64,000 bases of DNA from assembly GCA_021432635.1 (NCBI GenBank), contig MU270036.1:1-64000 (forward strand), in the 5' to 3' direction. The notes beneath the pieces were generated by a model. The model was given only the letters and a program-made list of their open reading frames with translations. It was not told the origin of the DNA and did no database searches. This document shows, in pieces, positions 1-64,000 of the stretch; within the stretch, counting starts at the first letter, position 1; each line of letters starts with the position of its first letter. Position numbers and translations under genes: made by a program. This DNA comes from Thozetella sp. PMI_491. Its lineage: Eukaryota > Ascomycota > Sordariomycetes > Chaetosphaeriales > Chaetosphaeriaceae.

Positions 1-653
1 CCTGTTCAACTGGCTTGCTGGCTGTTTTTTTACTTTTTTTTTACTTTTACTGCTTTTACTACGCTTTTTACTAGTTGATATTTATGATATTTACAACTAT
101 ATATCCACTGCGCCAGCTGGCCGCTTTATTTTTTAAAATATAAGGGCATACGATCTTAGATATGGTGGTTGCAGACCATCCCCCTCCCCCCTCCCATATG
201 GGGGATCCCAGGGTTAGGGTCCAGGCTTACGTAATTCTCACCGGTCCGGTAAAATATTAAATCCACCGGTCCGGTGGATTTAGTGATCCCCGCCTAGATA
301 TACTGGACTTACGTAAGGCGCTGCCTAAATTTTGACTGTTTGGGGTCAAGTTCAGTATTACTCGAAAGCTCCTGGGTGTTTAGCACTAAACGGCAATATT
401 TCCTTATGGAATACTGCAACTGTCATTTTCTGATGTTCTATTAAGGCAAGACGTGGTGCTGTTGCCTAATTCTTATTGCATGCAGAATTGTAAGTGTTCT
501 GAGATTGAGTATATAACAACGCAAATGAAGCCCTTGGCGCAGCTGAAATATAGCATTCTCTTAGCAGCTCTCAATAACTCTCAAAAGCCTTCAACGACCT
601 AAATACCTCTGAGCACCTCGCGCCACCAATCCTGCCGCAGTGCCTGTGTTACG
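1..653. other. AT-rich left flank and promoter of the DUF4246 gene
   Basis: No coding region is recognisable. The first 150 bases are T-rich, then a C-rich tract (about 179-195) and one isolated TTAGGG occur; this is not a telomere array. Two ACCGGTCCGGT boxes (240-250 and 265-275) and two TTACGTAA boxes (near 228 and 311) give it the look of an old inserted element's edge or a repeat, but no element could be bounded. The last 100 bases should hold the promoter and leader of the gene starting at 654. Confidence 0.5.
258..282. repeat. Perfect 25-nt palindrome
   Basis: The arms TAAATCCACCGG and CCGGTGGATTTA are exact reverse complements around one central T. The core ACCGGTCCGGT also occurs once more 25 nt upstream. 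It could be a transposon end, a dimeric transcription-factor site or a cruciform-prone repeat; nothing here decides between these. Confidence 0.75.
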
Positions 654-3022
654 ATGTCCCATCACGATCAGCAAAGCGAACCCAGCTACCCTGGCCTCGG
701 CCTACCTCTAACCTACTGCCCCGATCCAAGCAGCGAACCGTATCACCCGATGGGCGTTTCCCCGTATGTCGACGGTGCAACCTCCGTCATGCTTCAGGTC
801 CGAGAAGTCTCCATGATGGTAATCATGGAGACCCTGACAGATAAGCCGCAATGGCACACTAAGATATTTGACGATGCAATCGTCGCCAAGTGGCGAGATG
901 AGGCTTTGTCCATACCCGACGTCGCTCTTTGGGACAAAATCGTCAACTTGAGCGTCAATGCATACCGCTACACAGATGAGACAGATGCTGATTACGCTGA
1001 GTGGAAGGAGGACCATTCGCCTGATCCAATTCGCGGTATAATGTGCGAGGAGGCCTTTGAGTAGTGCGTCTCCCTCCGTTTCCTACTCTCTCTGGTCTCT
1101 TTTCACCGGCTTGTGCAGCTAGAATTTATTGCACGTCTTCCTACTATTCCACCAGAATTTCTTCCGTGAGAAGTCTGACGACTTCTCCACTTAGTATCGT
1201 CCAAGAACTGCGAAACAAAGCACGCTACTACGAGAAGACTGGCCTTGTGCCTACACTTGACGCCACCGCCGCCGTGGTTAAGGCAGACTCCATCGTCCCT
1301 GTTGACCTTACTCAAGCCTTGCTTGAAGCTTTCGAGACACTACGAGCCGACCAAGGCTCTACTCCTGACTGGCATCCCGGAAGCAACGACATGGTCCAGG
1401 ACCTTGTTCACCCGTCCATGTATCCTCTCATCTACGGCATCAGTAGAGTCTTGAGGCAGGAGAGGGTAGGAATAGCGGATGCTATCGACAGTTGGTCTGG
1501 CAAGGGCGACGTGATTCCCAGCCCTGACCTTGATGGAGCCCTAGCGACCAACATGATTGTTTCGAGCGAAAATTGGTCCAGCAACTTCCAATGGCTTCCC
1601 ACAAATGTTGCATTTCAAAGCGACGGTACGCCCAAGCTCACTAGCTACGTCAATAATCTACATCCAATCAAGCACGCCGAGGTGTACGGCGCGCTCGAGC
1701 GTCTTATCGCGATTGCGCTGCCTGCATGGGATCAGTGCCTGAAAACATACCAGGAAGGGAACCTACACGGCCCGGGGCGCCTCGATTCTCGTTTTGACAG
1801 CCAGTATATCGAGTAAGGGCCCATAGTCTCCCCATTCTCGACAGTCACGTAGCTTACCTGCTGTCATAGTGACGAGGATGACCAAATCTGGGACCCGCCC
1901 AACAGGACAGCATTCGCGGATGTTGAGGTCAACTGGGATGATGCCGAGGATAACTACGACCACATCGAGGACGAGGCAGAGCGAAAGTGGTACCATCTAC
2001 GACAACCTAATCTACCAATGCCGCTACCTTTTCAGGAGATTGATTACGAGCCTAAAGTCACCTTACAGGAGATGTTCAAGAACTCTGGTCTCCAAGTCAT
2101 TGTCAAGATGGCATCTATTGAGCTTACACCCGAGAAGCCGGAGTTCCCCCTTGGCTCGTGGCATGTCGAAGGCCAAATGAACGAGCACATATGCGCCACC
2201 GCGATTTACTACCTCGACAGCGAAAACATCACTGACGCTAGCCTGGAATTTCGCATGCATACTTCTGACGAGCACGACGAGGTGGGCTACAGCGGCCAAG
2301 ACAAGTACAAATGGCTGGAGCGTGTATACGGAACTCTCCTGGGTGGCATTTCTCCGTGTATCCAGAAGTACGGGAGCGTAATCACGCGTAAAGGACGTGT
2401 TCTGGCATTTCCGAATGTCTTGTAAGTACTGCGTGGCATTTGAGGCAAGATCCCGTGCGGACGACTTGATAATATTGCGCATTTACGGATTAGACTCAAC
2501 GCTGACTACAAGCTTGCTATCCTTAGCCAGCACCGCGTATCACCATTCCGTCTCGTCGACCCATCGCGGCCTGGATATCGTCGCTTCATTGTCCTCTGGC
2601 TCGTTAGTCCCTACGAACGGGTCATCTCGACGGCTAATGTGCCGCCACAGCAGCTCAGTTGGTGGGCCGACTCGGTCTTTGGCTCTGCGCTGCCGGAACA
2701 CAAGGCGGCCGTCCATAGGGCAGTTAGTCACTTGCCGGATGACCTCAAGCAGCTGCTGGCGGAGAACGGACTTAAAACCGTGGATAATAAATCGATCCTT
2801 GAAGCCCTGGAGAAGCGGTACCACGCCGACTCGGGATCGGTCGTACGCCGCTTGCCGGAGGAATTGATGGGGATGATACGCGAAGAACTCCGAGACAGCC
2901 TTCTTCTCGGTCCCGCGGAGGCCAGAGAATGGCGTGACGATTTGATGAAAGAGAGAACCAGCTATCAGCGAGAGACACGGAAAGCCTGGTCCGAGATCCA
3001 ATATAACTTTTGCGAGCACTAG
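654..3022 (+). CDS. DUF4246 family protein
   Basis: Four exons: 654-1063, 1195-1812, 1870-2421 and 2527-3022, giving 691 aa with all junctions in frame. The joints rest on the family sequence I recall: exon 1 ends in EEAFEY, exon 2 opens with IVQELRNKARYYEKTG, and exon 3 ends in the conserved RKGRVLAFPNV that continues as FQHRVSPFRL in exon 4. The middle holds the characteristic WHPGS and DLVHPSMYPL blocks and, near residue 500, GSWHVEGQMNEHICAT. The role of DUF4246 is not established to my knowledge; the histidine-rich block recalls a 2-oxoglutarate oxygenase-like fold, but that is inference. The C-terminus is charged and helical. Confidence is high for the family and low for function. Confidence 0.9.
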
Positions 3023-3650
3023 TTTGTCATTGTTTAGCAGTCATCGCGCTTACACCAGAGCAGTTATCAGTGGCCATTAAATTAGCAATAGTTTACGTTC
3101 CTTCTTTTCTTAGAACTTGCTAACGTATTCTGGTGGGATGTTAAGATGAGGTAACGTGCGTGAGGTTGCGATCTAAATCCGATCACTAATCAGAGGGCCA
3201 TTTATTTACCGGCCCTCCCGGTTGTAGCAATGGTGCTATACTAGAACGGGAAAAATGTTCTATGGCAGACATACTGGCGTATATGAACAGCACCCAGGTA
3301 GCCTGCCAATTGAATCGATCTCGGCCGCTCTATCGAGACAAAACTGTCTAAAACCTCCTTGATTCAGGCAAACCTGCTCGTCTAGCTGCCCTTGCTTCCG
3401 CCTTCCGCCTGCATTTCCATTAATGCCCTCGTCAGCAACGTCAGTCAGCACGAGGTCACATTACTAAACGCTCCGGTTAGCGACTCAACAAGCAAGATGC
3501 TATAGTAGATAAAGTATAAAAGCGCCATTAATTATTGTTCATCACTGGGGTCTAGTCGGAAATACATTCCTCTCTCAATTATCATCCAGCAGAGAGAGCT
3601 GCCCTGTGAAGCTCCAGGTTCAGTGTTATTTTCTGTGCTGCTAGCGGAAC
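3023..3650. other. Intergenic region with beta-CA promoter
   Basis: No gene seen. The right third is the promoter and 5' leader of the carbonic anhydrase gene, including a TATA-like box. Confidence 0.5.
3515..3520 (+). promoter_or_regulatory. TATA-like box of the beta-carbonic anhydrase gene
   Basis: TATAAA lies 131 bp before the ATG, followed by a pyrimidine-rich leader (around 3555-3590). Position and sequence fit a fungal core promoter. Confidence 0.4.
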
Positions 3651-4515
3651 ATGGCTCCCAATGCGACAGAACTGGACGAAAAGAACCGGTTGGTCTACAT
3701 CTGGCGCTGAGATATCACGACAATTTGGATTAACGCGCATGTCAGAGTGTACTCAGAGACAAAACACCAAGCAAAGCCTTACCTTTCCGAATTTACAACT
3801 CCGCCCCAGGCTCCTACTGTTTTCGTCTGTATGCTATCCCCTTAGGAGATCAAATAACTCTTGCTATTTACTTACAACCACCGTGAAGTTTCCTGCTTAG
3901 ACTTCAGAGCCCAAGCCTGGGAGCTTCTAGACCTGAAACCTGGAGGTGAGAAATAATCACCACTCGCAAATCACCTACCATATCGATGACCATCTGATTT
4001 ACACCGCCCTTTCAGACGTTCACCTTGTCCAAAACCTGGGCGGCCGAGTCCAAGACAGTCTAAACGCGTTGCTCTATCTCGATACCCTCACTAAGGGACA
4101 GATAATTAAAGAAATCGCTATTATCCACCACACAGGTTGGTCTTTGTTATATCATAATATTCTGACTTTCGCTTTGGTCCATATTAACGATTATTTCGTC
4201 CAGACTGCGGTATAACACATTCTACGGACAAAGATGTACATGAAATTTTGAAAGCAGGGGCACCGGAGTTAGCACATGATATTTACCAGCTCAAATTCTT
4301 TACGTACGATGGAAGCAGTCTGGAGAAGTGAGTTCTTCCGAATTGCGCACTTCGCCACGTCATCCTAACAAAGGTGATCTTACAGACATAGGGAAACTGT
4401 CAGAGCGGACATCGGCTTCTTGAAAAGCTCTCCACTTATTAGAGATGACCTTAAGAAAAATGTTCATGGATACGTGTATGATATCAAGACTGGCAGACTA
4501 GATCCTGTTGTATAA
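3651..4515 (+). CDS. Beta-class carbonic anhydrase
   Basis: Six short exons: 3651-3688, 3746-3828, 3889-3945, 4016-4135, 4204-4327 and 4386-4515, giving 183 aa. Joined, they carry the full beta-CA signature: C43-x-D45-x-R47 (SCLDFR), the NLGGRVQDS loop after LKPGD, and H98-x-x-C101 (HHTDCG). These supply the zinc ligands Cys43, His98 and Cys101 and the Asp/Arg dyad. The C-terminus VHGYVYDIKTGRL is typical of the family. The enzyme interconverts CO2 and bicarbonate. No targeting signal is evident, so a cytosolic site is likely. The length matches the short class of fungal and mycobacterial beta-CAs. The gene is easy to miss because five introns of 57-70 nt cut it into pieces of 38-130 nt. One acceptor is AAG (before exon 3), chosen because it keeps frame and restores the cysteine. 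Confidence 0.88.
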
Positions 4516-4782
4516 ACTGCAGAACTATGTACCTGAGTAACTAGAATCGCGTTGGTAACGGCGCGTTAGCTTATTTAACAGATCATATTCGTTATTGACG
4601 GTCTCAGATGTGTATTCTGTGAGAATGGGCGTCTACTTCTGCCTACAGTTGCTTCTAGCATTTTAGATCATAAAGGGCCTTGGTCCTTAACCGTTGCGCC
4701 AAGCAGCAAATTAGGCAGCGATACACATACAATTTCACATCCACCTAAGACTCCAACTCGATCTAAATGCCATTGTCAGCTC

Positions 4783-6279
4783 TCAGCTAGGGACCTTCCG
4801 ACCGGCGGAATTTCTATAGGAAGAAAAAGGAACTGGAGGTCTATATGTGGTCTCCCGTAACTCTCTTTTGCGCAACCAGTCTCTCCAGGCTGGTTCGCCG
4901 AAGCCAATGTTCCGTCTTTCTCTGTCCAGTACCACGTAGTACGACCTTAGAAAGGCACTTCCTAACATAAAAAGGCCGCGCTCTTGGCCTGGGATATCAT
5001 GCATTGCCTCAATTATCCACATACAGTCTCGCCCATTTATGCCCTCCAAGACGTAGTCCTCAGGAGGCAACACAAATTCTTCCCCACCCAGCTTGAATAC
5101 TAGAGCAGGCAAGGAGGGAACTCTGTTGCAGGGAATAGTGGTCCAGTATTCTGGATCGTGGAACCTCGGCTTCGCAATTTTTGCCAATTCGTCTGCTACG
5201 GCTCGGGGGAGTGCGATAGAGGGCATGGCGGTGTCGAAACGCGCCGTCCCCGTCTCAAGGGGGAGCTCGTGGTGAATTGTCTCATTTTCTCCCGACGTCT
5301 TGTTGAACCAGGTAAACCCGACGGACTGCGCCTCGACCTGCCACGTGCTGTTGAGTACTGCGAACGGGCTCTCCGGAGAGTCAGTTCGGTTGGATACGGG
5401 TAGAAACCTAATGCTTGTGTTGGGCTTTATTAGGTCCTCATTCACGCCGCCGAAGGCAATCTCGCCGGGAACAAGCCAAATATCTTCATTCCATCGCCCA
5501 AGCATGATAGATACGATGGCCGAATCAACGAGACCCCGCTTAATCATGTTCGTAAAGGGGCCTTTGAGCCCGACAGGAGATTGGCCATCGTCTATCGCCA
5601 AGCCTAGAACGCCGTCCCACGCGTCCATCAACTTCCCGATAGGTGGTGTTAGAATATCTAGCGCCTCATGGAAGCCCTGATCTTCTACTTCGATGCCGGC
5701 GATCGAAAATGAATCTCTCGTCACTCTCGCGTAATAGGCCATGACCGGGCATTCGTGGACAAACAGCTTATTAGACGGCGTCCCAGTCTTCGACCAAGTG
5801 GGATGATACTGGTAGTGCCCACGATTGCATATTTCGCTCCATGGATCTCGCTCTTTCGAGCATTTGGAGGAGGTCACAATCACATCTGGGCTTGATATAT
5901 CGATCACGGCCCGAAATGGCTGTGGGGGCGTCCCCAGGGTCATTGTAGTGACGAACAGGAAGTTGTCGAATTCCTGCTCGGCTTATGATTAGCCGTCATC
6001 TCGGAAAGGCCCCTACAGGCCCTTTGGTTGAAATGTGTTTACCGTAATGGGAACCGTATGTAGCACTGCTGGTGGCATCCCCGGAGCCCCATCGTTCGAA
6101 TTTGGAGGCAACACCGGACTCCCATTTGATGCACTGAGGCGAATTTGGTCGCTACCACTCCCTAACTCATCCGAGATATGTTCAACCCGCGTTTTTGATA
6201 GATGGACCGGAGCTTGAATGATCCTTGCGACTGTCGCACTCGCTAGGAGCATGTAAGAGTAGAATATAGAAATATGCAT
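4783..6279 (-). CDS. Secreted A1-family aspartic protease with altered triads
   Basis: Two exons (6043-6279 and 4783-5973) give 475 aa. The start at 6279 is chosen over an upstream ATG because it opens with a signal peptide (MHISIFYSYMLLASATVA) followed by a pro-region. The pepsin fold is clear: MTLGTPPQPFRAVID, then the flap-like region, WDGVLGLA, and a C-terminal FMLGSAFLRSYYVVLD. The catalytic aspartates seem kept (D104 and D326), but the invariant Gly of each D-T/S-G triad is replaced: D-I-S-S at the first site and D-T-A-M at the second. Residues after the aspartates in A1 enzymes hold the fireman's-grip geometry, so activity may be reduced or lost, and a secreted pseudo-protease or binding role is possible. 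The C-terminus is basic; no GPI signal is obvious. Confidence 0.85.
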
Positions 6280-6609
6280 ATTTGTCTCGTTCCACGTACG
6301 GAATGGCGAATGGAATACGAGGGGGGGGTATTTGGCGTTGTTTGTTCTCAATTTTCTGTTTCAAGTAGTAAAACACAGCCTTTTGCTTGGCTTCTGCCTA
6401 GAGTATTCCTTCAAGTGTCGCTAGTTATTGTCTGTGCCGCTGCACATCCGGAATAAGCTTAACCCCGATTAGGTGTCTTGCAAGCGACGCATCCTTCGTA
6501 GATCCGATATGCAACACCACGCATATACCAGCAGTTTATGATTGAAACACTGTCATTGAATCTACGGTGTTCCGCTGTACAGTGAAGTGATTTTGCAGAC
6601 GTAGTCAAT
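6280..6609. other. Intergenic, 5' of aspartic protease and 3' of Dabb gene
   Basis: No gene seen. It should hold the protease promoter (the protease points left) and the Dabb gene's 3' end. Confidence 0.4.
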
Positions 6610-7056
6610 CTAAAACTGTCCAGTGATAAAGTCTACAACAATGACCTTGTCAACGAGACCCCCGAGGCTTCTTATGAATGCTTGATGGGATGGATCTATC
6701 TTGACGTAGTAATCCCTGTCCTCCGTAGAGGCAAATTCCACAACAAATCCGTGGGTTATGCCATTCTATCACGAATTAGGCAATGGAGGCAGAGAGCTGC
6801 AGAACGCAACAGGGAGACAGTACTTGTAGTCCTTCGGGAGAGTTGTCCTTGCCGCCTTTCAGAGAAAGAATATATGGTGCATCATTGGTTGGATGGATGC
6901 AAGAATCCTTCAGTGCAATAAACCGACCGCAAGTCTATATTGAACTGATCAACAAAGGTTGAAATCTTAAAAAGAGATGTGGCAGCTCACGGCGTTGACA
7001 TCCTCCGTCTTTACTCCAGAGTTGAACTGGATGAGGACAGTGTGAGTAACACTCAT
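6610..7056 (-). CDS. Stress-responsive A/B-barrel (Dabb) domain protein
   Basis: Three exons (6991-7056, 6824-6934, 6610-6765) code for exactly 110 aa. The joined protein is a textbook Dabb domain: MSVTHTVLIQF at the start, then LKDSCIHPTNDAPYI, GGKDNSPEGLQNGITHGFVV, DRDYYVKIDPSHQAFI, and a C-terminal VDKVIVVDFITGQF. Dabb proteins are small dimeric ferredoxin-like barrels. In fungi many are of unknown role, some act in stress or as small cyclases in polyketide pathways. No biosynthetic backbone gene is near, so a stand-alone stress-type protein is the safer reading. Introns are 56 and 58 nt with good donors (GTGAGC, GTACTG). Confidence 0.88.
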
Positions 7057-7947
7057 GGTGTTTCGCGAGAGGACGAGATAGAATAAATTCCAAAGCTGGG
7101 GAACTTGTAATGAGAAGAATCTAGGTCAAGATAAGAATGCTAACTGCTAGATGTCGGCTTCTTGTCATCGGTTCAGAGGGATCTTGAGATTTTTGTTGTG
7201 CAAAGAATGCGGGGATCCCTCTTCAGCCACGTGATGACCGTCTAGCTGCTCTGTTCCTTAGTGCTCCAGCCCAAGCTGTCAGGTTTCATACGTCAGCAAT
7301 ACTACCTTACCTACTTTGGTAGGTACGTAGAGACTTTTGCTAACGAGATGACAAATGGCCGTTTCTTAGCGATAGCAGCAATGTGAAATTTAAGAAGTGG
7401 AAGTATCAGGACGATGTCTTAGCGGGGAGTCGAAATCTTCGGGAAACGGAATATCCTCTAGGCTCTACTACGACCCTCGGCTAATAATAGGTACTTTTAG
7501 TACGCCGGCCGGCAATAAAACCCGGGAGCAATCGCGAGCACAACAGCCCACCCCGCCCCCGCCGAGCACCCTTGACTAATGCATCACCCTAGAGATAAGG
7601 TCACTCGGTTGTTACAGTGCAGAGGCTCTAGGAAGAGGATAATGGATAGAGCTAGCTACCCTGGGCGTATGCCCAGTAGAATATATAGCGCCGAGGGTGG
7701 CTGGTTCCACGTACGGCTACAGCGTGGTGGCTGTACAGCAGTTGCCCAGCTTGCCCCCCTAACTAAAGGCACCAGGACTTTACCTCCAAGATGGGTTCTG
7801 CAATTTCCTGTGACTGGAAATACGATGAACACCAATCTAATCCTAACAAACATCGCGAAATGTTGAAAGGAAAGGATTGAGTTCCTTCTATCATGGGAAT
7901 ATATAACTTCCGTTGGCCATGGTACAACGTTGCCTGTGCCTTTGCTC
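7057..7947. other. Intergenic region, no gene recognised
   Basis: About 890 bases. It includes the Dabb promoter next to 7056. Reading frames of 60-115 codons exist on both strands but show no family signature, and I regard them as chance. Confidence 0.4.
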
Positions 7948-9909
7948 CTACGCGCAATAAACAATGCATTGGTATTGCGTGAACCACCATTCCAACTTCC
8001 CACCAGCTTTCGCCTTAATCCAATCTTCCGCGTCGGGCGGACATGTTACAACCTGCGCCACATATCGCCAGTCAGGCTTCCTTTCAAACTGGATGTAGAA
8101 CTCATGGTCAACCGGAACATGCTCCATAGTCTTGTCGAAACGAAATTGTCCTACACAGGCCCGGTGTCCATCTCTATAGTGAACTAAAATTCCTATTACA
8201 GGCTTGTGCTCTAGGGAGATATCTCTGCAGACTGTCAGGCTGATGACATCCTTGAGAACGCAAGAGGAAAAGAGCCAGTATTGGCCTTCTGCCGAGGGCC
8301 GGGGTGAATCCGGCACAAGTGAGCGGGGGTAGGACCGTGTCATAGGCACTTTGCCATCGTCGAAAGCTAGAAATTGGATCATATTTCTCGGTACAGAGTC
8401 TGGCGTATTATAAAATATACGCGTGGGCTTCCGAGGAGGTGTGTGGATACTTTGAAGTTCGCCTGGACTAGAGAGCCCAAACATAACGCATCGCCGGCGG
8501 TTGGTGACGAACTGAGGAGAGGTTAGATGTATTAGTTAATAAGTGAGAAACTCTCACCATTATACTAATAAAGTCTGGTATTTGTCTGTAACCCGATCGG
8601 TGGGTGCATATATCAATGAGATGTTCATCTGGATCGATGGGCATATAGATCCAAAATAAATAATCGGAGTTCGCAACATCCTGGTAGGAAATACATTCGT
8701 GGCCTTGTCGATGGGTATATATTGCCGCAACTCTGGACAGAGTAGTCGCCACAGAATACCCCGTCGTATTTGGAGCATTGCAGTCGAAGTAGCACATACG
8801 CATGGGACGTATGCTGCTAGGCGTGCGAAGAAGCGTTATCAAGCTTGTGAGCGTGCTGGGGTGCGTGGTAGACGCCCAGCTCACAGCTGAAGCGCTCTCC
8901 TCGGCGACTTCAAGATCACGGATCTTCCCTCCCTATATCACGTGTTTAGTTTGAAACAGACAATGAAAAATTAGCCTCTTCGTACGTTACTTTTGCAACG
9001 AAGTTTTGTGGTCCCGGCTGGCCAGGTAATCTGCCTCCACCAAGCTCCGGGGGCTATCTCGTCGTCTCCAGCTTGGGCGCCTGCTGCGTCTTCCCCCGAG
9101 GAATTCAAGGCGATTCGAATCGCTCGGATGCCAAGGTGATCCCAAGCGTAAAAAGCAGTACCGCCCTCGTTGTGCACTCTTCCATCTAGCAACTTACGAT
9201 TCAGGAGGTTCCATAACACTTCGTTTTGCCCTGTAGCACGGATTGGGCTGCGGTTCTGAAGGGTCCGTACGTAGCGAACGCCATCGATTAGCTCGTATTG
9301 CACGTATACATTCTGGGAAAGGTCGACATCTAAGTCGGCAACGGTAGCACCATCGGAAGATTCCTGGGCAGAGACTATGGCGCACTCTCGTACGAGGAAC
9401 GTGGCTATCATTACCATCAGCTCGTGGGGTAGCCTGGCCAAGGGGCTTGGCCGGCCTGAGAGTAACTCGATGCCTCGTAACTGGGAAGCCAAAAAGCGGC
9501 GCGTCCGATCAAACTTTTGCCGGTGATGGTTGAATGGAGGGGCAATAGTATATAGCATTGAGGCCAGGAGCGCCGAGGTTACGTCGGCTTCGAAGACTTG
9601 TCGGTGGAAATTGAAGCAGCTGGCGTGAAAGCAAGGGAGCTGGCGACTATTGACAATGCGAAGCATATAAAGGTAATTGCTACTGCTGCCGGGGTCTTTG
9701 TCCTCACGAAGGATGGTTGCCTCGCCCTCACGAAAGAGGAAACCGTTAGTATTTTCATTCCCGTCGATTCCTGGAAGTGTCAACCCTAGTGCATTGTGGA
9801 GAGGGGCTGGGCATGAAATCGCACTTGCAAGGACAATTTCTCCATCCAAAATGCGAAATTTGCATAGAGCACACTGTGGCAAGACGTAAACGTAACCTAT
9901 ACCGCCCAT
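7948..9909 (-). CDS. Large F-box-like fungal protein
   Basis: Three exons (8986-9909, 8558-8932, 7948-8511) join in frame to 620 aa. Residues 1-25 hold a cysteine pair (QCALCKF). Near residue 155-180 there is an F-box-like helix run, LARLPHELMVMIATFLVREC, the only domain I can name. The rest resembles long fungal proteins of unknown function with an F-box in the first third and a beta-rich C-terminal part. If the F-box is functional, the protein would be a substrate adaptor of an SCF ubiquitin ligase. Intron donors are GTACGA and GTGAGA, with CAG/TAG acceptors. Confidence 0.7.
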
Positions 9910-10619
9910 GGTGGCGAGCTACCGATGATGTCGGCTAGAAATGCTAGCAATTATCCGGCGGTCTGTAGGAAGGCGTAGTTCGAAGGGATGAACTGAACGT
10001 ATGGATGACGCGCGAGACGAGGAGAAGGACGTTACAACGTGAACGTTTAGACTAGGTAATGGCATAGTAGTTAGGATGCTCACGAATTCCGAGATGCGGC
10101 AATTTTCGGTCAGCATTTGTACCACCGCGTGCTAAGAGTGGCTGCCGTGATACATAGTATCCGTCACTCCCCATCTTAAACGCTTTATTTAATGTAGGTT
10201 CTCTTCGGAACCGTCCCAGTAATGACGTATCTTGTATCACGTGCCCAAGTTCGAGTGAAACAAACCGAGAGGTGAGGAGTTTTCCTCTCCGCTCGTCTAT
10301 ATAATATACTAACGTGACTTGAGTACATGGTGGAAATGGAAGGCAAAGGTAAAAGGCTAAGAGAGGGGTACGAGAAGCTCAATGAAGACGCATGCCATTC
10401 TAAGCAGCTATTCGGCGATGTGCATAAACACTAAAAAGCACTAGGTAGGAAGTCGGAAGAGATGGTGCATTGCCGCAATTTTTTTCTAATTCACGCTGTC
10501 TAAGGTTCGATCGAATAGCAAAGGATAATAGGGTTAAATTAGCCTTCGAATCCACGCCACGGCGTAGTTATACATGCATACTTTACTCGAAATCGCTTAG
10601 AACCCACCCTCTCGTTTCG
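9910..10619. other. Intergenic region with a TATA-like stretch
   Basis: No gene seen. It holds the promoter of the F-box-like gene (toward the left) and the 3' region of the C2H2 gene. A TATATAATATAC run lies near 10297. Confidence 0.4.
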
Positions 10620-13477
10620 CTAGATGCCTGTCGTCGGGCCATGTTCGTCGCCGCCTAATATGTCCTCGTCAACCAAGCCATCTTCTCCCTTAGGAGAATT
10701 CCCCGCGTTTATAGCAAAGTGATCGTTTTTATCCACGTGGCGATGGGCGTCGAGGATATCCCGGTCTAAGGGCTGGGAAAAGGTTTGAAAGGATGGCTCT
10801 AGAGTGACAAAAGGTGGCGGTTGAGGTGTTGACAACGCATGTCTAGAGGGATCTAGCCGAGCGCCTACAGTCTCCTGGACAATAGTGCTAGGCCTCAGGC
10901 GCGAGTAGTACCCCGAGTCCGGAATTGAGTTCGGCCAGGGTCCATGCCCTGCTGCGTCGTCGACGCTCTCTGCACACTCCTCATTGGACAAATAGTTGAG
11001 ATTTGGTCGAACGGACCCGGCATCTGACCCATTTCCGGCTAGCGCTTCAACGTCTTCCATAAACCCTTGAGGATCTACCTCTATTGAATGAGTATCCATA
11101 TAGCCGACAAGGCTTGTACGATAATTATCCGAGTAATTTCGCCACGGCTGGAAGGACATGCCATGCGCAAATTGGGCTATCTGAGTAAGATGATCTGGCC
11201 CTGGAAGACCGACTCCCAATGCTGACTGTGGTCCAAAAGAGGTCGAAAGTCTCGTGACGATTTCCCGTAGCATTGTTGTTTCCCTAAGGAGACGTTGGTA
11301 TTCGGTCGCCGGAACCAACCCAGTCCTCCTAGAAGAAGGCACGGCAGCCGGGACAACGTTAATTCCCATAACTGGGCTTCCGCCCTGGACCCTAGGGGTT
11401 AGGGCGTTGTATAGGATGGTCCACTTCTCCCTCTTGCCCTTTGAGACCTTGGAGCACATAATAGCTACGTGGGCCTCGAATTCCTCCTGAATGTGATACG
11501 TGGTCCAGCATCGTCTGCAGATCCCGACTCGTGGGTGAATATAGTTCTCATCCTCTATTTCGAACGATGATATGCTTCGCTCTGTTAAACAGAGCCTATG
11601 CGCTGGGCGGCTAAGATGTCGGAGTAGAGTTGTGATGTCCTTGTGGGTCGAGTGACATGGGCTGTATTTTTCACGGTTGTCCCTGTCATAGATCTCAGGG
11701 TGCGCCCGCCGGAAGATGTCAGGCATTTCGTCGTCGCTGAAGCTATCGCCCACCCGGCCCTGGTTTCCTCTTCGGCCGTCCTCGACGCTATTGGTCTCGG
11801 GATCTTCCACCAAAGGAGCCTGGATATCAAAGCCGGATGTGTTTACTGATTCAGGTTGTCGTCGGCTAAGAACAGACCCCCTCGTAACAGCAGTAGGAGT
11901 TGTTGAGACAGGTGTTTGCGTGGTATCAGAGGTCAGATTCCTCGGCTCGAGCGGCTGTCCAGACGCTTCGATATGGCCATAATCATCAGGGATTGCCATT
12001 AGTGCGAGAAGAACAAGATGGCGCTCAATATGCCGTTCTAGTTGGTCTCCCTGGGCATGGCAGAAAGGGCAGGACTCGAAAATTTGCCCCGCCGATATCT
12101 CGGAGTTTTTGATAAGTGAGGCTCTCTCACCTGCTAAGAGATGATGGGCGTGTTCGCTAGATATGTGGAAGTCAAGCTCCCTAGCGTTGTTGAAGAGGCC
12201 AACAGAACCAGGACAGATGCGACATTTCCAGCGAGAGTTATGGGCCTTCCGCATGTGTTCAAGCCAAGAGGCCCGGGTACTGAATATTTGTTCGGCGGAG
12301 GAACAGGATCGGAAAAGACAGATATAGGGGTCAAGATCCATAATGACGTGTTTCCTTGTTGGCATTAGGAGCTTCCATATAGATATTCTGTTCTAAAAAA
12401 ATAAAAAAATTAGAGGGATAGGTATTAATGCCACTTACCTCCAGGACTCCTCATCTCGCGCCTCATCAGCTGGTCGAATTATACCACAAAACGGGCATAT
12501 GAACTCTGACTGGGCGATGCCAACGCGCGGTTGACAAGGAACCCGCGATTGAATTGACGGTTCTTCGAACACATTGGATGATGAGCCGTTAGAAGGGGAC
12601 GGCGAGGAAGTCGATGACCCTCTCAGCAGCGCAATTCCCCACCCAGTGGGCCGTGTCGATTTATCTTCCTGGATAGTCCGAGAGGCCGCGGAACTTGGCT
12701 CACTCCTGCGTGGTAAAGAATTATCGCCGAGTCGCCGTCGTGGTGCTGACGGGCGGAAGGCTTTTAAGGCCGAGGTGGAGATATTCCGTTCTATCCGCTC
12801 TGTCTGAAGGACCATCGCAGCGGCTAACCTAGACACTAGCTCATCTACGAGATCGGGGAAATTCCTCCGGACAACCGCGTAATGGGCTTGATATAATGGG
12901 CGGTCTTGCATGATGCCTTCGTTGCATTGACCGACTTGAGGACGGAAATTAAATCTGGTTGGATGGTGGATTGTCGTAGAAATACTGACAAGCATATCGA
13001 TATTCTTCGAAATGGGTTTCACCATCGCCGATGCTGTCTTTCCCGGTTCACTGCCGAACCCGACCAGAGGGTCGGCTTGCCGGTCTTCCTGGTTCAAACA
13101 TGACGCGAGGCCTAATCAAGGTGGCAGTTAGGGATCGGAGATGAGTGAGGCTCGGCGCTCATCTCACCTCTCCTAAGACGTCTCTCTATCATATCCAATT
13201 GCGACAGTATGAGTGTCTTAGCCTCCCGAGACCCCCGTAGCCGATAATCCAGAGATAGTCGTGGGATGGTAAATACCCCCATGTCGTACGCCCACGTTCG
13301 AAGTCTTCCCCGCTGGTCCAGGAGCTGCCCCCATACTTTGTCCGTCGATCCACAATCGCCGATGCAGGCAAGATAGTCCTTGGAAAGATCCAAACACCCT
13401 TGAACTGCTTCAAAAATAGATCTGCCCTGGTCGGTGTCCGTCTCTGACGCCTCGTCCCCTGGTGCGTTTGCGTCCAT
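10620..13477 (-). CDS. Fungal C2H2-type zinc-finger protein
   Basis: Three exons (13168-13477, 12439-13111, 10620-12354) give 905 aa. The N-terminus (IFEAVQGCLDLSKDY) and the next 200 residues form the helical region typical of a Pezizomycotina family with degenerate C2H2 fingers. Fingers start near residue 305 with FICPFCGIIRPADEARDEES and continue over the exon junction as WRKHVIMDLDPYICLF, WLEHMRKAHNSRWKC, LDFHISSEHAHH and CPFCHAQGDQLERHIERH. The exon 3 acceptor is CAACAAG; it restores the family's W-R-K-H run. The long C-terminal half is low-complexity and probably disordered. The family's function is not known to me; paralogues are numerous and often sit near NLR-type genes. It diverges from the protease gene to its right, so the two may share a promoter. 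Confidence 0.82.
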
Positions 13478-13936
13478 TACTTGCTGGATCTATCGCGCGT
13501 GATTGAGTCGCGCTGCACGATTTCTTGCAGCGGCATCCAGGTTCAACGAAAGCCGTTCGTTATGCTTTGACCAAAATGCTGTGGCATGGGCTGTGAGGGG
13601 ACACCGTTAATCTGACCTGTGCAAGAGAGCCGACAAGGCAGCTCAGCTCCAGTTGAACCGGTTAAATATCGGGGTTTGCGGGTTGACTTCTGCGGTTGGG
13701 CGGATTCCAGGTGCGCAAATCAGCAGGCAGCAGCTGAAGCTGGCTAACTGGCTAAAAATAACTAGGCCAACCACAAAGGTGTTGCGCAAAACATATACGG
13801 CACCGGGTGTTTATGGTAGGATCGGCGGCCTCAGCTTAGCCAGAGCGAGTTTCAACCCGAGCCGCAAGCTGCAAGTTCTTACAATGCGTAATGTGTCGCA
13901 CCGCGTTAACGGGGTCGGTCAAAACTCTCTACCCGA
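13478..13936. other. Divergent promoter of the C2H2 and protease genes
   Basis: About 460 bases between two start codons facing away from each other. No gene seen. Co-regulation of the two genes is possible. Confidence 0.5.
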
Positions 13937-16900
13937 ATGTCGGAATCCAAAGCAGTTTCCTTGGTGAGAAGAGTAGCCACGAGCCTCGAGTCACGGCTGA
14001 GCGAGGCTGAGGATGGTGACCTGGATCAGCTTGATCTTCTGCGAACGATTGGGACCGTGGTCGCCTTGCTTCCTGGGCATAATGGAGGTGAGAAAGAGGA
14101 TGGTTTGACATCGGATTTTGTTGCCTTCTTGTCGGATATGTTGGGTCTGGAGCCTGGGTGGTACACGGGGCCTAGCTCTTTAGAGGTTCGTTCCCAGTAG
14201 CCCGCAGTATTTGTGCTGCTATGAGAATCCGGACCACGATCTAACGTTGACTACTGATATTCGAATAGACCTTGGAGAAAGCTTTTCAGGGTCTGCTGCA
14301 AAGAGTCACGCCACTTCAGCATGAACAGCTACAACACCATATCTCCGGCTTCCTGCCTCGTGGATCGATGCCAGCCCTCGTCCCGGCTTCCGATGAGAAA
14401 GACTTCGATGATTCAAATCAGGACACAGAATCCCCCCCTGGAACTGCTCTGCACCACGTCGGAAACTGCGCTAATCGTATATTCAACTCCATCTTCTCTT
14501 GTGCGTCCCTGGATCACAAACATGAAGCAAGCCTCCTCCTACGAACACATATGAGCGGTCCGGACGATGATCAGGCAGTAGTGTTTGACATACTCTACTG
14601 TGCGGACCCAGATTCCGGGACGATGCATGAGTTGGAAGTACTGGTTCTCAAATCCTCGTATGTTTCTTGTTTCTCTTCATATTGCAAGATCGTCAATTGC
14701 TAAGTTTGCAGTGGTCCGGTGGACTCGGAAATGCCCCCGCCGTCCAAACGGCTGAAAAAGAACCAGAGTCTAGATCACCTCTGTCAGTTCCTCTTCGAAG
14801 CTACCATGGGGTGGTCGAAGCCGATACGACTGCAGCTAGTACATGAAAACACAGCATTTACATTGGGAACCAGCTTCAGGTCGCCAGAGCGGCTCCTACC
14901 AGATGGCGGCTCGAACAAGCCCCTCCCTCTAGGGTCTATTCTCAGCGCCGAGTGGAACTACATGTCGAAGTTGGTTCTGGCGGTCACACTTGCCTATTCA
15001 CTCTATCACCTCTACGGTTCTCCCTGGGTGGGAGATTCGTGGGCGCAGTCGAACATTCTCTTCTTCAAGATGGGCAGCTCGATATCCCTGCAGCCATATC
15101 TTCGATCCGAGTCGCATCTACCGCCTTGCGCCCCATCCGCCGAACCAGTCAGCGTCCCGCTTTCTACCTTCCAATCGCTTCATTCGGAGCCTGGAATACT
15201 ACTATTCGGGGTGACGCTTCTAGAAATCCATCTCGGCCAGTCCATGGAGTCCTACACGGGACAACAGCTCAAAACAACCAATCAGTATCTATTTGCTGCA
15301 CAAGCGACCTTAGACGACCCTAAGATTCAGGAGCACATGACTAAACTATATCGAAAGGTTGTCCGTGCTTGTCTAAACTGCAATTTCGGCGAAACTTGTA
15401 CAACCAAAGAGGAGCTTAGGCGACAAATATACAAGGAAATCGTGAAAGACATGGAGCAGGAACTGGATCACGCCTTTGGAGATCTCCTCGACATGAAAGC
15501 TATAGACAAAAAGGTGAGAACCCTAAGCCTGCAAGGCCATTCTAACCAAGGACCGCTGCGCTTAGTGGCGGCCCCAACATTGAATCCACCCCCGAGAGTG
15601 TAAGTCGCCATGCTTTCTCCTTGACGAGTAGCGCTAAATTTAACGTACAGGACAATGCATGCAAATGGGGGTTTATTTTGGAAAGAACCAGGGTAAGGGA
15701 CCATACGAGAACCGTATTTGCAATGATGCGGATCAGTTCTCGACCGGATTTCATGGCAATACCGACGCTCGTTTCAAGCATAGAAGATGACTGACAAGGT
15801 GACCTAGCTTCTTCAACCAAATGCCGGTGATGACACCAAGCCCCTCGAGAGAAAATATACAAGGAATGCCGGCGCGGTTACATGGAAAGATCAAGCGGCC
15901 TTATAACGAGGCGGACCTCAGGTCGAGTACTGTGCCACGAGCGAGCCGGCTCAGGGGCTGCGTTTATCGCGTGGAAGACAGAGGAAATAGCTCGTACGTA
16001 TCCATTGACTCATTTTTGTCGGTAATCCCCCGTCTCGACGGCATATGTTGATGAGATGCAGCGCCGCTTCCTGGTTTACCGATTTGAAGTTCTTGCACCT
16101 GCATTTACATCAGAGCAGGAGAGAGCCTCTCAGCGACGATGAAAACACAAACTTAATCAAGATGGCTGTTATAGACACGGGCATCGACCTGACACACCCG
16201 GAGTTCGTGAATAACCCTAGGATAGTGGACACCGTTGACCTCGTTAATCTTTCGGCTACCGGCATCTCGTCCCTAGGCGGCGAAGAATTGAGTCCGGACA
16301 CAGCAGATCTGTCCAAAGGCATCCAGGACTTGGACGGCCATGGTACTCACATCGCACATACGATTCTGCAAACTGCTCCGTATACGAACATTTATGTTGC
16401 TAGAGCCTTTGACAAAAGAGAGGCCGGAGAAAATACAGCTGCGCTAGTTGCAAAGGTAAGGACTCCGGGCCTCCGCTGCCCACCTTCCCGTTTGATTCGA
16501 TCCATCGCTGACATACCAAATAGGCCATCCGCCACGCTGTAGAGGTCTGGGAAGTCGACATGATAGTTATGGCTTTCGCCTTTGAAGAAGACGAAAGTGA
16601 GATTGAACGTGCACTGGAACTCGCTACAAGCAGACAGGTTCTCATGTTTGCCGCGGCCTCAAACTTCAGAGCCAACGCTGACGACCCCGTTGGGTTTCCT
16701 GCCCGAGCCCATGACTTCGTGTTCTGCGTTAACTCGTCTGATGCCCAAGATAAAAAGTCTAACTTCAGCCCGCATGCTGTAAGAGGGCGGTTCAACTTCA
16801 GCGCCGTTGGGGAGGGCGTCAAAGCAGCATGGCCTGCCCAGCTATGCCGTGACCATCCGGACAATCCGTACATGACGCTCGATGGCACCTCGTCGGCTAC

Positions 16901-17153
16901 TGCCATCGCCGCAGGGATCTCCGCGCTCGTTCTTGAATTCTCAAGAAGAACGGATCTTGAGAGGGAGATCAATAGAGTGCAGGATTTGCACACGACAGCG
17001 GGCATGAGAAACGTGCTGTTTCGGTGCATGTCAGACGGAATTACGGACGGCAGCAGGTACAACTATTTGAAGCCGGGGAAGCTTTTCAGGCAAGAGAATG
17101 GAGACATTATAAGTGATATAAACCGTGCTTTGAAAGGCAAGTATAAAGCTTAG
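13937..17153 (+). CDS. DUF7580-subtilisin (S8) protease, HET-Q2-like
   Basis: Seven exons (13937-14185, 14269-14657, 14712-15599, 15651-15692, 15808-15993, 16062-16455, 16524-17153) join in frame to 925 aa. The N-terminal 200 residues are helical. Residues about 225-490 match the fungal DUF7580 domain (SLDHLCQFLFEA, LAVTLAYSLYHLYGSPWV, ILLFGVTLLEIHLGQ). A basic linker follows, then a C-terminal S8 domain with the complete triad: D623 (VIDTGID), H678 (DGHGTH) and S839 (DGTSSA), plus N763 as oxyanion residue. There is no signal peptide, so this is an intracellular protease. Its stop codon lies 91 bp from that of the oppositely oriented gasdermin-like gene. In Podospora the cytosolic subtilisin HET-Q2 cleaves and activates the gasdermin HET-Q1; this gene is the obvious candidate activator for its neighbour. 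DUF7580 would be the sensing or regulatory part (inference). Confidence 0.85.
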
Positions 17154-17244
17154 TAGAGCAATGTCTGAGTAACGCAGAGAAGGCAGCATATACCCATGAT
17201 CACGCGTCCTGTGTCTTCGACCGGCCACAAGCAAGTGAGCAGCC

Positions 17245-18069
17245 TTAATCTGGATCTGCAATAGTGGAACACAAGACACCTTCATAGCCATCGACGGCGA
17301 CTTCCCTGAAATCCGACTTTGACAAGACGACTTTCTCCGACACATTTACCACTTCGATGTCCACGTAGCTACCCTCTGTCGGACGTTTTACCCCTGTGCT
17401 TGATGTCTCTCCCCTTACAAATGGCTTTAGCGACACCTTGCCGCGATAATGTACTTCATGTAGGCGATACGCAAACACAAAGTCCGAAGAACTTTCAAAT
17501 GCCTGGGTTTCGGAGCCAGACTGCCCGACCTGGCCTCTCACCCCACCACTTATAGGCGCCCCAAGGGCACCACTATCCCCTTCTACTCCGAATCCCGCTT
17601 GGCGGCTCCTCTCCTCTCGCTTCGTCAGCTGAGCGCCATGTGCGGTCCGGATTCCCGTGACCATATACATTCTTGGTTTGAAGGACCACTTCTTCAAGTT
17701 CTCAGGCACATCTCCATGGCTCATGGCGCCCCGCGCGTAGGCAAGCGAAGGTGCCATGGTGCGGCTCTCCAGCCTGTCGAATCGCCAGCGCGTCTCGCCG
17801 GCGTGCATCGACGATACATCCGCGGAGGCAGCCACGGGGATCCCGGTGGCTCTCAGCCAGGAACTGAACTGCACTGACAGCTCACTAGAGCTATCAAGTA
17901 CCACACCCTCCTTGAAGGTACTAGGCTCGAGCAGCTCGGGCGGGATGGGGAACACGCCTGCAGGCTGCAGAACAAACGACGGGTTCGCAGCGTCGGAGAG
18001 GATTTGACCAAGCTGCAGCTTGCCATTCACGGGGAAGCTGTGCGATTTTGTGAACAGCCATGATGGCAT
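17245..18069 (-). CDS. Fungal gasdermin-like pore-forming protein (HET-Q1/RCD-1-like)
   Basis: Intronless, 274 aa, starting MPSWLFTKSHSFPVNGKL. It belongs to a family of 250-280-residue, beta-rich cytosolic proteins with LQLGQIL near residue 20, WRFDRLESRTMAPSLAYA near 95, and HGDVPENLKKWSFKPRMYMV followed by TGIRTAHGA near 135. I assign it to the fungal gasdermins from memory of this pattern; I cannot run a profile search. Size and context support it: Podospora HET-Q1 is about the same length and is likewise encoded beside a subtilisin gene. Gasdermins have an N-terminal membrane-permeabilising domain held in check by a C-terminal segment that a protease removes. Here the last 45-50 residues, after the SDFVFAYRLHEVHY block, would be the inhibitory tail (inference). 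The gene looks whole. Alternative: another beta-rich partner of the protease. Confidence 0.6.
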   Translation of the reverse strand: MPSWLFTKSHSFPVNGKLQLGQILSDAANPSFVLQPAGVFPIPPELLEPSTFKEGVVLDSSSELSVQFSSWLRATGIPVAASADVSSMHAGETRWRFDRLESRTMAPSLAYARGAMSHGDVPENLKKWSFKPRMYMVTGIRTAHGAQLTKREERSRQAGFGVEGDSGALGAPISGGVRGQVGQSGSETQAFESSSDFVFAYRLHEVHYRGKVSLKPFVRGETSSTGVKRPTEGSYVDIEVVNVSEKVVLSKSDFREVAVDGYEGVLCSTIADPD

Positions 18070-18126
18070 TGTTTCGGCCCGGCGGGAAGAGGAAAGAGGC
18101 GTTAGTAGGATGGTGGGTTCGCTAGG

Positions 18127-19785
18127 ATGTGTGGAGGTGTGTCTCGTGAGCCCAGCTTGATTTGTCGGTCAGCTGAAACCCCCGGTACAAGCAGCGGTGC
18201 GCTGTCGTCAGATTTATGCATAAAAACTGCGCCGGGCCAGCTACTGCAAAAACAGGGCGTAGGGTATGCCGTAGCTTCCTCTCCGTCATTATCTTTGCCG
18301 AGGCGATCGTCCCCGCCCGCTCTTCTGCTGACTGATCAATCTCCAACGAGGGGTCCTGAGAATGCGCCCGAAGCCGGCCTTACTCTCCGAAATGGCGGCA
18401 TTGCGTGTGACGCCAGTGTTCTAGATAGCCCGGATTCTTCCCCTGACGAAGACCGGGTCGATATAGATGGGTCTGAGTCGCCGCGCGATCCTCGGCCCCT
18501 CGCCTCGCGCGGAGAGAATTCTCGGCCGCCAGACAACTCGGTGTGTCTTGACCCAGGCGACCGGGCCGACAAGCAGGACAAGCAGCACCCATTCTCGCCT
18601 CAGGCGATCGGACGCCGCCCACAACACCATCGCAACGCCAAACATAGCAAGCAGCAGACACACCAACAGGAGCGTTCTCCAGCGCCGCCCGCCACAGCAT
18701 CAGCATCACCAAGGGCTATGCAGCAAGACGAGCTAATTTCCCAAGGCATCGCCTCGTGTGAGGCAAGACAGACATCCCGCGCGGAGATATCGCACACAGC
18801 ACCGCTTGGAGCGGAGGCTTCACACAGCCCAAACCATCCTGCAGCACTTTCACCACCAGAGAATAGCACCTCTCGAGAGAGCACGTCACGACGCGTCTCA
18901 AATAGCAAATCAACCGTGATGACAAAGCTATGCCGCCTCGCGTCAAGCGGAAGGTAGGCCGTAGGAGGGCTGCAGCTCGCCACGGTAACTGCGTCAACCA
19001 CGACGATGACGACGCCGAAGGTGTGCAGCAATCTGACAAAGACAAGGGCACCCACCCGCCACCATGCAAACGCCCTAAAATAAGCTCCAAACACCATGCG
19101 GGTACTTGCTGACAAGTTGCGGAGGACGAGGACATGTACAGTCCTTGTCATGACAGCGATAGCGAGCGGGATACTCGGCCACCACAACGCAAACGCCATA
19201 GGTCAAGCTTACAGGCGCAACACACATCAGCCACCGGACGGCAGACAAGTTTGGACTACGCATCACAACAAGTCCAGATTCCTATGCCACCGTCACAAGG
19301 CTCCAACGAACAACAAGAGTCTGCCGAAGCGCTGTCCGCAAAGTTTACGGAATGGTTACTTGAGACGGCGGTCGTCAGGAGCGCAGTAGTGTATAGCGTG
19401 CCGACGTTTCAGCTACAGTTCAAAGCAGACCTTTGGTGTCCAAAACATAGACGCCACGTACTCAACAACCAACAATTTTGACCGGGGGTCTAACTAGTCT
19501 GCCAAGTTGCACCACCCAAGGCCTGGGCCTATAACAAGTGTTGCCTTAACACCTGGCGAGAGGTCTCTTTTTTCCCCGACAGACCTTGACCTACAACCCA
19601 CGGCGTTGACGGAAGAGGCCGAATGGGAGGTTGAGAAGATTCTAGACAGTAGGAAGCGTGGACGAGGTAAGCAAGTCCTCGTAAAATGGGCGGGGTTTGA
19701 GGAACCGACCTGGGAACCAATGCAGAGATATCTCGGGACGGAAGCTTTGCGCGCCTACATAGTGCAGTGGGGGATCCCGCTATAA
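18127..19785 (+). other. Chromodomain-protein locus, gene model unresolved
   Basis: The clearest part is a C-terminal chromodomain (about 19610-19785: AEWEVEKILDSRKRGRGKQV, LVKWAGFEEPTWEP). Before it comes FTEWLLETAVVRSAVVYS, TFQLQF (near 19345-19430), a block I recall from repetitive chromodomain proteins of Sordariomycetes. The region 18300-18960 encodes a long Ser/Pro/Gln-rich, probably disordered stretch. The pieces lie in more than one frame; a 40-nt intron at 19459-19498 could join the last two, but the rest cannot be resolved, so the locus is either split by very short introns or decayed. Whether it is a host gene or part of a repeated mobile unit is open; a second, eroded chromodomain-like piece near 27.5 kb favours a repeat. 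Confidence 0.55.
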
Positions 19786-20979
19786 CTTATATACTTGCAT
19801 TCAGATACATTCCTCTTGTCGCTGGTCGGCAGCCTACAGCCGTCCCATCTGCTCGAGAAAGCGGGGATAAACGTACTAGCACACTTCAAAATGATCCTCA
19901 CGAAGCCAAGACGTCCGTGCATCAGCATCGTCGGTTAGGTGGCGACGCTGCACCTGCGTTTCGTGCGCGAAGCTGGCGAAGCACTGTGTGAGGCAGGCGA
20001 GTGCAAACCTGTCAAGTCGTCTCTGCCCTGCGCTGCGCTGCCGAGGCTGCCAGGCACACGTGTGGCAGCGTGCTGGGCCGCCGACGGGCGCGCAAACTAG
20101 CCTGGCAGGAGCGCTGTGTTGGCGACAGTCGTGGTCAGCTGCGCCATTCAGGGCTCGGGAATGCCCACGGAGCGCGGGGTGACGGCAGGCCGGGCAGTCC
20201 AGCGTTGCGCACAGATACGGACCCTGAAGACCGCACTTGAAACACGGGGCAGAACGCGAGCTGGCCGCAGCGGATCGGGACAACGCCGCCGCATTCGAGC
20301 CATCTCTCCCAGCGGCTCCAGACGGCACGGGCAGATCGCGACATGCTAACGCTTGCTGCTGTGCCAAAACGAAGGTACTTTGCCACCTGGTCGACGCTGT
20401 ACCCTGCTTGGACTCGGCTCCCTTCCACTCACGCCGCGCACGCTTAGGCTCTCGCACGTGCAGGTGATGCGCCCCAAACAATGCGTCGCCGTGGGCAGCA
20501 ATCCTCTGTTATGTCCACCGCCTCTTTCTCCGTCCTCGCGAGTACCGCGTGTCCGAGTCTGTGCACGCTCTGGAGTGTGTCGGTGTTTTGCGCCGAGGAT
20601 CTCACCTCTCGACTTCCGGCGCTCCTCGAAGCACCCGAGGACCTTCAGCGCTTTTAAAAGCTCTCCAGGGCTGCAGAAGGACAGGGGGCTGGATTCCGAA
20701 AGGTTACGCTCGCAGACTCTTGGCCTTAGAGAGCTGAAATGGTTCCACTAGCTGCCCCACGCCTCCAGACCAGAACAACCCACCTCCTAAATACAAAATA
20801 AAATGGAAGGCTGGTAGCTGAATGAGGGTCGGCATTTGACGGATACGTTAGCCACCAATCCCCAGTTCAATGAGTACCAAACAACCCTACCAGTGCACGT
20901 ACACCGCGATCTTAAGCGCCACCCCGCAGCTTTGCCAATCGAGCGCAGAACCTCGCATCTCACACCCTGATTCCGTGAT
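19786..20979. other. GC-rich block with overlapping frames, nature unknown
   Basis: From about 19900 to 20740 the sequence is clearly GC-richer than its surroundings, with long open frames on both strands, as expected of GC-rich DNA. One minus-strand frame (19876-20481) is rich in cysteines (CATLDCPACRHP, HTCAW) but I recognise no domain. It may be the tail of the chromodomain unit or a separate island. The segment 20750-20979 is the 3' flank of the next gene. Confidence 0.35.
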
Positions 20980-22028
20980 TCAAGGATTTGCCTGTTTTCC
21001 AAGATCATCAAAAGTAAAAACATTCGAGCCCAACTTCCTTCCTTGTCCTGTAAAAGAATGCGACCGACTTGAACTCTCTGCCTGACTTGGGACTCCAGAG
21101 CTGCGGGGGACTTCCAGGGCTTTCAACGGCACAGCCTCGCCAAAGGCGCCTTGGACGCTAATTCCGCCGTAACCAATCGACGTTCCCCCGTATTTTTGCT
21201 CAAACGAACCTTTGACCTTGTCCAAGTCCAAGCCCTGAACGTTCAGTGCATACTCTCCGACACTAGTATTCCCGAAGTCTTGCTTGATATGCACATGGCT
21301 CTCAGCGGCGCTGTTCTCTTCACACAGGAGGAGCTGCTTCTTCAGCATGGTTTCTTGGTCTCTCAGTATGGCTTCTTGGCTCTTCAACATATCCTCCATT
21401 CCCTCGTGGTCCTGGTCGGCCATTTCTTGGAGATGCTTCATTTTGATGCCGAGAAATCCGAGTTGCTGTATGATGTTTCCCATGGCAGCCTCGTTTTTCT
21501 GCTGGAAATTGCGGACCGATTTGATGGTTTGCTCGGATGTGAGACTTTGTAGGGACGGATTAGTGATGGCTACGGCTTGGGGCGGAATCAGGCTTACAGG
21601 TTAATCATTTCAGCTCTTAAGCTGATAAGTTCCAGGGTCCGGGAAATGTCCGTGGGAAAATGCTCAATGCGTCTCTTGCTCGCCGCTGTTACCAACCGGT
21701 TTATCCAGCGCATTTTGCCATCTTTGTCCAAAGGACCGACGCATTTGTCAAGTTGCTTGCGGAAGTCGCTGCACAGTCGCTCGCAATACGAGACAACCGA
21801 TCCGAAGGCCGATTTCTGGTCGACAAGGGTTTGTACTGTTGGCGGCGTTTCCGGCGATCCCTCAAGATATCGACGCAAGCCCTCGAGAACTGATTCAGTT
21901 TCCTTAAGATTAGCTGCGGCTTTTGCAAGGGTCTCGGGGGCATCTTTGATGTCGTTCATGAAGTCATAAAGTTTTTTGACAGCGTCGAGGGCGGTTATGA
22001 CGCTGGCAGAAACACTAAGAGGATCCAT
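20980..22028 (-). CDS. HeLo-like N-domain protein with C-terminal amyloid-type motif repeats
   Basis: Two exons (21598-22028 and 20980-21544; 53-nt intron with GTAAGC donor) give 331 aa. Residues 1-143 match the fungal N-terminal STAND domain of the HeLo-like type (MDPLSVSASVITALDAVKKL, KDAPETLAKAAANLKETESV). Residues 150-220 form a charged coiled coil (EGMEDMLKSQEAILRDQETM). The C-terminus has two copies of one motif: QDFGNTSVGEYALNVQG (232-248) and QKYGGTSIGYGGISVQG (260-276). No NACHT domain is attached. HeLo and HeLo-like domains are membrane-targeting cell-death effectors triggered when their C-terminal prion motif is templated by an NLR; HET-S is the model. The same motif sits at the N-terminus of the divergent NLR 667 bp away, which strongly suggests that they work together. 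Confidence 0.8.
21148..21198 (-). repeat. Amyloid-type motif, copy 2 in the effector
   Basis: Encodes QKYGGTSIGYGGISVQG, 28 residues downstream of copy 1. Two pseudo-repeats of this spacing recall the two-repeat prion domain of HET-s. Confidence 0.7.
21232..21282 (-). repeat. Amyloid-type motif, copy 1 in the effector
   Basis: Encodes QDFGNTSVGEYALNVQG. It shares the pattern Q-x-[FY]-G-[NG]-x(2)-[VI]-x(5)-V-Q-G with copy 2 and, with one residue fewer, with the NLR N-terminus. Confidence 0.7.
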
Positions 22029-22695
22029 GGTCGAAGATTATTGTACGGAAACGACAAGTTTGAGAAAGTTACCAGAGGGGTTAAGTGTAAGGTCTGCAGC
22101 TGGTTTCGCGCAACGCAGCTGCAGCTCGGAATAGGGACCAAGTCGCATTGCTAAGGAGGAAGAGGAATCGAAGTGTGTCTTCGACACTCGTGCGAAGCTT
22201 AAGTATAGGAGTAACTCCACTGCATGCCGTGACTGTTTAGAGCCTAGCCGTGCTGCCTGGAGCCTGGCCAGAACAAAGAAATCCAGGGCGGCGCTTGGTT
22301 GCCAACCAGTAATTGGCGGGGCCGTGTGTGTGCCGGAAGTTAAACTGGCCGTAGAGCATTACTATTTGCTGGTTCTGTTTTTAGATGCTGCAAATATGAA
22401 CTGATCTGCAAGCCACAGTACAATCTAAGGCGGACTAGGCTCTAGGTAGCCATAGCCTAGATCACCGACCCACAGGGACACCGCCTTCACCACTCCATTG
22501 TGGTTCTATAAGGTGAGACTTAAGTCGTCTTCCTCGCCCACGCTCCCGCGGTTGACTGGCTGACTAGACTAGTTAATTTCGGCCCCACCGCTCGGCCAGG
22601 CGTCTTCAGCAACGGCTTCACCTACGTCGCAACTCTTACGGCAAACACTTAATTACGAAGCGATATCTGGGCTCGCTCTCGATAAGGGAAGTAAG
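22029..22695. promoter_or_regulatory. Divergent promoter of the HeLo-like effector and the NLR
   Basis: A 667-bp spacer between two start codons pointing away from each other. No gene seen. The shared spacer fits joint expression of a receptor/effector pair. Confidence 0.5.
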
Positions 22696-25600
22696 ATGGT
22701 GGGGTCGGTGGATCAGCAATTCGGCAACTTAAACGTTGACTCCGGTGTTGGAGTACAAGGCATCGTCGAACAACTTCACATATATCGTAAGTTATCAACG
22801 AAGCGGCTAGCAGTCGGCCTTTCTATCAAACCAACATATCTTGTCGACCCTGGCTAATTTTCTCTAGAAATCGCGCAGGAGATAGGCTTTCCGATTGCAG
22901 ACGATGCGATACGTGACTCGTACGCCGACGGGCGCAATGCAAGATGTCATCCAGACACCCGAAAGGAGCTCCTCCGACAGATAGAAGAATGGGTAGACGA
23001 CCCTCATAGCGAGCCGATATTCTGGTTGAATGGAAAAGCAGGCACGGGAAAGACTACCATTTCTCGCAAGGTCGCCGAAAGATTTGATCCCGATTGCGTC
23101 CGCTTCTTCTTCAAAAGAGATGGTGGAGATCGCGCAAATGCAAAGCTCTTTTCCACCACGATTGCCGCCCAGCTTGTGGACTGGGAGCGTGATTTAGAAC
23201 CACATGTCAGAAATGCTCTCAAGGATAAATCTTGGAGATATAGGAAGGGCCCGGCCGAGCAGTTTGAGGCCTTCGTCTTGGGGCCTCTTTGCAAGCTGAC
23301 GAGCGATCCGGATAAGCTGAGGACGATCGTGATGGTCGTCGACGCCCTAGACGAATGTGGCGAGACCGATAGCGTCAAACGTCTTATTCACACCCTATCC
23401 CGAACAGAGAATTTGAGTTCGGTGCGGGTGAGAATCTTCATCACCAGCCGACCTAAGCCGTCATTTCTTGGTGCTTTCCGCGATATCGAAGGCAAATATC
23501 GGAAAGTGCCTCTTGAAGATGCATCGGGGATCGGACACGACCTAACTAAATTCTTCGACACAGAATTTACCAGGATCCGGGAGGAATGCAACGACCGGTA
23601 TCCTGAGGACCTGCAACTAGAGCCGAAATGGCCGGGCGAGTACATCATTCAAACTCTCGTTCACAGAGCCGTTCCTCTGTTCATTTACGCGGCAACAGTG
23701 TGCAGCTTCATAGCTCAAGATCCTCCATTCAACCCGGCAGAACAACTTGAGAAGGTCCTGAATCATCAAACTAGAGCCAATGATTCTGAGTTTAAATACC
23801 TCGACGAAATTTATCTCCAAATCCTCAAGGAGGCAGTTGGAACTCTTGGACAGGAGGGTCGAGTGAAAGAGTTCCGAGAGGTGGTTGGACCAATCATTCT
23901 CCTCGCCAAACCTCTATCACGGTTGTCGCTTTCGGAGCTACTCGGCAGTACCGAACGAACCTTATTCAGCTGGTTCCAATACCTTCACTCCGTTCTCAAC
24001 GTTCCGTTCGGGAGAGAAGAACCTATCAGTGTGTTTCACGACTCGTTTCGTGACTTCCTCATCGATCCCGTCCGTGCGAGCGAGTTCTGCATCGACGAGA
24101 GGAAAGTCCACCAGAACCTTGCAAGACACTGTATCCAGCGTCTGGAACCATGCCTTAGGAAAGACATCTGCAATTTGAAAAAGCCGGGAGAAGCCCGCAA
24201 CGAGGGCAACGCAAAAGATCTGGACATAAACCTACAATACGCCTGCCGGTACTGGGCCTTCCATCGAGAGCGAAGTAAGGAGCGTATAGGAGACACGGAC
24301 GAAATCCACAGCTTCCTTAGACGCCACTTCCTTCACTGGCTTGAAGCCTTGAGTCTCATTGGTAGTATATCTGAGTGTGTTGGTTTAATAGACGGCTTAC
24401 GACGTATGGTTGACGTGAGTAAATCTCTAGTATTATATCTCGATACCTGCTAAGAGAAGTCATTTAGTCTGCTAAAGGCAGCGAAATCTCGAAATTTCTT
24501 TTCGATGCAGAGCGATTTGTTCTTCACCATCTTCCAATAATTGACACAGCACCCCTGCAGCTTTATACTTCAGCGCTTATTTTTTCTCCAGAGAAAAGCC
24601 TTATTCGACAGAGATTCAAAGAATACATACCGAACTGGATAAAGCTTGCACCTATCATGGAATGTGATTGGAGTCCTCATTTACATACGCTCAGACCATT
24701 TAACCCATGGAATCACGACTATGTCCGCTCAGTAACCTTCTCACCCGACTCGACGCTTGTCGTCTCAGCCGGCGACAACGGCAGAGTTGATATCTGGCGT
24801 GCAGTTCCAGGTACGCTGCAACAGACGCTTACAAGCCCTGGCGGCCAGATCTATTCGGTAGCCTTCTCACCCGACTCGAAGCTCATCGCCTCAGCCTCAG
24901 ACGACGGTGCGGTTCGGATCTGGGATGCAGTTGCAGGCACGCNNNNNNNNNNNNNNNNNNNNNNNNNNNNNNNNNNNNNNNNNNNNNNNNNNNNNNNNNN
25001 NNNNNNNNNNNNNNNNNNNNNNNNNNNNNNNNNNNNNNNNNNNNNNNNNNNNNNNNNNNNNNNNNNNNNNNNNNNNNNNNNNNNNNNNNNNNNNNNNNNN
25101 NNNNNNNNNNNNNNNNNNNNNNNNNNNNNNNNNNNNNNNNNNNNNNNNNNNNNNNNNNNNNNNNNNNNNNNNNNNNNNNNNNNNNNNNNNNNNNNNNNNN
25201 NNNNNNNNNNNNNNNNNNNNNNNNNNNNNNNAGTCATAGCTACAAAGTTAATTCAGTAGCCTTCTCGCCCGACTCAAAGCTTATTGCCTCAGCTACGTCC
25301 TACGGCGGGGTCGAGATCTGGGATACGGCTGCCGGCGCGCTGCAGCGGACGCTCACCGGTCATGGCGGCGAAGTTAATTCGGTAGCCTTCTCGCCCGACT
25401 CGAAGCTTATCGCCTCAGCCTCGAATGACTATTCGATTAAGCTCTGGGATACAGCTGCCTGCACGTTACAGCGGACGCTCACTGGTCATGAGGACAAAGT
25501 TAATTCGGTAGCCTTCTCACCCGACTCGAAGCTTATCGCCTCAGCCTCGAATGACTATTCGATTAAGATCTGGGATACAGCTGCCTGCACGCTACAGCCG

Positions 25601-26662
25601 CGTACGGGCCGTAGACGCGGGGTCCATTCGGTAGCCTTCTCACCCGACTCGAAGCTCATCGTCTCGGCTTCACACGGCAACACGGTCGAGATCTGGGATG
25701 CGGCTGCCGGCACGCTGCAGCGAACACTCACTGGTCATGGCGGCAAAGTTAATTCGGTGGTTTTCTCGGCCGACTCGAAGCTCATCGCGATGGCTTCGAG
25801 CCGCGGCTGGGTCAAGATCTGTGATGCGGCTACCGGCACGCGACAGCAGACACTCGCAAGCGGCCGCGGCCAGATTCATTCGGTGGCTTTTTCACCTGAC
25901 TCGAAGCTCGTTGCCTCGAAACTTTTCTTGAAGCGAGCCAGGTCGGGGATTAGTCATGAGCCCTCGTACGACTATACGGTTGAGATCTGGGATACGGGCG
26001 CCGGCACGCTGCAACAGACGCTTATGGGTAATAGCAGCTATGGTTCAGTAGCCTTCTCACCTAACTCGAACCTTGTGGCCTCGGCCTCATGCGGCGGCAT
26101 GGTCGAGATCTGGGATGCAGCTGTTGGCACAGTACAGTCACTCACGTGCAGTAGCAGCCATATTTATTTAGTGGCCTTCTCACCCGACTCGAAGCTCGTC
26201 GCTTTAGCTTTACACGACAATACGGTCAAGATCTGGGATGCGGCGGCCGGCACGCTGCAGCGAACGCTCACTGGTCATGACGGCAAAGTTAATTCGGTGG
26301 TTTTCTCGGCCGACTCGAAGCTCATCGCGATGGCTTCGAGCCGCGGCTGGGTCAAGATCTGTGATGCGGCTGCCGGTACGCAGCAGACACTAGATATCGG
26401 CAAAAGCATTGAAATTATCTCATTCGGTTCTACCAATAACTATCTCCATACAGATATTGGCGTTATCAATCTAGATACCGAAACTGCTCCTGGCTACCAA
26501 GGCTATGGAATAAGCTCCGACAAAGCGTGGATCACAAGGAATTCAAAAAAGTTACTCTGGCTCCCCAAGGAGAATAGGCCATCCTGCTCAGCTGTAGCGG
26601 CTTCGACAATGGTCATTGGCGGTGAAACAGGACGCATCGCCATAATAAGTTTCGAGGACTAG
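22696..26662 (+). CDS. NACHT-WD40 NLR with N-terminal amyloid-type motif
   Basis: Three exons (22696-22786, 22868-24414, 24468-26662); about 1280 aa allowing for an internal assembly gap. Exon 1 encodes only the first 30 residues, with QQFGNLNVDSGVGVQG at 7-22. The NACHT region opens with CHPDTRKELLRQIEEW, has Walker A GKAGTGKTT at 86-94 and Walker B MVVDALDEC near 186-194, and continues through the usual helical part to SLIRQRFKEYIPNWI. The C-terminus is a WD40 propeller: two repeats before the gap, about nine after it, most with VNSVAFSPDSKLIASAS and IWDTAAGTLQRTLTGH cores. In HNWD-type NLRs the WD40 array is the ligand-binding, fast-evolving recognition surface, NACHT drives oligomerisation, and a short N-terminal prion motif seeds the effector. 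Here the motif matches the adjacent HeLo-like protein. Confidence 0.88.
22714..22761 (+). other. Amyloid-type motif at the NLR N-terminus
   Basis: Encodes QQFGNLNVDSGVGVQG, the third copy of the motif. It is isolated in exon 1, separated by an 81-nt intron from the NACHT exon, so it is a swappable unit. The class (HRAM, sigma, PP or new) cannot be fixed by eye. Confidence 0.7.
24943..25231. other. Assembly gap (289 N) inside the WD40 array
   Basis: A run of 289 N falls between near-identical WD40 units. The codon phases on the two sides do not agree with 289 bases (about 287 or 290 would), so the gap length is only an estimate and the true repeat number is unknown. Confidence 0.95.
25682..25840 (+). 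repeat. Recent WD40 duplication, copy A
   Basis: Compared by eye with 26222-26380, this 159-bp stretch differs at about 6 positions and lies exactly 540 bp (180 codons) away. It includes an unusual unit with KICDAA in place of KIWDAA and AMASSRG in place of ASASNDY. Such homogenised units point to recent duplication or gene conversion. Confidence 0.8.
26222..26380 (+). repeat. Recent WD40 duplication, copy B
   Basis: Partner of 25682-25840. Both copies share the odd unit ending in WVKICDAA. Confidence 0.8.
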
Positions 26663-26833
26663 TTGGAAGTAGTTTTATCTATTGGAGCTCAACATTAGCT
26701 GAGGAACTTCCCTACATAGCTTACTTGACTGAAGTTTGGTTCTACTGCTTGGTAGTCGATACATTTAGCACGCTAATTGGACGCCCGTCGTAACTCACTC
26801 GCGACGATGGAATAGGGCAAGGATGGGTTTCAC

Positions 26834-27306
26834 GCCAAACAGATTGGAAGAAAGCGGTGCTAAAGGTCTTGAAAAAGCAACCGAGCCTGTCGGACGAGAT
26901 TCTCGCAGCCATAGTGGCGTGCCTCAAGGACTCCTCCTGGTCCGCTAGAGAGGCGGCACTAAACGTCTTGCAAGAGCGACCGAGCCTGTCAGACGAGATA
27001 CTTGTAGCAGTGGCAAAACTACTAGAATCTGAAAGTGCTAGCGCCCTAGCAGAGGCCGTCCTGAGAAGACATAAGGAATTCTATTCCACCCTTCTCAGCG
27101 GCCCATTTGTAGAATCACTATTTAAGATTTTGTTGCGGCGAAGCTTTAAGGAACAATAGAGCTGGTACGTCGAGGATGGGAGGTCCTGCGTTCACATGCC
27201 AGATTGGGTCGGAAGCGCTCCGACTGATAACGAGCAAGAGTTCTGGAACACGGTTAAAAAGGCACAGCCACCAGGCATTCCATCTATGGCTTTAGGTTCG
27301 CCATAA
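26834..27306 (+). pseudogene. Relic of the C-terminal part of a HEAT-repeat NLR
   Basis: One frame encodes two HEAT-like units (LKKQPSLSDEILAAIVACLK and LQERPSLSDEILVAVAKLLE), then FYSTLLSGPFVESLF and, past an in-frame TAG at 27157-27159, SWYVEDGRSCVHMPDW and WNTVKKAQPPGIP. I recall the same order at the end of fungal NACHT-HEAT receptors. No start, NACHT or long HEAT array is present, so this is a truncated tail of a second NLR type, left just downstream of the WD40 receptor. Confidence 0.7.
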
Positions 27307-27500
27307 GACCAAGACTGCTTGCTGCTCGCAAGCAGTATGGCTTGATGACGCGTACTCCAGGCCATCTTCATCCATCTCCAACCAGGCACTGGTTTGCGCA
27401 GGCCGAGATGAACCGGAACCTCGCTGCAACAACAGTCACACTTAACGACCTCGTTCGCCAAGTGGTACGACAGCAACCCCCAAGGACCCACTTTTAGGAA

Positions 27501-27605
27501 CCGAGGAAGGGGTAAACAAGTACTTGTCAATAGACGCACTTCGCGAACCCGACCTAGGAACCACGAAAGGATTTTCCGGGATGGAAACGCTAAGTGTCTA
27601 TATAG
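27501..27605 (+). repeat. Probable eroded copy of the chromodomain unit
   Basis: By eye this segment aligns with the chromodomain coding part near 19650-19755: both contain an AGGAA..GG..GGGGTAA/GGTAAGCAAGT-like start, then GAACC(C)GACCT(A/G)GGAACC and GGGA(T/C)GGAA(A/G)C at matching spacing. It looks old and broken. The alignment was made by eye. Confidence 0.4.
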
Positions 27606-27749
27606 CACCGTGAGAACTGAACGCGCAAGCTCAATGAAAGAAGAGTTAAGGTTGGTGTAGGTTCACCTCGGGTTTAAAGCGTCAAAAACATAAAGCAAAC
27701 GGAACTGCTAAAACTGTATTCATTCATGTATCTAGTAAGCTACGAGCTC

Positions 27750-27837
27750 GTTGAGCGCTTAAATCCCGCTCAACTGCTCGTGTGGAGCTGCGCTCCGCAA
27801 CGCTAGTAAAACGCTCTCAGAGTGCGTTTTACCAGCG
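27750..27837. repeat. Cluster of three hairpins
   Basis: Arms GTTGAGCG/CGCTCAAC (27750-27757, 27767-27774), GGAGC/GCTCC (from 27784), and a nearly perfect 37-nt inverted repeat (27801-27837) with core arms GTAAAACGC/GCGTTTTAC. An 11-bp direct repeat GAACTGCTAAA flanks the cluster near 27702 and 27842. This may be a small non-autonomous element. Confidence 0.55.
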
Positions 27838-29905
27838 CAGCGAACTGCTAAACTAGGATCCTACAGTTGAAGCATTTGGATTCGTTCACCGACCTTGACC
27901 TATTGCCATGCCGCTTGAGCGTTGGTGCATGCCGGTGGCTGTGTCCTGCTGGACTGTCTTGCGTATAAGGCTGACGCCACTCAACGCCGGACCCACAACC
28001 TCCCTAAGCATTAGGGTGCTCCTACTGTATCATTCCATAACCCACTAGTGGCAACGCCGTAGCTGCGGCCCAATGCCAGGACACATCGCGCAACCACGGC
28101 GCAAGCGCAGCTCGACCAACCCTTTGCAAGCGTGTTTTGCTAACAGCGGACGCACAGGAGCGCTCTCGTGTCTTCAGGCTCTTTAACAGGCGCCGACGCC
28201 GACGCGCCGACGCATCCCAGGCCGATAACTAGCTCGCTCCTCCCAGAATCTGCTCCTCCCTACCCTGGAAGCGGCAAGACAAGTTATCTGCAAAAGCAAG
28301 TACAACCATCCACCCCTGCGACGCCGTGACGCCATGGCCAAATGAGCTGGCAACAAGGAAGCTGAGCTGCCTTAGGTTGAGTTCTCGCCATGTCTCGTGA
28401 CGTTTCCGGTGGACAGGAGCGAGGGCCAGTTTGTGGCGAGGGATCGACTTGGAGCAGAAGAGTTGGGGAAAAAGGGAAGCGCACAAGGACCCCCTGGCGA
28501 GGGAAACGAACAAAAGAAAGCTCTGTTTGGTCGGTCAGTAGGGCACGGCAGTATTTTGCCGGCGGCACCCCGACGCGTCACTAATCGCTCTCGACCATGT
28601 CAGGACCTTAAACACCGGCTGGGATAACGCTCCTGCTAGGAAGTAGCTCTAACGGCTATTCTACCGACTATATTCTTGATCCTGTTTCTAACATCCTGCT
28701 CAAGCCCACCTAGATGTGGAACACCCACCAAACGTGTACCTAGATGGCGGTGGGAATCCTGGCGCTGATGACCCTCGCCCTGCTTCTTGAGCAGTAGCAT
28801 CGCTAGTAAAGAGGATTTAGGGAGGTTGGGTGGCCTCCGGCCACGCTGCCACCCTGATGGTCTGTATTTCCGGACCCTTCAGGTCCAGCGGCGCACTACT
28901 CGCAAAGATAACCCAGAAGTAGGCCATCAACTCTTGCGCGCCGTCATGTTCTCCCCACCCGATCGGTCGCCCCGCAAACTGACGACGACCCTGCCGAATG
29001 TGTAGGTCCGCGCATGACGGGCAGATTGTCCACATGGCTGTATACCGATGTCCGCTTCAGTATCCTAGAAGATGCCCCCGCTTGAGAGGGATCCGGATCC
29101 TGTCGCCCTTTGGGTATATCGCGAATCCCGTGCGTATACGCTCCGACGCTTCGCTTGTCTGCTTCACTTGAAAAGTAAAGATCAAACTATTCTACTTCTG
29201 CTCTAATCACGATATCCTCTAGCTCAATGCCGATATAACCGATGACTTAATATACTAGAAGGAGCTGCGTGTGCTTCGTCAAGGCTAAATCGGCCGCCGC
29301 TACCCGCCCACCATATCTTGATTGCCATCTTACTTCTAGATACTTATCAAATATCCGGAGCTCTCTAGATCAGAGATACTAGGTAGATGGCTACTCTAAT
29401 CGTCTACGAAATGTGCACGCAAATTTTACGTCTACCGGCGGAGAAGTTGGTGGTATTGGTCGGTCATGCTGGCTAGTGCATTGAGACAAGCCTAGCGGAT
29501 CGCTTTGTTCGAACAAGCTGGTTTAAGACTATTTGCTGGATTACTAACATGACTCTTATACCCGACGACAACTTGATCTAAGGGTGTGATGGTAGCTTCT
29601 ATTGACCCGGGAGATAAAAAATTAACTCCGAGACAACCTTTTACCTCCGTTTTCACCATGCACTCTGCAGCTACGCACGACGATCGCAGATTGAGACCCA
29701 CTTCGTTCCAACCATTCCCAGCACGATCGTGCGCTTCTCCAGAAATGATCCATATCCTATTACATCCCATGTATGCTATGGTTTCCCGACAAATATCTTC
29801 TCCTTGTCACCAGAATTTTCTATATGATGCCGGTTACCCTTCCAGTTAGGTTCCCAGCAGTGACCCTTAACCCAGACCCAAAAGATCTGCCACCCAAAGC
29901 TCACT

Positions 29906-31913
29906 ATGGAAGGTCACTTCAGAGACACTCATGCTGGCCACTTCATTCGCCTCATTACTAGAAACCGGGCACTCAGATTTCCGGATGAGGTCGATTCTTC
30001 TTTATGGCACCGTTTTGTTCACCAATCCGCTTCTACTAAGGAATCCGAGGCGGTCCCTGAAGTCAAGACTTCTATCAAGGATGATGAGGAAGCAAATGCA
30101 GCGATAGCCCAGTCAACATTGCCACATATCCCTCCATTAACGTCCCCGCCACTTGAAGGGACGTCCGGCGAGAAGGAGGCTGTTGAGCCGGTCCCTGAAC
30201 AATACCTGGTCGGCTGGTACGGACCAGATGACCCAGAGGTAAGCAGAACGAGTGACAGTTCTGGGTTATCAACGAGACAAAAGGGTTAATGAGGCTTCCA
30301 AAGAACCCCAAGAACTGGTCTGCTGCACGAGGGGTGCTGATCACAGCGCAAATCTGCCTACTGAACTTCTCCGTCTACATTGGAAGCTCCATATACACTC
30401 CCGGAGAACAGAGTTGGGCAGAAGAGTTCCGCACCGGGGAAATTGTCGCAACTCTCGGTCTGTCAGTATACGTACTGTAAGCACTTCACATCACTTCGGT
30501 CCATCCCATCACTCCCGTTCCAGACGAAGAGAGCTAACAAGAGCTAGCGGATACGGTCTAGGTATTATAACTCTCCTCGGATGAATTTTTATGCAACGTG
30601 GTCTAATTCGTTCGATTCCAGGTCCCATGCTCTTCTCTCCCATGTCCGAGATGCCCCAGTTCGGCCGAAGTGGCATTTACTTCTGGAACCTGCTCCTCTT
30701 CGTCCTACTCCAGCTACCGATTGGCTTCGCCTCCAACATTCAGATGTTCCTTGTATTTCGTTTCATCACCGGATTCCTCAGCGGTCCGGCACTCTCCACC
30801 GGTGGGGCAACCATAGCGGACGTCCTACCGCTATCGAAAGTCACATACGGGATGGTCGCTTGGATGTTCCTCGGCGTATGCGGGCCGGTGTTTGGCCCCA
30901 TAGTAGGTGGCTTTGCGGCCGAGGCAGAAGGCTGGCGCTGGACCATCTGGGAGCTCACTTGGCTGTGCAGCTTTACACTTCTCATCCTAGCCTTCTTCAT
31001 GCCTGAGACTAACCCCGCAAATATTCTCTACCGACGCGCAAAGAGGCTGAGAAAGGCGACAGGAAACCTAAAATTGCGGAGCCAGTCCGAGATCGACGCG
31101 CTCAAACATACCGTCAAAGACGATCTAATGGTGTTCGCGCGAGCTTTTACCCTGATACTCACTGAGCCTGTTGTGCTCGTCATCGACTTGTACTCTGGGC
31201 TAGTCTACGGTCTCGTATACATCTGGTTTGAGTCCTTCCCGCTGGTTTTCGGCGAGATGTATGGGTTCAGCATTTCCCAACAAGGCCTCGCATTCCTCGG
31301 CATCCTAATAGGCGGAATTATTGCCGTTCCTCTCTACTTGGCATGGGTACGCTTTTGGTTACAGCCATTGTTCACGAAAGGCGTCCCATTCGCGCCGGAG
31401 AAGATTCTAGGGCCGTCTTTCATCGGGGCGGTGGCCCTACCGATCTGCCTGTTCTGGTATGGATGGACTGCTAACGGCAGTATCCACTGGATTGTGCCCA
31501 TCGTTGGAACTGGATGGTTCACCGTCGCTTTGGTGGCGCTGTTCAACGATGTACTCAACTACCTCGGCATGATCTATCCGGCCTACGCGGCCTCGGTCTT
31601 TGCCGGAAACTCATTGATGCGGGCAACATTTGGTGTTGTGTTCCCCTTATTTGTAAGTTGAACACAGCCCTAATTTGCTATAAACCTAACAGGATCATGT
31701 ACAGGCCCGGAATCTTTTCGTTGAGCTAGGTGTCGGGCCGGGGAATTCTCTTCTTGGGGGCTTAACTGTCCTCTTTGCGCCAATTCCCTTCGTCCTCCGT
31801 TATGTAAGGTCCAATTCCTTGATCCCAATATTTCTAAACGCTAACAGCCCGAGTACGGCCATAAAATCCGCCTTTCCAGCAAGAAAGCATCTCACGAAAT
31901 AGCGGGTTCTTAA
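29906..31913 (+). CDS. MFS transporter, DHA1 (drug:H+ antiporter-1) type
   Basis: Six exons (29906-30238, 30304-30476, 30548-30561, 30622-31652, 31705-31803, 31848-31913) give 571 aa; exon 3 is only 14 nt. The N-terminus (MEGHFRDTHAGHFIRLIT, later VGWYGPDDPENPKNWS) is typical of fungal DHA1 carriers such as Flr1/Caf5. Twelve membrane helices can be traced, with motif A-like GPMLFSPMSEMPQFGRSGIY and motif C-like GPVFGPIVGGFAAE after TM4. The last helices end in FPLFARNLFVELGVGPGNSL. The likely role is proton-driven efflux of toxic small molecules at the plasma membrane; the substrate cannot be told. A second acceptor 12 nt upstream of exon 5 (31693) is also in frame and would add four residues. 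Confidence 0.88.
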
Positions 31914-32325
31914 ACAATGAGGTGGACAAAACACTCACCCACCATACAGGAAACCAGATTAACTTACCCATTTGGGGTATTAATCCCGGTATCCCTCGAC
32001 ATAAAAGATGAGCCAAGTTCAATCCCCGAATAGAGGAGGAAAAGTCATGTAAAATGTATATCATTGACCTACAGCGTCGGGAACACCGGAATAGGTCCGG
32101 CGCCGACTGATTGGGAAAATAATAGTTGTAAGGAGAAGACTATGTATGTGTCTGCGATAGTCCTAGTGTCCAAGAGAATTCCAAGAAGGTACTGTTGTTA
32201 TTGTCCATAATTAAACGAAGGCATCAAATTTCTCTCAACTCCGTGAATCATGTTGCTAATACCGAAGAGAAAGACCACTCCATATATACACTCTTAACTA
32301 TCGGGCTTCAATGGCATCACTACGA
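31914..32325. other. Convergent intergenic spacer
   Basis: The 3' ends of the MFS and SulP genes face each other. No gene seen. Confidence 0.5.
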
Positions 32326-34490
32326 TTATGCAGTTTCTACGTGTGTTACTGGCCCTTCTTGCATCTTGGCGACGACAGTGTCGGAGCTCTTGAACAAAAA
32401 GCTCGAACTCGCAGCATCTAGGTAGCCGAAAACCAAATCGCTGGTAGCAGCGTCTAGATCTGACGCTTTATGGAGGTTCCAGTTGGCCTTCTCAAACCGC
32501 CGTCTCACACCTTCGTTCATGCCCACGAAAACCATAGCGCTGTGTCCAGCGTAGTCCCGCAACTCGCCTTTGAGATCCAGCAACGCTTGAATCCCAGTGG
32601 TGTCAATGTGACTCACGGCCGTCATGTCGAGAACAACTCGCCCTAGCAGTGGACGGCCGTCAGCGTTGGACTCAGGGTCACTGAAACTGTCTGTCTTCGT
32701 CGGGATCTGGTTCCAAAGTCTGTCTGTCGGTTTCGTGGTACGAACCATGGGAATACCCCGCGTAGCTGTCTTGACGTGACTCAGAATTTCATCTTTGATT
32801 CGGTATGCGTTCGCGAACAAGACAGACTCGCCGACGCGGAACCGTTGGGTGCTGTCCAAACCCTCGTCTGGAACGTGTGTCCCGTCAGGTAGATCGGCAT
32901 GCATGGTCCTCGACACGAGGCTGCTGACAGGAGTTACACCCGTGAAGGCGAGCCGGAATAAGAGGTAGAGGATATTATACCCCACAGCAGCAGCAATGCC
33001 GGTCTCGACCGAGACAAACAAAGTGACCCAGAAGGAAATCATGCTGGCGACAAAGTCGGCGAACGAAGTCCTCCAGTATTGGTAGAAGATCCTGGGCGGA
33101 ACTATAATAGCCCACACAGCGGAGATGATGACAGCGGAAAGGGTTGCCTTCGGAATCCAGAACAAGACCCCTGCAAGTTTGTAAACCGAGACCAGAACGC
33201 AGGCGCTTGAGACTAGGCCGCCCAACGGACTCTTGACACCTGACTCACTATTTACTGCCGTTCTTGTGGAGAATATCTGTCAGTAATGCCCTCCATGTAT
33301 CATAATGTCTACTCTGGGAAGTCTTACCGAGAGAAACCGCCAGTCACCGGCATCGATGAGAAGAAGCTTCCGACAAAATTTGTCGCGCCAATATAGAGAA
33401 GTTCCTGGCTCTGGTCGATAGTGTAGCCATGCCGACGGCCGAAGGCTTTTCCTATCGCCAGATGCTCTAGGGCAGCGGCGATAAAGACCGTGAGAGCACC
33501 ACCAGTGACTTTGCTCAGAAGGCTCTCTGGCGGCATGGACGGCGGGCCGATCAAAGTCCCTGTTGTCTTCGAGATGCCGAATAGAGGGTGGTCGGCTATG
33601 TTCTTGTTCAGGCCATAGCTAATTCCGGTGTAGAGAATAATAACTAGTGCATTCCTCGATATGGAAAGGAACCAAAACACTGGGTGGGCTTTTCCCCATC
33701 GCTTTCCGACGTATTGCAAACCAGCTAGGGCTAGTAACGACGTGATGCCGATCGTGAAGTCTCGCCATTGAACCTGTGGCAAGCGAGAAAAGACATGGTA
33801 GATGATCTCAGTTGTCTCATGCCCGGCGTTTCCCAGAGCCAGGAAGTTGGGAACCTGTTGGAGACAGATCGTCAAGCCCGCTGCGGACACATAACCCGCG
33901 AGAACGGGAGCCGAGATGAAGTCCAACAAGAATCCGAGTTTGAATAGGCCGACCGCGAGGCCATAGATTCCACACATGAAAGACACTGCCGTAGCTATGT
34001 CTGGTGGAGAATACCCTTCATCCCGGAGACTGATAATGATACTGCCGGTGAGGAGAGAGCCAATGGCGGTTGGTGCAGTCTGGGTATCTGTAGAATGCTA
34101 GTGGTCAGGCCGGAGGCACTGAGCAAGTCTCTCTTCGGATTTGAGCGCCATACCTTTCGAAGTGCCCATGATCGCGTATATCAGCATGGGAAGCCAGCTG
34201 GAAAGCAATCCATATGCCCCCGGAAGCCTCGCAATCTCGGCATAGGCAAGGCTCTGCGGCACGAGGAGGACACCGATAGTCAGACCGGCCACGGTGTCGT
34301 TGACCAGCCAGGTAGGTGCATAGTGTGGAAGCCATCGGACAATTGGGACCTTCTCAGTGAGATATCGCACCGTGCCTCGGCCGGTTGAGCGGCGGCAGCT
34401 CCGACACCACGCGACGAATCTCTGCACGTTATCGTCGTCCAAGACCGCCTCCTTGCAGCCGCTGAGAGATGGAAACCGAGATTTAGCCAT
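32326..34490 (-). CDS. SulP/SLC26-family anion transporter with STAS domain
   Basis: Three exons (34154-34490, 33328-34087, 32326-33262) give 677 aa. The SulP signature is clear near residue 75 (VAGLTIGVLLVPQSLAYAEI, then LPGAYGLLSSWLPMLIYAIM). More membrane helices follow, with the conserved MPVTGGFSRTAVNSESGVKS region crossing the second intron. The C-terminal cytosolic STAS domain holds GRVVLDMTAVSHIDTTGI. Exon 3 uses a CACAAG acceptor, chosen because it rebuilds this motif. Fungal members take up sulfate or related oxyanions, at the plasma or vacuolar membrane. The protein is shorter than classical sulfate permeases (about 800 aa), resembling the vacuolar or orphan SulP group. Confidence 0.87.
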
Positions 34491-35976
34491 GACTGCTTTG
34501 ACACTGAAGCGTGATGCTCAAAGACTCATGTCGTCCAAGGTCTCGTGTAGGACATGGCCGTCACATTTTACCTGCTCCTCAAGGGAGAGTCGGGGGAAAA
34601 GTCTGCGCCCGCACTGCGTCGGGTGCACGGAGCGAGCGGTGCAAGGGCGGCATTATGGAGCTGTGTGGGCTCGTAAGCCATATTCGAGCGCTCGGCATAT
34701 GACCGGATGTCTTGAACAGCCAGAGGCATGCTCAATTGGAATGGATTCAGAGCCACCGCCATGGCCCGCCGACAAGCGTTTAATTGAACGGGGCGCGCGA
34801 CGTGTCCAACGTCCAAGGCTCGTGATGGATTCTATACAAGTTGTGGGGAAATGCCAAGATTGAGGCTCATTTGTTTAATGAACTGCCGCGACGCGGCAGT
34901 TGATGAGGGCAGTCTGACACGCCGTTTTCGAGAAAGGCGTCCTGCGCGTCTAGACCGAATGTCGCGAGTCTTGGCGGGGGTTCATTAAAAAAAAAAGGGG
35001 GGCGGGTTGGGATGATTTGCTGGGCCTAGACGCAGCCACTCTAGATCTCCCGTCGGTGATTTTTAAGCTCTGGGGAAGATCCATATCGGGACCGATGGAA
35101 ATAAAACACAATAGTAAGCTGCAGATGCGAATAGCCGTGATGCACTGGAGTGTCACGGTTGTCTATCCCTGATGGGATCCTCCGGCCCTACCTTGAAGGC
35201 AACGTGATCTCCTTTATCCAGGCCATTTACCCACCACAGCGACCTTGGTTGTACGTTCCAATTTGTCCAGCTTCAGTCCATTTTGGCTTCAACGCGGGAT
35301 GTATGATTTAGCGCCACTCGTCCGCACCAAATAAGAATATTGGTACGTTCAGGGTACAACCTGGAGAGACAAAGTGTCCCGATTATCGCGGAGCCCACAA
35401 ACGACCATGCGAACGGCCGAGCTGTCGCCTCTCGGAATCAGATCAACCGATCTTTCCCAGATGTCGCCGTTTGATAATAATAATCCTGACACTAGACATA
35501 GTTCTATACAGTCGTGACTCGCGTTAGTTTAGCACCTTCGCTATGATGTATACCAAGATGTTCTCTATCTGAGGAGCCTAGCCTGCCTACATCCAGCAAG
35601 TATCTAGTACAGTCTTTGCAGGCATCTTCATCAGAGGCAGAAATCGTGGCCAACATATTATGTGAGGCCCGGATTTGTGCAGTAGATAATTCCGATTTAG
35701 ATAATTCCGTGCATATCAGGCCGACTGGGCCTACGAATCGGCGTGATTAGTCGTCTGACTTGCCACGACTCCCAAGCGTCCTCACCGTTGCGAGAAGTGC
35801 TGCGGCAGCACTGCTGCCACAGCGCTAGTGATATTCGCATATGCTCCATGTTCTCTAGATTCTACGTAGCCTCCAATAAATCTGTATAGAGTCGTCGATA
35901 GATCGTGCTGTCTCGGTTTATGACTTATATTCCTACAGTCACATTCTTCATTCCTTGATACATATACAATATTTCA
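34491..35976. other. Divergent intergenic region of the SulP gene and the broken hydrolase
   Basis: About 1.5 kb. It holds the SulP promoter, a 21-nt inverted repeat, a poly-A/poly-G run (about 34986-35005) and a 12-bp direct repeat TAGATAATTCCG (35683 and 35698). No gene seen; frames antisense to SulP are ignored. Confidence 0.45.
34881..34901. repeat. Perfect inverted repeat upstream of SulP
   Basis: Arms AACTGCCGCG and CGCGGCAGTT with a single A between, about 390 bp upstream of the SulP ATG. It could be a dimeric regulator site. As a stand-alone terminator-like hairpin it would have no meaning here. Confidence 0.6.
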
Positions 35977-37130
35977 ATGTCCCCAATGTCCGCTCGTCTT
36001 CAACATTACCGTATCTCAGTTCCACAAACAGAGAGAGACGACTTAAATTCTCGACTTGCTCAGGACCGCTGGCCAGACCGGGAGACAGCGCCAGACTGGC
36101 AGCAAGGGGTGACCCTAGAAGCAGCTCGCAGATTAGCCGAATACTGGCATCGTCAGTACTCCTGGCGGCGGTTTGAAGTGCTCGCGAACCGATACCCTAG
36201 TACACGACCAATATCGACGGTCTCAGTATCCATTTCTTTCGCATACGCTCCAAGGAAGGAAACGCCTGCCTATTCTTCTCCTGCATGGATGGCCAAGCTC
36301 ATTCGCTGAGTTTTTGAAGTGTGTCGGTCTACTTGCCGACCCCGTTGCCCACGGAGGTCGGGCCGAAATGCCTTCGATATCATTTTACCCTCAATACCGG
36401 GCTGTGGATTCACCGAGGCGCCGAAGGCGGCTGGTTGGGACATGGAATGCACATCTCGTACTTGTATCGAGCTCATGGAAGATTGTCTGGGATACAAGCG
36501 CTGGATTGCCCAAGGTGGTGACTCTGGCGCTGCAATCGCGACATTGATCGCGAAGTCTAAGCCGCCGGGACTAATGGCGATCCATCTGAATTTGCTCTTT
36601 GTAATTCCAGAGTCTCTGGAGGCAAACTCATCAGATGAAGAGTACAAGCCATTGTGGCGTTTCTACAGACACAAGCAGAACAAAGCGGGTCCAAATCCAT
36701 ATCGTCGACTCACCCGCAGACTATCTCTTACGGTCTCTCCGACTCGGCAATAGGCCAGATGACATGAATCTACGAGAAGTACCACGACTGGACCGACAAT
36801 GACGGCGATCCATTATCGGCATTAGATGTGGATGAAATGCTGGACAACATCTCGGTGCACTGGTTCTCAAGATCTGCCGGTTCGATATCTCGTATGTTTT
36901 GAGAGGCTCGCAACTTCAACTGGGACATGGGAGAGCTGGAAGTTCCAGTGGTGGCTTTGGTATTGAGAGAGATATCTACAAGCACCCCACGCACTAGGTA
37001 GAGAGGTTGTATCCCAAACTGTTTCGCTTTACTCGGGTTCTACTTGGGAGCCATTGTGGAGTCTTTGAACAGCCGCAAGTTCTAGTGGAAGATTTCCATG
37101 CAACTTTTGCGCAGCTCTCTAAATAGTCTA
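35977..37130 (+). pseudogene. Broken microsomal-type epoxide hydrolase
   Basis: The start is intact: an EHN domain ([50 protein letters not shown]). Alpha/beta-hydrolase parts follow in other frames: [64 protein letters not shown] (the GGD-S-G nucleophile elbow), then YEKYHDWTDNDGDPLSALDV, and a final EQPQVLVEDF. Reading needs at least four frame changes (about 36190, 36265, 36365 and 36710) and passes in-frame stops (for example near 36755 and 36900). No intron set repairs all of these, so the gene is dead. An intact enzyme would open epoxides to diols. It keeps good similarity to its family over its whole length, so inactivation is fairly recent. Confidence 0.8.
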
Positions 37131-37429
37131 GCCTCTATTATTTCGGCACTCTCGGCTTTACTTGTCTTGTCTCTGCGCACAAATATCCCACGACGGAGGA
37201 TTGAAGGAGTTCAGCTAGTAAATGTTCTGATGAATTATATTTTCTCTGCCTGCTATAGTGCACATGGGTATTTTCTTGGGTAGTGAAGCCAACGTTAAGA
37301 ACGCGCTACACGAAGAGATAACGCCTAGACGCTCTACATATTAACTCCCATAAGCTCTCTATGTCCCTTAATTGATCGCTCGCCGCTCAAGAAACAATCT
37401 CTCGGCAAATCCTGTATTAAATCCCCATC
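37131..37429. other. Spacer, no gene
   Basis: 3' flank of the broken hydrolase and of the TDT transporter. Nothing else seen. Confidence 0.4.
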
Positions 37430-38786
37430 CTATTCCGAATCCTCATCGTGGCCAGGCCACACGATCTCCCGACGGATCACAGCCCGTACGCACCGGCACG
37501 CCACGATTGCCCAAACAACAAGGAGAATTATGGTCATGGCGCTGCTCATCCACAGCACCCCCTCGCTACCAAACGCGGTACCAATGCGAATGGACGCGAT
37601 GGTGAAGCCGACGTTGGGGAACACGAAGCTCCACCAGCTCAGGTGAAACTTGCTGTCTGGCATCCCGGCCACCACCGCGGTGACGGCCGAGGTGAAGAAC
37701 CAAAAGCTCAGGCCCCACAGAAAGATGGATGAACACAGAGATGCGAGCCTTATGGCGTCGGCAAGGACTTCTGGGTTGCTGAGGCTTTGGACCAAGTAGA
37801 GATCCGATGTAAATATGCGAGGCACGTCCGACGCCATGGTCACTAGCGCCGCGCATGTAAAACTAGGCGGCCCGACGGCGATGAACATGCCAGGACGTTG
37901 GGCGGGCAGACCAAATGCCACAAGCCGAGAGAGATAGGTGGCGTACATCATGATCGAAACGAGCATACCTAGGCCTTGGGCGGCAAGCCCTGCCGTGACA
38001 ATGGCGAGAGCCTGGTTGGGCGGCTGCGTGTGGGATATGGAGGCTGCCAGCGTTCCGGCAAGCATGGTTGGGAAGATTGGCAGAATCCAACCGGGTGTCA
38101 TAGAATTGATGGTAAGGCGGCGCTGTGCTTTGACGGTAAATAAAAGATGGTACTGCAGGACCGAGACGAAAAATGTGACGGTCAGATAGACCCAAAACAT
38201 CACTCGAAGGAAGCCGTACAGCCCTGCCTGTGCGATGTCGCCTAGGAACATGGATCCGTACACTCTGGCATTGCAAAGCATGGCAGAGACGGATAGGAAA
38301 AAGGTCGAGATGAATAGTGCCTCGGAAGGATGGGTAAAAGCCTTGTGGAAGGTGTGTCGATAGAGCACGAAGCGCAGCAGAAGGCAGGCGGTGATGCCGG
38401 TGAAGAACAACACATCCACTAGGAACACTACCAGTCCAATGATATTGAGGCCGGCGAAGCGATGAGGCGTCTCTGCGAGGACTAGAGCAATGCCGCCTGT
38501 TGACATGCTGCCGGCGTCATGGGTGGGTTAGCGAGAGACTCGGCGGGCAGGACAACCCCAGAGAGCAAGTGCCTTACGTGACGGTATACCAAGCAAAAGT
38601 AAAATGGTGCATGCGTTCCCGTACGGGGATTGGAGGCTGGAGGTATGTGGGAACCTTCTCGAGAGGCCGTAGGGGTGTTGGCTGTGGTTGGGCGTGGGCG
38701 GCGTCGCCATCGCGCCCGCCCGCTTCCACGTCGTCTGCCCGGCTTTTGTCCCGCTGCCGGGCGGATCCTATCTGATCGTCCATCAT
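37430..38786 (-). CDS. TDT-family transporter (Mae1/SSU1-like)
   Basis: Two exons (38578-38786 and 37430-38507; 70-nt intron with GTAAGG donor) give 428 aa. The ATG at 38786 is the first true ATG. Exon 1 ends in MHHFTFAWYTVT and exon 2 continues MSTGGIALVLAETPHRFAGL, the classic opening of the tellurite-resistance/dicarboxylate transporter fold. Ten membrane helices can be traced, with the conserved GPPSFTCAALV near residue 270 and a late WWSFVFPNVGFT. Family members are the malate permease Mae1 and the sulfite pump SSU1; plant SLAC1 channels share the fold. Whether this one carries malate, sulfite or another anion cannot be decided. Its nearness to the SulP gene (about 3 kb) makes a sulfur link imaginable but unproven. 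Confidence 0.85.
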
Positions 38787-39355
38787 GGCGGCGAGCTGGG
38801 ATTTTGGTGTCTCTACGGCTGGCCGCAACGGCGAGAGGTGTGGGAAGAGGCGAGGTCGCAGATCGATCTCGTGTTCATTCTAACATGTGCTTGTCGATGG
38901 CAAAAAACCAGGGTTCCGTGGTCGGTGAGGTCGAATGATTGGCGACCTGGTGGAGCCCCAGGGCCGGGGTGCGATAGAGGCCCCGGTCAGCATCAAAAAC
39001 GCCAATCAGCTACCGCCGGACCGTGCCGTCTCAGGCCCCGGTGTTCGTGGCACTCGTTCGCTAAATTCTTGCTCTTTTGGGTCTTGTGCAGCCCCCATTT
39101 CGTCACGCGACGACTCACCAGAACCTCACTCATAAGGAGAGAGGCAGAATAAAGGACACTAGGTATTCACATCGTGCGTCTCTAAATGATAAAGAAAGAA
39201 CACTATTGTATTACTCTTGAATATCCGTACATGGGCCCCCCATTATCGACATGGCAAACACCCTGCAATTTTGCAATTTGTCCAGCTGATTGGGCCGAGG
39301 GGCGGTAGCAATTGACCCAATCCAGCTATAGCCTTGGCAAGCCAGGCGAGTGTTC
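38787..39355. other. Promoter of the TDT gene and 3' flank of the peptidase gene
   Basis: No gene seen; GC-rich near the transporter start. Confidence 0.4.
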
Positions 39356-41645
39356 TTACCCCAAGTTCAGTTCCTTGTATAAGCTTTCAGGCCTGCCATC
39401 GCGGCCAAGGTACTGCCTCATGATGTTCATCTCGCCAAGGCTGCCCCCTTTTTCGAGAAGCTCGCGACGATATCTCCGACCCGCAGACGAGCTTTCCGGA
39501 TCGTCTTTGAAGAAGGTGTCGAAAATATCGGCCGAATAGAGGTTCGCGCTACAAGCTCAAGGTCAGTTCTTAAACTACCCAAACATAATATGCAGAGGCA
39601 AGAATCATACATGTAGTAGGAGTAGTAGCCGGCAGTATAATCAGAGGTGATAAAGGTGCTCAAATCGGTATAGCCATGCCCCCACTCGTCGCCCTGGTCC
39701 AGGGGCCCCTCTATTAGGCATATCTTCTGCTTCAATGTGTTCCAAATCGCCGAGATATTCAGATTCTTGGCTTCTTCATGGGTCTTCGGCTGGTAGATGG
39801 CAAGATCGAAGGCAGCGAGGTGCAGTTGGTTCAGAGTGAATGAGGCATCCGTAAGATACCGGACGTTCATGAGTGCCTCGATCATGTCGTCGGGCATCGT
39901 TTCGGGAGGCGCCGGTTCTCCGTTTGAACTCTCCTGCCAGTGCTTCAAGTACGCCGGGGAAAGTGTGGAGTAGTGTCTGCTCAGCTTCTTGAGCTGCGAA
40001 GGCGTCCACGCCCAATTCTCAAGAACCTGGCTGGGAGCCTCGCCGAAATCGATGACGGTTCCGGACGGGCCATGAAAGCGGGCGTAGCGCGTCTTGGATG
40101 CAAGATCGTGTATTCCGTGGCCAAACTCGTGGAGAAGATATCTCTGGAGCTCCATGCGAGACAGGAGCGTAGGCTTCTCCGGGGTCGACTTTGGTAGATT
40201 CCACAGGAGGGCTACCGAGGGATGCTGACGTGTGCCATCCTCGCGCACGAAACCCTGAAGCGAAGTCAGTTTAGACCTTGGGTAGAGGTAAGAAGAGTTG
40301 TCCATACCGGTTCAATGTTGCTAGCTCGCATGCCTTGCGACTTTCCGTTCCTTTCGTAAAGGTCCAAATACAAATACCCGAGGAATTCATCGTCTTCATC
40401 TGCATCCCAGACCCCAAACAGCTGGATATCTTCGTGCCACAAGAGGTCCTTCTCGGCGATAGATGGTATCAACTTCTCACTATTGTCTTTAGTAATCTCC
40501 ACAAACTCAAGGCCGAAGAGATCCCCGAAGGCTGCCAGGATGTTGGTGACCACCGCCGGCAAGGGGAGGTATTCTCGGATCTTGCTGGTCTTGACTGACA
40601 GAAACCTGGTCATTAGTATGTTTTGGTAGTAGTTCAAGTCCCACCGAAAGAAATGGCCATCAAATTGCTCCCCGCGCAATTCCAGGTTTTCCTTCTTCAG
40701 CTGCTTCAGCTGATCCATCTCTCTCTTTCCGGCGTCTGACAGCTTCGCGATCAGACCCTTGAGAAAGGCTTTGACCTCCTCGAGGGATCTGATCATCCTG
40801 CCTCCCACCATAAAGTCGGCATGATTCGCAAAGCCCAGCAGTCGGGCTGCCTCGTCTCGCAGAACCGCAATCTGCTTATACACCGCCACATTGTCGTTGT
40901 ACTTATTTTCGGATGCGATGAATGCCCTCTTGCGTGACTCCGCGCTGTGTGCCGAAGAGAAAACGGGGTTGAAGTTCTTGACCAGGAACTTCTCATCGCC
41001 GCTGTCTGTCTTCTTCTTCAACCCCCCCAGGAAGCTGTCCTCCAAGCCATCTAGCTCGGCTTTGGTGAACCACAATCCAGCATCGTCCCCGGCGACGTCC
41101 TCCGCATCCAAATTTTTGTAGAACAGACCCACGAGCTCATCTAGCTTTTCCCGAATCTCTGCGAATCTCTTTTTCTTGTCGGGGTCGGTAAGGGTAACTC
41201 CGTGCCTTGCGTGGTGTTCTCGCATCTGCGCTACCAAGTGCCGATCTTCGGCATCCACCTTCTCCTCGCCGCTTTCCACTCTCCGATGCACCGCATCAAT
41301 GAGGAGAAACAAGTCTTTACTCATGGCGATTTCATAGTCGAATTCTTCAAAGAGCTCCGCCGCGCGACCAGAAGCATTCCGAATATCGGCGGACGGAGAA
41401 GTGTTGCGATAGAACATCAGGCGTCGGGCCTTGAGAAGCCTAGTGTTCTCAGCGTGAGCCAGTGGGACGATGGTATTGGCGAAGGTCGCATTCTGAGCAT
41501 CCACATTAGCTATGACTGCATCTTGCACCTGACGGCTGAATGCAATCAAGTTTTCCGCCTCGAGAATGATTGACTCTGCTGTCGCCGTGAATGTTGGTGG
41601 CGGCGGCGAGAGTTTGTGCGGCGTCTTGTCTAGGGCCCTGGCCAT
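39356..41645 (-). CDS. M3 metallopeptidase (thimet oligopeptidase / saccharolysin type)
   Basis: Three exons (40308-41645, 39611-40254, 39356-39548) give 724 aa, the usual family length. The N-terminal helical part is continuous. The catalytic zinc motif HEFGH lies at 488-492 (YLLHEFGHGIHDL), and the third ligand is expected in the IDFGEAPSQVLENW helix. The substrate-loop region GDEWGHGYTDLSTFITSDY and the C-terminal SADIFDTFFKDDPES are typical. No targeting signal is seen, so a cytosolic oligopeptidase that trims short peptides is likely. Exon 3 is out of frame with exon 2 unless the 62-nt intron (GTATGA donor, GTAG acceptor) is removed; doing so restores the conserved Y-x-N-L-Y-S-A-D run. 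Confidence 0.9.
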
Positions 41646-43099
41646 ATTGACTCCGTGAATAATGATATTTTATTTTATTTGGAGAATTCAGTATACTGCA
41701 TTTCAATTTATGTGGCTGGGGATACTTTCTAGCGGTACCTCGTCCCGGCGCAGCTTTTATGTGCGGGCTCTGAACGTCGGGGCCGATGATGGGCATTCCG
41801 AATACACCGAGCCCCTCTTCCCGCCTCTGCTTGCTATAGGTGCATGCATAGGAGCCTGGACACGGCATAATATGCACCGATAATGGCAACCAGCTTTCTC
41901 GCCGCATGTGGCAGTCGCATTGTGGGACCTACTGGAACCATTGGCAAGGTGAAACCGGCAAACGGATGTGATATCTGTGCGCATATGTATTTTGAGGGTG
42001 CATTTTACGAGTAAGTTCTCTGCCTGGATTAGCACGGAGAGATTGGAGGATTTCGTCTCTCGTTGCCTGATGGCCTGAGATAGATGCCTATTTCATATCT
42101 CTTCGCTGCCTAAGGTACCTTCGTTTAGCTCATGACCCACTCTAGGTTTCACGACTGACCTTTTCAACGAGTCTTGATTTTAGCCCCCAGAGCCATTTTG
42201 CGCTCTCGTTCAACTATAGAAGCGTTCTTGAACTTGTTGGAAATATGAAGCCGGTACCTTTATGAGCCAGCATGGATTTTGGGCTCATAGTATAGGCGGT
42301 TATAGGAAGGATAACCTTTTGGAACGGCGTGATGAGACTCGAGGTTTTGGCTACAACTTAAGCCTCTAGCAACATAACTTCACTCAAAGATAAACTTGTT
42401 TGTGGCAGAAGCATAAACATGCCTTGTCATATAGGCCACTGCCCTATTAGGAGGTGCCTTGCGGCTAGTCCACCACCTAGCACACGGCTCACATGTTGTT
42501 AGCAGCTGCGATGATATGAAGACGGTAGGATTACTCTCCGCATCCGGTTGGTTCAACTTAAGTAGGCGCTTCGGAAATGATACGGATTAGTTACATAAAG
42601 TGCTACTCTAGTAATTTCGCGTCGAAAGACGGGCCCGAATGGGCTAGGCTGGATCCCTACCACGAAGACCCACGACGGGTACTGTGCCGCCCTCCCTTGG
42701 AGAACTTTACGTTGCTTAGCCGCCTAGGAAACACTAGTTCTGAGGATTTGCACGGAGCAAGTAGTACTAGTATTGCAAGGCAGCAAATCTGGAAACGTTG
42801 GCATACGGTGGCGCGACTAGCCGTAGAGAGGCTAAAGCCGATCATATCTTGCGACGCTGCCTGGAACGACTCTGCACCCCACTGATAATCATCGCTAAAT
42901 AGATAGGCCTACTGCTAGGTTGGACCGTGCCACCCTGGAAGTCTCCGGAGCAAGGCAACCTGGGGGTCAAAATCTCACGTCGCAGAGGAACAGCTTGTGT
43001 TTTGACGTGAAGTATATTGACGACGGGGTGCTCATGTCCTTATGAAGCTGCTGCGGTTCTCAGTTGACGTTCAGCTCAATTCAAGATATCGACACGACG
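41646..43099. other. Divergent intergenic region of the peptidase and ABC transporter genes
   Basis: About 1.45 kb with no recognisable gene. Promoters of both flanking genes are expected here. Reading frames up to about 100 codons on each strand lack any family signature. Confidence 0.45.
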
Positions 43100-46000
43100 A
43101 TGGATCACGCGCAGTCTGTTTTCTGGCTTGGGCTCTATGAGGACACAGGCCTCGTTGCCCCGACCCATACAGCATCGCCCAGCTTACCACGCACCCAGTG
43201 GGCGTCCCAGGAAAGCTACGACGCGGCTCAGCTTGTGTTACTGACGATACCGTCGCTAGTACTGCTATTGTTGACCCCAATTAGAGCCCTGCAGCTGCGC
43301 CGAGAGAGCCTCAAGGTGTTGCCAAATTACACCGGAGCGATCAAAGCTGTCAGCAATTCCTCCGAGTGAAGATTTCGGCGAGGAAACGAGCTGACAAACT
43401 TGCAGGTGCTTACAATTGCTATCGCAACGGCCGAACTAGCTGGCCTAATTCTCTGCTTGGCCTCTGATCGCCATGATGCATACTTGATCGCTGCCCATGC
43501 CATTCCTTTCGTAGCAGCCCTCGCTGCTTGCCAATTGTCCTTCTTGGAGCACGGCCGATCCCCGAAGCCGTCCACTTTGCTGATAGCCTACCTACTGGCA
43601 TCCCTCATTTGCGATGGATTTTTCCTACGGTCAATCTTCTCCGGCCATCCGCTCTCTGCCGCTCCGCCCGTGGTTCTCGCAGCAATCAGTCCCAAATTTC
43701 TCTATCTCATCGTTGAATCGACCAACAAGCGATCATACCTTCGACAGCCATACAAGGAGCTGCCTATCGAGCAGACAGTCAGCGACTTGAACCGGACCTT
43801 CTTATTCTGGATCAATGAATTGATACTGCTCGGCAGCTCCAAGCTCTTGACGTACCACGATCTGCCTGGTCTCGATGATACTCTCCAGTCCAGGGGTATT
43901 CGTGAGCGTATGGAGGATTTATGGGCTAAGACTGGTAAGGCCCAAGGCCGCCTATACGAGATTGCAAAATAGCATTGCTGACTTGCGTACTAGCAAAACC
44001 CACGCCGGGGGAGAGCGCAGAAAGTGGAACGGCATTACTCTGGGCGCTATTCAAATTTATCCGAGGTGGGATTCTCGTTAATTCCATCCCTCGGTTGGCT
44101 ACGATAGTCTTCCGCTACTCGCAGCCCATTTTCATCAGCAAGATGATCAAATACGTGACCGAGCCTGTGAGCCAGGGAGCAGAGTCGGACATAACCGGCT
44201 ATGATCTCGTCCTCGCTGCTTTCATCATTTATATCGGCGTCACGGTGAGAAATTCTGACGGTCACAGATTTAAGCATGGATACTGACAGTGTATCAGATA
44301 TCTTTTAATATCTACTACCAAATGACCAACCGTCTGCGGGTCCGGTCCCGCGGTGCCCTCATCAGCCTTATCCACGCTCGCTGCTTAACTATGCGCGATG
44401 GGGTGTACGATGGCTCCGCCGCCGTCACCCACATGAGCAGCGACGTTGAAGGCATCGAAGGCTTTCCTCGGAGTTGCCAAGAACTATGGGCGCTATCGGT
44501 TGAGCTGCTGATCGGCATGACTTTGCTTTGGTACCAAGTCGGATGGTGGTGCATAACGCCTCTCGTAATGATCGGTTGTGAGTGTCTCTTAACCCGTACG
44601 GGACGTGGAAATAGGATTTTGACTAGAGAGAATTTAGTGTCCTCGCGAGTGGTCAAATGGATCGCCGGCCTAGCTGGTAAATTGGTCGGGGAATGGCAAA
44701 AGTTCAAGCAGAAGCGAATCGCGCTGACGACATCTATGATCGACAATATTAAGACCATCAAGATGGTATGGTGCCCTTTTTGCACTGCCCTAGTTCGCAA
44801 AATGGTGTGAGGAGCTAATTCGCGGTGCGGGAAGACTGGAATGACCGACAATGTCATGGCGAGAGTCCAAGACTCTAGGATCACCGATATAAGTAGAGGG
44901 ATGGATCTCCATTGGATTATGCTTTACTTTGACGTGACTGGTACGCACCTCCCATTTCTCCCTCCACAGAGGTTCGCATGCGTTTGCTAACCGCCACAGC
45001 CCATGGAATCGCGTTCCTCGTTCCGGCTGTAACGTTGATAGCGTATGCCGCGGACGCTCATATTCGGGGCGAGGGCTCCTTCGAGCCTACAACCGCATTT
45101 ACGTCAATCGCCATCATAACCCTGGTTGGAAATTCGGCGAACGCGCTGCTTGTCATGCTCCCTCAATTTGCCTCTGCTCATGGCTGCGCCGCGAGAATCC
45201 AGAAATACTTGCTTGAACCTTCGCGAGAAGACAAGCGTATTCTCCTCAACGGGCGCTCACCTGAGAATGGACAGGCCATCGAGACTGGGAAGAGAGCCCA
45301 GAATGGAGATGCACAATCTCCCGCAGTCATTATTGACAACGTGGTTCTTCGCCCAGCCGCTACAGCTAATGTTTGTTTGAACGGCGTAAGCGCATTCCTG
45401 AACAAGGGCTCGTTGAACGTAATCTGCGGCGCTGTAGGAACTGGCAAGACAACTCTGGCTAGGGCCATACTAGGCGATGTCCCTCCAGACAGCGGCTCCA
45501 TCTGCGTCTCGACGAAACGCATTGGATACTGTGCTCAGAAGCCTTGGCTGTTCAACACCAGCATCAGGACCATGGTGTGTGGCGGTCTTGCGGATGAGGC
45601 AGAAGTCGACGAAGAGTGGTACAATTCAGTCCTTCACGCGTGTGGTCTCAAGGATGATATCGCGCAAATGACCGGTGGAGACTCCGAGGCCGTGGGCAGC
45701 CGCGGTGTCACTCTCTCTGGAGGACAAAGACAACGAGTGGTAGGCTAACATGGTTGATCGCCCACCCGGAGAAATTCACTAACTTTGCATATCCGACAGG
45801 TTCTTGCGAGAGCTGTATACTCTAGACCTGAGATCATCATTCTTGACGACGTGCTCAGTGCGCTTGACGCAAAGACCGAGGCCCATGTGGCCGAAATGCT
45901 GCTCGGCCCAGACGGCATCTTTCGCAAGCTAGGAACAACCGTTATTCTGATTACCCATGCCAGTGAGTCTCTGAATAAACCCACTCCGGCTTTGAAGGAA

Positions 46001-48545
46001 AGCTGCTAATTATTCCCAGCCCAACATCTACCCCTCGCCGATCTGATCCTGGTGCTGGGCGAGTCGAAGGTCGTCGAGCAGGGCACGTGGGCTGAGCTCC
46101 GATCTTCAACGGGCTACGTTAGCAAGCTGCAAGTGAAGGAAACAGACTCGTCCCGGACTAAAGCTGCAGCCGACGAGAGGCCTCCCACTATTACAGGCAT
46201 AAAGACCGCTTCGAAAGACGACATGCTAGATCTTACAAGAAAGACCGGCGATTTCTCCCTCTATGGTGTGTTTCGAGATTAGAAGCGTGCCTGAGCCTCT
46301 AGCTAATGTTATTGCAGGATATTACTTCAAGTGTATCGGAGGTCCACTGATGACCATCTTCCTGCTAACGGGTCTCACCCAAGGCGTAACATTCGCCTCC
46401 ACTCCGTTCATTCTGCGGATGTGGACCGAGTCAGGCGGTCGAGATATGTGGCTATACACGGGGATGTATGCTCTATCGTCGCTTCTAACCTGGGCTGCTA
46501 CCGTGGCGATGTGCTGGTGAGTCATGCAATCTTCGCGACGAAAGCGGGTATCAGAGTGGCTAATCCTGTTCCAGGGTGAGCATGATCCTCATATCTGCGA
46601 AAACTGGAAGAATTTTCCACCAGCGACTGTTGAACATCATCATGAAGTACGTGGGCCAATCTCTTCGCTTCGGGCGCATTGACGCGGTACTAAGATGCGT
46701 CCACTAGAGCACCACTGTCATATTTTGCCATTACGGATACTGGCACAATCCTGAATCGGTAAGTCTTGCGAATGTGCTGCTGTTTGCATCTAACAATTCT
46801 TGCAGGTTCTCTCAGGACATGAGCTACGTCGATCAAAGCCTGCCGTTCAACATGCTAGACGTCTCTTTGCGTAAGCACGCAGCCTACCCTTGGAGTTGAC
46901 GGCTTTCAAACTGACTCTCCGCAATAGAGCTCTTCAAGCTAATCTCCAACCTTGTGCTTGTTTTCCTAATGCAGGCCTTCATAGCCATTAGCATGCCTTT
47001 CCTGTTCTTGGTTCTCTACTTCCTACAAAAAGTATACCTGCAGACCTCAAGGCAGATCCGGTTTCTGGACATTGAGCTTAAGGCTGTAGTCTTCTCGAAC
47101 TTCCTTGAGACAGTATGCCGCTCCCCTGCTCCCATTCCTCAGCTCGAATTAACCCTGCGCAGCTCGAAGGTATATCTCACATCCGCGCCTTCGGCTGGCA
47201 ACCTCAGGCCGTGGACGAGAACGTCAAGAAGCTCGACATCTCCCAGCGGCCGAACTACCTTATGAGTTGTGTTCAACTGTGGCTTGGCCTCGTTCTGGGC
47301 TCTATAGTGACCGGGCTCGCCGTGATCGTCACCAGCGTCGCAATTGCGTTCAAGTCCACGACGACGGGCGGTCAGATTGGCATTGCTCTCAATGTGATCC
47401 TCGGCATCTCAAACAATCTCGCGCGGCTCATGGAATCGTGGACTCAGCTGGAAACTTCTTTGGGGTCCATCTCGCGCATAAAGACACTAGAGCAAACTGT
47501 ATTGCCGGAAGACAAAGAGGGCGAAGACTATGAGCCACCTCCAGAGTGGCCGGAGAAAGGGGCAATTGAGTTTCAGAGTGTGGTTGCCTCCTACAAGTAC
47601 GCTTCTTTCCGGTGTGTTATCTCTCTCTTTCATTTAAGCTAACCAGGTGCAGCCCTGAAACGATTGCCCTAAAGGGCATCACTGCGAAGATCTCGCCAGG
47701 GCAGAAAGTTGGAATTTGCGGTCGAACTGGAAGGTAAGCGGCTATCCTCGAATCGTCTTTGCAGTATACTCAACGTACGATCTAGCGGGAAATCCTCCCT
47801 TATACTCTCACTGCTCCGCCTGATTGAGCTGGACTCGGGGTCTATCGTCATTGATGGCCTCGACCTCTCTACTCTTCCTCGGGAGAAGATCCGGGCTAGC
47901 TTAATCACCATCCCGCAAGAAACTTTCGTTCTGAACGACAGTATACGACTCAACATTGACCCGTCGGGTCTTGTCTCGCACGAGGAAATGATCGCTGTCC
48001 TCGAGAAAGTGCAGCTATGGAATGTCATCAAAAGTCGGGGCACTAGTAGTAACGGAGCTAACAGCGGAAACGCTGCAGCACCCTCTGAGGATACTACGTC
48101 AGCTTCGACTGGCGAGGCGGCCCCTGACGGTGCTACCGTACCGAAGAAGGATGGTGCCGATCCCCTTGAATCGTCACTGAAAGACTCCCCTCTGTCGCAT
48201 GGCCAATTCCAGCTCTTCGGCCTCGCCCGCGCCTTGCTCGTCCGCGGTAGATCTCAGATCTTGATCCTGGACGAAGCGACAAGCAACGTGGATAGCAAAA
48301 CGGACGAACTTATGCAGCGCATCATCAGGGAGGAGTTTGCTAGGCACACGATATTGACCATAGCCCATCGGCTAGACACCATACGGGACGCTGATGTCAT
48401 TCTCGTCCTAGACAATGGCAAGTTGGTGGAGACCGGGGCGCCCGGTGACTTGCTAGCGAAGCAGCCGGCAAGGGAGGGCGAGAGCGTCGGCGAGGACTGC
48501 GGGGATAAGGCTTGGCTTAGGGAGATGTGGGATCATGCCCACTGA
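43100..48545 (+). CDS. Full-length ABCC (MRP-type) transporter
   Basis: Seventeen exons join in frame to 1514 aa: 43100-43348, 43406-43934, 43994-44244, 44298-44577, 44638-44765, 44835-44940, 45000-45739, 45800-45962, 46020-46265, 46318-46516, 46575-46646, 46708-46758, 46806-46870, 46928-47112, 47163-47596, 47647-47733, 47786-48545. Layout is TMD0-TMD1-NBD1-TMD2-NBD2. NBD1 has Walker A GAVGTGKTT, signature LSGGQRQ and Walker B IIILDDVLSALD, where Asp replaces the catalytic Glu. NBD2 has GRTGSGKSS, LSHGQFQLFGL and ILILDEATSNVD with the Glu kept. This asymmetry (NBD1 degenerate, NBD2 competent) is normal for ABCC proteins. NBD2 carries a long Ser/Ala/Gly-rich insert before the signature. Such pumps export conjugates, toxins or secondary metabolites at the plasma or vacuolar membrane. 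The first intron uses an unusual GTCAGC donor. Confidence 0.9.
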
Positions 48546-49261
48546 GAAAAGGTATTTTCGTCAAGTGTACCTACACTTGTATTATAGAAATACTAGTATT
48601 ATTGGCTTCGCTCTTCAGAGCAGGGGAGCTTCATCATGGTAGCATGCCACCCAAAGCCTAAATCTTTGGGGTTGGAGTGTCAGCAGCAAATCTCAAGGTC
48701 CTTATATATAGAAGTATCCGGCAAACCAGGTTTTGGCTCATGCTCCCAGGTTTGCTGTAAGACGAAATTATCTACGCAAGGAATACATGTAACAAGTTAT
48801 CAGGAATCCTGTCACCAACCAACAGAGTAGGCAATACAATACTAAGGTCTTTACGGGGGCATGTACAGAAGAAACGACAGAGCCATTTCTGAATTTGATT
48901 AGCGACTTCGCCAATCAGCCATGCCAACGTAGCCGCAACTTTTCCAAGCTAACAATCTTTCCAGGACCAGGGTGTACCAAGACGCTAGTATCCGAAGGCC
49001 CTGGCCTGTGCTCCAGTACCTCGGATATAGACCGAAATTGTCCAAGCATACGGAGCGGAGCACACGTAAGCAAAAAGCTTCAACCTTCATCGTCGAATCC
49101 CTTCTCCACGGTTTATCGGTGGTTCAATATAATTATTTGCGCAAGTTACTTCCTCATTCGATCCAGTTCCGGTCCTTTTCTTTCCGACCTTTCTAGCCTG
49201 ACCGCCACTCCCCATTATACTGCCAGCCACGCTCGCGGACCAATTCGGTCGTTGGACTGCT
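48546..49261. other. Spacer between ABC transporter and thioesterase
   Basis: About 700 bases; no gene seen. It should hold the thioesterase promoter. Confidence 0.4.
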
Positions 49262-49942
49262 ATGGACTCGGAGCTATCGCCGGCACCCGCCGGCGAAAAG
49301 GCATACTTCGACTCTCTCCCCTGGTGTGCGGCACTGCTCGGATCTCCAGGTGTCGTGGCCTTCGCCCCGTTCTCTCGCGACCTGGAGCGCGCTGGTGGCG
49401 ATGAACTGTTCGGACAATCCCACGTATTTCGAGGTGCTCTAGGGACGGAGAACACCATTCCCAACTATATTGGGCTCTTCCAAGACCCGTCATCTACATC
49501 GCCACCTTTATCTATCTTCCAGCCTGGTCCTAGTGGCGACGGCCTAGAATTTATGGCTCGATCGGCTGCCTTCCTTGTCGACCTGCGGCCGGGCATCAAT
49601 GGGTATAAAAAGTTAGCCCACGGCGGCATCACACTGGCCTTGATGGACGATGCAATGGGCAACTTTCTCGCGCTGAATCTGGCGCTGCAGAACAGGTATA
49701 AAAGCGCACATGGTGCACTCCCGCCAGGTGCTAGGGACTTCTCCAAATGGGCGGCTTTCACAATGGGTCTCCAGGTGAAGCTCCGGAGCCCGCTGGTCAC
49801 GCCGCAGGTGGTGGTAGTGGTTGTTCACCTAGAGAAGGCGGAGAGGAAGAGGCTCCACATTCGCACTATTGTAAAGAGCGAGAGCGGGTCGGAGTTCGCC
49901 ACCTGCGAGTCAACATGGGCTCACTTGCCCGGAAAACTATGA
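49262..49942 (+). CDS. Hotdog-fold thioesterase superfamily protein
   Basis: Single exon, 226 aa. The C-terminal two thirds form a PaaI/4HBT-type hotdog domain. The key stretch is KKLAHGGITLALMDDAMG, with the HGG motif followed by the long central helix. After it come the strands VKLRSPLVTPQVVVVVVHLE and RKRLHIRTIVKSESG. Such enzymes hydrolyse acyl-CoA or acyl-carrier thioesters. Fungal members of this length are common near secondary-metabolite genes, but no backbone gene is close here. The start is the first ATG of the frame. Confidence 0.8.
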   Translation: MDSELSPAPAGEKAYFDSLPWCAALLGSPGVVAFAPFSRDLERAGGDELFGQSHVFRGALGTENTIPNYIGLFQDPSSTSPPLSIFQPGPSGDGLEFMARSAAFLVDLRPGINGYKKLAHGGITLALMDDAMGNFLALNLALQNRYKSAHGALPPGARDFSKWAAFTMGLQVKLRSPLVTPQVVVVVVHLEKAERKRLHIRTIVKSESGSEFATCESTWAHLPGKL

Positions 49943-50394
49943 TGGAGTAGAGGTCGACAGGCCGGCAAAAGCCGTCTCTCTAATCGAGTGAACATGCCTC
50001 AAGGTAGATGCCAAGCATTATGGACGACCCTCTGCTAGAGCTAATATCATGACTTCTCAGTACTTATTGTTATCCCAAGCTCGCAATATCTCCACCGTCG
50101 CCTGCTAGGTGGGCTCGGAGGCGGATCAAATGGAGGAGCTGGTCGATCACGTTGAAGCACTATGCATGGGCTCCTCTGGCGATTGCATCCAGTGCTTATG
50201 AACACCGTACTGAACCCCTGATTAGACACGAAATGTTATATTAGCCCGCCTGGGTCATAGCAGTGCAGGATATAGCACCATAATAAGAGTCTTTACGTAT
50301 CGTACTATTAGCTGGTCATTTAGTAGAACTATCTGAGCCTTCTACTACAACATCTCGTTTAAAGCAGTTCTCTGTTTATAGTCTAGCACTGCTG
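49943..50394. other. Convergent spacer, no gene
   Basis: 3' flanks of the thioesterase and cupin genes. Nothing else seen. Confidence 0.4.
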
Positions 50395-51120
50395 CTATGT
50401 AGTGGCTGCCGAGGGTCGCTTCGCGTCGTCCCAGAGCTGGATCAACGGGCCATTTTCGCCCTTCACTGGGTCCATTGTTGGATAGACGACCCGTGAAATC
50501 TCCTCGCGAATCTCGTTCATGATGTCTAGGTTGTCACATAGCTCGTATCTGTACTGTGGAGAGCCCTAGTTAAATGGACTTCTCATTAGCAACATATCAG
50601 TTAATCGGTTGATCTCGGGGCATAAATCCAACAGGAGTCGATGCTCTTCGTCCTACCTTTGGATAGACGCCGACATAGCGAAAATCTTTGGTTGAAGTCG
50701 GATTCATATGCGAGGTACCGGCTGGCAGGACGACCACATCCCCAGGGGCCAGCGCCACTTCTCGCCCCTGCGACGGGTCATCCAGCTGACCACGGCCCAA
50801 AAGTATAGTAGCCTGGCCGGTCACGATTCCTACGAAGTAAATGAGCCAATGAAGATTGAAGAAAGGGTGACTGGCGCCTCACCGTAGCATTCATGGGTGT
50901 TGGGATGGTAGTGGTGCACGCCGATGGCCCCCCAATATCCCTTTTTCTCCCATTCATGGGCCTCGAGAAACTCCGATGTCGTTTCCTCGCAGTGGGGCTT
51001 TGGCAAGACATCCCGATATACGATCACCGGTAGAATATTGTTTGGTACGTACGCGGTGGACGCGAGCGTAAAACATTCTACGCCATGTGCCTGCTTGACA
51101 TCGCTCGATTCCGACGCCAT
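50395..51120 (-). CDS. Small cupin-domain protein (YjlB-like)
   Basis: Three exons (50883-51120, 50657-50829, 50395-50565) give 193 aa. The joined sequence shows a single cupin: HHYHPNTHECYG (motif 1, His/His/Glu metal ligands), IVTGQATILLGRG, then LAPGDVVVLPAGTSHM (motif 2 with the last His). N- and C-terminal helices flank it, ending in IQLWDDAKRPS. Fungal homologues of this length resemble the bacterial YjlB group of unknown function. A metal-dependent dioxygenase or isomerase role is possible but not shown. Confidence 0.85.
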
Positions 51121-51576
51121 TTGCTGCTTTTGGCTTGCGGCCGTTCGTCTGGCGCAACGTGCGGCTTATTAGATGACTATATCGGCGATAAAAGTGAACC
51201 ACCGCACCGAGCGAACGAGCGAGAAACCCCTCACAGGGTATATTATGTGCGGCCCTCTCTGCTCTTGGCCCCTTGGCCACCTAGCCCGATGACAATATTG
51301 CCCCGCCGCCTTGGCTCTTCCGCCATATCTGGGAGCAGCTTAGCGCGGCCGAAGAGTTGCGATTTCGCACATAGTCTCGGGGCCACACTACCTGGTACCT
51401 TCCACACTGGGCTTGGATAAGCGCTTCCCACGATCCACCCAAAACGAGATGGCGTCTAGAGTGCAAATGTGGATTTTCTTGGGGCTTGGCAGTATAATAT
51501 AACAAAGCTATCCTAAATACCTCTGAATCTCCATATCGCACACAGAGGAACACGACCGTGCAAAGCCACGAACTCC
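51121..51576. other. Spacer between the cupin and receiver-domain genes
   Basis: Both genes point left, so this holds the cupin promoter and the receiver gene's 3' end. No gene seen. Confidence 0.4.
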
Positions 51577-52567
51577 CTAGTTCCATTCAACAACTTCCCA
51601 GTCGTCCACTTGGTCGACAACAACCCATGCATTGTCCCCCTGTCCAATCTCCTGTTTTTCCGGGTCCAGGGCTCGCTTTATCTTCTCCATTAACAATGTA
51701 AATGACAATGGCTTGCTAATCGTGTCATCCATCCCGCTCTCGAGGCACTGGCTGGGAGTTTCTTGTGATGCATAGTTAAGCATGCCGATGATCGGGGTCC
51801 GTATCTTCAAGTTGCTACGTTCGTGCTCTCTGATCAACCTCGTGGCTTGGAGGCCATCCTAGAGTGGCTTAGCAAGATTCAAGGAGCGACTATCGTGTGT
51901 GGGCGATAGAGCCGCCCGGCAGCAACATACCATGACAGGCATCCTGGCGTCCATCAAAATGATATCGAACCTCATCCGCCGTGCTTGATCGGCCGCGATC
52001 TGGCCATTTTCCGATGAGGCAACCATATTTGCCCGCAACCCTTTGTCGACAAATTTCACCAGGAGCCTTTGGTTAACCCTATTGTCGTCGACGATCAGAA
52101 CGTCGAGCGGGCGCCCTTGTTTGGTCAACCGTTCGAACGGCTCCTTGGGCTTTGCTGTTAGGCAGTCCATGTCCACTTCTCTGGCCGTTGGCGGTCTGGG
52201 TGGTCTTCGTTCAAATGACTCAACACATCAAATCTGGCAATGTGATGCGCAGAGCCTTTGTTTGGTCTGACCGAGGCAGCCGCTGTGGTTGAGTGCGGGG
52301 TGAGCTCGAACGGTTGGGAGGAAGCGGGGTGGCTGTGCGGTGCCTGAGAAACGCACAGGCCAACAATGGCCGCCCCAGACGCTGCAACGACATCCTGTGC
52401 GGCCTGTTCGCGTACCTTACCTTAGCCTTGGCTTCTAGACCCGACAACCCAGATTCGGGGTCAATGAGCCGCCGCCGTTGTTCTATCATTGGCGCTGCAG
52501 TGGGACAAGCGGAGAGGCTTAGCCGCATCTCGTCATTGTCAGACTGCGGAAAGAATTTGTCGGCCAT
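51577..52567 (-). CDS. Response-regulator receiver (REC) protein, N-terminus unresolved
   Basis: The C-terminal exons are secure: one ending at 51931 and the last at 51577-51858 (72-nt intron). They encode a receiver domain with the acidic pair in LDVLIVDDNRVN, the phospho-acceptor in DIILMDARMPVMDG and the conserved Lys in ISKPLS. The Thr/Ser switch position after the fourth strand reads Leu (PIIGMLNYAS), which is unusual. Upstream, an ATG at 52567 opens a plausible N-terminal exon (MADKFFPQSDNDEMRLSLSA, IEQRRRLIDPESGL) with a GTAAGG donor, but the exon or exons between about 52180 and 52430 cannot be fixed; several frame-consistent introns are possible. Role: signalling output of a His-Asp phosphorelay; the partner kinase is not in the window. 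Confidence 0.65.
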
Positions 52568-53116
52568 TCATAGGCTCGTCGGCGAAGGTGTTGGCTTGTG
52601 ACCAATAATGAGATCGACTCAGCTGCCAAATCCTTGGCTTACCGCAGCAGCCTCGTGATTCTCCCAGGCCCATATCACAAGTCTCGTCGCCGCCGCAGCG
52701 AGCGGCGTATACACTCCAGATGTCCCAACAACGTAGTCACGACCGCCGAGATGATGGCTTCTCAGCGGGCTGGTAGGATCACAGAGGTGTGGTGCGGTCT
52801 GGCCCCCTAGGGGGCCAAATAAACAGTAACCAAAATAACAGCATTGGCTGCCCACCCGATCTATCAGCTGACGCGAGGTGGTTCTTTTGAGTTGAAAATA
52901 GCGCCGCACGAATTTGTATAAAGGGAGAGGTTGCCGGACATAGAATAGGATGACGAACAATAGAGCAGCTCAAATCCCCACTTCCCGTCTCTGATCTCGC
53001 ACTTATTTGCCTTTAAATCTATACAATACAAGTCCTCTAGAGCATTGTTAAATAGTCCCAGAGAAGGAGCGTCTACTTCAAGATATATTTTGACAGTAAG
53101 CCATCAGGCCGCCAAA
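52568..53116. other. Divergent spacer of the receiver gene and the GH64-like gene
   Basis: About 550 bases with promoters of both genes. No gene seen. Confidence 0.4.
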
Positions 53117-54274
53117 ATGCCGAACTCACTGGATATCAAGTTTCAGAACCAGACCGACTCTTCTGAAGTCTATGCCTACGTCACAGGCTTGGCTCTTCAG
53201 CACAACAACGCCCGCGTACTACTCAAGGCAAACGGCCGCGATCTCTACTATCCAGTCAACCCGTCGGGGATCCTGCAGCCTCTCAAGGAGGATTGTGCTA
53301 TTCCCCTTGGCAAGCCTGGCAACACGGTTACTGTGCACATCCCACAGCTCGCCGGCGGTCGCATATGGCTCAGCCGTAATGCCCATCTCACCTTCCTCCT
53401 CAACCCTAGTCCTGCCGGCCCTGTCTTGGTAGAGCCCTCAGTCTTGAACCCGGGCGACCCGAACGCGAAGGTCGACTTCGCATTTGCAGAGTTCACCCTG
53501 AACAACGACCAGCTGTACGCCAACATAAGCTATGTCGACTTTGTACCGCGCCTCCCTGTCGCTCTAACCCTGCAGGAGCCGAACGGTGCGGTGCAGCACG
53601 TCTCCGGTATGGCGGAAGAGGGCCTCCGGAAGGTGTGCGATGGCCTCCGCGCGCAGGCCGCGAAAGATCACAAGCCTTGGGATAAGTTGATTGTGCAAGA
53701 CGGGAAAGGGCCACTAAGGGCCTTGAACCCAACGCACGGCAATGCGCTGGGAGCCAGCTTTGATGGCTACTATGAGCCTTTCGTCGACCAGGTTTGGCGC
53801 AAGTATCGGAACGGACCCAAGTTCAGGATCAATACGCAAAGCCCAGATGGCATCCTCGAGGGCCAGACTCACCCAAAGGACGATGTGCTGGTGATCGGGG
53901 GAGAGAGGTTTAGCAGACCCACTACTGCCGATATTCTGGGAAGCAACAGCGGTCCGTTTGTGACAGGTCCTTCCGCAAAGCGGAATGCCATTATCCCCCG
54001 TCTAGCGGCGGCTTTGCTGCGCACCAGCTTGGTTGCGGCTCAGGATCAGCCCTCGCATCCAAACACATATTACACCTGCGATCCGACTAATCACTACTGT
54101 AGGCTGGTGCACCTGGCTAACTTGGATGGAAAGGGATATGCATTCGCATACGATGATGTGACTCCGGATGGAGGCGTGGATATCTCGGGCAAGGTGAACG
54201 CTGGCAACCCCTCTGCTTTCATTGTCTCAGTCGGAGGACGGAACGCATATGCAGGAGACAAGATGCCGTATTAA
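53117..54274 (+). CDS. GH64-like beta-1,3-glucanase (thaumatin-like fold)
   Basis: Single exon, 385 aa. The start at 53117 (context GCCAAAATGCCG) is preferred to an in-frame ATG 72 nt upstream. The N-terminal part (LDIKFQNQTDSSEVYAYVTG, then YYPVNPSG and LAGGRIWLSRNAHLTF) and the middle (TLNNDQLYANISYVDFVPRL, then NALGASFDGYYEPFVDQVWR) match the GH64/thaumatin-like family. GH64 enzymes release laminaripentaose from beta-1,3-glucan. No signal peptide is visible, so this copy may be intracellular or secreted unconventionally. The role may be wall remodelling or attack on glucan. Confidence 0.8.
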   Translation: MPNSLDIKFQNQTDSSEVYAYVTGLALQHNNARVLLKANGRDLYYPVNPSGILQPLKEDCAIPLGKPGNTVTVHIPQLAGGRIWLSRNAHLTFLLNPSPAGPVLVEPSVLNPGDPNAKVDFAFAEFTLNNDQLYANISYVDFVPRLPVALTLQEPNGAVQHVSGMAEEGLRKVCDGLRAQAAKDHKPWDKLIVQDGKGPLRALNPTHGNALGASFDGYYEPFVDQVWRKYRNGPKFRINTQSPDGILEGQTHPKDDVLVIGGERFSRPTTADILGSNSGPFVTGPSAKRNAIIPRLAAALLRTSLVAAQDQPSHPNTYYTCDPTNHYCRLVHLANLDGKGYAFAYDDVTPDGGVDISGKVNAGNPSAFIVSVGGRNAYAGDKMPY

Positions 54275-54764
54275 TTGTGAGAAATGTGGCAAAGGGCTAT
54301 GTTTACGTAGAGAATAGAGCACTGAGGCTTACATTCATAATTTCCGTTTCAGCAAGAGGTTGCGTAATGCACCTTGTGAAAAGAAAACATGTGGCCTTGG
54401 CGACGCAAGCCACGTCCTCTCAGCTCTAACTTTCATTGCCTCAGCTTACCACCTAGTGCACTGTGGGAAAGTGCCTTGCCAAGGCGCCGCTCACGGTGAA
54501 AGAGTCGAGGCCCCCCTAGCGCAGTGGCGATTCCCCCGCCAACTTCTGAAACAAAGAGATGTAACGGGCAGGCGATATAATAGCACGGCTCTTTCTTTGT
54601 TGGCATTTCCTGCTTTGATGCAAGTTCAGGGAGAGGAACACGCTAGAATACCATCTGGATTAAAATCGAGACAGCTCTAGGCCAGGTGAAAGTTCTGTGA
54701 TGATTTCACTTCCACTCTCCATCGCCAGTGCTGCCGTAAGAAATCCAGAGCCGAGCAAAACCTC
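54275..54764. other. Spacer, no gene
   Basis: About 490 bases; a 106-codon frame here lacks any family signature. It should hold the promoter of the F-box gene. Confidence 0.4.

Positions 54765-64000: not shown

Follow-up and report, generated by a model that had tools for sequence, protein, structure and literature searches.

The window analysed here, a stretch of 64,000 nucleotides, is part of a 951-kb contig in the 72.3-Mb genome of Thozetella sp. PMI_491, and carries two genes arranged head to head. The gene on the minus strand (20980..22028) encodes a HeLo-like effector and consists of exon 1 (22028-21598), a 53-nt GT-AG intron (21597-21545) and exon 2 (21544-20980, including the stop codon). 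The spliced model specifies a 331-aa protein, an exact match to the NCBI protein GQ53DRAFT_823466 from the same fungus. A first-pass annotation, made by reading the DNA, had described this product as HeLo-like, and the Pfam analysis agreed with that description: PF17111 (HeLo-like, labelled PigL_N) matched with an E-value of 4.4e-9 (36.5 bits; cut-off, 27.2), overlapping a match to PF17107, SesA (6.7e-7; 29.9 bits; cut-off, 26.3). Both domain types are among those known with NLRs. An AlphaFold2 single-sequence model of the effector (mean pLDDT, 43) contained helices up to residue 225 and nothing reliable beyond, and no strands were seen in this low-confidence model at the two C-terminal repeats described below, an outcome too unreliable to weigh for or against a strand fold.

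The gene on the plus strand (22696..26662) encodes a NACHT-type (NPHP3_N)/WD40 receptor. Its exons (22696-22786, 22868-24414 and 24468-26662) are separated by introns at 22787-22867 and 24415-24467, which were predicted from the DNA and are models only. The first 704 aa matched PF24883 (9.5e-26) and WD40 (1.6e-17), in keeping with the earlier reading of a NACHT-WD40 receptor; the NACHT model PF05729 scored 24.8 bits, under its cut-off of 26.7. The two start codons are 667 bp apart, and the region between them (22029..22695) is a putative divergent promoter region. Within the WD40 array, the units are mostly spaced 123–126 nt apart, one 281-nt pair is 86% identical, and a gap of 289 Ns lies at 24943..25231. 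The array is incompletely assembled; near-identical WD40 repeat arrays are described in the text of PMC12222747 as assembling poorly from short reads.

All three copies of the motif that the first-pass annotation had pointed out in these divergent neighbours are present. The motif is about 17 residues long and occurs twice in the effector, as r1 (QDFGNTSVGEYALNVQG; 21232..21282, minus strand; residues 232–248) and r2 (QKYGGTSIGYGGISVQG; 21148..21198, minus strand; residues 260–276), and once in the receptor, as r0 (QQFGNLNVDSGVGVQG; 22714..22761, plus strand; residues 7–22), which lies within the short exon 1 and is one residue shorter than the other two. It is thus common to the N-terminus of the receptor and the C-terminus of the effector of adjacent genes, and the gene models confirmed the distribution of two copies plus one at the positions known for HET-S/NWD2. 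The likeness held up against shuffled sequences, no pairwise score being reached by more than 2 of 5000 shuffles (r0/r1 as 21–22-mers, score 38, 2 shuffles; r0/r2, score 37, 2 shuffles; r1/r2, score 45, none). When r0 was compared with the whole effector, its score of 38 was reached by 4 of 2000 shuffles, and the score of 46 for receptor residues 1–55 against the whole effector was reached by 5 of 1000. We also scanned 8,548 open segments (429,914 residues) from the window and the loci up to L048, a set that includes some DNA twice, leaves out seven loci overlapping the pair and covers a small part of the genome. In this set r0 ranked first among the non-self matches to each effector copy, scoring 38 against r1 (runner-up, 33) and 37 against r2 (runner-up, 35). 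Strict and loose text patterns of the motif, run in six frames over loci L017-L045, matched only the pair in the window. A chance likeness of two unrelated neighbours might be suspected, given the shortness of the motif and its selection after inspection; the shuffle counts, the top rank among the segments and the location of the copies at precisely those termini that carry the motif in other pairs make such a coincidence extremely improbable.

At most of the residues that are identical between two copies, the codons differ (6 of 8 in r0/r1, 4 of 6 in r0/r2 and 5 of 8 in r1/r2), indicating that the likeness does not reflect a recent DNA copy. Chou-Fasman-type strand/helix averages (r1, 1.03/0.97; r2, 1.04/0.90; r0, 1.13/0.92) favour strand over helix in each copy and decide nothing. 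Each copy has no proline, 2–4 charged residues of 20–21 and 3–6 glycines. This composition bears on the idea that the motif serves homotypic docking without amyloid, a short beta-strand contact recruiting the effector and crowding alone activating it. Such docking would suit a short and moderately polar motif, and no measurement here separates it from amyloid formation; the lack of proline, the few charges and the glycines speak against it, as do the duplication of the motif in the effector and a layout that is the published one of tested amyloid pairs, so that we regard it as quite improbable.

The three best receptor paralogues in the same genome (C61, C52 and C10) are 42–45% identical to the receptor, and their match begins at its residues 21–28, at or just past the end of the motif. 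Upstream of NACHT they carry a HET-like sequence, recognized by eye from its likeness to the database homologue P0003, in which Pfam found a HET domain. Lower-scoring matches in the genome, which were checked for the motif pattern only, gave no hit to it. The motif therefore takes the place of an N-terminal effector-type domain, an arrangement described for amyloid-signalling NLRs in the text of PMC5485727. A first by-eye reading of a HeLo-like domain fused ahead of NACHT in the receptor homologues P0002 (Chaetomium globosum) and P0004 (Fusarium) was dropped: Pfam showed no HeLo-like domain in P0002, which BLASTP matched to the effector with an E-value of 0.25 over 61 residues only, and no HeLo-like model was among the best 25 of 54 Pfam families for P0004.

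The first-pass annotation had named recurrence of the motif in adjacent gene pairs of other genomes as support, and this was not borne out in searches of 5.8 billion proteins, which detect a relative only if it has exact 5-residue words in common with the query. The whole effector gave 2,616 candidates and one match, itself; effector residues 222–290 gave 19 candidates and again only the effector itself; and receptor residues 1–130 gave 131 candidates and three homologues, none with the motif and none from Thozetella. Since such searches depend on shared 5-residue words, the missing relatives are weak evidence, and the motif class is represented by one pair. A search of the genome itself with the 49-aa r1-r2 stretch, at E-values up to 10, returned r1-r2 alone and missed r0. 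In profile searches against the PDB, the three copies gave eight matches (best E-value, 0.35) and the effector tail gave one (0.55), all of which we took as chance; the proteins matched were enzymes, small GTPases and Tob1. A profile of the HET-s-type tails of the same genome found HET-s(218-289) at an E-value of 0.029, so the approach is able to work.

A match to a known amyloid-motif profile, likewise named as support, did not materialize, the Pfam models for HET-s, sigma and PP being all without a match at the window pair, and this agrees with the companion claim that the motif does not plainly equal the HRAM, sigma or PP consensus. None of the models was among all three families found for the effector or among the best 25 of 43 families for the receptor, and the motif-bearing pieces of both proteins gave no family at all. 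The same models served as yardsticks elsewhere in the genome. PF11558 (HET-s prion domain) matched above its cut-off on C76 and C20, and C20 has in addition a divergent one-repeat match below the cut-off (16.1 bits) on the opposite strand. By eye, the latter reads as the first exon of a receptor with a CCHC-like stretch and no visible NACHT behind it, which suggests that the C20 receptor may be interrupted. PP/Ses_B exceeded its cut-off on C105. On C15 it gave a weak match (14.8 bits) at the N-terminus of a reading frame that was judged NB-ARC-like by eye, not by a profile; facing this frame head to head is a PF17111 gene with a PP motif at its end. NACHT_sigma (PF17106) had four matches in the genome, none above cut-off and none at the window pair, neither at the receptor N-terminus nor at the effector tail.

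The claim that the motif departs from the HRAM consensus stood in part. According to the text of PMC4518210, HRAM repeats have G19, hydrophobic residues at positions 5, 8, 10, 16 and 18, and preferably R/K15. In a register picked after the motif had been seen (r1, 230–250; r2, 258–278), the layout is that of HRAM proteins, with two effector repeats, a single NLR repeat and a loop of 7 aa; a loop of 6–18 aa is given there for 154 of 155 HRAM proteins. G19, positions 5 and 10 and Q18 agree with the rules, and positions 8, 15 and 16 break them in r1 and r2, so that the rule set as a whole does not describe the motif. The two effector copies follow 5 of 8 rules and r0 follows 5–7, depending on gap placement; at least five were followed by 30 of 775 background windows and, among 5000 shuffles each, by 235 for r1 and 271 for r2. 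Five HET-s-type repeats of the same genome follow 7–8 of the rules. Fifteen pairwise tests of r0, r1 and r2 against these five gave a lowest shuffle fraction of 172/2000, and the combined fraction of 0.24–0.42 does not rise above shuffles. PF11558 matched neither the effector nor the receptor motif region, a weak criterion given that, according to the same text, it recognizes no more than 38 of the 155 published HRAM proteins.

It is nevertheless conceivable, and we hold it tentatively, that the mechanism is the known one and the motif a strongly diverged HRAM, with Q3 as in HRAM2 and Q18 as in HRAM4. Favouring this are the 2+1 copies, the 7-aa loop, G19, Q3, the aromatic residue at 5, V/I at 10 and Q18, together with rule counts that background windows rarely attain; many HRAMs, moreover, are less than 10–15% identical to HET-s r1 and r2 (text of PMC4518210). 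Set against it are the polar positions 8 and 16, the missing R/K15 in r1 and r2, hydrophobic residues at 15 and 17 that are one place out of phase, the lack of a PF11558 match, the non-significant likeness to the five HET-s-type repeats and the choice of register after the fact. An origin from a PP/RHIM-like motif that underwent insertion and duplication, again with the same mechanism, is distinctly unlikely. The PP motifs of the genome open with [FY]-G-[NDS]-x-N and run on to G-V-Q-x-G, which [FY]-G-[NG]-x-[NS] ... V-Q-G recalls, and the combined shuffle fraction against three of them was a marginal 0.031–0.046 (best pair, r0/C105, 0.009–0.034), fractions that are weak after nine pairs and two gap costs. 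In a pattern check the cores N-x-G-x-Q-x-G-x-N and G-x-Q-x-G were in none of r0, r1 and r2, yet the same-genome PP motifs, used as positive controls, had the first in two of three and the second in all three; sigma and PP motifs, furthermore, are single-copy in HeLo-type effectors (text of PMC4518210). The PUASM pattern FxGxGxQxxGxGxF and the GDQN pattern, taken from the text of PMC9815663 and PMC12261475, respectively, did not fit the motif. The diverged-HRAM and PP-derived possibilities are variants within the amyloid-type pair, which neither of them contradicts. On these sequence comparisons, we lean slightly towards an HRAM-derived motif over a PP-derived one or a free-standing class, which is possible though rather doubtful. 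The motif is best seen as divergent, with HRAM-like copy number and loop length and a V-Q-G signature (followed by I, L or A) that is missing from the consensus statements in the running text of the literature examined, outside logos and supplements.

Compared with known systems, the pair resembles HET-S/NWD2 and HRAM1-5 in combining a HeLo-type effector that has two C-terminal copies with an adjacent NLR that has one N-terminal copy, and the likeness to HRAM1-5 extends to loop length, G19 and the glutamines at 3 (HRAM2) and 18 (HRAM4). It differs from HET-S/NWD2 in that the effector is HeLo-like (PF17111) instead of HeLo; HRAM4 of Podospora also sits on a HeLo-like protein (text of PMC4518210). 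Further differences from HET-S and the HRAMs are the polar positions 8 and 16, the V-Q-G end, the shorter r0, a likeness to HET-s-type repeats not above shuffles and the absence of a profile match, PF11558 covering part of the HRAM1-5 families. Like the PP (pseudo-palindromic, RHIM-like) pairs, for example HELLP/PNT1 (PF17046, Ses_B), it places a HeLo-like effector beside an NLR and has an [FY]-G-[NDSG] start and a V-Q element; unlike them, it lacks the G-x-Q-x-G core and has two effector copies instead of one. The receptor is NACHT/WD40, in contrast to the NB-ARC-like receptor (by eye) of the C15 PP pair. The GDQN motif of Fusarium oxysporum (text of PMC12261475) is comparable in being known from one pair, where a probable NLR carries it N-terminally and a SesA-type effector C-terminally, but its pattern differs. 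PUASM, as given in the text of PMC9815663, is likewise a short Gly-rich motif common to a NACHT or NACHT-WD40 NLR and an effector; that effector is PNP_UDP, and the PUASM pattern is missing here.

Taken together, these results make it likely that the two genes constitute a cell-death module with two components, of the NLR/amyloid type known from fungi. Arguing for an amyloid-type pair are a motif likeness beyond chance with different codons, the terminal positions, the 2+1 copies, the HET-like N-termini of the paralogues, the HET-s-type and PP yardsticks in the same genome, and the start of r0 at receptor residue 7, within the range of positions 5–9 that the text of PMC9815663 gives for most HRAM and PP motifs at NLR N-termini. 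Arguing against it are the single pair, the own-genome search that missed r0, the polar HRAM positions 8 and 16, the incompletely assembled WD40 array and the predicted splice model of the receptor. In a model taken from HET-S/NWD2, as set out in the text of PMC5485727, binding of some trigger by the WD40 array would lead the receptor to oligomerise via the nucleotide-binding domain. Brought together in this way, the r0 motifs could then adopt an amyloid fold, as a beta-arch or a beta-solenoid rung, and template the two unfolded effector motifs. Conversion of r1 and r2 would release the N-terminal helical HeLo-like domain, which might attack the plasma membrane by pore formation and kill the cell compartment. 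Q3 is flanked by opposite charges in r1 and r2 (K2/E2 and D4/K4), and these K/E and D/K pairs would suit in-register stacking; the text of PMC4518210 gives charge complementarity as an HRAM property for position 4 and not for position 2.

What may be new here is the motif, the kind of system (fungal NLR/effector amyloid signalling) being already known. No description of the pair or the motif was found in the open-access literature text, outside figures, logos and supplements, and the unassigned logos NLR17, NLR19, NLR20 and NLR34 of PMC9815663 might match the motif. In the open-access text searched, PMC4518210 was the only paper to bring Thozetella and NLRs together. Its Table 1 lists two HRAM proteins for Thozetella, one HRAM1 and one HRAM3; HRAM3 has H at position 3. 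Since the effector has 331 aa, above the 310-aa limit of that survey, and Q3 instead of H3, we think that it is neither of the two; a shorter, older gene model of it could conceivably be among them. The survey of PMC4518210 discarded HeLo-type proteins longer than 310 aa, and the paired search of PMC9815663 found NACHT receptors via PF05729 and required at least five motif sites and at least three non-redundant pairs, according to the text of each. Published surveys could thus easily overlook a pair like this one, with its 331-aa effector and a receptor below today's PF05729 cut-off.

Because the motif fits no published pattern that can be fully checked, it may be a further private death-signal channel. 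If it is a real one, the variety of motifs in NLR signalling of fungi has been underestimated, and a single fungus with HET-s-type, PP-type and window motifs provides a natural test of how many amyloid signals are able to operate side by side without cross-seeding. A bolder and rather unlikely proposition is that it represents a further amyloid signalling motif family, orthogonal to the HET-s-type and PP-type motifs of the same fungus, that combines the two-rung layout of HET-s with a PP/RHIM-like [FY]-G-[N/G]...V-Q. Were this true, the combination of both features would make this family a natural bridge from HET-s motifs to those of the RHIM kind.

When the first 130 residues of the NACHT-type/WD40 receptor (22696-26662) were used as a query against protein databases, no Thozetella proteins were returned within the searched length range, and the motif-bearing receptor model may therefore be missing from these databases.

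Elsewhere in the same genome, a PP/RHIM-type pair was observed on contig C15 (917373-918500; L049 and L050), where an NLR-like frame and a PF17111 HeLo-like gene are arranged head to head. The NLR-like frame carries FGSHNYGVQVGG at its start, with a score under the Pfam PP cut-off, and the C-terminal end of the HeLo-like gene product corresponds to FGDYNKGVQIGGN. An additional PP motif, scoring above the Pfam cut-off, terminates an open frame on contig C105 (73886-73936; L051). Contig C20 (190381-191531; L047 and L048) carries a HET-s-type effector and a divergent exon with one repeat, which scored under the Pfam cut-off. Because the stretch behind this exon resembles a CCHC/transposon sequence more than a NACHT domain, the C20 receptor may be interrupted.

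Within the window, a chromodomain reading frame (19498-19782; PF00385, 2.7e-8) lies approximately 1.2 kb from the effector stop and perhaps represents the remains of a mobile element, the transposon origin being our inference. An open frame with DUF7580 (14704-15600; PF24476, 1.4e-26) is found a few kb from the effector/receptor pair. Immediately after the receptor stop codon is a HEAT-repeat-like open frame (26794-27156; PF12765, 4.8e-5), which is perhaps a leftover of the sensor array of another receptor.
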